Of a stretch of 42,529 nucleotides of DNA, positions 1-42,529 are shown in pieces. How positions within the stretch are numbered: the first letter of the stretch is position 1; every line of letters starts with the position of its first letter. The notes beneath the pieces were generated by a model. The model was given only the letters and a program-made list of their open reading frames with translations, was not told the origin of the DNA and searched no databases. The DNA is from Bacteroidales bacterium (GTDB lineage Bacteria > Bacteroidota > Bacteroidia > Bacteroidales > Muribaculaceae). The position numbers and the translations under genes were made by a program. Location: positions 12,931-55,459 of the forward strand of contig JAAVFK010000021.1 of assembly GCA_014800785.1 (NCBI GenBank). Reading direction: 5' to 3'.

Positions 1-1929
1 GCCGCAACCACCACTTTCTGGAACTACGACGGCGAGAAGTACAAGATCAACCTTATCGACACCCCGGGACACGTTGACTTCACCGTAGAGGTTGAACGTT
101 CGCTCCGCGTCCTCGACGGCGCCGTGGCTACGTTCTGTGCCGTAGGTGGTGTTGAGCCCCAGTCTGAGACCGTTTGGCGTCAGGCTGACAAATATAACGT
201 TCCCCGTATCGGTTACGTCAACAAGATGGACCGTTCCGGCGCGAACTTCCTCGAGGTTGTACGCCAGGTGCGCGAAGTGCTCGGCGCCAACCCGCTTCCC
301 ATTCAGCTCCCGATCGGTGCTGAGGAAACCTTCAAGGGTGTGATCGACCTGATCACCATGAAGGCTCTCTTCTGGCACGACGAGACTATGGGTGCTGAAT
401 ACTCTGTTGAAGAGATCCCCGCAAACCTCCGCGAAGAGGCTGAGGAGTATCGTGACAAGATGCTCGAGACTCTCGCTGAGCTTGACGAGGCTCTGATGGA
501 GAAATATTTCGACGATCCCTCGACTATCACCGAGGATGAGATCCGCCGCGCTATCCGCAAGGGTACCCTCGCGATGGAGATCAACCCGATGCTCTGCGGT
601 TCTTCGTTCAAGAACAAGGGTGTTCAGACCCTGCTCGACGCTGTCTGCGCATATCTGCCCTCTCCCGAGGATGCAGGTGCTGTGGAAGGCCACGCTGTAG
701 GTGATCCCGACACCATCGAGACCCGCGAACCCTCTCCCGAGGCTCCCATGTCGGCTCTCGCGTTCAAGATCGCAACCGACCCCTATGTAGGTCGTCTCTG
801 CTTCTTCCGCGTTTACTCGGGTGAAATCCCCGCAGGCTCTTACGTTCTCAACACCCGTTCGGGTAAGAAGGAGCGTATCTCCCGTCTGTTCCAGATGCAC
901 TCGAACAAGCAGAATCCGAAAGAGAAGATCGGCTGTGGCGATATCGGCGCAGGCGTAGGCTTCAAGGATATCCGCACCGGTGACACCCTCTGTGCTGAAG
1001 ACGCACCCATCGTACTCGAGGCTATGGAGTTCCCCGATCCCGTGATCGGTATCGCCGTAGAGCCCAAGACTCAGAAAGACCTCGACAAGCTCGGTGTCGG
1101 CCTTCAGAAACTCGCCGAGGAGGATCCCACCTTCCGCGTGGAGACCAACGAAGAGACCGGCCAGACCGTTATTTCCGGTATGGGTGAGCTTCACCTCGAC
1201 ATCATCATCGACCGTCTTCGTCGTGAGTTCAAGGTTGAATGTAACCAGGGTCGTCCCCAGGTAACCTACAAAGAGGCTATCACCAAGCCCGTCGAGCTTC
1301 GCGAGACCTTCAAGAAGCAGACCGGTGGTCGCGGTAAGTTCGCAGACATCATCGTCCGCATCGAACCCGCCGACGAGGACTTCGAGGGTTCACTCCAGTT
1401 CATCGACGAGGTTAAGGGCGGTAACGTGCCTAAGGAATACATCCCCTCTGTACAGAAGGGCTTCCAGACCGCGATGAAGAACGGTGTGCTCGCAGGCTAT
1501 CCCGTAGAGCGCCTCAAGGTAACTCTTCTCGACGGTTCTTTCCACCCCGTCGATTCAGACCAGCTCTCGTTCGAGCTCTGCGCTATCCAGGCCTTCAAGA
1601 AGGGTTCTGAGAAGGCAGGTCCGGTGCTCATGGAGCCGATCATGAAGGTCGAGGTAGTGACTCCCGAGGAGTCAATGGGTGACGTAATCGGTGACCTTAA
1701 CAAGCGCCGTGGTCAGGTAGAGGGCATGGAAACTTCGCGTTCCGGCGCCCGTATCGTGAAGGCTAAGGCTCCTCTGGCCGAGATGTTCGGTTATGTGACT
1801 GCCCTTCGTACCATCACCTCGGGCCGTGCGACTTCAACCATGTCGTTCAGCCACTACAGCGAGGTTAGCTCCTCGATCGCCCGCAACGTTCTGGCAGAGT
1901 GTCAGGGCCGCGTCGATCTGATCAAATAA
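1..1929 (+). CDS. fusA: Elongation factor G, 5' end outside window
   Basis: This is the translational GTPase that drives tRNA-mRNA translocation and, with RRF, ribosome recycling in the cytoplasm. The reading frame is open from base 1, so the start codon and about 60-75 N-terminal residues, including the P-loop, lie upstream. Visible are the G3 motif DTPGH at the very beginning, G4 NKMD around residue 75, and the domain II-V core, including the domain IV region with GGRGKFAD. 642 codons are present against about 700-715 for the family. The next gene, rpsJ, begins 21 bases after the stop, so fusA is cotranscribed with the S10 cluster as in the classical str-S10 arrangement. Identity is certain. 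Whether this is the housekeeping copy is inferred from its position. Confidence 0.97.
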
Positions 1930-1950
1930 TCAAAAGACAACTCCATCATA

Positions 1951-2256
1951 ATGAGCCAAAAAATTCGCATCAAACTGAAAAGTTACGATCACAATCTCGT
2001 CGACAAGTCGGCTGAGAAGATCGTGAAGACAGTAAAATCGACCGGCGCTGTTGTCAGCGGTCCCATTCCCCTGCCGACCCACAAGCGCATCTTCACCGTG
2101 AACCGCTCCACTTTCGTCAACAAGAAGAGCCGCGAGCAGTTCGAACTCTCTTCGTTCCAGCGTCTGATCGACATCTACAGCTCCACCTCCAAGACCGTGG
2201 ACGCTCTGATGAAACTGGAACTTCCCAGCGGTGTTGACGTTTCCATCAAGGTCTGA
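1951..2256 (+). CDS. rpsJ: 30S ribosomal protein S10
   Basis: A 101-residue protein of normal S10 length. It sits in the 30S head and, in bacteria generally, doubles as NusE in rRNA and phage antitermination. The N-terminus [14 protein letters not shown] and the loop [14 protein letters not shown] are family signatures; the latter forms the long hairpin that penetrates the 30S head. It follows fusA closely. A 158-base gap with a strong hairpin separates it from rplC, so S10 could be expressed partly independently of the rest of the cluster. Confidence 0.97.
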
Positions 2257-2310
2257 TAGGAAACAACTCCAGAAGATTCGGAACTCCGGTTCAAAAATAA
2301 ACTACAGTTT

Positions 2311-2343
2311 TCCCGGCCCCGCCGGCAACGGCGCGGGTCGGGA
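2311..2343 (+). promoter_or_regulatory. GCAA-tetraloop hairpin in the rpsJ-rplC gap
   Basis: The two arms, 2311-2324 and 2329-2343, form 14 base pairs (one G-U) with a single bulged C at 2334. They are closed by a GCAA loop, a GNRA tetraloop. No U-tract follows; the RNA runs on into a purine/A-rich stretch up to the rplC start. It is therefore not an intrinsic terminator and looks more like a stable leader or processing element for rplC-rplD. Autoregulation by L4 or another r-protein is the obvious hypothesis but is only inferred from position. The pairing itself is read directly from the bases. Confidence 0.6.
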
Positions 2344-2414
2344 ATGACTGCGGACCGGACGGACGAAAACAAAAGCAAACAAAACAAAGCAACCAAAATA
2401 ACAACAAGCAAGAA

Positions 2415-3032
2415 ATGCCAGGATTATTAGGAAAGAAAATCGGAATGACATCCGTTTTCAGTGCCGACGGAAAAAATGTTCCGTGCACTGTTATCGAAGT
2501 AGGTCCTTGCGTAGTTACCCAGGTCAAGACTGTCGAAACCGACGGTTACGACGCAGTTCAGGTTGGCTTCATCGAGAAGAAAGAGAAGCACACAACCAAG
2601 CCTGAAGCCGGTCACTTCAAGAAAGCCGGCGTAGCTCCGCAGCGCCACTTGGCCGAGTTCAAGTCGTTTGAGACAGTCCCCGCTCTGGGCGACACTCTCA
2701 CTGTTGACCTCTTCCAGGAGGGTGGTTTCGTCGACGTTGTCGGCACCTCCAAGGGTAAAGGTTTCCAGGGTGTTGTAAAACGCCACGGTTTCGGCGGTGT
2801 AGGCCAGGCTACCCACGGTCAGCACAACCGTCTCCGCGCTCCCGGTTCAATCGGTGCCTGCTCGTATCCCGCAAAGGTGTTCAAGGGTCTCCGCATGGCC
2901 GGCCAGATGGGCAACGAGCGTGTGACTGTTCAGAATCTTCAGGTCATCAAAGTTCTGCCTGAGCACAATTTGTTAATGATTAAGGGCTCGATCCCCGGAG
3001 CCAAAGGTTCAATCGTTTTAGTCGAGAAATAA
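2415..3032 (+). CDS. rplC: 50S ribosomal protein L3
   Basis: L3 is an early assembly protein that binds near the 3' end of 23S rRNA and reaches toward the peptidyl-transferase centre. At 205 residues it has the usual bacterial length. Recognisable are the start [12 protein letters not shown], the central [13 protein letters not shown] and the [15 protein letters not shown] loop that approaches the A-site crevice. Its TAA stop shares one base with the rplD start (TAATG), implying translational coupling. An ATG is preceded by an A-rich leader rather than a Shine-Dalgarno sequence, as expected in Bacteroidetes. Confidence 0.97.
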
Positions 3033-3664
3033 TGGAAGTAGCAGTTTATAACATCAACGGTGAAGACACCGGCCGCAAGGTAGTGCTCAACGATGACGTG
3101 TTCGCACGCAACCTCGAAGAGGGCAACGCCGAACACACTATCTACCTCGACGTAAAACAGTATCTCGCGAACCAGCGCCAGGGTACCCACAAGTCAAAGG
3201 AGCGCAGCGAGGTTTCGGGTTCTACCCGTAAGCTCGGCCGTCAGAAAGGCGGCGGCGGCGCACGTCGCGGTGACATCAACTCACCCCTCCTTCGTGGCGG
3301 CGGCACAGTCTTCGGACCCCGTCCCCGTGACTATCGTTCAAAGCTCAACAAAAAGCAGAAAGCTCTTGCCCGCAAGATCGCTCTGACTTCGAAAGCAAAC
3401 GACAAACAGATCTTCGTAGTCGAAAACTTCACTTTCGACGCTCCGAAAACCAAGGACTTCCTGAAGATCGCCAAGAACTTCAAGGTAGAAGACAAGAAAG
3501 TCCTTCTCGTTTTCGCCGAGCCCAATGACAACGTACTGCTCTCAGTTCGCAACGTGCCCAACGCCCTCATGGCTCAGGCTATCGACCTGAATGCGTACAC
3601 CGTCCTCAACAACGACGCTATCCTTCTGACCGAAGGTTCCGTAGAGATCGTCAACAAATTCTAA
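3032..3664 (+). CDS. rplD: 50S ribosomal protein L4
   Basis: L4 binds domain I of 23S rRNA and lines the exit tunnel. In proteobacteria it also represses the S10 operon. At 210 residues it is a normal L4. The basic, glycine-rich extension (about residues 62-93, [13 protein letters not shown] then [16 protein letters not shown]) is the tunnel-constriction loop. The start overlaps the rplC stop by one base. Whether this L4 is autoregulatory cannot be told; the only leader-like structure seen is the hairpin before rplC. Confidence 0.97.
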
Positions 3665-3684
3665 ACGAAAGGAGATCAAAGAAA

Positions 3685-3975
3685 ATGGATATCCAGATCA
3701 AACCTATCATCTCTGAAAAGGCAAACGCCTACAGCGAGAAGCAGAACTGCTACGTCTTCGCTGTTTCTCCCGACGCCAACAAGTTCCAGATCAAGGACAT
3801 CGTTGAGAAGCTCTACAACGTCCGCGTCGAGAAAGTGAACACGGCCCTCTATGCCGGCAAGCGTAAAGCACGCTACACCAAAGCCGGTCTCATCCGCGGC
3901 CAGAAACCCTCCTTCAAGAAGGCATACGTAACCGTTGCCGAAGGACAGACCATCGACTATTACAAGAACATCTAA
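3685..3975 (+). CDS. rplW: 50S ribosomal protein L23
   Basis: L23 sits at the mouth of the polypeptide exit tunnel and is the docking site for trigger factor and SRP. At 96 residues it matches family length. The start IKPIISEKANAYSE and the motif YNVRVEKVNTALYAGK are diagnostic. It is 20 bases after rplD; the short gap contains AAAGGAGAT, one of the few purine-rich, Shine-Dalgarno-like stretches in this cluster. rplB begins six bases after its stop. Confidence 0.97.
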   Translation: MDIQIKPIISEKANAYSEKQNCYVFAVSPDANKFQIKDIVEKLYNVRVEKVNTALYAGKRKARYTKAGLIRGQKPSFKKAYVTVAEGQTIDYYKNI

Positions 3976-3981
3976 GCAACA

Positions 3982-4809
3982 ATGGCAGTAAGAAAATTCA
4001 AGCCCACGACTCCGGGCCAAAGACACAAGGTTATTGGTGTGTTCAAAGGAACAATCACTGCTACCACACCAGAAAAGTCTCTTACGACCGGCAAACGCTC
4101 GACCGGTGGCCGTAACTCTTCAGGTCACCTCTCGACCCGCTATCGCGGCGGCGGTCACAAGAGAAAATTGCGTCTCGTCGACTTCAAGCGCACAAACGAC
4201 AACGTACCCGCAACGGTAAAGAGCATCGAATACGATCCCAACCGTTCGGCTCGTATCGCGCTTCTCTACTATGCTGACGGATCCAAGGCATACATCATCG
4301 CTCCCAACGGACTCGAGGTAGGCCAGGTTCTGATGAGCGGTCCCGAGGCCGCTCCCGAGGTAGGCAACACCCTTCCCCTCGCGAAGATCCCCGTCGGTAC
4401 ACTTATCCATTGCATCGAACTCAAGCCCGGTCAGGGTGCCTCGATGGCACGTTCTGCCGGTACGTTCGCTCAGCTTACTTCACGTGAGGGTGACTACGCG
4501 ATCATCAAGCTCCCTTCGGGCGAGACCCGCAAAGTCCTCCTGACCTGCCGCGCAACCGTAGGCGTAGTCGGCAACTCCGACCACGCACTCGAGCAGAGCG
4601 GTAAGGCAGGCCGCAGCCGCTGGCTCGGACGCCGCCCCCACAACCGTGGTGTCGTTATGAACCCTGTCGATCACCCGATGGGTGGTGGTGAAGGCCGTCA
4701 GTCCGGTGGACATCCCCGTTCGCGCACAGGTCTCTACGCCAAGGGTCTTAAGACTCGCGCTCCGAAGAAGCATTCTTCGAAGTATATCATCGAGAGAAGA
4801 AAGAAGTAA
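3982..4809 (+). CDS. rplB: 50S ribosomal protein L2
   Basis: L2 is one of the largest and most conserved 50S proteins, needed for subunit association and an intact peptidyl-transferase centre. It has 275 residues. The C-terminal signature [16 protein letters not shown], around residue 220, contains the conserved histidine near the catalytic site. The basic N-terminus with RHKV and the [12 protein letters not shown] stretch contact 23S rRNA. It lies between rplW and rpsS in canonical order. Confidence 0.98.
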
Positions 4810-4834
4810 ACTGATCATCTAAGAACAAACACAA

Positions 4835-5104
4835 ATGAGTCGTTCCCTTAAAAAAGGCCCGTTTATCAGCGTAAAGCTCGAAAAGAAAGTGGCAGCCATG
4901 GAAGAGAGCGGTAAGAAGCAGGTCATCAAGACCTGGAGCCGCGCCTCCATGATCTCTCCCGATTTCGTCGGCCACACTTTCGCAGTTCACAACGGCAACA
5001 AGTTCATCCCCGTCTACGTGACCGAGAACATGGTCGGCCACAAGCTCGGCGAGTTCGCTCCCACGCGTACTTTCCGCGGCCACGGCGGCAACAAGAAGAA
5101 ATAA
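4835..5104 (+). CDS. rpsS: 30S ribosomal protein S19
   Basis: S19 pairs with S13 in the 30S head and contacts the A-site finger bridge. At 89 residues the protein is full length, starting [11 protein letters not shown] and carrying the core [18 protein letters not shown], which is 18 residues, and the basic tail [10 protein letters not shown]. The gap to rplV (37 bases) is A-rich without visible structure. Confidence 0.97.
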
Positions 5105-5141
5105 ACAAGGCCCCCCAAACAAATAAAAGAACACAAACACA

Positions 5142-5546
5142 ATGGGTTTAAGAAAAAGAGAAGCAGCAGACGCTATGAAGGAGGCCCGCAAGCAGGAATA
5201 TTTCGCAAAGCTGCGTAATGTTCCCACTTCGCCCCGCAAGATGCGTCTGGTAGTAGATATGGTGCGTGGCCAGGAAGTATTCAAGGCCCTCGGAATCCTC
5301 AAGTTCTCTAACAAGGAGGCTTCCCGCCGTGTAGAAAAGCTCCTCCGTTCGGCAATCGCCAACTGGGAGCAGAAAAACGAACGCAAAGCCGAGGCAGGCG
5401 AGCTCTACGTGAAGACTATCTTCGTAGACGCAGCTCCCATGCTGAAGCGCCTCCGCCCCGCTCCGCAGGGCCGTGGATACCGTATCCGCAAGCGTTCAAA
5501 TCATGTGACTATCTTCGTTGATTCAATCGAAAACAAAAATGCTTAA
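5142..5546 (+). CDS. rplV: 50S ribosomal protein L22
   Basis: L22 touches all six domains of 23S rRNA, and its beta-hairpin lines the exit tunnel next to L4. Here it has 134 residues, longer than the roughly 110 of E. coli because of an N-terminal extension ([19 protein letters not shown]), as is usual in Bacteroidetes. The hairpin region [16 protein letters not shown] is intact. rpsC starts five bases beyond the stop. Confidence 0.96.
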
Positions 5547-5551
5547 TCAAG

Positions 5552-6289
5552 ATGGGACAGAAAGTAAATCCGATCGCTAACCGTCTCGGTGTCATCCGTG
5601 GATGGGATTCCAACTGGTATGGCGGCAAGAAGTACGGCGAGACCCTTCTCGAGGACTCGAAAATCCGTAAATTCCTCCGCACCCAGCTTGCTAAAGCAAG
5701 CGTTTCTCGCATCATCATCGAACGTACGCTCAAGATGGTCACCGTAACCATCTGCACCAACCGTCCCGGTATGATCATCGGTAAGGGTGGTAAGGATGTA
5801 GAGGTTCTCAAAGAGGCTCTCAAGAAACTGACCGACAAGGAAGTTCAGATCAATATTCACGAAATCAAGCGCCCCGAGCTCGACGCAGAGCTTGTAGCCA
5901 TGAACATCGCCCGTCAGATCGAAAACCGCGTAGCTTACCGCCGCGCTGTCAAGATGGCTATCCAGTCGACGATGCGCATGGGTGCCGAGGGCATCAAGGT
6001 TCAGGTTTCAGGTCGTCTCAACGGCGCCGAGATCGCACGTTCCGAGATGTTCAAGGAGGGTCGCACACCGCTCCACACGCTCCGTGCCGACATCGACTAC
6101 GCTCTCGTAGAGGCGCTCACCAAAGTCGGTATCCTCGGTATCAAGGTGTGGATCTGCCGTGGTGAGATCTATGGCAAGAAAGAACTCACTCCCTCTTACG
6201 CCATCGGCCAGAAGGAGCAGGGTGGCTCTCGCCAGCAGAACGACCGTCGCAAAGGCGGTTTCCGCAAGAACAGAAACAACAACCGATAA
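5552..6289 (+). CDS. rpsC: 30S ribosomal protein S3
   Basis: S3 forms the mRNA entry channel with S4 and S5 and contributes to ribosomal helicase activity. At 245 residues it carries an N-terminal KH type II domain with the [14 protein letters not shown] loop (about residues 70-85). The conserved C-terminal domain follows, with [19 protein letters not shown] basic, Asn/Arg-rich tail ends the protein. The gene is in canonical position between rplV and rplP. Confidence 0.97.
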
Positions 6290-6308
6290 GAAACGCTCAT
6301 AGAGACAT

Positions 6309-6740
6309 ATGTTACAGCCTAAGAAAACCAAATTCCGCCGCGCCCAAAAAGGCCGCATGAAAGGCGAGGCTCAGCGCGGAAACCAGCTCGCTTTCGGCTC
6401 GTTCGGTATCAAGACTCTCGAGTCTAAGTGGATCACCGGCCGTCAGATCGAGGCAGCCCGTATCGCCGTGACACGCTATATGCAGCGTCAGGGTCAGATC
6501 TGGATCCGTATCTTCCCCGATAAACCCATCACCAAGAAGCCTGCAGAGGTACGTATGGGTAAAGGTAAAGGTAACCCCGAAGGTTTCGTTGCGCCTGTTA
6601 CTCCGGGACGTATCCTTCTCGAGGTCGAAGGCGTAAGCTACGACATCGCTAAGGAAGCACTCCGTCTGGCAGCCCAGAAACTTCCTGTGATCACCAAGTT
6701 CGTGGTTCGCCGCGACTACGATCCCAGCCAGAACGTCTAA
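6309..6740 (+). CDS. rplP: 50S ribosomal protein L16
   Basis: L16 organises the A-site side of the peptidyl-transferase centre and is a late-assembling 50S protein. At 143 residues it carries [16 protein letters not shown] at the start and [20 protein letters not shown] in the core, both family hallmarks. It is the last gene before a strong intrinsic terminator, so it marks the 3' end of a likely transcript class in this window. Confidence 0.97.
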
Positions 6741-6747
6741 AATATGA

Positions 6748-6797
6748 TTTCAGCCGGAGCCGGATGAAAAAATCCGGTTCCGACTGAAAATTTTTTT
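6748..6797 (+). terminator. Intrinsic terminator or attenuator between rplP and rpmC
   Basis: The arms 6748-6765 and 6772-6789 form 17 pairs of 18 (one C/A mismatch, one G-U) closed by a six-base GAAAAA loop. A run of seven Ts follows at 6791-6797. This is a textbook Rho-independent terminator starting eight bases after the rplP stop. Since rpmC and the rest of the cluster continue on the same strand and I see no consensus promoter in the next 167 bases, it probably acts as a partial terminator or attenuator. Confidence 0.85.
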
Positions 6798-6964
6798 GCC
6801 CCGGCATACAATAAGAGTGCCGTGGCTGACGTTATGAAAAATGGCTGTGTGTGCCACGCCCGGACCCGAACGAAGCCGAATCGTCTGAACCTCGGTTTTA
6901 AGACACCGCGCTTCTGGAAGTGAAGAGCAGGGCAGATGCAGATCAAAATAACAATAATTCAACA

Positions 6965-7183
6965 ATGAAAAAGGAAGAAATCAAGGAATTAAGCATTCCG
7001 GAACTCAAGGCCCGCATCGAGGCTGCCGAGAAGGCTTATCGTGAATTGAAAGTAACGCACGCGATTGCTCCCGTAGCCGATCCCTCTAAGATCACAAAAG
7101 ACCGCAAGGAGATCGCCCGCTTGAAAACCGTGTTGCGTCAGAAGGAAATCGCTGCTGTTGCAGCTGAAGCTTCTGCAAACTAA
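6965..7183 (+). CDS. rpmC: 50S ribosomal protein L29
   Basis: L29 lies beside L23 at the exit tunnel. The start chosen is the ATG giving MKKEEIKELSIPEL, 72 residues, the normal size. An in-frame ATG 45 bases upstream would add an Asn-rich stretch with no family counterpart. Typical L29 features are the helical N-terminus ELSIPELKARI and the C-terminal DRKEIARLKTVLRQKE. It is the first gene after the terminator, preceded by a 167-base untranslated segment. Confidence 0.95.
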   Translation: MKKEEIKELSIPELKARIEAAEKAYRELKVTHAIAPVADPSKITKDRKEIARLKTVLRQKEIAAVAAEASAN

Positions 7184-7207
7184 TCCCCATCAAAGTATCG
7201 CAGAAAA

Positions 7208-7468
7208 ATGGAAGAAAAAAGACATTTGAGAAAAGAAAGAATCGGGGTTGTTTCGAGCAACAAGTGCGACAAGACAATCACTGTCGAGATCAAGTGGAAA
7301 GAGAAACACCCGATCTACGGTAAGTTCGTCAACAAGACGAAAAAGTACCATGCCCATGACGAGAACAACGAATGCTCGATCGGCGACACCGTTCGTCTGA
7401 TGGAGACTCGCCCTCTGAGCAAGACCAAGAGATGGAGACTTGTTGAAATAATCGAAAAAGTGAAGTAA
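7208..7468 (+). CDS. rpsQ: 30S ribosomal protein S17
   Basis: A primary 16S rRNA-binding protein of the 30S body with an OB fold. The 86 residues include [17 protein letters not shown] at the N-terminus and the [18 protein letters not shown] core, which is the S17 signature region. Its stop is separated from the rplN start by a single base, so the two are probably translationally coupled. Confidence 0.97.
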
Positions 7469-7469
7469 T

Positions 7470-7835
7470 ATGATCCAGAGTGAATCGCGTTTAACAGTTG
7501 CAGACAACAGTGGTGCAAAAGAAGCACTCTGCATTCATGTACTCGGCGGCACAGGTCGTCGCTACGCTTCGGTAGGTGACATCATCGTAGTTACCGTCAA
7601 AAGCACCATCCCCCAGTCGGACGTAAAGAAAGGCACCGTTTCGAAGGCTGTCGTTGTACGCACGAAGAAGGAGATCCGTCGTCCCGACGGTTCATACATC
7701 CGTTTCGACGACAACGCATGCGTTCTTCTTAACAACGCCGGCGAACTCCGCGGCACCCGTATCTTCGGCCCCGTCGCTCGTGAGCTTCGTAACACAAACA
7801 TGAAAATCGTTTCACTGGCACCCGAAGTGCTCTAA
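7470..7835 (+). CDS. rplN: 50S ribosomal protein L14
   Basis: L14 lies at the subunit interface, forms bridges to 16S rRNA, and is the docking site of the silencing factor RsfS. At 121 residues it is full length, starting [19 protein letters not shown] and containing the signature [20 protein letters not shown]. Confidence 0.97.
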
Positions 7836-7848
7836 ACCGTAGATAAAC

Positions 7849-8169
7849 ATGGCTAAATTACACATCAAGAAGGGTGACATGGTCGCCGCCATCGCCGGTG
7901 ACGACAAAGGTAAGACCGGCCGTGTCCTCGAAGTGCTCCCCAAGAAGGGCCGCGCTATCGTGGAAGGTCTCAACATCGTCAAGAAAAGCACCAAGCCCAA
8001 CGCCAAATATCCCCAGGGTGGTATTGTTGAAGTGGAGGCTCCCATCTCCATCTCCAACCTTAACGTACTCGACCCCAAGACCGGCAAGCCCACCCGTATC
8101 GGCCGCCGTCTGAATGAGGCCGGAAAACTGGTCCGTTATTCTAAAAAATCAGGAGAGGAGATCAAGTAA
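7849..8169 (+). CDS. rplX: 50S ribosomal protein L24
   Basis: L24 is an assembly initiator that binds the 5' region of 23S rRNA. At 106 residues it opens with a KOW motif ([20 protein letters not shown]), and [12 protein letters not shown] follows. The final TAA overlaps the rplE ATG (TAATG), a coupling signal shared with rplC-rplD. Confidence 0.96.
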
Positions 8170-8717
8170 TGAGCAGCACAACACTCGCAAAAGACTATAA
8201 GGAGCGTATCGTTCCCGAACTCACCGAAGAGTTCAAATATACTACCCCCATGCAGGTTCCGCGCCTCGAGAAGATCGTGATCAACCAGGGTCTCGGCGCT
8301 GCAACCCAGGATAAGAAACTCATCGAGACCGCTATCAACGAGCTCACCGCCATCACCGGCCAGAAAGCCGTTCCCACCGTCTCGAAGAAGGATATCGCCA
8401 GCTTCAAGCTGCGTAAGAAAATGCCGATCGGCGCTATGGTAACCCTGCGTCGTGAAAAGATGTACGAATTCCTGGAGCGTCTCGTTCGCGTGGCTCTTCC
8501 CCGAATCCGTGACTTCAAGGGCATCAACGCCAAGCTCGACGGCCGTGGCAACTACACCCTCGGCATCACCGAGCAGATCATCTTCCCCGAAATCAACATC
8601 GACAGCGTGCCCAACATCAAGGGTATGAACATCACTTTCGTGACTTCTGCCGACACCGACGAGGAAGGCTTCGCTCTGCTCAAGAAGTTCGGCCTCCCCT
8701 TCAAGAAAGAGAACTAA
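8169..8717 (+). CDS. rplE: 50S ribosomal protein L5
   Basis: L5 binds 5S rRNA together with L18 and forms the B1b bridge to S13 in the 30S head. The 182-residue product has the signatures [14 protein letters not shown] and [19 protein letters not shown]. The start codon overlaps the rplX stop by one base. Confidence 0.97.
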
Positions 8718-8753
8718 TCATCTTCAACAAAGAATTTTTTATCCGCACACAAT

Positions 8754-9056
8754 ATGGCAAAAGAATCAATGAAAGCGCGTGAGGTGAAGCGTCAGCGCAT
8801 GGTAGCCAAGTATGCCGAGAAGAAAGCCGCCCTCAAAAAGGCTGCTCTTGCCGACGAAAACGGCAATATCGACTACGAGGCCCTCACCAAACTTCAGAAG
8901 CTCCCGAAGAACGCTTCGAAAGTTCGCCTCCACAACCGCTGCACCATCACCGGCCGTCCGAAAGGCTTCATGCGTCAGTTCGGCATCTCTCGTATTCAGT
9001 TCCGTGAGATGGCATCTGCCGGTCTGATTCCCGGTGTTAAGAAAGCCAGCTGGTAA
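8754..9056 (+). CDS. rpsN: 30S ribosomal protein S14, zinc-free form
   Basis: S14 contacts S10 and S3 in the 30S head. The 100-residue product is the long, zinc-free form. The region that carries a CxxC pair in zinc-binding S14 reads [20 protein letters not shown], with one cysteine only. The C-terminus [11 protein letters not shown] is typical. It is the last r-protein gene before the intruding membrane-enzyme gene and is followed by a hairpin terminator. Confidence 0.96.
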
Positions 9057-9103
9057 TCTTAGAAACGACGATGTCGGTCTGTCCGGCATCCCGACAATAT
9101 CGT

Positions 9104-9133
9104 CACCCCGCCTCCGCTTTCGGAAGCGGGGTG
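9104..9133 (+). terminator. Hairpin terminator downstream of rpsN
   Basis: The outer stem CACCCCGC/GCGGGGTG (eight pairs), one C/A mismatch and the inner stem TCCG/CGGA close a CTTT loop. The following ATTCTGTTTCTT is moderately T-rich. A second weaker stem-loop lies just upstream (about 9066-9103). Together they should reduce read-through from the ribosomal cluster into the next gene. The T-tract is imperfect, so efficiency is uncertain. Confidence 0.65.
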
Positions 9134-9176
9134 ATTCTGTTTCTTATCGTTCATGCCTCCGCTTTCGGAAGCGGGG
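9110..9176 (+). repeat. Two direct copies of a 22-bp hairpin core
   Basis: The 22 bases at 9110-9131 recur exactly at 9155-9176, 45 bases apart. Each contains the self-complementary CCGCTT/AAGCGG pair around TCGG. The first copy is the 3' part of the rpsN terminator. The second lacks the 5' CACC extension and sits just before the next start codon, followed by CCTCTTTT. It looks like a duplicated terminator core, perhaps made when the neighbouring gene was inserted. Confidence 0.7.
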
Positions 9177-9204
9177 CGATCCTCTTTTATTCAAGAAAAC
9201 TTAA

Positions 9205-10911
9205 ATGAAATTTAAGCGCATCAAGGAGTTTTTTCATCGGATATTCACGCCGGAGACCGTCTTCTTCGGGTTTCTGATTCTGCTGTTGATACCGAATATA
9301 CTTCTCAGCTATACTGAGAATCTGAAGCCCGTGGCGGTCGCGGCCAATATACTCGCGCCCCTCGGAGTCTACGCCTTCCTGATGACGCTGTCCAAGAACC
9401 TCGGGCGATCGATGTGGATATTCCTGCCGATCGTTCTGCTGGCTATTACCCAGATTGTTCTTCTCACTCTTTACGGGCGCTCGGTCATAGCGGTCGATAT
9501 GTTCCTGAACATCACCACAACGAATGGTGAGGAGAGCGGTGAGCTATTCGGGAGCATATTCCCCATCATCGTTCTGGTCGCCATGTTGTATCTTCCTTCT
9601 CTAATTGTGGGAGTGTGGATGTGGAAGAAAAACATACATCTGCCATCCATGTTTCGAAGGTACATGAGAATTATCTCCATGATTGTAGCATTGAACGGAA
9701 TCGCATGCGGATTCATAGCCGGCGCGACTGATCATGCCTACTCGATGAGGAATGATCTCTATCCCGTGAACGCTGCCTATAACATGACGCTCGCAGCCAA
9801 GCACAGCTACCGGATAGCTGACCATGAAGATGCGGTCCGTGACTTCAGATTTGATGCTGTCTGTCATAGGCCCGACTCTCTAAAGGAATTATATGTAATA
9901 GTAATAGGGGAGACCTCACGAGCGGACAACTGGCAGGTCTGCGGCTACACGCGTGAAACGAATCCCCTGCTCTCGAAACGGACCGATCTTCTTGCGTTTC
10001 GGAAAGCTCTCAGCGAATCGAATACGACACACAAAAGCGTGCCTCTTCTTCTTTCGCATCTGACTGCAGAAAACTATGGCGACTCCATCTATAATGTCCG
10101 CAGTATAATCACCGCCTTCAAGGAGGCCGGATACTCTACCGCCTTCATTTCAAATCAGACCCCCAACAACTCGTTCATCCAATTCTTTGGAGAGGAGGCT
10201 GACGACATAGACTACATCTGTCAACACGGATCGCATTGTGACACGGATCTGCTGCCACATCTTGACAAGTTGCTTGAAAAGGGGAACAGACGACAGCTGG
10301 TGATCATTCATGGCTACGGATCGCATTTCAGCTATCGAGACCGTTATCCGAGATCGGAAGCGCATTTCGTACCGGACACCTACAAGGAGATGGGTGTGCA
10401 GTGGAAGGCCGAGCTGATAAATGCCTATGACAACTCGATACTCATGACGGACCGTTTGCTTGACGGCGTGATTGAGCGGCTTGAAAACTCCGGCGCCGAT
10501 CTTTCGGCCATGATATTCACCGCTGACCACGGCGAGGATCTCTACGACGACGGCCGAGGGCTGCTTCTTCACTCGTCGCCATGTCCGACCTTCTACCAGC
10601 TTCACGTCCCCTTTCTCGTCTGGCTCTCTCCCGGATTTGCAGACGAACCGACCGGTGTAAGAAAGAACCTGACAGCCAATATCAACTCAGGACTCTCGTC
10701 AAGCCTGAGCCTGTTCGACACGGCAATGGATATAGCCGCCATAACCACCGCGCGTTCGCCGTTGAGATGGTCACTCGCGCGTCCCGACTACTCCGCACCG
10801 TCCCGATGCTATCTCAATGACCACAACCATTCGGTGACCCTGCGTCAGAGCGGATTCATAGACATAGATTTCAGGCATCTTGACGATATGGAGAGTGGCA
10901 AAAGTCGGTGA
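9205..10911 (+). CDS. Membrane phosphoethanolamine transferase (sulfatase superfamily, EptA-like)
   Basis: A predicted inner-membrane enzyme that transfers phosphoethanolamine to lipid A or another glycan on the periplasmic side. Residues 1-190 hold about five membrane segments (for example ETVFFGFLILLLIPNILL). The periplasmic catalytic domain follows, with VIGETSRADNWQVCGY around residue 230 (conserved Glu and nucleophile Thr), HGYGSHFSYRDRYP, and ADHGEDLYDD, which supplies metal ligands. At 568 residues it is the usual size for EptA/EptB relatives. It interrupts the ribosomal cluster between rpsN and rpsH, behind a terminator and ahead of a new promoter, so it is expressed apart from its neighbours or by read-through. 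I see no consensus promoter of its own. The exact acceptor substrate cannot be read from sequence. Confidence 0.85.
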   Translation: MKFKRIKEFFHRIFTPETVFFGFLILLLIPNILLSYTENLKPVAVAANILAPLGVYAFLMTLSKNLGRSMWIFLPIVLLAITQIVLLTLYGRSVIAVDMFLNITTTNGEESGELFGSIFPIIVLVAMLYLPSLIVGVWMWKKNIHLPSMFRRYMRIISMIVALNGIACGFIAGATDHAYSMRNDLYPVNAAYNMTLAAKHSYRIADHEDAVRDFRFDAVCHRPDSLKELYVIVIGETSRADNWQVCGYTRETNPLLSKRTDLLAFRKALSESNTTHKSVPLLLSHLTAENYGDSIYNVRSIITAFKEAGYSTAFISNQTPNNSFIQFFGEEADDIDYICQHGSHCDTDLLPHLDKLLEKGNRRQLVIIHGYGSHFSYRDRYPRSEAHFVPDTYKEMGVQWKAELINAYDNSILMTDRLLDGVIERLENSGADLSAMIFTADHGEDLYDDGRGLLLHSSPCPTFYQLHVPFLVWLSPGFADEPTGVRKNLTANINSGLSSSLSLFDTAMDIAAITTARSPLRWSLARPDYSAPSRCYLNDHNHSVTLRQSGFIDIDFRHLDDMESGKSR

Positions 10912-10965
10912 AAAGGGGAATCAGACTAAAAAATCATTAAAATTATGAATTTTAGCGCCGAAAAA

Positions 10966-10997
10966 TTTGTCTAAGTGAGTGATTTTTGCTAATTTCG
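10966..10997 (+). promoter_or_regulatory. Bacteroidetes-type promoter for the rpsH half of the spc cluster
   Basis: A TTTG (-33 box) at 10966-10969, a spacer of exactly 20 bases, then TAATTTCG at 10990-10997, one mismatch from TAnnTTTG. The predicted transcription start is near 11003, giving a roughly 220-base leader. It supplies transcription after the terminator downstream of rpsN. Confidence 0.65.
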
Positions 10998-11188
10998 CGG
11001 CGTAAAGTGATCATTGCGCCCATGTCGTGACATGTATAGCGCAAATCTGCTGAAAGGGTCGCTTCCGGTTTCGGGATGTCCAATGGGGTGGACACGAAGA
11101 TGCCGGTGGTGGCGTTTGATGCAGACTTTGTGTGTATAAGTCGGTGACAATGAGTCGACAATGGTGCTTTTACAAGAGAGTATTAAAT

Positions 11189-11212
11189 ATTGTCCGGTAC
11201 ATCCGGATCAAT
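11189..11212 (+). promoter_or_regulatory. Bulged hairpin just upstream of the rpsH start
   Basis: ATTG + TCCGG pairs with CCGGA + CAAT around a TACAT loop, with one bulged T on the 3' arm (nine pairs). It ends 14 bases before the rpsH ATG, where it could occlude initiation. Since S8 represses the spc operon in E. coli by binding a hairpin resembling its 16S site, an S8 target is a reasonable guess, but no S8-specific core was confirmed. Confidence 0.5.
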
Positions 11213-11226
11213 TTAACAACACAACA

Positions 11227-11625
11227 ATGACTGATCCAATAGCAGATTATTTGACCAGACTGCGAAACGCCATCCACGCCGGACACCGCGTGGTGGAGAT
11301 TCCGTCCTCAAAGATGAAGAGAGAGATCACCAAGATTCTCTTCGAGCAGGGCTACATCCTCAACTACAAGTTCATGGAGGGTGAAACTCCGTCGGGCACG
11401 ATTAAGATCGCCCTCAAGTACGATCCCGTTGACAAGGTCAACGCCATCAAGAACCTGCACCGTGTGTCTCGTCCCGGTCTCCGCCAGTATTGCGGCTACA
11501 AGGACATGCCCCGCGTGTTGAACGGACTGGGTATCGCCATTCTTTCGACCTCGCGCGGTGTAATGACAAACAAGGAAGCCAAAGAACTCAAGATCGGCGG
11601 CGAAGTATTGTGCTACGTTTATTAA
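11227..11625 (+). CDS. rpsH: 30S ribosomal protein S8
   Basis: S8 is a primary binder of the 16S central domain and a known autorepressor of spc operons in proteobacteria. The start MTDPIADYLTRLRNA gives 132 residues, the family norm. An upstream ATG in frame has no homologous sequence. The C-terminal GVMTNKEAKELKIGGEVLCYV is the S8 signature. It follows the inserted membrane-enzyme gene and has its own promoter and structured leader. Confidence 0.96.
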   Translation: MTDPIADYLTRLRNAIHAGHRVVEIPSSKMKREITKILFEQGYILNYKFMEGETPSGTIKIALKYDPVDKVNAIKNLHRVSRPGLRQYCGYKDMPRVLNGLGIAILSTSRGVMTNKEAKELKIGGEVLCYVY

Positions 11626-11646
11626 TTAAGGAGGAATCATTTCACT

Positions 11647-12201
11647 ATGTCAAGAATTGGTAAAGCCCCCATCGCCATCCCGGCCGGTGTAAAGGTAGAG
11701 GTGAAAGACAACCTCGTGACTGTCAAGGGTCCCAAAGGCGAACTTTCGCAGGAGATCAACCCTGATATCAAGGTGGCCGAAGAAGACGGCCATATCATCG
11801 TAACCCGTCCCGACGACGAGCGCGAGCACCGCGCGATGCACGGTCTCTACCGTGCGCTGATCCACAACATGGTTGTCGGTGTTTCCGAAGGTTACAAGAA
11901 AGAGATGGAACTCGTCGGCGTGGGTTACCGCGCGACCGCAAGCGGTCAGGTGCTCGAGCTTTCGCTCGGCTACTCGCACGCCATCTTCATCAAACTTCCC
12001 AAAGAGATCAAAGTAGAGGCGAAGAGCGAACGTAACAAAAATCCGCTCATCCTTCTCGAGAGCGCGGACAAGCAGCTTCTCGGCCAGGTATGCGCCAAGA
12101 TCCGCTCGCTCCGCAAGCCTGAGCCTTACAAGGGCAAGGGTATCAAGTTCGTCGGCGAGATCATCCGTCGCAAGTCGGGTAAGTCGGCTAACGCTAAATA
12201 A
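11647..12201 (+). CDS. rplF: 50S ribosomal protein L6
   Basis: L6 lies at the base of the L7/L12 stalk next to the sarcin-ricin loop where GTPase factors bind. 184 residues with two related domains: [15 protein letters not shown] starts the first and the C-terminal signature [19 protein letters not shown] closes the second. Purine-rich AAGGAGGAA lies about 15 bases before the start, an unusually good Shine-Dalgarno match for this genome. Confidence 0.97.
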
Positions 12202-12218
12202 TTAATCCCAAGGAAGTC

Positions 12219-12560
12219 ATGATTAGCAAAATCGCAAGAAGAAATAAAATCAAAACCCGCATCCGCGGTAAGATTTCCGGAACCGCGCAGCGTCCGCGCA
12301 TGAGCGTCTTCCGTTCAAACAAGGCCATCTACGTTCAGGTTATCGACGACCTGGCAGGCGTAACTCTGGCATCTGCTTCTTCGAAAGGACTCGAAGGAGG
12401 CACAAAGTGCGAGATCGCGGCCAAAGTTGGCGAGGCTATCGCCAAGAAAGCCCAGGAAAAGGGCATCGCAGAAGTAGTATTCGACCGTAACGGTTATCTG
12501 TATCACGGTCGCGTGAAATCACTTGCAGACGCCGCCCGTAACGCCGGCCTTAAATTCTAA
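12219..12560 (+). CDS. rplR: 50S ribosomal protein L18
   Basis: L18 binds 5S rRNA with L5. At 113 residues it shows the typical [20 protein letters not shown] core and the C-terminal [19 protein letters not shown]. It lies in normal order between rplF and rpsE. Confidence 0.97.
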
Positions 12561-12568
12561 CCTACGAC

Positions 12569-13087
12569 ATGGCAAAAAATAACAGAGTAAAGACAACTAG
12601 CGATCTCGATCTTAAGGATCGCCTTGTAGCAATCAACCGTGTGACCAAGGTCACCAAGGGTGGCCGCGCATTCAGCTTCGCAGCCATCGTGGTTGTCGGC
12701 AACGAGAATGGAATCATCGGCTGGGGTCTCGGTAAGGCCAACGAAGTCCAGGCGGCTATCGCCAAGGGCGTAGAGGCAGCCAAGAAGAACCTCATCCGCG
12801 TACCTGTACACAAAGGTACCATCCCCCACGAGCAGGCAGCTAAATTCGGCGGCAGCCGCGTTTTCCTGAAGCCCGCTTCCGAGGGTACCGGTGTGAAGGC
12901 CGGCGGCGCTATGCGTGCTGTGCTTGAGAGTGTCGGCATCACCGACGTGCTCGCCAAGTCGAAAGGTTCTTCGAACCCCCACAACCTCGTCAAGGCCACT
13001 ATCGAGGCCCTCGGCGAACTCCGCAGCCCCGCCCAGGTGGCACAGAACCGCGGCGTGTCGGTCGAGAAAGTGTTTAACGGCAAATAA
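12569..13087 (+). CDS. rpsE: 30S ribosomal protein S5
   Basis: S5 shapes the mRNA entry channel and affects decoding fidelity. 172 residues: an N-terminal double-stranded-RNA-binding-like domain with [16 protein letters not shown], then the C-terminal domain with [17 protein letters not shown]. rpmD follows after 15 bases. Confidence 0.97.
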
Positions 13088-13102
13088 TCCAAGAGCATCA
13101 CA

Positions 13103-13282
13103 ATGGCAAAGATTGCAATCAAACAGATCAAGAGCCGTATCAACTGCCCCGCAGTTCAGAAGCGCACACTCGACGCTCTCGGCCTCCACAAAATGAACCA
13201 GACGGTCGTACACGAAGATGTACCCTCGATTCTGGGTATGGTTAAAAACGTTCATCATCTCGTTGAGGTGACAAAACTCTAA
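13103..13282 (+). CDS. rpmD: 50S ribosomal protein L30
   Basis: A 59-residue protein translated directly from the sequence; short, but of exact family length. It begins MAKIAIKQIKSRINC and ends HHLVEVTKL, with LGLHKMNQTVVHEDVPSILG in the middle matching the L30 signature. It lies between rpsE and rplO with gaps of 15 and 12 bases. Confidence 0.95.
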   Translation: MAKIAIKQIKSRINCPAVQKRTLDALGLHKMNQTVVHEDVPSILGMVKNVHHLVEVTKL

Positions 13283-13294
13283 TCAGACACGACA

Positions 13295-13741
13295 ATGCAA
13301 CTTCATAATCTCACTCCTGCCGTAGGCAGCAACAAGAAGAACAAACGTGTGGGCCGCGGTCCCGGTTCTGGTTACGGCGGTACTTCGACCCGTGGTCACA
13401 AGGGTGCGAAATCCCGTTCGGGCTACAAGCACAAGATCGGCTTCGAGGGCGGTCAGATGCCCCTCCAGCGTCGTGTGCCCAAATTCGGTTTCAAGAACAT
13501 CAACCGCGTCGAATACAAGGCTATCAACCTTGACGCACTTGAGGCTCTTGCCGAAGCAAAGGCCCTTGAGAAGATTACTGTTGCCGATCTTCGCGCAAAC
13601 GGTCTGGTTCCCAAAAATGTGAAGGTGAAGGTTCTCGCAAACGGAGCTCTCACCCGCAAGCTTGAGGTCGAGGCTGACGCCTTCTCCAAGAAAGCAGAGG
13701 AAGCCATCACCGCTGCCGGCGGCACAGCAATCAAAAAATAA
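13295..13741 (+). CDS. rplO: 50S ribosomal protein L15
   Basis: L15 is a late-assembly 50S protein bridging several 23S domains. 148 residues; the glycine/arginine-rich N-terminus with KRVGRGPGSGYGGTSTRGHK is its rRNA-threading extension, and a globular C-terminal domain follows. It is directly upstream of secY, the standard bacterial order. Confidence 0.97.
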   Translation: MQLHNLTPAVGSNKKNKRVGRGPGSGYGGTSTRGHKGAKSRSGYKHKIGFEGGQMPLQRRVPKFGFKNINRVEYKAINLDALEALAEAKALEKITVADLRANGLVPKNVKVKVLANGALTRKLEVEADAFSKKAEEAITAAGGTAIKK

Positions 13742-13750
13742 AGACTCACA

Positions 13751-15091
13751 ATGGGATTTACACAAACAATAAAGAATATCTGGAGCATCGAGGATCTTCG
13801 CAAGCGCATCGGTATCACCCTGCTGCTTGTGATCATCTATCGCTTCGGATGCTACGTGGTTCTTCCGGGCATCAACCCGGATGACCTCATGGCGCTTAAG
13901 AACTTCACCTCCGACGGTCTGATGCAGCTGCTCGACATGTTCTCGGGAGGCGCGTTCTCTCAGGCCTCGATCTTCGCTCTCGGCATCATGCCCTACATCA
14001 CGGCTTCGATCGTGATCCAGCTTCTGGGTATGGTCCTCCCCGCATTCCAGAAAATGCAGCGCGAGGGCGAATCGGGCCGCATGAAACTCAACCAGTACAC
14101 GCGTTACCTGACAGTAATCATCCTTCTGCTCCAGGGACCCGCTTACCTCATGAACCTTAAATATCAGGTTCAGGCTGCAGGCGGCAACGTGGATATGTCG
14201 TTCTGGATGCTCGCCTTCATGACGATCGTCCTCGCGGCCGGTTCGATGTTCATCATGTGGCTTGGCGAGCGCATTGACCAGAAAGGCGTGGGCAACGGTA
14301 TCTCGTTCATCATCTTGATCGGTATCATCGCCCGTCTTCCCGAAGCATTCTTCCAGGAATTCACCAGCAGACTGTACAACTCGGCAGGTGGCGGACTGGT
14401 GCTTTTCCTCGTGGAAATCATCATCCTTCTCGCCGTGATCGCCGGTGCGGTCCTTCTCGTCCAGGGTACCCGCAAGGTGCCCGTGCAGTACGCGAAGCGT
14501 ATCGTCGGCAACAAGCAGTATGGCGGTGTGCGTCAGTATATCCCGCTTAAAGTGAATGCCGCAGGCGTAATGCCCATCATTTTCGCCCAGGCAATCATGT
14601 TTATCCCCATCACACTCGTAGGCTTCTCGACCAAGACCACAGGTTTCTTCGGCGCTCTTACCGACCTGTACGGTTTCTGGTACAACCTGGTTTACTTCCT
14701 CATGATCGTTGCCTTCACCTACTTCTACACCGCCATCACCGTGCGTCCCGCGCAGATGGCTGAAGACATGAAGCGCAACAACGGATTTATCCCCGGTATC
14801 AAGCCCGGCAAGCCGACCGTCGAGTATCTTGACTCGATCATGTCGCGCATAACGCTCCCCGGATCTATCTTCCTCGGAATCGTTGCCATCCTGCCGGCGA
14901 TCGCCCATGTGTGTGGTCTGAACCGTAACTTCGCCTCGTTCTTCGGCGGCACTTCGCTTCTGATTCTCGTAGGCGTAATTCTCGACACGCTCCGCATCAT
15001 CGAGGGCCACCTCGTAATGCGTCGTTATGATGGTCTGATGAAAGACGGAAGCCGGATTCAGGGTCGCACCACCGGCAACAACGCTTTCTGA
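13751..15091 (+). CDS. secY: Protein translocase channel subunit SecY
   Basis: The pore of the general secretion channel in the inner membrane. At 446 residues it has the ten expected hydrophobic segments. Signatures include ASIVIQLLGMVLPAFQKMQREGE (TM2/loop region) and the KGVGNGISFIIL motif near residue 180. The cytoplasmic loop VQYAKRIVGNKQYGG, which contacts ribosome and SecA, is intact. It exports the many signal-peptide proteins predicted later in this window. Confidence 0.98.
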   Translation: MGFTQTIKNIWSIEDLRKRIGITLLLVIIYRFGCYVVLPGINPDDLMALKNFTSDGLMQLLDMFSGGAFSQASIFALGIMPYITASIVIQLLGMVLPAFQKMQREGESGRMKLNQYTRYLTVIILLLQGPAYLMNLKYQVQAAGGNVDMSFWMLAFMTIVLAAGSMFIMWLGERIDQKGVGNGISFIILIGIIARLPEAFFQEFTSRLYNSAGGGLVLFLVEIIILLAVIAGAVLLVQGTRKVPVQYAKRIVGNKQYGGVRQYIPLKVNAAGVMPIIFAQAIMFIPITLVGFSTKTTGFFGALTDLYGFWYNLVYFLMIVAFTYFYTAITVRPAQMAEDMKRNNGFIPGIKPGKPTVEYLDSIMSRITLPGSIFLGIVAILPAIAHVCGLNRNFASFFGGTSLLILVGVILDTLRIIEGHLVMRRYDGLMKDGSRIQGRTTGNNAF

Positions 15092-15132
15092 TAAACGCAA
15101 CTCGTTAAACCGTATCGTCGTCAAGACAAATT

Positions 15133-15936
15133 ATGATATATCTCAAGACCGAGGAAGAAATTGAAAAGGTGCGTGCCGCCAGCGATCTGGTCAGCCGCAC
15201 TCTCGGAGAGGTCGCCAAGTGGATCGCTCCGGGTGTCACGACTCAGAAGCTCGACACCATCGCCCGTGAATTCATCTGTGACAACGGCGGTTCGCCCGCC
15301 TGTCTGGGTTATCACGGCTTCCCCGGAACCTTGTGTATCGAAGTCAACGAGACTGTGGTCCACGGCTTCCCCTCGAACTACGCCCTGCGTGAGGGTGACA
15401 TCGTCGGCACCGACTGTGTGGTTGAGCTCAACGGATATAACGGAGACTCCTGCTACACGTTCGCCGTCGGCGAAGTCGACCCGAAGACACTCCGTCTTCT
15501 CGAGGTGACGAAAGAATCGCTCTACAAAGGCATCGCCGCCGCGAAAGCGGGCAAACGTATCGGTGACATCAGCAATGCTGTCCAGACGTTCTGCGAAAAG
15601 GCCGGATACAGCGTTGTCCGCGAAATGTGCGGACACGGAATCGGCCGGTCGATGCACGAGTCTCCCGAAGTCCCCAACTACGGTCGCCGCGGAATCGGTC
15701 CGCTTCTGAAACCGAATATGACCATCTGCATCGAGCCGATGATCAACCTCGGAAGCAAGAACATCGTGATCGAGCGCGACGGCTGGCAGTGCCGGACGAA
15801 AGACCGCAAGCCCTCGGCCCACTTCGAACACACGATTCTCATCACGGAACACGAACCTGAGATTCTCACGACTTTCAAGTATATCGAAGAGGCTCTCGGA
15901 ATCTCCCCCGAGGGAGCGCCGGTAGCCGAAGAGTGA
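15133..15936 (+). CDS. map: Methionine aminopeptidase, type I
   Basis: Removes the initiator methionine from nascent proteins in the cytoplasm. 267 residues without the N-terminal zinc finger of eukaryotic forms. The dinuclear metal site is complete: the two Asp in the TDCVVELNGYNGDSCYTF region (first ligand after GDIVG), His in MCGHGIGRSMHE, Glu in CIEPMIN and Glu in HFEHTILIT. The ribosomal position secY-map-infA is shared with many bacteria and places it in the same transcript. Confidence 0.97.
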   Translation: MIYLKTEEEIEKVRAASDLVSRTLGEVAKWIAPGVTTQKLDTIAREFICDNGGSPACLGYHGFPGTLCIEVNETVVHGFPSNYALREGDIVGTDCVVELNGYNGDSCYTFAVGEVDPKTLRLLEVTKESLYKGIAAAKAGKRIGDISNAVQTFCEKAGYSVVREMCGHGIGRSMHESPEVPNYGRRGIGPLLKPNMTICIEPMINLGSKNIVIERDGWQCRTKDRKPSAHFEHTILITEHEPEILTTFKYIEEALGISPEGAPVAEE

Positions 15937-16004
15937 ACGAGAAGGGATAAATCAAAAGTCAGGACGACACGAACCTTCAATCTCTAAAGAACAGAAGCAA
16001 CAAT

Positions 16005-16223
16005 ATGGCAAAACAAGCTGCAATAGAACAAGACGGTGTGATCCTCGAAGCGCTCTCGAACGCGATGTTCAAAGTCGAACTCGAGAACGGCCACGAGATC
16101 ACGGCCCATATTTCGGGAAAGATGAGAATGCACTACATCCGCATCCTCCCCGGAGACAAGGTACGGGTGGAGATGTCGCCCTACGACCTGTCGAAAGGCC
16201 GAATCGCGTTCAGATACAAATAA
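16005..16223 (+). CDS. infA: Translation initiation factor IF-1
   Basis: Binds the 30S A site during initiation. 72 residues, the standard length, with an OB fold. [20 protein letters not shown] and the [17 protein letters not shown] motif are diagnostic. It lies 68 bases after map and 15 bases before rpmJ. Confidence 0.97.
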
Positions 16224-16238
16224 AATAGCACACAAGAT

Positions 16239-16355
16239 ATGAAAGTTAGAGCATCAGTAAAAAAGCGCACCCCGGACAGCAAGATCGTTCGTCGCAAAGG
16301 TCGCCTTTACGTAATCAATAAGAAAAACCCCAAATACAAACAGCGCCAAGGTTAA
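16239..16355 (+). CDS. rpmJ: 50S ribosomal protein L36, zinc-free form
   Basis: The smallest 50S protein; 38 residues translated directly from the sequence. It begins [11 protein letters not shown] and ends KYKQRQG. The three cysteines and histidine that bind zinc in the usual form are replaced (RTPDSK in place of the first CxxC, INKKN in place of the second site), so it is the C-minus type. It lies in the normal place between infA and rpsM. Confidence 0.94.
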
Positions 16356-16382
16356 ACTCCTTAGCCACAAACCAAGATATCT

Positions 16383-16763
16383 ATGGCAGTTAGAATCGTC
16401 GGCGTTGATTTGCCGCAAAACAAACGTGGTGAGATCGCTCTCACCTATATCTTCGGCATCGGCCGAAGCGCAGCCAACTCAATCCTCGAGAAGGCCGGTG
16501 TAGACAAGAACATCAAGGTCCAGGACTGGACCGACGACCAGGCAGCCGCTGTCCGTGAGGTGATTCAGCGCGACTACAAGGTCGAGGGTGATCTCCGCAC
16601 CGAAATCCAGCTCAACATCAAGCGACTGATGGACATCGGTTGCTACCGCGGAATCCGTCACCGTCTCGGTCTTCCCCTCCGCGGCCAGAGCACCAAGAAC
16701 AATGCCCGTACCCGCAAGGGCCGTAAGAAAACAGTTGCTAACAAGAAGAAAGCTACTAAATAA
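16383..16763 (+). CDS. rpsM: 30S ribosomal protein S13
   Basis: S13 in the 30S head contacts L5 and the P-site tRNA. 126 residues beginning [20 protein letters not shown], with the helix-two-turns-helix region and the signature [20 protein letters not shown], then a lysine-rich tail that touches tRNA. Confidence 0.97.
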
Positions 16764-16774
16764 GATTTAAAAAT

Positions 16775-17164
16775 ATGGCAAAAAAGACAGCTGCAGCAAA
16801 GAAGAGAAATGTCAAGGTTGACGCCAACGGTCAGCTTCACGTACATAGCTCTTTCAACAACATCATCGTGTGTCTGGCTAACAGCGAAGGTCAGGTTATC
16901 TCCTGGTCGAGCGCAGGCAAGATGGGATTCCGTGGCTCTAAGAAGAACACTCCCTATGCCGCCCAGATGGCAGCGCAGGACTGCGCGAAGGTTGCCTATG
17001 ACCTCGGTCTCCGCTCTGTGAAGGCCTACGTCAAAGGTCCCGGCAACGGTCGCGAAAGCGCTATCCGCACGATCGATGGTGCGGGCATCAAAGTAACCGA
17101 GATCATCGACGTTACTCCGCTGCCCCACAACGGATGCCGCCCTCCGAAAAGAAGAAGAGTCTGA
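16775..17164 (+). CDS. rpsK: 30S ribosomal protein S11
   Basis: S11 on the 30S platform shapes the E-site mRNA path. 129 residues; [20 protein letters not shown] and the C-terminal [13 protein letters not shown] are the family signatures. It is the last gene before a 407-base leader preceding rpsD. Confidence 0.97.
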
Positions 17165-17571
17165 TCTCGTCTCTGAGGAGGCCCGCCCCTGCCGTCGGAT
17201 CCCTTCGGGCTCAGGCCCGGTAGAGATATCCGGCGAAGAGGAATGGCCGGAAGCGCGCCCCATTGCTGCGGGGAACAGCACTTCCGAAGCCATGAGGCAA
17301 GAGGATGATAAGGTAACGGCCCGCGTGTCGTTCCGATCCTTCCCCAGGTGTGCCCGTAATACAAAAATGGATCCGATCCGGGTCTGCCGGTGACGGCGAC
17401 GCGGTGTGATCCGCAAAGTAACAAACAACAACTTTTCGAATCATCCGGACGCTTCCCCGCTGAAGCCGAAGGTGATTATCGGAGGTAATTAAATCTTCAT
17501 CCGGCAACTCCCCCTCAAACGAAGCCCTATAGGAAGGGCGGGGGAGATGCCAACCCAATCAAGCAACAAAA
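17165..17571 (+). promoter_or_regulatory. 407-base structured leader upstream of rpsD
   Basis: No credible gene here. At least four stem-loops can be drawn. (1) CGTCGGAT/ATCCGGCG (17193-17200 with 17228-17235) enclosing CGGGC-TCAG-GCCCG. (2) CGGAAG/CTTCCG (17248-17253 with 17281-17286) enclosing CCCC/GGGG. (3) AATCA-CC/GGTGATT (17439-17446 with 17471-17477) enclosing GCTTC/GAAGC. (4) GGCA-CTCCCCC/GGGGGAG-TGCC (17503-17514 with 17540-17551) enclosing GCCCT/AGGGC, ending 20 bases before the rpsD ATG. S4 is a classical autoregulator that binds a structured mRNA leader, so an S4-responsive leader is the leading explanation. No consensus promoter or U-tract was seen. The stems are direct observations; the ligand is inferred. 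Confidence 0.7.
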
Positions 17572-18177
17572 ATGGCAAGATACACAGGTCCTAAAACTAA
17601 GATTGCCCGTAAATTCGGCGAAGCCATCTTTGGTGATGACAAAGTTCTGGCAAAAAAGAACTACCCCCCGGGTCAGCACGGCCAGAACCGTCGCCGCAAG
17701 ACTTCAGAGTATGGTCTCCAGCTCCGCGAGAAGCAGAAAGCGAAATACACCTACGGTGTACTCGAGCGTCAGTTCCGCAACCTCTTCGAACACGCTGCCC
17801 GCACCAAGGGTATCACCGGTGAGGTTCTTCTCCAGCTTCTCGAATCGCGTCTGGACAACGTAGTCTATCGTCTTGGCCTCGCCCCCAGCCGCCCCGCCGC
17901 CCGTCAGCTCGTGCTCCACAAGCACATCACCGTAAACGGCGACGTAGTGAATATCGCTTCTTATCGCGTGAAACCCGGTGACGTCGTTGCCGTTCGTGAG
18001 AAATCAAAGTCTCTCGAGGTAATCGCCGACTGCCTCGCCGGTTTCAACCACTCCAAGTATCCCTGGATCGAGTGGGACGAGAGCGTGAAGGGCGGTAAGT
18101 TCCTGCACATGCCTCAGCGTGCCGACATTCCTGAAACCATCAAGGAGCAGTTGATTGTCGAGTTGTATTCTAAATAA
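17572..18177 (+). CDS. rpsD: 30S ribosomal protein S4, zinc-free form
   Basis: S4 is the primary binder nucleating the 30S body and part of the mRNA entry channel. 201 residues. The N-terminal region ([20 protein letters not shown]) has no cysteines, so it is the zinc-independent form. The S4/RNA-binding domain follows, with [29 protein letters not shown] (about residues 95-125). It is followed by rpoA, as in the alpha operon of many bacteria, and preceded by a long structured leader that suggests feedback control. Confidence 0.97.
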
Positions 18178-18193
18178 TAAAGTATAGAGACCC

Positions 18194-19201
18194 ATGTCAA
18201 TCTTAGCATTTCAAAAACCCGAAAAGGTCATTATGCTTGAGGCCAACGACAGATTCGGCAAGTTCGAATTCCGTCCTCTCGAGCCCGGCTATGGCCAGAC
18301 CATCGGCAACGCCCTCCGTCGAATCCTTCTGTCGAGTCTGGGTGGCTACGCCATCAATTCGATCAAGATCGAAGGCGTTCCTCACGAACTCGCTACTATC
18401 CCCGGTGTAAAGGAAGATGTGACAAACATCATCCTGAATCTCAAGCAGGTTCGCTTCAAACAGCTGACCGAGGATCATGAGACAGAGAACGCAGTGCTGA
18501 AGGTTTCGGGCACAGACGTATTGAAAGCCGGAGACTTGGGTAAGGTGCTTTCGGGTTTCGAGGTCCTCAATCCTGAGCTCGTGATCGCTCATCTCGATCC
18601 CACAGCCGCTGATTTCAATCTTGAGTTCACGATCAACAAAGGTCGTGGCTGGGTTCCCGCAGACGAGAACCGCGAAATGATCCGTGCGGTCAATCCCGAC
18701 CCCGAGGTCATCGCGATCGACTCGATCTACACCCCGATCAAGAACGTGAAATATGCCGTTGAGAACTTCCGCGTCGAGCAGAAGACCGACTACGAGAAAT
18801 TGATTCTCGAAGTGACCACCGATGGCTCTATACTTCCGAAAGACGCCCTGAAAGAGGCCGCCAAGATCCTGATTCATCACTTCATGCTCTTCTCGGACGA
18901 GAAGATCTCTCTTGAGACTCCGGCCGACGAGCACGAGGATGACTTCGACGAGGAGGTTCTCCACATGCGCCAACTCCTGAAAACCAAACTCGTCGACATG
19001 GGTCTTTCCGTTCGCGCTCTCAACTGTCTGAAGAGTGCCGAGGTCGAGACTCTCGGTGAGCTCGTAGGTTTCCAGAAGAACGATCTGCTGAAGTTCCGCA
19101 ACTTCGGCCGCAAGTCTCTGACCGAGCTTGACGATCTGCTGGCGTCGAACAATCTGTCTTTTGGGATGGACATTTCAAAGTATAAATTAGATAAAGACTA
19201 A
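18194..19201 (+). CDS. rpoA: RNA polymerase alpha subunit
   Basis: Alpha nucleates core RNA polymerase assembly. 335 residues in two domains: the dimerisation domain with [20 protein letters not shown] (about residues 35-55), and an acidic linker [10 protein letters not shown]. The C-terminal domain has [20 protein letters not shown], the helix-hairpin-helix that contacts UP-element DNA and activators. It sits between rpsD and rplQ in standard order. Confidence 0.98.
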
Positions 19202-19209
19202 AACTCACG

Positions 19210-19704
19210 ATGAGACACAATAAGAAATTCAATCACCTCAGCCGTAAGAAAGGCCATCGCGACGCGCTGCTGACCAACCTTACGATTTCTCTTATCGAGC
19301 ATAAGAGAATCTTCACCACTCTGGCTAAGGCAAAGGCACTCCGCGTGTTCGCCGAGCCCCTGATCACCCGTTCGAAGAAGGACGATATGGCTAACCGCCG
19401 TCTCGTTTTCAGCTACCTCCAGAACAAGGAAGCTGTCAAGGAACTCTTCGGCACGATCGCAGAGAAAGTAGCTGCCCGTCCCGGTGGTTACACCCGCATT
19501 CTCAAGACCGGTCACCGTCTCGGCGACAACGCTGAAATGGCTATGATCGAGCTCGTCGACTTCAACGAGAACATGCTCGCAGCCGACGACAAGAAGGCAG
19601 GCAAGAGCCGTCGTACCCGTCGTGGCGGCAAGAAGAAAGCTGAGGCAACCGAAGCAGCTCCCGCAGCAGAGGCACCCGCAGCAGAAGAGAAAGAGGCAGA
19701 GTAA
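19210..19704 (+). CDS. rplQ: 50S ribosomal protein L17 with charged C-terminal tail
   Basis: L17 lies near the exit tunnel. The conserved part ([21 protein letters not shown] to about residue 125) is normal. A further 40 residues are basic ([16 protein letters not shown]) and then Ala/Glu/Pro-rich, giving 164 residues against about 120-127 in E. coli. Such tails occur in Bacteroidetes L17. It is the last gene of the ribosomal cluster, followed by a strong terminator. Confidence 0.96.
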
Positions 19705-19722
19705 TCCCTCCCTCCACCAAAT

Positions 19723-19763
19723 AGAAGAGGCCCCGACGTCCATCCGACGCCGGGGCCTCTTCT
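19723..19763. terminator. Convergent terminator between rplQ and cls
   Basis: Arms of 18 positions (AGAAGAGGCCCCG then CGTC, mirrored by GACG then CGGGGCCTCTTCT) pair at 17, with one A/C mismatch and a CATCC loop. It lies between two converging genes and can act in both directions. The + strand continues CTGTTTGTC, a weak T-tract. Confidence 0.8.
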
Positions 19764-19791
19764 GTTTGTCTGCTAAGATAATCTTGCCTGC

Positions 19792-21225
19792 TCAGAGTAT
19801 CGGGGCAAAGAGCCGGGTGACGGACTCGATTGCGCGCTGCCATGAGGGGCGGCGATGCCATTCTGTATAAGTCAGCTTGCGACTTTCGGCGAGATCAGCG
19901 AAGAAGATGTCGCGCATCCGGCGGTTGATGCCGCGGTCATAGATGAACAGGTTCGCCTCGAAATTGTTCTCGAAACTGCGGAAGTCGAAATTGCAGGAAC
20001 CGGCCGTCACCATCTCGTCATCAATGATCATCGCCTTGGCGTGAAGCATTCCCGGCTGGTAAAGATAGACCTTGATGCCGCTTTTCAGACACTGCGTCAC
20101 GTATGAGAAAGACGCGTAGCGTAGCAGGCGCGAATCGGGACGGCACGGAATCATCACACGCACGTCAACACGCGCCGCAGCCGCGGCCTCCAGAGCCTGC
20201 AGCAGAGAGTCCGTAGGGAGAAAATAGGGTGTCTGTATATAGATGGACTTCTTGGCGCTTGAAATGGCCCTCAGAAACGCCAGGACGATGTTCTCGCGAG
20301 AGCTTGTCGGTCCCGAAGTGATCAGCTGCATCCCAATTCCCGGTGCGTGAGGGTCAAGATCACGGAAATGCATCGGAAGGAGAGAATGCTTTTTCTGAAA
20401 AGACCAGTCAATACTGAAGCTCAGAGCAAGAGAACGGACCACATCGCCGGTCACCCGGAAATGAGTGTCGCGCCACACGCGTCCGTCAGGCAGTCCCTTG
20501 TCATAACGGTCGGCGATATTCATCCCGCCGATATATCCGATCTCAAAATCGATCACAACGATCTTGCGGTGGTTGCGCCAGTTGATGCGGTTGGCCAACT
20601 GAGGAAACGTCACCCGGAAGAAAGGGTGAACGTCGACCCCCGCGTCGCTCATGCGTTTGAAAAAGCGGTTGCGGGCACTGAAAGAACCGACGTGGTCATA
20701 GATCACTTTAACGTCCAGTCCGGCCCGGGCCTTCTCGATCAGTATGTCGGCTATTTCTGATCCGAGATCATCGTCGAGAAATATATAATACTGCAGCCAG
20801 ATGGAAGTCGTCGCGTTATGCAGATCGCGTTTCAGCTCCCGGAACTTGGTTGGGCCGTCGGTGAAGATCTCAAGAGAATTGTTGAGCGAAAGTGGGGAAT
20901 GGCTGAGCTCGTTGACCATCTTAGCCATCTGAACCGAATCTGCCGAGAGACCGGTATCGTCAAGATCCAGCTTGCGGGTGGGGTTGCTGTGAAGCAGCTT
21001 CCTCTTGTTGTGACGCGAGATCATATGCAGATGTTTCATACTGCGCCCGAAGAAGAGATAGAATATCAACCCGATGCCCGGAAGGAAGATCAGGGCTATC
21101 ACCCATGTGAGCGCGCGGATCGGATTGCGGTTCTCGGAGAGCACCACATAAACCGCACCGATGATAATGACGAAGTAGACGGTGAGGAAAATGACGACCA
21201 GCCAATAATTGAGATTTTCAAGCAT
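19792..21225 (-). CDS. cls: Cardiolipin synthase (phospholipase D family)
   Basis: Inner-membrane enzyme condensing phosphatidylglycerol into cardiolipin. 477 residues: two N-terminal membrane helices (about 7-30 and 38-60, ending in IGLIFYLFFGRSM), then two phospholipase D domains. Both HKD motifs are complete: NHRKIVVID near residue 217 and HAKAMIIDD near residue 395, each with H-x-K-x4-D. A well-formed promoter lies about 230 bases upstream, with a palindrome next to its -33 box. The gene is convergent with rplQ. Family is certain; cardiolipin synthase rather than another PLD transferase is inferred from the membrane helices and length. Confidence 0.93.
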   Translation of the reverse strand: MLENLNYWLVVIFLTVYFVIIIGAVYVVLSENRNPIRALTWVIALIFLPGIGLIFYLFFGRSMKHLHMISRHNKRKLLHSNPTRKLDLDDTGLSADSVQMAKMVNELSHSPLSLNNSLEIFTDGPTKFRELKRDLHNATTSIWLQYYIFLDDDLGSEIADILIEKARAGLDVKVIYDHVGSFSARNRFFKRMSDAGVDVHPFFRVTFPQLANRINWRNHRKIVVIDFEIGYIGGMNIADRYDKGLPDGRVWRDTHFRVTGDVVRSLALSFSIDWSFQKKHSLLPMHFRDLDPHAPGIGMQLITSGPTSSRENIVLAFLRAISSAKKSIYIQTPYFLPTDSLLQALEAAAAARVDVRVMIPCRPDSRLLRYASFSYVTQCLKSGIKVYLYQPGMLHAKAMIIDDEMVTAGSCNFDFRSFENNFEANLFIYDRGINRRMRDIFFADLAESRKLTYTEWHRRPSWQRAIESVTRLFAPIL

Positions 21226-21451
21226 AGACGAAGAGGGATTAGTATTTTATCCGGTAGCAGGCTTCGCGGATAATGAAGCAGGCTTCGCAGATCATACGTA
21301 AGAGAGGTAAAGATAGGCTCGAAGAGAGGGGAATAGAGAAGGAGGAGAGGTATATATAAAAAAATAAGAGCTATCTTCACAGACGGCTCTGACTCTTTTG
21401 GCTTAACTAAATAAATTCTTACATTTTCGGCTTGACTTGATTAGGACACTG

Positions 21452-21483
21452 CAAAATTACAAAATCATTTCAAGTCTACCAAA
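21452..21483 (-). promoter_or_regulatory. cls promoter, perfect Bacteroidetes consensus
   Basis: On the minus strand: TTTG (21483-21480), 20 bases, TAATTTTG (21459-21452), an exact match to TTTG-N20-TAnnTTTG. The predicted start is near 21446, leaving a leader of about 220 bases before cls. Confidence 0.8.
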
Positions 21484-21500
21484 TATTTTGAAGAAAAATT

Positions 21501-21521
21501 TGTGTTAAAATTTTTAACACA
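21501..21521. promoter_or_regulatory. Perfect palindrome upstream of the cls -33 box (candidate operator)
   Basis: The left arm TGTGTTAAAA is mirrored exactly by the right arm, with one T between. It lies 17 bases beyond the -33 box of the cls promoter, where an activator would bind, and 98 bases beyond the end of the LytTR regulator gene. It could also be a weak hairpin in the 3' UTR of that regulator. Confidence 0.5.
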
Positions 21522-21619
21522 TAGTTAAAGGCCGTTATAAGAAGTACTTATGTGAAATTATACGTGAAATTTTTTTGCGAAAAAATTTGGAATCGGCATT
21601 TATCGCCCTCCCCGAAAGA

Positions 21620-22441
21620 TCAGATGTCATAGAACCGTTCGAGAAGAGCGCGGCGGTAGTTCTTGGAGATCTTGATCTCGTCGATGTCGTTGAAGGGTGG
21701 GAGAAGCTTGATGTCTGTCTGGGTAATCTCTCCCAGATAGATACTGTTGATGATATACGACTTGTGGGTACGGACGAACTCCGGACCGTAGCTGAGGATA
21801 GACTCGGCTGTCGTGTGGCGCTTGAGTATGTGGCGCTCAAGGGTGGTCGTGATCGCCTCCCATATCTTTCGGTCCGAATCGTACTTGAAGAAGAGCACGG
21901 AGGTCGGGGGGATGATCAGCTTGTCACCCGAGAGTGTCGAGACCGACAGGAACGCCTGGTCCGCCCGCAGAGTGATCATTTTGCAGATATCTCCTGCCGT
22001 CACCCCCGGAAGCTGACCCTCCAGACGGTAACGCTCAAGAATCAGGCCGACCTCATCCGGATCGAAAGGTTTGAGCAGATAATCGTATGCACGCAGGCGG
22101 AACGCCTCGTGGAAATATTTCTGATACTGCGTGTAGAAAATGAAACGGGTGGGTCCCCATTTCTGACCGTTCGTGAACAGCTCGAGGCCGCTACCGTCCG
22201 GATACTCGATGTCGAGAAAGACGAGATCGGGTTTTGTTTTCTTCAGCAGCTTCCGGCCTTCGTCGAGGCTTATGGCGGTGCCGATGATATCGACATACGG
22301 ATACTTGGCAAGAGCTTCGCGCACAACCTCCACAGAGGGGAGGTCATCGTCTATGATAACCACAGACACGTTTCTGCGCTTCAGAAAAGAAGCGTTGTTC
22401 ATAGTGTTCTTATTTTCGGGATGCTCGGTGTTATTTTTCAT
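21620..22441 (-). CDS. LytTR-family response regulator
   Basis: A DNA-binding regulator phosphorylated by the kinase encoded directly upstream. 273 residues. The receiver domain (about 25-140) has the acidic pocket VIIDDD, phospho-acceptor Asp77 in VFLDIEYPDGSG and the conserved Lys124 in LLKPF. The LytTR domain (about 165-270) has FVRTHKSYIINSIYL and ISKNYRRALLERF. An N-terminal extension of about 24 polar residues precedes the receiver; a second ATG at residue 14 could be the real start. It begins 33 bases after the kinase stop, so the two form an operon. Targets are unknown; the cls promoter region and the direct repeats before the kinase are candidates. Confidence 0.92.
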   Translation of the reverse strand: MKNNTEHPENKNTMNNASFLKRRNVSVVIIDDDLPSVEVVREALAKYPYVDIIGTAISLDEGRKLLKKTKPDLVFLDIEYPDGSGLELFTNGQKWGPTRFIFYTQYQKYFHEAFRLRAYDYLLKPFDPDEVGLILERYRLEGQLPGVTAGDICKMITLRADQAFLSVSTLSGDKLIIPPTSVLFFKYDSDRKIWEAITTTLERHILKRHTTAESILSYGPEFVRTHKSYIINSIYLGEITQTDIKLLPPFNDIDEIKISKNYRRALLERFYDI

Positions 22442-22474
22442 GGGAATCCGTTAGGGATATTGTGGTTGTAGCAT

Positions 22475-24529
22475 TCAATTCTCAATTTCCATCCACTTCA
22501 GCGGGATGGTGTAGGTCGCCAGACAACCTGTCTCCGAGCCGTCGGGAGCGAGGGTCTGCATGGTCAGATTGAAAGCTATCTCAACGTTATCGCGTTCGCG
22601 GATCATACGGATAGTCTCCATGATCACGCGAAGACCGGTACCGGTCGAGGGAAACATTGCGGTTCCTCCCCCCGGAGGCGTCGTGTTGAACACGCTCACC
22701 GTCACACGGTCCGGAGCCGGCTGACGCACGCACACCATCAACCGGCACGTCTCGTCGGGAGCGACGCCGGGAAACGCATGCTTGAACGCATTCTCAACCA
22801 GAATCTGGATGAACATCGACGGTATCCACAGATGTTCCGGGTCGAGTCCGTCGGCGATCTCGCGGATATAATCGAAGCGGCCCTCATAATTGTCGGACTG
22901 CACGGAGACATAATTGTCCGTGAACTCCAGTTCCTTGTCGAGGGTGGTCACGATATCCGAGGCGACGAACTGCTGATGGCGCAGGAGAGAGACGATCGCT
23001 TCGAGACGCGACTCGCGACCTGCGTCGCGGTTGCGGATCTCGTGGTTCAGCGCATTGTATATGAAGTGGGGGGTGATTCTTGAGCGGACGGTTTCGGTCC
23101 GGAGTGCCGCGATTTTGGCGAGCATCTTCTCCTCGCGCCGGAGAACCCGGCGGCGGTTGACGAGCACGGCGCCGACAATCACGAGCAGAAGAGCGATGAC
23201 GAAGCCTATGATGGCCAGAAGCCTCATGATCCGGCCCTCCTGGAGCGCGTTCTCGGCCTTGAGACTGAGTACCGAGCGGTCGCGTTCATAGGCCATGCGG
23301 TTGGCCGCGATACTCTGCGAGACCGCCACCGATCTGATCGAATCCTCCAGAGTCTTGAAGCGTCGGTAACTGTCGAGCGCCTTGACCGGATTTCCAGACT
23401 CGCCGTAATAGTCAGACAGGAACTCCAGCCTCAGCAGCTGCATCTCCGGACGCAGCGTGTCGCTGAAGGGGTGAATCGCGATCATATGCTCAACCTGAGC
23501 GCGGTTTCCGCGTTGCCACGCGCGACGCATCATCAGCGTGTGGAGATAGGAGACGGCCACCGGATTGGGTTGCTCTTCGGTGAAATAGCGATACGAATCC
23601 GGGATCAGCCTCTCCACACTGTCCGTCATTCCGAGCTGCAGATAGCAGTCGGCCATATTCACGGCCACGAAATTCTTTTCCCAGTCGGCCGAGGGGAGAG
23701 AGTCTAGATAATTGTCGAGACGCTTGAATGTCTTCAGAGCGCCGGCGAAATCCCGGCGGTAATAGAAATCGGTGCCGTAATTATTGAGGTTGTTGAACTT
23801 CTCGAAAGGAATCATGCGCGGCCAGAGATCCATTGTCCGCTTCCACCAGACCGCCGAATTGTTGAAATCGCGCAGACCGGTGTAGACCGTCGCCAGACCG
23901 CCGTAGAGGGAAACATAATCTTCGGGAGTGAAGCCCGCCGTGTCGGCTTCGAGAATCGCACGGTGGTAGAAGTCGGCCGCCATGTCCAGCCGCGACGCGA
24001 GCTTGTAGGCGTCGGCCACATTTGCCAGCGCCAGCGCGTGCTCCTTGCGGTTACCGGTTTTCTCGGCCGCATCCGCACCCCGCGTGAGGTAGAGGATTGC
24101 CGAATCCGGATTGTTGTAGAAATGGGAATAGACCGTACCCTTCGCCTGGAGCACCTTCTGGAGCATCATCATGCGTGTCGGAGTCTCGGGCTGACGGTCA
24201 AGCCAGCCGGTGGCCGAGTCGATAGCGACCAGCATCGCGTCCGGGCGATAGAGATAATAGTTAAGCACCGCCTCGTGAACCTTCGATCCGCACCAGCGGT
24301 CGGAATCGCCGGTGACCATCGCCGCGGCATACTCCGCGCGCACGAGACTGTCGGCGCTCTCGAAGCGCCCGGAGGAGACGAAAACACCGAATTTCTTGGT
24401 CGCCTCGTCATAATCATCGGCCTTTTCCGAAGAGGTGCGCGAACATGCGGACACGACTCCGAAAACGACCAAAACTGTCGTCAGAGCGAGCGCTGAAAGC
24501 GCACCATGAAGTGTCCGGAGTCTGTTCAT
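22475..24529 (-). CDS. Lipoprotein-type TPR sensor histidine kinase (LytS/HisKA_7TM-like His_kinase family)
   Basis: Sensor partner of the adjacent LytTR regulator. 684 residues. The N-terminus is a lipoprotein signal, GVVSAC with Cys29 as the lipidation site. An extracytoplasmic region of about 390 residues follows, with TPR-like helical repeats (such as ALALANVADAYKLASRLDMAADFYH). Then comes a membrane helix (AIIGFVIALLLVIVGAVLV) and the cytoplasmic kinase: phospho-acceptor His in TPHFIYNALNHE and the ATPase N-box ILVENAFKHAFPG. This is the His_kinase family that pairs with LytTR regulators. Lipidation plus an inner-membrane helix would anchor it twice; if the Cys is not processed, the N-terminus is just a cleaved or uncleaved signal. 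The signal sensed is unknown. Confidence 0.9.
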   Translation of the reverse strand: MNRLRTLHGALSALALTTVLVVFGVVSACSRTSSEKADDYDEATKKFGVFVSSGRFESADSLVRAEYAAAMVTGDSDRWCGSKVHEAVLNYYLYRPDAMLVAIDSATGWLDRQPETPTRMMMLQKVLQAKGTVYSHFYNNPDSAILYLTRGADAAEKTGNRKEHALALANVADAYKLASRLDMAADFYHRAILEADTAGFTPEDYVSLYGGLATVYTGLRDFNNSAVWWKRTMDLWPRMIPFEKFNNLNNYGTDFYYRRDFAGALKTFKRLDNYLDSLPSADWEKNFVAVNMADCYLQLGMTDSVERLIPDSYRYFTEEQPNPVAVSYLHTLMMRRAWQRGNRAQVEHMIAIHPFSDTLRPEMQLLRLEFLSDYYGESGNPVKALDSYRRFKTLEDSIRSVAVSQSIAANRMAYERDRSVLSLKAENALQEGRIMRLLAIIGFVIALLLVIVGAVLVNRRRVLRREEKMLAKIAALRTETVRSRITPHFIYNALNHEIRNRDAGRESRLEAIVSLLRHQQFVASDIVTTLDKELEFTDNYVSVQSDNYEGRFDYIREIADGLDPEHLWIPSMFIQILVENAFKHAFPGVAPDETCRLMVCVRQPAPDRVTVSVFNTTPPGGGTAMFPSTGTGLRVIMETIRMIRERDNVEIAFNLTMQTLAPDGSETGCLATYTIPLKWMEIEN

Positions 24530-24533
24530 GGTG

Positions 24534-24563
24534 CAAAGATAACAAAATTTCCTAATTCACAAA
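24534..24563 (-). promoter_or_regulatory. Candidate promoter of the sensor kinase operon
   Basis: Minus strand: TTTG (24563-24560), 18 bases, TATCTTTG (24541-24534). The -7 box is a perfect match; the spacer is one or two bases short. The predicted transcription start falls at or within a few bases of the ATG at 24529, so the mRNA would be leaderless or nearly so. Confidence 0.55.
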
Positions 24564-24579
24564 TTTTTATAAAAATGGA

Positions 24580-24612
24580 TTTTGCCCTCTTATTGCGCGT
24601 TTTCGCCCTCTT
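24580..24612. repeat. Direct repeats GCCCTCTT 21 bp apart upstream of the sensor kinase promoter
   Basis: TTTT-GCCCTCTT at 24580-24591 recurs as TTTTC-GCCCTCTT at 24600-24612, with the common octamer offset by 21 bases, two helical turns. The pair begins 16 bases beyond the -33 box. Spaced direct repeats at this distance are the way LytTR proteins usually bind, so autoregulation by the neighbouring regulator is plausible though unproven. Confidence 0.5.
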
Positions 24613-24705
24613 GTCACCTATATTTGCCGTTTATCGACAAAATTGCAGTTTTTGCATTTTATTGCCAAAAAATCAATTTTCGCCTCAAATCAGGGGTCGG
24701 GCCCG

Positions 24706-25479
24706 TTATTGGGCGAGGAAAGCGCGGGAGAGGATGGTTTCCAGATCGGCCGACGCCACCTTCACTTTCAGTGCGCCGTCCATAGCCACGGAGATATGGC
24801 CCGTCTCCTCGCTGACGATGATGCAGATCGCGTCGGTCACCTGGCTCATGCCCAGCGCGGCGCGGTGGCGCAGACCGAGATTCTTCGGGATGTTCATATC
24901 GTGGCTCACCGGGAGGATACACCCCACGGACTTGATCCTGTTGTTGGCGATGATCATGGCGCCGTCGTGGAGGGGAGAGTTCTTGAAGAAGATATTTTCG
25001 ATCAGGCGCATGTTGACGTCCGCGTCGATGATGTCGCCCGTCTTCTCATAATCGGTCAGCGGGACCTTCCGCTGCAGACATATCAGTGCGCCGGTCTTCG
25101 ACTTTGACATCGACATGCAGGCGTAGACCACGGCCATCACCTGGGCATGTATCGCCCCGACGTTCTCCTTCTCGTGGCGGAACAGCCGCCTCAGATGGCG
25201 CCAGCGCCCCTGGGAACCGATGTCGATCAGGAATCGCTTGATCTGGTCCTGAAAAAGGATCACGAGGACTATCAGACCGATGCCCATGAACTTGTCGAGG
25301 ATGGTGCCGGTCAGACGCATGTCGAAGACCTCGGACGCTATGACCCAGATCACGATGAAGAGCAGGACGCCGTAGAAGAGACTCAGCGACCCGGAATTCT
25401 TCATCAGACGATAGAGATAGTAGAGCATCAGCGCTACGATCAATATGTCGATTATGTCTTTGATACCGAATTCAATCAT
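24706..25479 (-). CDS. cdaA: Diadenylate cyclase, CdaA type
   Basis: Makes cyclic di-AMP from two ATP at the inner membrane. This messenger controls potassium and osmotic balance and envelope stress in many bacteria. 257 residues: three N-terminal membrane helices (about 8-25, 33-50, 62-78), then the DAC domain. Both catalytic motifs are present, DGA at 172-174 (PLHDGAMII) and RHRAA at 204-208 (LGLRHRAALG). It starts 13 bases after folP and is probably cotranscribed with it. No CdaR-like regulator is visible next to it. Confidence 0.95.
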   Translation of the reverse strand: MIEFGIKDIIDILIVALMLYYLYRLMKNSGSLSLFYGVLLFIVIWVIASEVFDMRLTGTILDKFMGIGLIVLVILFQDQIKRFLIDIGSQGRWRHLRRLFRHEKENVGAIHAQVMAVVYACMSMSKSKTGALICLQRKVPLTDYEKTGDIIDADVNMRLIENIFFKNSPLHDGAMIIANNRIKSVGCILPVSHDMNIPKNLGLRHRAALGMSQVTDAICIIVSEETGHISVAMDGALKVKVASADLETILSRAFLAQ

Positions 25480-25492
25480 GGGAAGGGTTACC

Positions 25493-26335
25493 TCAAGGGT
25501 TGAGAAGCTGGATGACGTCGCGCATCTGGACCGCCTCGGCCACGTCGTGGACGCGGATTATGTCGGCCCCCTTCATCAGCGCGGCGGTATGGAGGGCGAT
25601 GGTGCCCGGAAGTGACTCGGCGGGAGTCGTCTCAAGCGGCCGCCAGATCATCGACTTGCGCGACATCCCGACCAGCAGTGGCCGCCCGAGAGCCTTGAAT
25701 GCCTCCAGATTGCGGAGCAGCTCATAGTTCTGGGACACGTTCTTCGCGAATCCGAAACCGGGATCGATTATCACGTCGGCCACGCCCATCTCGCGCAGGC
25801 GCGCATCCTTGCGGGCCAGATCTTCGAGTACCTCCGCCGTCACGTTGCGGTAGTCTGTCAGTGACTGCATGGTCGCCGGCGTCCCCCTCATGTGCATCAG
25901 CACATAGGCCACGCCCAACTCGGCCACGGTCGGGAACATATCGGGGTCGATGTCGCCCCCGGAGATGTCGTTGATGATCTCCACGCCCCAGACCGACACG
26001 GCCTCGCGCGCCACGGAGGCGCGGAACGTATCGACCGAAACCGGAATCGACGGCCACTCTGTGCGGATAGCCTCCAGAGCCGGAGCGAGACGGTCCCACT
26101 CCTCGGCCGGAGAGATGTCGGCCGCACCCGGGCGGGTCGAATATCCGCCGATGTCGAGCACGTCCACACCGGAGGCGACCATCGCTTCGACACGCTTCTT
26201 CAGCGAGTCGATATATGGCGTGCGGCTCCCCGCGTAGAATGAATCGGGAGTGACGTTTATTATGCCCATTACCCATGGGCGTTCTATGGTTTTCAGTTCC
26301 GAGCCAAGGCGCAGAACAGGTTTTTCTTGAGTCAT
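25493..26335 (-). CDS. folP: Dihydropteroate synthase
   Basis: Folate pathway enzyme joining p-aminobenzoate to dihydropterin pyrophosphate; the sulfonamide target. The start chosen, MTQEKPVLRLGSE, gives 280 residues. A longer frame beginning 36 codons upstream would start inside and beyond the promoter and is rejected. Active-site motifs are all present: GIINVTPDSF, DIGGYSTRPGA, VSVDTF, HMRGTP, DPGFGFAKN, GMSRKS and RVHDV. It heads the folP-cdaA pair, with an excellent promoter 23 bases upstream. Confidence 0.96.
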   Translation of the reverse strand: MTQEKPVLRLGSELKTIERPWVMGIINVTPDSFYAGSRTPYIDSLKKRVEAMVASGVDVLDIGGYSTRPGAADISPAEEWDRLAPALEAIRTEWPSIPVSVDTFRASVAREAVSVWGVEIINDISGGDIDPDMFPTVAELGVAYVLMHMRGTPATMQSLTDYRNVTAEVLEDLARKDARLREMGVADVIIDPGFGFAKNVSQNYELLRNLEAFKALGRPLLVGMSRKSMIWRPLETTPAESLPGTIALHTAALMKGADIIRVHDVAEAVQMRDVIQLLNP

Positions 26336-26357
26336 GTCACAAAATTGAGTCACGTCA

Positions 26358-26389
26358 CAAAGATACCGCCTTTTCTTCAGACGGCCAAA
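26358..26389 (-). promoter_or_regulatory. folP-cdaA promoter, perfect Bacteroidetes consensus
   Basis: Minus strand: TTTG (26389-26386), 20 bases, TATCTTTG (26365-26358). The predicted start near 26352 leaves a leader of about 17 bases, which fixes the folP start at 26335. The leader and box overlap two near-copies of AGTCANGTCACAAA 18 bases apart (26330-26343 and 26348-26361). Confidence 0.85.
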
Positions 26390-26427
26390 TTTAGAGGACC
26401 ATAAACTATTTAGAGGATCATAAACTA
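26390..26427. repeat. Two tandem 19-bp repeats abutting the folP -33 box
   Basis: The units 26390-26408 and 26409-26427 differ at one base (TTTAGAGGA C/T CATAAACTA) and follow each other without a gap. The first touches the -33 box directly, where an activator or repressor would act. Each unit on the minus strand contains GTTTAT, faintly like a LytTR half-site, but the 19-bp period is short for that family. Confidence 0.6.
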
Positions 26428-26472
26428 TGTATAAAAACAGCAAAACCGGTCGCCGCTGAGGGGACCGGTCTG

Positions 26473-27489
26473 TCAGTTGAGGAGTTCGTCGAGGTTGGTG
26501 GCGAGGTTGATCATCAGTGTCGAGCCCGACTTGTGGGGCATCGCGTAGGAGACACCGAGTCGGAACGACTTCACGCGCAGACCCAGACCGAGCGAGAAGC
26601 CGGAGAGGAAATTGCGGTGATAGGTTGACATATCGGTTCGGGTCTTGTAGTTGTAGCCCAGCCCGATATAGAACTTCTCCGACGGCGCGTACTGGAGGCC
26701 GAAGATCAGATGGCGGAAGAGGTTGGAGCCGAACGATTGTTTGGTCTCCACGGTCTGCGACTCGTCCGAATGTTCGTAATAGGGGAGTTTCCAGCGCGTC
26801 AGATTGTTGGCCGTGACGGCCACCGAGAACGGGCCGCCGCCGATTCCCTGCATATAGGCCAGCGTGATGTCAAACGGCAGACGGTCATAGGAATTGTTGA
26901 AGCGCTTCACCTGACCACCCATATTCGAGAGCACCGCCGAGAACGAGAGATCCTTCTCGTCGTCATAATAGTTGATGCCCAGATCGACTGCCAGCGCCCA
27001 GGCCGTGTACTGTTCATAATTGCTGTAGACGACCTTGAAATTGGCGCCGCCGCGGAGTCGCGCGGTGATGTCGCGCGAATATGTGCCCTCGATCACCATA
27101 TCCTGGGGCGAGAAATCGCCCGTCTGGATTCCGCTCTCGTCATATCCGGTCATACGGCCGTAGTTGAGATAGCGTATGCCGATGCCCCACGCGCTGTTCT
27201 CGCCCGCGCCCATCGCGAAACGGGCCGACGCGAAATTGGAGGTCGCCATATAGAGCATATATGAGAAAGCCACCTGCTTCTCGATTTCCGGACCGAGCAG
27301 GGCCGGGTTCTGGTCCACGAGCGTGGCGTCATCGTCGATCACGGCCGCGCCGCTCCCGCCCAGCGCGTAGGCGTGGGCTGAAGTCGGTATCTCCAGAAAT
27401 GAATAGGCATTGGAGCTCGTCTGGGCCGACGCTCCGAAGCAGAGCGTCGCCGCCATCAGGAGCGCTGCGGATAGGGACTTTGTTCTCAT
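26473..27489 (-). CDS. porQ: Type IX secretion-associated outer-membrane protein PorQ
   Basis: PorQ is a small beta-barrel required with PorU, PorV and PorZ for attachment of type IX-secreted proteins at the Bacteroidetes surface. 338 residues with a signal peptide (MRTKSLSAALLMAATLCFGASAQ, cleavage after ASA). The PorV/PorQ signature near the start is ALGGSGAAVIDDDATLVDQNPALLG, and alternating hydrophobic strands run to the C-terminus (for example FYIGLGYNYKT, FSLGLGLRV). The N-terminal motif and length fit PorQ better than PorV (about 380-400). No other por genes are in the window. No consensus promoter was found before it. Confidence 0.85.
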   Translation of the reverse strand: MRTKSLSAALLMAATLCFGASAQTSSNAYSFLEIPTSAHAYALGGSGAAVIDDDATLVDQNPALLGPEIEKQVAFSYMLYMATSNFASARFAMGAGENSAWGIGIRYLNYGRMTGYDESGIQTGDFSPQDMVIEGTYSRDITARLRGGANFKVVYSNYEQYTAWALAVDLGINYYDDEKDLSFSAVLSNMGGQVKRFNNSYDRLPFDITLAYMQGIGGGPFSVAVTANNLTRWKLPYYEHSDESQTVETKQSFGSNLFRHLIFGLQYAPSEKFYIGLGYNYKTRTDMSTYHRNFLSGFSLGLGLRVKSFRLGVSYAMPHKSGSTLMINLATNLDELLN

Positions 27490-27599
27490 CTCCCATATTA
27501 ACGTAAGAAACGGGTCGGGTAGTATATGGGAAGAACGGAAAGAAGTATTGTAAAAAAGTGTGAAATAAGTCTAAAATAGCAGTTTGCGGGCCTTGAAAA

Positions 27600-27631
27600 T
27601 TTGGATGGTAGGGAAAAGGTCTATAAATTTG
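27600..27631 (+). promoter_or_regulatory. Promoter of the TonB-C-domain gene, perfect consensus
   Basis: TTTG (27600-27603), 20 bases, TAAATTTG (27624-27631). The predicted start near 27637 gives a leader of about 87 bases rich in GC near CCGGGGCCGCGG. Confidence 0.8.
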
Positions 27632-27723
27632 CAACGTCAATCCGGGGCCGCGGTGACCACAGTCGCCGACCGGTCCGGAGAGCGAACGATTCCATTCCAC
27701 AGTCTTTTGACTAAACTATATTA

Positions 27724-28161
27724 ATGAAAAAACTCATTACTGCAATTTTCGCAGTGGCTTTGTCCGCGGGAGCCTCATTCATCTGTGCGCAGACCTGCCG
27801 GGTCAGCACAGGGATCGGGGCCGATGGATGTCACAACTACATAGAGGTCTTTGAATACGACTATGTGACCGAGAAACCTACCTTTCCCGGAGGAGACGGT
27901 GAATTGATGGCCTACATCAACCACTGTCGCGAATATCCCAAATCGGCCTACGAGCGGGGAGTTCAGGGACGTGTGACCTGTAGCTTCGTAGTCAACACCG
28001 ACGGCGACATCAGCTGTATCCAGGTCCTCAAGGGAGTCGATCCCGAACTGAACCGCGAAGCGGTGCGTATCTTCCGCGAGATGCCCAAATGGCGTCCCGG
28101 CCGACTTGACGGCAAAGCCGTCCCCGTCCGCGTCATCCGCGTCGTCCCCTTCCGCAAATAA
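27724..28161 (+). CDS. Small exported TonB C-terminal-domain protein
   Basis: 145 residues: signal peptide (MKKLITAIFAVALSAGASFICAQ), a short linker, then one TonB C-terminal domain (about 50-143). Its start has the common Bacteroidetes form KPTFPGGDGELMAYI, and VQGRVTCSFVVNTDGDI and GVDPELNREAVRIFREMPKW follow. Unlike true TonB it lacks a retained N-terminal anchor and a Pro-rich spacer spanning the periplasm. It is therefore probably a soluble periplasmic protein rather than an ExbBD-energised transducer. Two extra Cys pairs (QTCR, DGCH) precede the domain. It has its own promoter and is convergent with the island to its right. Confidence 0.8.
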   Translation: MKKLITAIFAVALSAGASFICAQTCRVSTGIGADGCHNYIEVFEYDYVTEKPTFPGGDGELMAYINHCREYPKSAYERGVQGRVTCSFVVNTDGDISCIQVLKGVDPELNREAVRIFREMPKWRPGRLDGKAVPVRVIRVVPFRK

Positions 28162-28206
28162 CCGCAACCGCCCCCGCCACCTCATCGCCCAATCCCCCAA
28201 CGAATA

Positions 28207-28238
28207 CGGCCCGCCTCGGAAACCTCCGAAGCGGGCCG
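28207..28238. terminator. Hairpin between convergent genes (TonB-C protein and Sel1 protein)
   Basis: The outer stem CGGCCCGC/GCGGGCCG, one C/A mismatch, and the inner stem TCGG/CCGA surround a six-base loop. Its shape closely resembles the hairpin after rpsN. No T-tract follows on either strand, so termination would have to rely on hairpin strength or Rho. Confidence 0.55.
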
Positions 28239-28260
28239 CTGCAATTAATGGCGGGGTAGG

Positions 28261-29799
28261 TTATAGGTTTTCGTATTCAATCTTTTCGTGATCTCCGGGA
28301 GAAAGTTTAATGTCTAATTTCTCCGGTATATTATTGGAGGTAATTTTGACTCTTTTCGTTTTATGCTTTACGTACGAAAATTCAAGAATATCTCCTTTTT
28401 GCAGATCGCTTACATAGTATTTGCCATCGATGTCTGAAGCCATCCCATATATTTGCTTCCCATCACGATATATCAACAGGGTACAACCGATTGCCAGGTC
28501 CCGTTTGCCTTTCCATTTACAATAAACTGTGATGGTGCGTGTAGTCGAAAATGTAATGGTGTGACGAGTTAGACGTTTCACCATCTCTTTTGCGGCTTCG
28601 TCGCCCATTTCTGCGGCTTTTCTATACCATATCTCAGCAGCATACATATCTTTCTCCGTACCGGTTCCATTATAGTAACAGGAGGCAAGATTGCTAAAGA
28701 TAGATACCGAGGCATCCGGTTGGCTTGCGGCCAACTCGAAATTTTTGAAGGCCTTGGTGTAGTCTTTAGATGTACCCTTACCATCGTAATAACAAACTCC
28801 GACCATATTAATAGCTTCTGTATTCCCAACTTTGGCAGCGGAATCAAACCAGCGGAAGGCGTTGGCATAATCTTTAATATTGTAGTATTTCCATGCAATA
28901 TAAAGTCGACATTCTCCTAATTGCTTTTTGAGCAATTTCTCTTCAGAGGAAGATATGTGTCCGGTGAGGGCAAGCGATAAATAGTGCTCACCCTTTATAG
29001 GATCCACCAGACCGCTTTTTTCACCGTTTATGTACACGGGGCGGCTATAGACCTCACCTAACTTCGCGTATCCCGTCATATCACCCATCTTTCCGCGACG
29101 TCTCAGCCACTTCCGATAGGCTTCCTGATTGTCGGTGCTTTCGTAGAAATCCGATATCTTCTTAGCCGCGTCAATATTGCCGAGTTTGGCGTCGGCATAG
29201 GTCTTCGCGTCTAGTCCCGAGGGAACGATGTCCAGCACGAGGCGAAAGCCGGGAGATAGTATAGGACGCGAGGATTTGTCTATTCCGTTCAGCTTGCCTT
29301 CATTTGACGCCCATTGAGTCTCTTCGTCCGTGGCGAGACGATAGACCTTGCCCGTAATCCGGTTGAGAGCAGGGATGAACAGGCCGTTTACATTCCATGT
29401 AATGGTCGTAGACGGCATTGTGAAACCGGTGACCGCCTCCCATTCATCCAGCGTGATGTGATGGCCGATATAGAAATCGTCCATCTCGATGTCCGGATCG
29501 GGAGTGTATGAGAGTGTGCCTGTAAATCCCTTGGCTGCCGTTTCAGGCGACGTATATGTTCCCCCCTTGACGAACACCATCTCCTGTTCAAGGCTCCGGA
29601 TGATTTTGTCGCGTGTTGCCTGAGACATCCCCTTGTTCTCCGATACTGACTCCCTATGCCGCCGATCTTTCTTTGTGGCGGCATTATTGTGGATTGGAAT
29701 CGGTGGTGCTGGTGGTGGTGGCGTGATTTTTCCCTGGCCGAAGACGGCTGAGGCTGCGAATGCGAGTAGAAGGGTAATTATCGTTCGGGTCAGTCTCAT
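28261..29799 (-). CDS. Exported FGE-like / Sel1-repeat / Ig-like carboxypeptidase-regulatory-type fusion
   Basis: 512 residues, last gene of the island. A signal peptide ends SAVFGQGK, followed by a Pro-rich linker. Residues about 70-200 resemble a degenerate FGE-sulfatase fold (FVKGGTYTS, FYIGHHITLDEWEAVTG, RLATDEETQWAS, PGFRLVLD) missing much of its middle. Residues about 205-410 hold Sel1/TPR-like repeats (AMRWFDSAAKVGNTEAINMVG-type, YYDGKGTSKDYTKAFKNFELAA, YYNGTGTEKDMYAAEIWYRKAA). The last 90 residues look like a CarboxypepD_reg-type beta domain (GCTLLIYRDGKQIYGMASD then DGKYYVSDLQKGDILEFSY). Its start overlaps the phosphatase stop by four bases (ATGA), so the two are translationally coupled. 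A scaffold or receptor in the periplasm or outer membrane is likely; no enzyme activity is expected. Confidence 0.75.
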   Translation of the reverse strand: MRLTRTIITLLLAFAASAVFGQGKITPPPPAPPIPIHNNAATKKDRRHRESVSENKGMSQATRDKIIRSLEQEMVFVKGGTYTSPETAAKGFTGTLSYTPDPDIEMDDFYIGHHITLDEWEAVTGFTMPSTTITWNVNGLFIPALNRITGKVYRLATDEETQWASNEGKLNGIDKSSRPILSPGFRLVLDIVPSGLDAKTYADAKLGNIDAAKKISDFYESTDNQEAYRKWLRRRGKMGDMTGYAKLGEVYSRPVYINGEKSGLVDPIKGEHYLSLALTGHISSSEEKLLKKQLGECRLYIAWKYYNIKDYANAFRWFDSAAKVGNTEAINMVGVCYYDGKGTSKDYTKAFKNFELAASQPDASVSIFSNLASCYYNGTGTEKDMYAAEIWYRKAAEMGDEAAKEMVKRLTRHTITFSTTRTITVYCKWKGKRDLAIGCTLLIYRDGKQIYGMASDIDGKYYVSDLQKGDILEFSYVKHKTKRVKITSNNIPEKLDIKLSPGDHEKIEYENL

Positions 29800-31103
29800 T
29801 GTTTGCCGTTGATCAGGTCCTGAATATTCTGTTGGTCGCTGTTGACCGTTCCCCCTTCCTCGCTGGCGGGCTTCGGTAGGGTCGGCTTGGGCTCCTCGGG
29901 CGCCGGCTTTGAGGGGGCGGACTCGGTCTGAGTCGAGGTCGAGGTCGAGGTTGCTGAAGAGGGGGTGGGGCGGACGGGACCCGCATCGGTGACCTCGGGT
30001 TGCGCAGTCTCAGGGGCGGCAGTCGGCGCCGGCGTTATTGTCGGCTTTGCGGAGGTCGGCTTCTCCTCCTTATAGTCCTGGTGCACAGACTCGGGGAAAT
30101 CGGCCGGAACCTTTTTATCGTCAGACGAACAGGAATTGATGAGGAAGTTGATGCCCACCAGAAGGAGGGCGACAGCAAAGGCGGCGATCAGGAACCGGAC
30201 CACCATCGGACGCATACTCCGCTTCGGCGACGCCACGGGCTTCGCCTTATTGTCATCCTCAACAATAGCGGTGAACTTCTCCTCTCTCTTCACGGCGATC
30301 GGGTCGGTCACCTCCAGGATATGGACAATGAAGGCGGTGTGGTTGTCGCGGTTGTCTTCGGTGACAGATCTCAGGATCTCGACCTTATTCTCGTCGGTGC
30401 CCCCCTGTTCGGAGAAGATATTGCGAAGCGACGAACCATCTTCCATCTCATCCTGCTCCAGCATGCCGTCGGAACAAAGATAGAAATAATCGCCCCCCTT
30501 GATATCCGACGTCCGGTAGACATCCGCCTTCGGACGGCGCTCCATGTAGGGCTGCATCGCGCGGGTGATCACATTCTTCTGTTTTGAATGGCGCGCCTCC
30601 TCGCGGGTCAGTTCGCCGATCTTGATCAGGTCGTTGACCAGGGAATGGTCGGAGGTCTCGTGAAGAATCCGGGTATCCTCTCCCGTCTTGCCGGGGCGGA
30701 TATGATAGACGCGGCTGTCGCCGATATGGGCTATGAAAGCCCCTTCGTCATAGAGCTTGAGGAAGGCCATTGTCGTGCCCATCTTCTTCTCCGCGCCACT
30801 GTCTTTTGTGTCCAGAGCCTCGAACGCCGCCTTGAGGGCGTTGTCGAAATCCGCTTCGGTGAACTTGCCCTCGGTGTCATGGCCGTCGGCAAGTATCGAG
30901 CTGCTCATTGCCTCGCAGACCGTCGCGCTCGCCACCTCCCCAGCGTCATGGCCTCCCATTCCGTCGCAGAGAATGAAGAGTCGGTCGGAGTCAGTCTGTT
31001 TCCCGAACGCGGGAAACAGACTGTCCTCCTGATGGGGGTTGCCCAGCGAGTCCTTTCTTTGGCCGAACTCCTGTATGCTGTAAACTTTGAGTCTGTATTT
31101 CAT
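29796..31103 (-). CDS. Transmembrane PP2C-family Ser/Thr protein phosphatase
   Basis: Removes phosphates from Ser/Thr proteins, most likely those of the kinase in the same island. The start MKYRLKVYSIQEFG gives 435 residues; an upstream ATG inside a hairpin repeat is rejected. The PP2C domain (about 1-260) has metal-binding motifs HQEDSLF, LCDGMGGHDAGE (Asp47), AHIGDSRVYHI (Asp129), YLCSDGM and EDNRDNHT. A membrane helix (FLIAAFAVALLLVGINFLI, about 305-325) follows, then a roughly 110-residue Pro/Thr/Ser/Glu-rich outer segment. The catalytic part is therefore cytoplasmic, with a periplasmic tail. The 3' end overlaps the Sel1 gene. Confidence 0.93.
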   Translation of the reverse strand: MKYRLKVYSIQEFGQRKDSLGNPHQEDSLFPAFGKQTDSDRLFILCDGMGGHDAGEVASATVCEAMSSSILADGHDTEGKFTEADFDNALKAAFEALDTKDSGAEKKMGTTMAFLKLYDEGAFIAHIGDSRVYHIRPGKTGEDTRILHETSDHSLVNDLIKIGELTREEARHSKQKNVITRAMQPYMERRPKADVYRTSDIKGGDYFYLCSDGMLEQDEMEDGSSLRNIFSEQGGTDENKVEILRSVTEDNRDNHTAFIVHILEVTDPIAVKREEKFTAIVEDDNKAKPVASPKRSMRPMVVRFLIAAFAVALLLVGINFLINSCSSDDKKVPADFPESVHQDYKEEKPTSAKPTITPAPTAAPETAQPEVTDAGPVRPTPSSATSTSTSTQTESAPSKPAPEEPKPTLPKPASEEGGTVNSDQQNIQDLINGKQ

Positions 31104-31160
31104 AATATTATCCGAGAAGAGGGAGATGTGTCGTTGATCGGATCCTTTGATCGTTGGTTT

Positions 31161-31190
31161 GAAACATGCCGAAGGCATGTCCCTACATTG
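31161..31190 (+). repeat. 30-nt hairpin repeat, copy A (phosphatase leader)
   Basis: GAAACAT..ATGTCCCTACATTG family. The stem ACATGCC/GGCATGT closes a GAA loop. It lies 58 bases upstream of the phosphatase start, in the gap after the FHA gene, antisense in orientation to the transcript. The spurious reading MPSACFKP in both this copy and copy B arises from the hairpin. Confidence 0.9.
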
Positions 31191-31235
31191 GATTGCGGAT
31201 TGGATGCGGTTGGCACTTCCTCTGTTAAGTGAACG

Positions 31236-31823
31236 TTAATAGTCGGTTGCTTCGTCGTCGGGGATTTCGAAAATCAGTGTCGCGTCCGGAAGTTTTATGA
31301 TGTCGCCGTGGTTGAGGACGATCACGTCGCCGAAGAGCAGCTGCTCGTTGCCGAGCCAGGTCTTGTTGACTTTCTCCTTGAAGAGCGACAGATAGTGGAC
31401 GAATCCCTTCGCTGGCACTTTTTTCACCTCGACCACAATGTGCTCGCGGCTCATGGCGCGCTGTTCGCCGGTGTCGATCTGAAAATCGGCTCCCGATTTG
31501 GTCGCCTTGCGCCCGATCACGTTGCGTCCCGGCTTCAGGCGGAACGTGGTTCCTGCGCCGGAGACTTTCAGCCGGCCTATGGTGAAATTGAGCTGACCGA
31601 GGTCGGTCGCCTCGTCGTTGTGGCCGTTGCCGCCGGGATATTCCGTGTCGGGATCGTCTCCCGTGTTTACGGTCTTGTCCACGCGTTTGAACTGAGTGAA
31701 CGGATACTTGTGCTTGCAGATCGGGCAGGTGACGTTTTTCGACTCGATGCCCGGTTGGTTCTTGACCGAAAGGATGGCCCCGTCAAAAGGGCATTTTATC
31801 TGAATTATATCATCCATTACCAT
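31236..31823 (-). CDS. Zinc-ribbon plus FHA-domain protein
   Basis: A cytoplasmic phosphothreonine reader. The start used gives MVMDDIIQIKCPFDG; the ATG six bases further in (31817) is equally good. The longer frame enters a hairpin repeat and is rejected. About residues 9-45 form a zinc ribbon (CPFDG .. CPICKHKYPF). An acidic linker follows, then an FHA domain (about 80-190) with VIGRKATKSGADFQI, the conserved SREHIVVEV and VLNHGDIIKL. It lies between caspase and phosphatase genes, each gap holding a copy of a 30-nt hairpin repeat. By analogy with other FHA/kinase/phosphatase sets it should bind phosphorylated products of the kinase encoded nearby. Confidence 0.88.
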   Translation of the reverse strand: MVMDDIIQIKCPFDGAILSVKNQPGIESKNVTCPICKHKYPFTQFKRVDKTVNTGDDPDTEYPGGNGHNDEATDLGQLNFTIGRLKVSGAGTTFRLKPGRNVIGRKATKSGADFQIDTGEQRAMSREHIVVEVKKVPAKGFVHYLSLFKEKVNKTWLGNEQLLFGDVIVLNHGDIIKLPDATLIFEIPDDEATDY

Positions 31824-31868
31824 TATTCTTTTACGGTTTGATATGACGGTCTGATAATTTGAGGGTTT

Positions 31869-31898
31869 GAAACATGCCGAAGGCATGTCCCTACATTG
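31869..31898 (+). repeat. 30-nt hairpin repeat, copy B (FHA leader)
   Basis: Identical over the 30 bases to copy A and placed 46-52 bases upstream of the FHA start and 16 bases beyond the caspase stop. Confidence 0.9.
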
Positions 31899-31913
31899 GT
31901 TTGACGACTGGCT

Positions 31914-32654
31914 TTACCATTTCATTACCGCCATATTGTTGTCGAAATTACCCCACATGACCGGGTGCTGTTTGCCTCCCGAGACGTTGGTCACTTCACG
32001 ATGAACGAAGTCGTAGAGCTCGCGGGCCGTGATGATCCGGTTGCGGTTTGCGTCGGCATTTCCTCCGAGTCCTTTGGTGAGGTAGGTGGTGAAGAATCCG
32101 TTCTTCATATCGGTGCGTTCGATCGAGTTCTCGTTGTTGCGCGATGAGAGGAACAGCATCACGTTGGCATTCTTCGCCGCCGTCAGCGCTCCCTGGGCCG
32201 AAGTTTCGTCCACACGCATTCCACCCGAGCGGCAGGCGTCGACGAACATCATCTTGTTCCGACACCGGCTCTTGGCCATGGCCCGGCGGACCTCGTCATA
32301 TCCGATCTTGCCGTCGTAAGCGCAGAATCCTCCGGGATACCCGTGGCCGCTGAAGAAGAAGACCACCATGTCGTTCTCCTTCGCCATCCCGAATACCTTG
32401 TCGATCGCCTTGACGATCCGTTTCTTCGTCGCCTTCTCGTTGAGAAGCAGGGAGTAGTCGACCGACGTATTCTTGGAGTAGAGGTCGGCCACTGTGCGCG
32501 CGTCGTTGACAGTCAGCCGCAGGTTGCTGATCTGACCCGGGAATCCGGAGTAGTCTCCGATACCCACCGAAACCAGATAGACACGTGCGTCGGCCGCGAA
32601 CGCGACGGTGAGCAGGATCGCCGCAAGCAGGACTCTTAATAACTTACCCTTCAT
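31914..32654 (-). CDS. Exported caspase-like peptidase (peptidase C14 / clan CD)
   Basis: 246 residues with a signal peptide (RVLLAAILLTVAFAADA), so it acts in the periplasm or beyond. The caspase-fold p20 begins at residue 24 with RVYLVSVGIGDYSG, and LRLTVNDARTVADLY is the typical strand-helix unit. The catalytic dyad is present: His104 in FFSGHGYPGG and Cys141 in FVDACRSGG. The chosen ATG replaces a TTG two codons upstream. The gene lies 17 bases after the EF-hand-like gene. Bacterial caspase homologues are known in regulated proteolysis and defence. Here the setting with kinase, phosphatase and FHA genes argues for a signalling output. Specificity is unknown; an acidic or basic P1 preference cannot be read safely. 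Confidence 0.9.
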   Translation of the reverse strand: MKGKLLRVLLAAILLTVAFAADARVYLVSVGIGDYSGFPGQISNLRLTVNDARTVADLYSKNTSVDYSLLLNEKATKKRIVKAIDKVFGMAKENDMVVFFFSGHGYPGGFCAYDGKIGYDEVRRAMAKSRCRNKMMFVDACRSGGMRVDETSAQGALTAAKNANVMLFLSSRNNENSIERTDMKNGFFTTYLTKGLGGNADANRNRIITARELYDFVHREVTNVSGGKQHPVMWGNFDNNMAVMKW

Positions 32655-32671
32655 AACCAACCCTTAACAAC

Positions 32672-33664
32672 TTAACCTTCATAGATGTCGGAGGTGAGGT
32701 CTGCGGAATTGTTCGAGGCGAGCGGGTCGGCACCGGGGGTGGAGAAACCTCCGAGGTCGTTCACGCCGAGCCCCTGGCCGTGGATGTCGGCATACTCGTT
32801 CTCATCGAGTCGGCCGTCGTTGTTGGTGTCGACACCCATATAGTCGAACTCCATGTCTCCGTCCACGTCTATCAGGATCACCTCCTGGCCGTCTACCATC
32901 ATTCCCCCCATGTTCATGCCCGTCTCCGGGTCATGGGCGACACCGAGGATCTCTATCTCGGCCTGAGGGGTTCCGTCAACAACCATCGCCTCCTGCGGCT
33001 GAATCTCGCTCTGGGGCTGAACATCGGTTACGGTCAGGTCATTCTGATCATTGTTGTGGGTGACCGAGACGATGTCTATGTCGTCTTCGGCTTGTGTCGG
33101 GTGAGGGGTTGAGGCGGAGGCGGTGCGGGTGGCGTGAGCGGCCACGTTGCTGTCCGTTTGGTCGATATGGTTCCAGCTGAAGTGGTCGCCGAACTCGGCG
33201 CGTTCCTCGGCCGTCATCGCTTTCCACTCGTCGGCCGTGTATGTGCCGTAGACCTGGCCGTGCCATTCGAAACATCCTCCCGGGCCGACTTCCTCGCGCG
33301 CCGCGGCGAAAGCCTCGCCGAAAGACATATCATCATTTACGGAGGTGGCGACCTTTATCTGATCGTCCACCCATTCCGGGTTGGAGAGCTCCTCACGGTG
33401 ATTGTCGGGTCCTGCGGCCGAGGCCTCGTCGGTCATACCCATGAGGAAAGTGGCCACGCCGCCGATCAGCAGGCCCGAGCCGGCGCCTGCCGCCGCGCGC
33501 TTCAATATCCCCTTCTTCCCTTTTTTCTCTTTCGGCGCGCTGTCGGAGCGGGCGTCGCTGTCTGTGCGGATTTCCTGCGACTCGTCAGCAAAACAGGTGT
33601 CCTCGTCGCGGTTCATCTCTTCGTTGTCGAAGCGTGTGGCTTCGTCGTCATATTGTGTGGTCAT
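32672..33664 (-). CDS. Glycine-zipper and EF-hand-like acidic protein
   Basis: 330 residues, no recognised family as a whole. The N-terminal 50 residues are acidic and polar. A Gly/Ala-rich hydrophobic segment (about 53-78, GAGSGLLIGGVATFLMG) looks like a glycine zipper or membrane insert. A conserved middle part (about 110-165) contains FGEAFAAAREEVGPGGCFEWHG, and YTADEWKAM with a GDHFSW end follows. The C-terminal third has calcium-loop-like DVDGDMEFDYMGVDTNNDGR then LDENEY. The end part is clearly related to the protein encoded at 35333-35908 (same GQEV..D.D.D...D arrangement). It lies between a palindromic element and the caspase gene. A perfect -7 box at 33693-33700 lies inside that element. 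Function unknown; a membrane-associated calcium-dependent adaptor is one guess. Confidence 0.7.
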   Translation of the reverse strand: MTTQYDDEATRFDNEEMNRDEDTCFADESQEIRTDSDARSDSAPKEKKGKKGILKRAAAGAGSGLLIGGVATFLMGMTDEASAAGPDNHREELSNPEWVDDQIKVATSVNDDMSFGEAFAAAREEVGPGGCFEWHGQVYGTYTADEWKAMTAEERAEFGDHFSWNHIDQTDSNVAAHATRTASASTPHPTQAEDDIDIVSVTHNNDQNDLTVTDVQPQSEIQPQEAMVVDGTPQAEIEILGVAHDPETGMNMGGMMVDGQEVILIDVDGDMEFDYMGVDTNNDGRLDENEYADIHGQGLGVNDLGGFSTPGADPLASNNSADLTSDIYEG

Positions 33665-33671
33665 GATCTTT

Positions 33672-33866
33672 AGAGAGTGTTTGAATTTAAATCAAATTTA
33701 ATGTTTAGAGAGGTTTAGAAATTTTTGATTTCATCACAAAGGATCTTTTGGACGCCTTTCCAAAGATTTCATCGGTCGCGATGCCCGCATCGCTCCCTCT
33801 TCAACTTTGAAAATTCATCCCAAAATCTCTCTTTGTGCTAAAATCATTTAAATTCAAACACTCTCT
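33672..33866. mobile_element. 195-bp palindromic MITE-like element
   Basis: The ends 33672-33692 and 33846-33866 are 21-bp perfect inverted repeats (starting AGAGAGTGTTTG). Pairing continues inward with similar sequence on both arms (TGATTT..CACAAAG, TTTTGG, TTTC/TCAAAG) to an apex GCGATGC-CC-GCATCGC at 33778-33793. The left arm carries about 32 extra bases, including a partial second AGAGAGGTTT end. No ORF and no clear target duplication beyond possible TA. It fills the gap between two genes of the island. Short non-coding palindromic elements of this type are typical of MITEs; a large structured RNA is an alternative. Confidence 0.7.
33693..33700 (-). promoter_or_regulatory. -7 box upstream of the EF-hand-like gene, within the palindromic element
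   Basis: Minus strand TAAATTTG, an exact match to TAnnTTTG, about 29 bases before the start codon. No TTTG lies at the right distance upstream, so it is a weak candidate; if used, the element carries the promoter. Confidence 0.4.
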
Positions 33867-33878
33867 TAGTGTTTGGGG

Positions 33879-34211
33879 TTATTTTTTCTTTTCAGGCAGG
33901 CGGACCCGGGTGTTCTCCTTAATTTCGAGGATCACGTCCACGAGTTCCGAGCGGAGCGCCATGCAGATTGAGTCCTGGCGCTTGTTCATCGTCTCGAGTG
34001 TCTCGGTCGAGACACCCGCGATTCGGGCGTTTCGCTTTGCCTCCTGAGTCTTGATCTCCTTTTCGAGATTGGCGCGTCTCGTCTCCAGACCCTGAAGTTT
34101 CACTGTCGAGGCGATCGAATCGGCCTGTGTCGCCGGTGATGCGGCCGACACGCCGATGGTGCCGGAGAGGGCGATGATCGCGGCGGCCGCTGTTGCTGAA
34201 ATGGTCTTCAT
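33879..34211 (-). CDS. Small exported coiled-coil protein of unknown function
   Basis: 110 residues: a signal peptide rich in Ala (MKTISATAAAAIIALSGTIGVSA), then a mostly helical, charged stretch with coiled-coil character (LETRRANLEKEIKTQEAKR), ending RVRLPEKKK. No domain is recognised. It belongs to the island by strand and spacing (58 bases after the LRR gene); the palindromic element follows its stop. Confidence 0.65.
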   Translation of the reverse strand: MKTISATAAAAIIALSGTIGVSAASPATQADSIASTVKLQGLETRRANLEKEIKTQEAKRNARIAGVSTETLETMNKRQDSICMALRSELVDVILEIKENTRVRLPEKKK

Positions 34212-34269
34212 CTTATTGGTTTTCTATCGGGACCGAGTTTCGGTTTGGTCTTGATTCCGAAACCGGTCT

Positions 34270-35319
34270 TCAATATTTGTCAAAATTCTTCACTCCCTTG
34301 ATATTCTTTGCGGATGGGAGTTCCGCGGCGCTGATCGGATAGGGGAGAGCTCCGGGGTGGGCGCTGTATTCGCCGGGTGCCGTCGCGAGTGACTTGACGT
34401 AGGCCCCTTTCGCGTTCGCAGGCACGATTATCTGTGCTTTCGGGTTGGCGAGCTGGAAGAAAAACTTCCCTTCGTCACCGAGGTATCCCGTCAGGATCGG
34501 TTTTTCGTTGCGCAGCACTATCGTTGCGAGACCCTTCATCCTTGACGTTTCGCGGAACGATACCGATTCGAGCGATGCCGGCAGGTCTATCGAAGTGACC
34601 GACACGCAGTCTGTCAGCGCCCCCGGTGCAATTTTAACGGTGCCCTCCCGTACGATGATCTTTCCTCCGCGGGCTCTCGGGCAGATGAGCAGCGACTCTC
34701 CGTTTTTGGAGTAGAGCATACCGTTGTCTGAAGAGAATGTGCCGTTGTTGGGGTCTACTGTCAGACGTTCGAGGTGTTGAAGCTGCTTGATGCCCTGGAT
34801 TTTTTCTATCTTGGCCGGGACGTTTATCGCGGCCAGACGGTCGCTCCATCTGAACATCGTCAGATCCATAACTTTCCAGTCGCTGCCGACGGTCACGTCT
34901 GCAATCTCGGGACATTTGAAGAACACGCCCTGTCCGAAGACCACGGGGTTGCCGGGAAAGACCACGCTCCTGAGCGAGTCACAGTCTTCGAAAGCGAAGT
35001 CACCGATCTCTTCCACTCCGGCCGGAATCACGATTCCCTTGAGGCGGTCGGCGTTGGCGAAAGCCTTGCGGCCGATAGCCTTGACGTTATAGACCACGTC
35101 ATTGTGTTTGACCTTGGCCGGGATCTCGACGGTCCCCGAGACTGTCGGCACCTTCTTGTCGGCAATACTGCCGTCGTAGGTCACCGCTACGGTCCGCGCC
35201 GTCTTGTTGGTGATTTCGAAGCAGAGCCGCTGTCCGTTGACCGTCGCCGTGAAGTCATGGGCTTGCGAGGCGAGGGATCCGAGCAGCAGAACTGCAGTCA
35301 GAATTTTTTTCAGTTTCAT
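34270..35319 (-). CDS. Exported BspA-like leucine-rich repeat protein
   Basis: 349 residues with a signal peptide (MKLKKILTAVLLLGSLASQA). Several LRR_5 (BspA-type) repeats follow, such as VKAIGRKAFANADRLKGIVIP, with IGDFAFEDCDSLRSVVFPG next and IAPGALTDCVSVTSIDLP later. BspA-like LRR domains bind host or bacterial surface ligands in known cases. This one is short, and its repeats are irregular after residue 170. It sits 13 bases after the second EF-hand-like gene. The C-terminal region (IIVPANAKGAYVKSL) continues LRR_5 style. Confidence 0.85.
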   Translation of the reverse strand: MKLKKILTAVLLLGSLASQAHDFTATVNGQRLCFEITNKTARTVAVTYDGSIADKKVPTVSGTVEIPAKVKHNDVVYNVKAIGRKAFANADRLKGIVIPAGVEEIGDFAFEDCDSLRSVVFPGNPVVFGQGVFFKCPEIADVTVGSDWKVMDLTMFRWSDRLAAINVPAKIEKIQGIKQLQHLERLTVDPNNGTFSSDNGMLYSKNGESLLICPRARGGKIIVREGTVKIAPGALTDCVSVTSIDLPASLESVSFRETSRMKGLATIVLRNEKPILTGYLGDEGKFFFQLANPKAQIIVPANAKGAYVKSLATAPGEYSAHPGALPYPISAAELPSAKNIKGVKNFDKY

Positions 35320-35332
35320 ATCTGTCGGAGGG

Positions 35333-35908
35333 TCAGGCGTTGTAGGTGTCCACGTCGGCGTCGTTGACGTAATCGGGGAGATCGTTCTGAGCGAACTGCG
35401 GGTTGAAACCGACGGCGTTGGCGAAGGGTTGCATGGCTATGTTCTGGTCCTGAACCTGGGTGACTTCGTTTTCCTGAATTTGTTGGTCGCCGTTCATGTC
35501 GACCATCATCAGGTCGGCTTTGCCGTCGAGGTCGATGTCCAGGAAGCCCACCTCCTGACCCTCGACGTTGACCACGGCGATGTCCATCTGCGATCCGTCG
35601 GGGTTGGTAACGCGGTCGTAGCTGAGCACTTCCACCTCGGGCTCAGGGTCGGGCTGAACCGGATCCACAGGTTTCGGCTCCGGGTTCACGGGCGGGACCG
35701 GCTCGGGCTGGACGTCCTGGGGTGTGGGGGCCGGAGCGGGCTGCTGTGCGGCGGGTTGGGCCACCACTTCGGGGACTATTTCGTCGGAGGCTTCGGCGGA
35801 CTGGGGGGTGATGGCCGCGCCAGCCACCACACCGACTGCGGCACCTGCGGCGGTGCTTGCGCCGGTAGCCATATTCTTCTTCATCTCGTCTTTGCTTTCC
35901 TGTTTCAT
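35333..35908 (-). CDS. Small glycine-zipper, proline-rich, EF-hand-like protein
   Basis: 191 residues. A Gly/Ala hydrophobic segment near the N-terminus (TGASTAAGAAVGVVAGAAI), a Pro/Glu/Gln-rich middle (about 50-105), then calcium-loop-like DIDLDGKADLMMVDMNGDQ and QENEV. Its last 80 residues parallel those of the 330-residue protein encoded at 32672-33664, so the two are paralogues with different middles. A promoter lies directly upstream. No enzymatic motif is visible. Confidence 0.7.
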   Translation of the reverse strand: MKQESKDEMKKNMATGASTAAGAAVGVVAGAAITPQSAEASDEIVPEVVAQPAAQQPAPAPTPQDVQPEPVPPVNPEPKPVDPVQPDPEPEVEVLSYDRVTNPDGSQMDIAVVNVEGQEVGFLDIDLDGKADLMMVDMNGDQQIQENEVTQVQDQNIAMQPFANAVGFNPQFAQNDLPDYVNDADVDTYNA

Positions 35909-35940
35909 AGCTTATAGTGTTTTAAGTTGTTTTGATGATG

Positions 35941-35972
35941 CAAAAGTACCTCCGAACCTACGCCCCGCCAAG
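35941..35972 (-). promoter_or_regulatory. Promoter upstream of the glycine-zipper/EF-hand-like gene
   Basis: Minus strand: CTTG (35972-35969, one mismatch to TTTG), 20 bases, TACTTTTG (35948-35941, exact TAnnTTTG). The predicted start is about 27 bases before the ATG. It would drive the right-to-left half of the island from this gene through the Sel1 gene. Confidence 0.65.
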
Positions 35973-36100
35973 CATTTTGCCGCATCCTGTACGAAATACC
36001 CCGATTACTCCACGAAATTGCGCCGCGCCCCCCTCGCCGGCGCCCCCCGCCTCGCAAATCAACCCAACATTTGTCGTCGGTATCCGAAGCGTTTTTTGCC

Positions 36101-37237
36101 TCAGTATCTGATTATTCCGCACCATTTAGGGAAACTATCTGAATAAATTTTACAGTTTTTGGGGATGTGAACAACTTTCAATGATTTACAATCAGAGAAG
36201 GCCCCGCTATCTATTTCCTCAATAGATCTGGGTATAGCGATTGATTCTAATGCGTCGCAACCTGTGAAGGCAAATTTACCAATGCTTATTATAGAAGAAG
36301 GTAAAACCACTTTGTCTAGAGATGTACAGTATGCAAAGGCATTTTCTTCAATTGAAGTCACGGAATTCGGAATATCAATGCGATTCAATTCATGCACACC
36401 GTAAAAAGTTTTTTCCCCTATAACCTTTACTGAATTCGGAATTTGATATATGTATAGACCTAGGGGAGCGAATCCTACCAAAGTCCCGTTAACAACTAAG
36501 CATCTGTTGTCCGGAGTGGCAAATTTCCCGTAGAATGCGTTCAAATTACTACAGTAATCAAATGCTCCGGCTTCAATATATTGGACTGACATTGGTATAT
36601 TAATATATGGAAGAGAAGTGCAAGACGTAAATGCGTCCTTCTTAATTACCGTTACGGATTCCGGTATTACAATAGATTTTAGAGATTCACAGAATCCAAA
36701 AGTGCCATCGAGGATGCTAATAGAGTTAGGAATAGTCACTGTGGTTAATGATTTACAACCCCAAAAGGCACCTCTGCCAATTGTTGTGACTGATCTTGGA
36801 ATGTTCACAGTGGCTAATGCACAATGCGAAAAGGCTGAGTTCCCAATTGTAGTAACTGAGCTTGGAATATTCACAGAGTTTAATGAAACACACCATGCAA
36901 AGGCCTCTTTCCCAATTGTAGTAACTGAGTTAGGTATTTCTACTGACCTTAAAAAGTCAAAGCTCCTAAATGCATAATCTCCTATTGTCTTTACAGAATT
37001 TGGAATTTTGACCTCCGTGATGGTTTTGGGGTATTGACCCTCTTTTATAATGGTAGGACGATTATCTTGGCCACCGCCACCTTGATGTCGCTGAGGTTTA
37101 GTGGGCTTTTTTCTCGGCTTTGTAGATTGCTGAGTTGGCTTCTTAGCGGGGCGCGTGACCTTGCCCTGGCCGAAAGAGTCGGCTGTGGCGAGGGCTATGA
37201 TGGCGATGAGACAGAGGGTCAGGAGTCGGTGTTTCAT
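36101..37237 (-). CDS. Exported BspA-like leucine-rich repeat protein with shared leader cassette
   Basis: 378 residues from MKHRLLTLCLIA; a longer frame reads into a hairpin repeat and is rejected. The N-terminal 56 residues (signal peptide to FGQGK, then a Lys/Pro/Gln linker ending HQGGGGQD) are nearly identical to those of the FGE-fold protein upstream. From about residue 75 come at least ten regular LRR_5 repeats of the form ITEVKIPNSVKTIGDYAFRS or VTIPNSISILDGTFGFCESL. These end in a divergent part (FPKWCGIIRY). The repeats point to ligand binding at the cell surface. It follows the FGE gene, with hairpin copy C between them. Confidence 0.87.
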   Translation of the reverse strand: MKHRLLTLCLIAIIALATADSFGQGKVTRPAKKPTQQSTKPRKKPTKPQRHQGGGGQDNRPTIIKEGQYPKTITEVKIPNSVKTIGDYAFRSFDFLRSVEIPNSVTTIGKEAFAWCVSLNSVNIPSSVTTIGNSAFSHCALATVNIPRSVTTIGRGAFWGCKSLTTVTIPNSISILDGTFGFCESLKSIVIPESVTVIKKDAFTSCTSLPYINIPMSVQYIEAGAFDYCSNLNAFYGKFATPDNRCLVVNGTLVGFAPLGLYIYQIPNSVKVIGEKTFYGVHELNRIDIPNSVTSIEENAFAYCTSLDKVVLPSSIISIGKFAFTGCDALESIAIPRSIEEIDSGAFSDCKSLKVVHIPKNCKIYSDSFPKWCGIIRY

Positions 37238-37250
37238 TTGTCGGGTTATT
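37052..37250 (-). repeat. ~200-bp duplicated gene start, copy 1 (LRR gene)
   Basis: Collinear, gap-free match at a constant offset of 1069 bases to 38121-38319, with about 13 mismatches counted by eye. It covers the leader just before the ATG, the signal peptide and the Gly/Lys/Pro linker. Confidence 0.85.
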
Positions 37251-37289
37251 CGGTTAGGAGTGTAATTGTATAAATAGTCATCGGCTCGG

Positions 37290-37319
37290 CAATGTAGGGA
37301 CATCGCTTCGCGATGTTTC
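37290..37319 (-). repeat. 30-nt hairpin repeat, copy C (LRR leader)
   Basis: Same flanks as copies A and B but the stem is ACATCGC/GCGATGT around GAA: the differences lie in matching stem positions and keep all seven pairs. It lies 53 bases upstream of the LRR start, in the opposite orientation to A and B. Confidence 0.88.
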
Positions 37320-37367
37320 CCAGGCACCATGTTTCTGTCGATGCGGATTCATCGAAAACAGCGAACC

Positions 37368-38306
37368 TTAGAGCGCCAGGCGTAAGCCAACGTACGTAAG
37401 GCAGTCACGCGGCTTAAGGCAGCCACGATTAGCCACACGGCAGTAAAACGCGCCCTGGCTCTGGCTACCACCACGTACAACACGCATAGCGGTGTTAGGA
37501 GACGATTTATACCTATTGCTCCAGTTATCGGAACACCATTCCATGACATTACCCGTCATATCAAATATGCCTAACTCATTACCGAGTTTCTGTGCTACCG
37601 GATGTGTTCTGCCACCGCTGTTTTCATCATACCATGCCACTCTGTCAATATCGTCACTACCACTATATTTATAGCCCCGAGACCTATTGCCGCCGCGAGC
37701 CGCGTATTCCCATTCCGCCTCAGTCGGCAGACGAAAATTTCGTCCCGTCAGACGGTTCAACTTCTCTACAAATTCATGACAGTCATACTTTGAAACATTT
37801 TCAACTGGAAGCGTCTCTCCTCGAAGATTCGACGGATTGGAACCCATAACCGCTACCCACAATTGTTGCGTCACTTCGGTTTTGCCAATATAGAATGTCG
37901 AAACAGATTCGGTGTGTACCGGTTTTTCATCAGAGTCGCCGGTATTTGATCCCATGCTGTAAGTTCCGCGATCTACCCTTACCATATCGAAACTGACACC
38001 ATTAACCGTGAATGTCTCTACCGGTGCACTCAAAGCTCGGGGAGCCGGTGGATTAGTGTTGGTAGGACGATTATCTTGGCCACCCGATGGGTTGAGGTTG
38101 ATCGTCGTGTTGGCTGTGTTGGTAGGATGACTATCTTGGCCACCGCCACCTTGATGTCGCTGAGGTTTAGTGGGCTTTTTTTTCGGCTTTGTAGATTGCT
38201 GAGTTGGTTTCTTAGCGGGGCGCGTCACCCTGCCCTGGCCGAAGGTGTCGGCCGTGGCGAGAGCTATGATGGCGATGAGGCAGATGGTCAGGAGTCGGTG
38301 TTTCAT
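37368..38306 (-). CDS. Exported FGE-sulfatase-fold (SUMF1-like) protein
   Basis: 312 residues. The N-terminal signal peptide and linker (to HQGGGGQD, then a second short GGQD repeat) are shared with the LRR protein. From about residue 95 comes a full FGE-sulfatase domain: VNGVSFDMVRVDRGTYSMGS, FYIGKTEVTQQLWVAVMGSNP, the signature NFRLPTEAEWEYAARGG, GIFDMTGNVMEWCSD, and RVVRGGSQSQGAFYCRVANRG near the end. The active-site cysteine pair of true formylglycine-generating enzymes is not seen in the RGGS..CR region (one Cys only). It is therefore probably a binding or structural member of the fold. It lies between the kinase and LRR genes and could be the outer partner of the kinase. Confidence 0.88.
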   Translation of the reverse strand: MKHRLLTICLIAIIALATADTFGQGRVTRPAKKPTQQSTKPKKKPTKPQRHQGGGGQDSHPTNTANTTINLNPSGGQDNRPTNTNPPAPRALSAPVETFTVNGVSFDMVRVDRGTYSMGSNTGDSDEKPVHTESVSTFYIGKTEVTQQLWVAVMGSNPSNLRGETLPVENVSKYDCHEFVEKLNRLTGRNFRLPTEAEWEYAARGGNRSRGYKYSGSDDIDRVAWYDENSGGRTHPVAQKLGNELGIFDMTGNVMEWCSDNWSNRYKSSPNTAMRVVRGGSQSQGAFYCRVANRGCLKPRDCLTYVGLRLAL

Positions 38307-38319
38307 TTATCGGGTTATT
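38121..38319 (-). repeat. ~200-bp duplicated gene start, copy 2 (FGE-fold gene)
   Basis: Partner of 37052-37250. The low mismatch count and identical frame indicate a recent duplication or gene-conversion event that placed the same export cassette before two different domains. Confidence 0.85.
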
Positions 38320-38345
38320 TGTCGGGTTATTTGTCGGGTTATTTG
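38310..38345. repeat. Three perfect 12-bp tandem repeats at the kinase end / FGE-fold gene leader
   Basis: TCGGGTTATTTG occurs three times without interruption. On the transcript strand the unit contains TAA, the first of which is the kinase stop codon, and the run ends four bases before the FGE-fold ATG. The equivalent position before the LRR gene has one related copy (37241-37250). Confidence 0.85.
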
Positions 38346-39871
38346 GATTTGGCGGGTTTGCCGTCGTGCCATTGGCCTCTGGACTCGTCCGGCTGGCTAT
38401 TTTTGAAGTAGCCTTCGAAATAGGCATTGCCTGCTTTGCTGATGTAGATGCCTTTGTAGTATTTGTTATCCTTGAACTCTCCTTCAAAGACGTCGCCGTT
38501 GGAAACGATATATTTTGCTTGACCTTCAAAGTTGCCATTCTTAAACTCACCGTAATAGATCCCTCCCTTATATGGACCATCTATAATTTTCGCTTCACCA
38601 TAATCAGGTATGTATGTATCTCCGACTTCAAAAGCCGTTCCGGTAAACACTACTTTTCCTAATGCTGTGTCAAACGTTATATCTTTAACATTTGTTGCGG
38701 CATTATCCATATCGTCGTTACTCTCCTGCACACGAGAAGTGTCGGTTAGTGCTATTGCAGAGTCGTCTTCGGATGTAGCGTTTGCGGAGTGATTGCCCAA
38801 CAGAGCCCATAGGATGATAGGCAGGGCTACTATCAGTATTCCCGCTCCCCAGGCAATGAAATTTTTGTATTTGCTTTTGGGCGGTTCCTTTTTAATCCAG
38901 TCGGGATTATTAGGCTTTCGGGGTTTCGGGGTCGGTTTCGGGGCTGCCGGCTTGACTTCGGTGGCGTCGCTGTCGGTGCGGGTCTTTTCGTTGCGCGTGT
39001 AGGTTCGGGTCGCCATTCTGAGATCCGCGAGGAAATCCGCTATGGTCTCGTGGCGATTCTTGCGGCCCGAGGACATCGCTTTGGAGATCGGGCCGATCAG
39101 TTTGGCGGGGATAGTTGCGGGGAAGGTCAGCTCCTCTTCAACGAGGCGAGGCGCCTGTGGTGGCGTCACACCCGAAAGGATATAATAGAGCGTAGCTGCG
39201 AGGGAATAGCAGTCAGTCTGGGGAGAGAACTCCTTGACACCACCATCATTATATTGCTCCATCGGGGCGAAGCCGTGAGAGATGCCGGTCGGTGTTGTCG
39301 AAGTTTGGTGACCCTCCGAATCATACTGTTTCGAGAGACCGAAATCGATCAGGATGGCTGCGCCATCCTTGCGGCGCACCATAATGTTGGCCGGTTTCAC
39401 GTCCAGATGATTGATCCTGCGGTCGTGAACATAGATGAGGGCCTCTCCGACCTTCTCGATATAGTCCAGCGCCTGCTTCTCGGGGAGTGGACCGCCGTTC
39501 TTGACCATAGCCGAAAGCGACTCTCCCTCGATATATTCCATTACATAATAGGCCGTATTGTTCTCCTCGAACGCCGAGTAGATACGGATGATTCCCGGAT
39601 GGTCGAACTTGGCGATGTTTCGCGCCTCCTTGAGGAACTTGGCCTTCAGACGGTTGACGAACTCGGCGGTGCTCTGCGTTCCGAGGCGCACACGACTGGT
39701 GGTCGCGTCGCGGTCACAATAGTCCTTGGGGAAGAACTCCTTGATCGCGACGAGACGGCCGAGATTAATGTCGAGGGCGAGATAGGTTATGCCGAAACCT
39801 CCCTGGCCGAGAACCTTTTCTATGCGGTAGGAGCCGTGCTGGAGCAGGACTCCCGGTTGAAGAATCTGCAT
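38339..39871 (-). CDS. Transmembrane Ser/Thr protein kinase with C-terminal MORN-like repeats
   Basis: 510 residues. Kinase domain (about 10-290): glycine loop GQGGFG, Lys44 in VAIKEFF, catalytic HLDVKPAN (Asp157; the usual HRD Arg is Leu), DFG at 176-178, and the activation segment GISHGFAPMEQY. A basic Pro/Lys linker, a membrane helix (about 338-358, WGAGILIVALPIILWALLG) and an acidic region follow. The last 90 residues hold MORN-type repeats (YYGEFKNGNFEGQAKYIVSN, FEGEFKDNKYYKGIY, YFEGYFKNSQ). The sensor-like MORN part is outside the membrane and the kinase inside. The missing HRD arginine suggests activation without activation-loop phosphorylation. It starts four bases after the FHA/zinc-ribbon gene. 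A PP2C phosphatase and FHA proteins encoded nearby complete the set. Confidence 0.93.
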   Translation of the reverse strand: MQILQPGVLLQHGSYRIEKVLGQGGFGITYLALDINLGRLVAIKEFFPKDYCDRDATTSRVRLGTQSTAEFVNRLKAKFLKEARNIAKFDHPGIIRIYSAFEENNTAYYVMEYIEGESLSAMVKNGGPLPEKQALDYIEKVGEALIYVHDRRINHLDVKPANIMVRRKDGAAILIDFGLSKQYDSEGHQTSTTPTGISHGFAPMEQYNDGGVKEFSPQTDCYSLAATLYYILSGVTPPQAPRLVEEELTFPATIPAKLIGPISKAMSSGRKNRHETIADFLADLRMATRTYTRNEKTRTDSDATEVKPAAPKPTPKPRKPNNPDWIKKEPPKSKYKNFIAWGAGILIVALPIILWALLGNHSANATSEDDSAIALTDTSRVQESNDDMDNAATNVKDITFDTALGKVVFTGTAFEVGDTYIPDYGEAKIIDGPYKGGIYYGEFKNGNFEGQAKYIVSNGDVFEGEFKDNKYYKGIYISKAGNAYFEGYFKNSQPDESRGQWHDGKPAKSK

Positions 39872-39875
39872 TTTC

Positions 39876-40679
39876 TTATTTCTCTATGAACTGGCACTTG
39901 CAATAGGGGCAGTGCATCGAATATTGCTTCTTGAGGAGATTGTAGCTGAGGTTGCCGAGGAACTTGTTACACTCCGGATTGGGGCATACATAATCGTCGG
40001 TCAGCTTCTCGGTAGCCGCCTTGCGGTCTTCATAGCTCGTGTCCTTCTTCCGGTAGTTCACCAGATAGAGCCCGAAGCTGATTGCGGCAACCGGAATGGT
40101 GATGTAGAGGGTGTTGACGGCCACGAACGACGCGAGAATCGGGCTGGCCACACCGGAAAACGAGCCCACCATAATCGGGAGCATACGCTTCTTGCCGATC
40201 TCCTGCTGACGGATGGCGATACGGTCCATCTCAGTCTCATAATTGTTCCACACCTGCTTGAGGTGGCGGATATTGAACTGCTTTGTGGCCGCTGATCCCC
40301 CGGCGGCGCTACCGCCGGAGACGGCGGTGGTGAGAAGCTTCCGGGCCGTGTCGATCACCAGGGCGAGGTTGATGTTGAAATGATCCTTGCCGAGCTCGAC
40401 CGAATTCGAGCCCGTGACCTTTTTGGAGACGATCTCCGAACCGTTAACATAGGTGACGTTCTCAGGCTTCATATTGGTCAGCACCATGTTGCCAAGATTG
40501 TCGACCGTAATTTTAGCGTGGGCCTTGCGTTCGGTCGGCTTGCACCGGCTGACGGAGGCCGGGACGCACCCCGGCGCACCGATAGCCGCTGTCTTCCCGG
40601 CACCGTCGATCGCGACAAGGAGGCGACCCGACCCCGGTTCCTTGCCGATAAGTATGGTTTTTCCTTTCAGATTGTTCAT
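39876..40679 (-). CDS. FHA-like membrane protein with C-terminal zinc ribbon
   Basis: 267 residues. The first 110 resemble an FHA domain, somewhat divergent: ILIGKEPGSGRLLV, then SRCKPTERKAHAKITV in place of the usual phospho-recognition loop, TYVNGSEIVSK, and VELGKDHFNINL. Two membrane helices (about 170-215, PIMVGSFSGVASPILASFVA, then LYITIPVAAISFGLYLV) follow. A zinc ribbon ends the protein (YVCPNPECNKFL ... HCPYCKCQF). It has the same two modules as the soluble zinc-ribbon/FHA protein at 31236-31823 but in reverse order and membrane-anchored. It lies directly upstream of the kinase and is probably its docking partner or substrate. Confidence 0.75.
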   Translation of the reverse strand: MNNLKGKTILIGKEPGSGRLLVAIDGAGKTAAIGAPGCVPASVSRCKPTERKAHAKITVDNLGNMVLTNMKPENVTYVNGSEIVSKKVTGSNSVELGKDHFNINLALVIDTARKLLTTAVSGGSAAGGSAATKQFNIRHLKQVWNNYETEMDRIAIRQQEIGKKRMLPIMVGSFSGVASPILASFVAVNTLYITIPVAAISFGLYLVNYRKKDTSYEDRKAATEKLTDDYVCPNPECNKFLGNLSYNLLKKQYSMHCPYCKCQFIEK

Positions 40680-40764
40680 GTGTGTAATGTTTGAAAGCGG
40701 ACCTGATATTATAGCTATTCAGCGGTGGCGCTAAGCAGCGACCTAAGCTGGTCTGAGCAGCGAC

Positions 40765-41133
40765 CTAAGCCGGATTGGAAACATACAGGTCCCGAAGTTT
40801 CTTCAGCGCATCTTTCGAGACGCTGAGGTTGTATTCGAAATTCTCGCCGTCGCTGAGCACGAGTTTCTGGCGAAGGATCGCTATCTGGTAGACATAGTTC
40901 AGATTCACGATATGTCGTTTGCCGATTCGGGCGAAAGTTCCTGCCGAGTCCTTGAGACTCGCGGCAAGTATCTCCTGCATCTGCGCGAGATTCATGCAGA
41001 CGGTCGCCTTCAGCTTGTTGTTGAGGATTATATGCGTATAATTCCCATCCGATTCAAAGTAGACGATCTTAGTGATGTCCACTCTGAAGAACTCGTCGCG
41101 CGAGTTCAGATACAGATATTTGCTCCGGTTCAT
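40765..41133 (-). CDS. Stand-alone LytTR DNA-binding protein
   Basis: 122 residues from MNRSKYLYLNSRDEFFR; the longer frame would overlap the upstream membrane gene by 100 bases. It consists of a LytTR domain only: IVYFESDGNYTHIIL, FARIGKRHIVNLNYV and LSVSKDALKKLRDL. With no receiver domain it needs some other switch, possibly the membrane protein encoded upstream or phosphorylation by the island kinase. It could regulate the island. Its position at the upstream end of the signalling genes fits such a role. Confidence 0.88.
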   Translation of the reverse strand: MNRSKYLYLNSRDEFFRVDITKIVYFESDGNYTHIILNNKLKATVCMNLAQMQEILAASLKDSAGTFARIGKRHIVNLNYVYQIAILRQKLVLSDGENFEYNLSVSKDALKKLRDLYVSNPA

Positions 41134-41177
41134 GATGATGCGTTTTGAGGTGATCGACTGCACGAAAGTAACCGATG

Positions 41178-42529
41178 CTAATCGTTTGCTTTCGATAATG
41201 TGCGTCTCGTCAATATATACTTGGCCAATATACAGGCTATAAACGAAAGGAACGCTATGGCCAATAGATTGATCCAACTCCCGAATCTATCGTAGAGAAC
41301 AATGAAATTGAACCCTTGAATAGGTTTGCCCTCAAGATCGTAATATGAAGAGTCGGTACTTCCCGGTTCGGTGACTTTTATTATATTGTCTGAAAGCATC
41401 TGTTTATAGGTGAAAGAAAAGGGAAGTACGACGTTGCCCGAGGTGTCATATATAGCATAGAGATTTTTGCCTCCTTCGGCCACATTGGTTTCCTCAGCGT
41501 GTATACGGTAGAGTTTCTTGTGAATCTTCGTTATATCGCCATAGTCGATGTGCGGTATTTCCTCAACAAGCCGGTCTTTCAGGAACAGCCGGCCTTTGAA
41601 TCGGTAGATGGAATCCGGGACAGCGACGAGACCAAAGTCGTTCAATTGGGCAATGATGTACGTCGGGTTCATTATGGCGGTGTCACCGATTGCAAATCGC
41701 TCATTCGGATTGGATTTGTTGTAGTGAGGTGGAACAACCCATTTTCCTGTGCGGGTGTACTCGATTCCCCATGTCTGCGTGTCCCATGGACTATCAGCTA
41801 CACGTCGGCCGAACTGAAACCTATCTCTTACCGAGGTATTGTCCCAATAAACCACATCATTCCTACATGACTTACTGATTACAGGTTCAATAGGGTCAAA
41901 GAATAGATATGCGATAGTGATGACGGCTGTGATCACAGCATATAGGATCCAGCTATGTTCATTATATATCCTCCTGAAAAACTCCAAGATTCCTTTGTTG
42001 CTATCCCATATCGAGAGGTTGCTTAATCCCGACTCTTTCCAGACAATATTTTTCAGCTTTTCTACATTACCGGTCATAAAGGCCGCTTCCCCATCCTCGA
42101 ATGTTGATGCGTCGAAAAGAAGGGCATCGGATCGATATATCTTCAGTTGGACACCATCATATTCCCAAGGCAAAGATGGATTGCTTTCGGCTGAGATTCC
42201 ACAGGCTGCAATTTCATCCTTCAGATTCCGGAATTTTTCGGGCGTATATTGGTAATACTCCTTCACTGCGAATTGCTCGCCCTTCGTTTGATAGATTACC
42301 TTCAGATTTTCGGACGTCGCGGTGATCTTGACCCAGGTATATCTATAAGGGTTCGAAGTATCTGATATTACCAGGAGTTCAATTTTGTCGACTCCGGATC
42401 CAAGATCGGGTTCTGTCTCATGGGACTTACCCTTACCTCCCCACTTCCAATCGCTGTTTATGTCGGAATTGATGTCGCTTGTGTCCTCTACGCCTACAAT
42501 CTCGACATCGGTATCCTCTTCCGAGTCGG
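41178..42529 (-). CDS. Large two-helix membrane protein of unknown function, 5' end outside window
   Basis: The frame is open to the right edge of the window; translated bases 42267-42529 add 87 residues upstream of the first internal start, so at least 449 residues are visible and the true start lies outside. The first visible part is acidic (EEDTDVEIVGVEDTSDINSD), then a Gly/Lys/Trp stretch, then a beta-rich region (LVISDTSNPYRYTWVKI). Next is a helix ending IWDSNKGILEFFRRI, a first membrane segment (HSWILYAVITAVITIAYLFF), a roughly 200-residue external region with many Tyr/Asp, and a second membrane segment (INLLAIAFLSFIACILAKYIL) close to the C-terminus. No family recognised. Its stop is 44 bases before the LytTR start, suggesting a membrane sensor/LytTR pair. 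Confidence 0.7.
   Translation of the reverse strand, partial: DSEEDTDVEIVGVEDTSDINSDINSDWKWGGKGKSHETEPDLGSGVDKIELLVISDTSNPYRYTWVKITATSENLKVIYQTKGEQFAVKEYYQYTPEKFRNLKDEIAACGISAESNPSLPWEYDGVQLKIYRSDALLFDASTFEDGEAAFMTGNVEKLKNIVWKESGLSNLSIWDSNKGILEFFRRIYNEHSWILYAVITAVITIAYLFFDPIEPVISKSCRNDVVYWDNTSVRDRFQFGRRVADSPWDTQTWGIEYTRTGKWVVPPHYNKSNPNERFAIGDTAIMNPTYIIAQLNDFGLVAVPDSIYRFKGRLFLKDRLVEEIPHIDYGDITKIHKKLYRIHAEETNVAEGGKNLYAIYDTSGNVVLPFSFTYKQMLSDNIIKVTEPGSTDSSYYDLEGKPIQGFNFIVLYDRFGSWINLLAIAFLSFIACILAKYILTRRTLSKAND

Follow-up and report, generated by a model that had tools for sequence, protein, structure and literature searches.

The genes rpsN and rpsH are normally adjacent, in a ribosomal protein (r-protein) block that is normally unbroken. 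In the stretch of Muribaculaceae (Bacteroidales) DNA analyzed here, 42,529 nucleotides in length and referred to as the window, they are separated by positions 9057–11226, a span that begins right after the rpsN stop codon (9056) and runs up to the true start of rpsH (ATG at 11227, MTDPIADYL). A longer rpsH reading frame beginning at 11161 was rejected as an in-frame extension by chance, the start at 11227 being set by conservation with relatives. Within the span lies ept, an intact open reading frame of 568 codons oriented in the same direction as both neighbors, and on either side of ept are predicted regulatory features (Table 1).

Table 1. Features of the rpsN–rpsH junction and its flanking genes, in window coordinates.
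Feature	Positions	Strand	Evidence
rpsN (uS14), closes the upstream r-protein segment	8754–9056	+	NCBIfam NF006477 above cutoff
22-bp near-palindromic core, copy 1; terminator-like hairpin, weak U-tract	9110–9131	+	Fold, repeat search, terminator scoring
22-bp core, copy 2; terminator-like hairpin, tail CGATCCTCTTTT, ends ~27 nt 5' of the ept start	9155–9176	+	
ept, EptA-type phosphoethanolamine transferase, 568 aa, private cargo	9205–10911	+	Pfam, catalytic residues, 5fgn match
Bacteroidetes-type promoter TTTG-N20-TAATTTCG (consensus TTTG ... TAnnTTTG, one mismatch)	10966–10997	+	Motif scan
Long imperfect hairpin where the rpsH transcript is predicted to start; can be aligned with the leader of a near relative (G261)	11005–11170	+	
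Conserved rpsH leader hairpin TTAAATATTGT-stem-AT[C/T]AATTTAA, candidate S8 autoregulatory leader	11183–11216	+	Covariation, model searches
rpsH (uS8), opens the downstream r-protein segment	11227–11625	+	Profile match; start by conservation with relatives

The ept product matches the Pfam families Sulfatase (1.6e-45; 156.2 bits against a gathering threshold of 25) and EptA_B_N (9e-8; 32.6 bits against 22.3), as well as solved EptA/MCR structures (Neisseria 5fgn, E 2e-36). Alignment to 5fgn reveals that the catalytic threonine and metal ligands (E236, T275, H374, D441 and H442), which are conserved among homologs of the family, are all present. These properties are common to the EptA and MCR phosphoethanolamine transferases; however, the protein falls under all NCBIfam curated cutoffs for those families (192.5 bits against 500 for phosphoethanolamine--lipid A transferase), and we therefore refer to it as EptA-type rather than as EptA or MCR, with lipid A as its putative substrate. 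As cargo, the gene is in itself ordinary.

Between rpsN and ept, a 22-bp core (GCCTCCGCTTTCGGAAGCGGGG) occurs twice. With two mismatches allowed, no further copy exists in the 2.5-Mb genome, and the core was therefore rejected as a dispersed repeat. The tandem stretch folds far better than shuffled sequences (z −5.1), and both copies score as terminator-like, with clear hairpins and poor U-tracts (tails TGATTCTGTT and ATCCTCTTTT). An initial annotation of this DNA had described a terminator with a duplicated core; the duplication holds as a unique and strongly folding pair, but because the U-tracts are weak the designation as terminator is only moderately supported. Promoters recognized by sigma-ABfr carry TTTG at about −33, a spacing of 19–21 nt and TAnnTTTG at −7 (PMC7366714). 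No promoter for ept was found within two mismatches of the consensus in positions 8700–9240. Given that ept lacks a recognizable promoter and that the second hairpin lies ~27 nt before its start, read-through from the ribosomal operon past the tandem hairpins is the likeliest source of an ept transcript, and expression by this route would be low and tied to ribosomal transcription.

On the rpsH side of ept, TTTG-N20-TAATTTCG (10966/10990) is the sole such promoter site in the interval; the + strand of the 42.5-kb window has nine in all, this one included, when up to one mismatch is tolerated. The predicted transcript start region that follows folds with z −4.4 to −5.2. A sigma-70 promoter scan gave matches no more often than chance would, which is the expected outcome in this phylum. 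The TTTG-N20 promoter and structured leader that the initial annotation had placed between ept and rpsH were thus recovered, the leader folding much better than its shuffles.

The most conserved element of the interval, which the initial annotation had not singled out, is a 34-nt hairpin (TTAAATATTGTCCGGTACATCCGGATCAATTTAA) directly before rpsH. Its outer part is invariant across 42 aligned sequences and near-invariant elsewhere, and its apical stem varies freely yet keeps pairing. Among the 42 distinct sequences, 546 of 546 cells are paired (100%) and 40 two-sided changes occur, against 9.1 in shuffles; all slid versions performed far worse. Because the initial choice of sequences used a pattern in which much of the outer part was preset, selection accounts for some of the invariance there; neither the apical covariation nor the model searches are affected. 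A covariance model found the hairpin exactly once in this genome and in one copy in each of 79 genomes of the genus, always directly before rpsH. Across the order it was found in one copy each in at least 32 of 198 Bacteroidales genomes, and at all 30 of the order-wide loci checked it lies 9–14 nt before rpsH. A phylum-wide search found it in at least 3 of 297 genomes, all of them Bacteroidales, absence elsewhere being weak evidence. In Rfam 15 the hairpin has no match at the gathering threshold and none at E up to 5. Our literature search found no paper describing an rpsH/S8 leader in Bacteroidetes; S8 is not represented among the 20 leaders listed by Eckert and Weinberg in 2020 (PMC7247131), and a review names no S8 leader outside E. 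coli-like systems (PMC10931766). The hairpin is apparently an undescribed RNA element.

The most economical interpretation of this element is an autoregulatory leader of rpsH, with S8 as the putative ligand. The S8 operator of the E. coli spc mRNA is likewise a hairpin in the spc operon, and in a hand alignment five positions of the window's hairpin match the S8 core (G597, U598, A640, U641 and C643), with similar bulges around the G597-C643 and U598-A640-like pairs. A642 of the S8 site in 16S rRNA (helix 21), which is invariant and critical (PMC4176348), has no clear counterpart, and strict mimicry of the 16S site is therefore not established. The E. coli operator also differs in being located at rplE, whereas the hairpin described here precedes rpsH and is confined to Bacteroidales in these scans. 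(The rpsN–rpsH gap of E. coli K-12 is 33 nt.) Another parallel is the S4 leader of Bacteroidia (PMC7247131), also a hairpin that precedes the opening gene of an r-protein segment (rpsD-rpoA-rplQ) in the same cluster and the same class, but at a different junction and with a different ligand. For the rpsH hairpin, a possible, if doubtful, alternative to an S8 operator is an element for translation initiation or mRNA processing, of use to bacteria whose initiation does not depend on Shine-Dalgarno pairing. A location 9–19 nt before the rpsH start codon and the missing A642 equivalent are consistent with such a role; however, a hairpin found once per genome and only at rpsH is unlike a general initiation element, and five positions match the S8 core in the hand alignment.

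We surveyed the rpsN–rpsH junction in 111 genomes of the same genus (family Muribaculaceae), 75 of which carry both genes on one contig. The gap measures 66–503 nt in 67 of these genomes and 1.3–12.6 kb in the remaining eight; it is 52–58 nt in Bacteroides and 54–136 nt in other Bacteroidales checked order-wide. Apart from ept in the window genome, the long gaps contain an argG-C-D-F-B-E-H operon for arginine biosynthesis (G165 and G245), a nonribosomal peptide synthetase (NRPS) with MatE, a phosphopantetheinyl transferase and a SpoIIE-type sensor (G230), a threonine-aldolase-like enzyme either alone (G174 and G050) or with large secreted proteins (G126), and secreted proteins (G161). Four further genomes (G229, G209, G173 and G210), in which rpsN and rpsH lie on separate contigs with 0.9–4.8 kb of other sequence behind rpsN, probably carry cargo as well. 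In a tree of concatenated cluster proteins the cargo lineages, these four included, are separate, with cargo-free sisters between them; because their contents also differ, the pattern suggests at least eight separate acquisitions at this junction. No integrase or transposase was recognized among the cargo open reading frames listed there, and insertion of a mobile element was rejected on this basis. Insertions never fall between the conserved hairpin and rpsH, and the hairpin is kept in all cargo genomes. The probable cargo of G173 (L150), a GH31 glycosidase with a CBM26 starch-binding module and a secreted protein, lies on the opposite strand and is the only antisense cargo seen.

Within all that was searched, ept occupies this junction in the window genome alone; none of the other rpsN–rpsH junctions measured across the genus contains it. 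In a tree of Ept proteins the three homologs from the genus are polyphyletic, and that of the window groups with another genus at ~50% identity. On these two grounds ept was rejected as an ancestral trait of the genus, and its insertion, which is real and recent, is probably a horizontal acquisition. The closest relatives of ept on plasmids are from Bacteroidales plasmids (37–45% identity), which makes mobility of the gene plausible; this comparison found no donor. The insertion proposed in the initial annotation is therefore upheld by gene order in relatives, and it is not an ancient arrangement shared by most Bacteroidales.

Of 75 genus genomes, 35 have the −7 motif TAnnTTTG between rpsN and the rpsH hairpin, where 5.8 would be expected; the 17 gaps shorter than 140 nt all lack it. 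All eight cargo genomes carry the promoter motif between cargo and rpsH, counting the one-mismatch form of the window (Fisher p = 0.002; 0.02 without counting the window), an association that, the genomes being related, does not represent a set of independent trials. In nearly all cases a hairpin lies at the predicted transcript start 3' of the motif (34 leaders, mean z −4.1), with compensatory changes where the leaders can be aligned. The near relative G261 (L203) has a cargo-free junction of 433 nt in which a strong terminator and TTTG-N20-TAATTTTG are present; its leader can be aligned to that of the window above shuffle level (51 versus at most 34). Given that all eight cargo genomes have the promoter and that G261 has terminator, promoter and leader without cargo, the operon appears to have been split first. 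As a prediction, the data support two transcription units that predate ept, with foreign DNA having come in between terminator and promoter, and from these motifs and folds we infer actual termination and initiation at the junction. The initial annotation had r-protein transcription split in two by the arrangement around ept; the split stands as a prediction, but it appears to be older than the insertion.

As a control, gap lengths were determined in the same genus genomes for all 29 junctions between rpsJ and rplQ. Inserts of more than 1 kb were found only at rpsN–rpsH and, twice, at rplP–rpmC. The median gap is 45 nt or less at 25 of the 29 junctions, leaving four wide ones: rpsJ–rplC, rplP–rpmC, rpsN–rpsH and rpsK–rpsD. 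Neither rpsK–rpsD (median 163 nt), which is the site of the known S4 leader of Bacteroidia (PMC7247131), nor rpsJ–rplC (93 nt) contains a gene insert of more than 1 kb. By median lengths rpsN–rpsH makes up ~24% of intergenic DNA, the chance expectation for insertions; six of eight events fell there (p = 0.003 under the intergenic-length null), a significant but modest excess. The junction might be viewed as a passive target that collects inserts as one of few long non-coding gaps, with the promoter and hairpins non-causal and ept neutral. Its share of intergenic DNA and the inserts at rplP–rpmC, also a long gap, agree with this view, but the excess over the length null, the two wide junctions that lack gene inserts and the presence of the promoter in every cargo genome render it unlikely.

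The initial annotation had further suggested that envelope modification may be coupled to growth rate. If ept had been recruited so that envelope modification tracks growth rate via read-through of an attenuating tandem hairpin, a codirectional gene without its own promoter, starting just behind the second hairpin and intact in all catalytic residues, would be expected, as is found. However, the arrangement occurs in this genome alone, other cargo has no envelope theme, and the G173 set lies on the opposite strand, which together make selected coupling improbable. Some growth-rate coupling of ept is possible as a consequence of read-through, but since relatives carry unrelated cargo (arginine synthesis, NRPS, secreted proteins) at the same site, the junction is better described as a tolerated landing site than as a designed link. 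Although the genome is a 48-contig draft, a false join of ept between rpsN and rpsH is highly improbable given comparable inserts in the independent assemblies of relatives, a promoter and leader to the right of ept that align to those of the near relative, and uniform base composition (GC 0.514 versus 0.529–0.540).

Together, these observations suggest that in Bacteroidales the S10-spc-alpha cluster is divided internally by a regulatory boundary at the rpsN–rpsH junction. The hairpin before rpsH would mark this boundary and most likely lets S8 repress its own segment (rpsH-rplF-rplR-rpsE and onward), either directly or via a ribosome-blocking complex. Many lineages of the genus may then have gained two further parts, a terminator following rpsN and, ahead of the leader, a sigma-ABfr promoter together with a 5' hairpin, by which rpsH would be freed from transcription from upstream. 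DNA arriving between terminator and promoter would leave essential expression unbroken, and the site would tolerate foreign genes because transcription of rpsH had been made independent of upstream; unrelated genes could in this way have been taken up at least eight times. In the window genome, the EptA-type cargo would have been acquired horizontally and is probably expressed weakly, through transcription that leaks past the two tandem hairpins. We assign this explanation as a whole a probability of roughly two in three. The insertion, the hotspot, the covarying conserved hairpin, the promoter motif and the empty site in a near relative are computational observations. For the combined claim that an S8-bound hairpin leader controls rpsH and the genes behind it in Bacteroidales, and that a promoter of its own made this internal junction, which lies in the most strongly conserved operon cluster of bacteria, a recurrent docking site for horizontally acquired genes in the genus, we consider the odds about even.

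The significance of the locus lies more in the recurrent docking site and the conserved leader hairpin than in the lipid-modifying gene. Near-invariant and single-copy across many Bacteroidales families, the hairpin offers a small and direct target for tests of S8 control in gut Bacteroidetes. The proposed sequence of events would also illustrate how an essential operon can open without loss, with regulation localized first and foreign DNA arriving afterwards. Foreign genes are likewise housed in the ribosomal cluster in the core-operon insertions of Gammaproteobacteria and Bacilli (tusDCB, bfd-bfr and nrdHEF; PMC8046335). The examples described there are located at operons or between them and go back to the common ancestors of large groups, whereas here one internal spc junction has been struck repeatedly, with differing cargo, within one genus.

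Several minor features of these junctions were also recorded. At rplP–rpmC, the gap in the window (6741–6964) contains a strong terminator-like hairpin with a T7 tail (~6749–6797) after rplP, a second apparent operon break. The two inserts at that junction comprise 2.9 kb with an IS5-like transposase-type open reading frame (G086/L187) and 1.1 kb with a Sel1-like open reading frame (G162/L208), both named by eye. The rpsK–rpsD gap of the window (17165–17571) is 407 nt, against the genus median of 163 nt. The rpsN–rpsH gaps of L170, L174, L040 and L063 contain a further leader type of the genus, CGTTATAAGAATTGGTGAC-stem-GTCTCCAAT with a second hairpin behind it, and a GC-rich element, GGGTAAGCCCCATATCTGCGGGACCCCCCGG, that looks structured or repeated recurs in this gap at several Muribaculaceae loci (L078, L097, L100 and L105). 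Another family, Dysgonamonadaceae (L124), likewise has an insert at rpsN–rpsH, an AT-rich gap of 1.6 kb with a small lipoprotein-like open reading frame.
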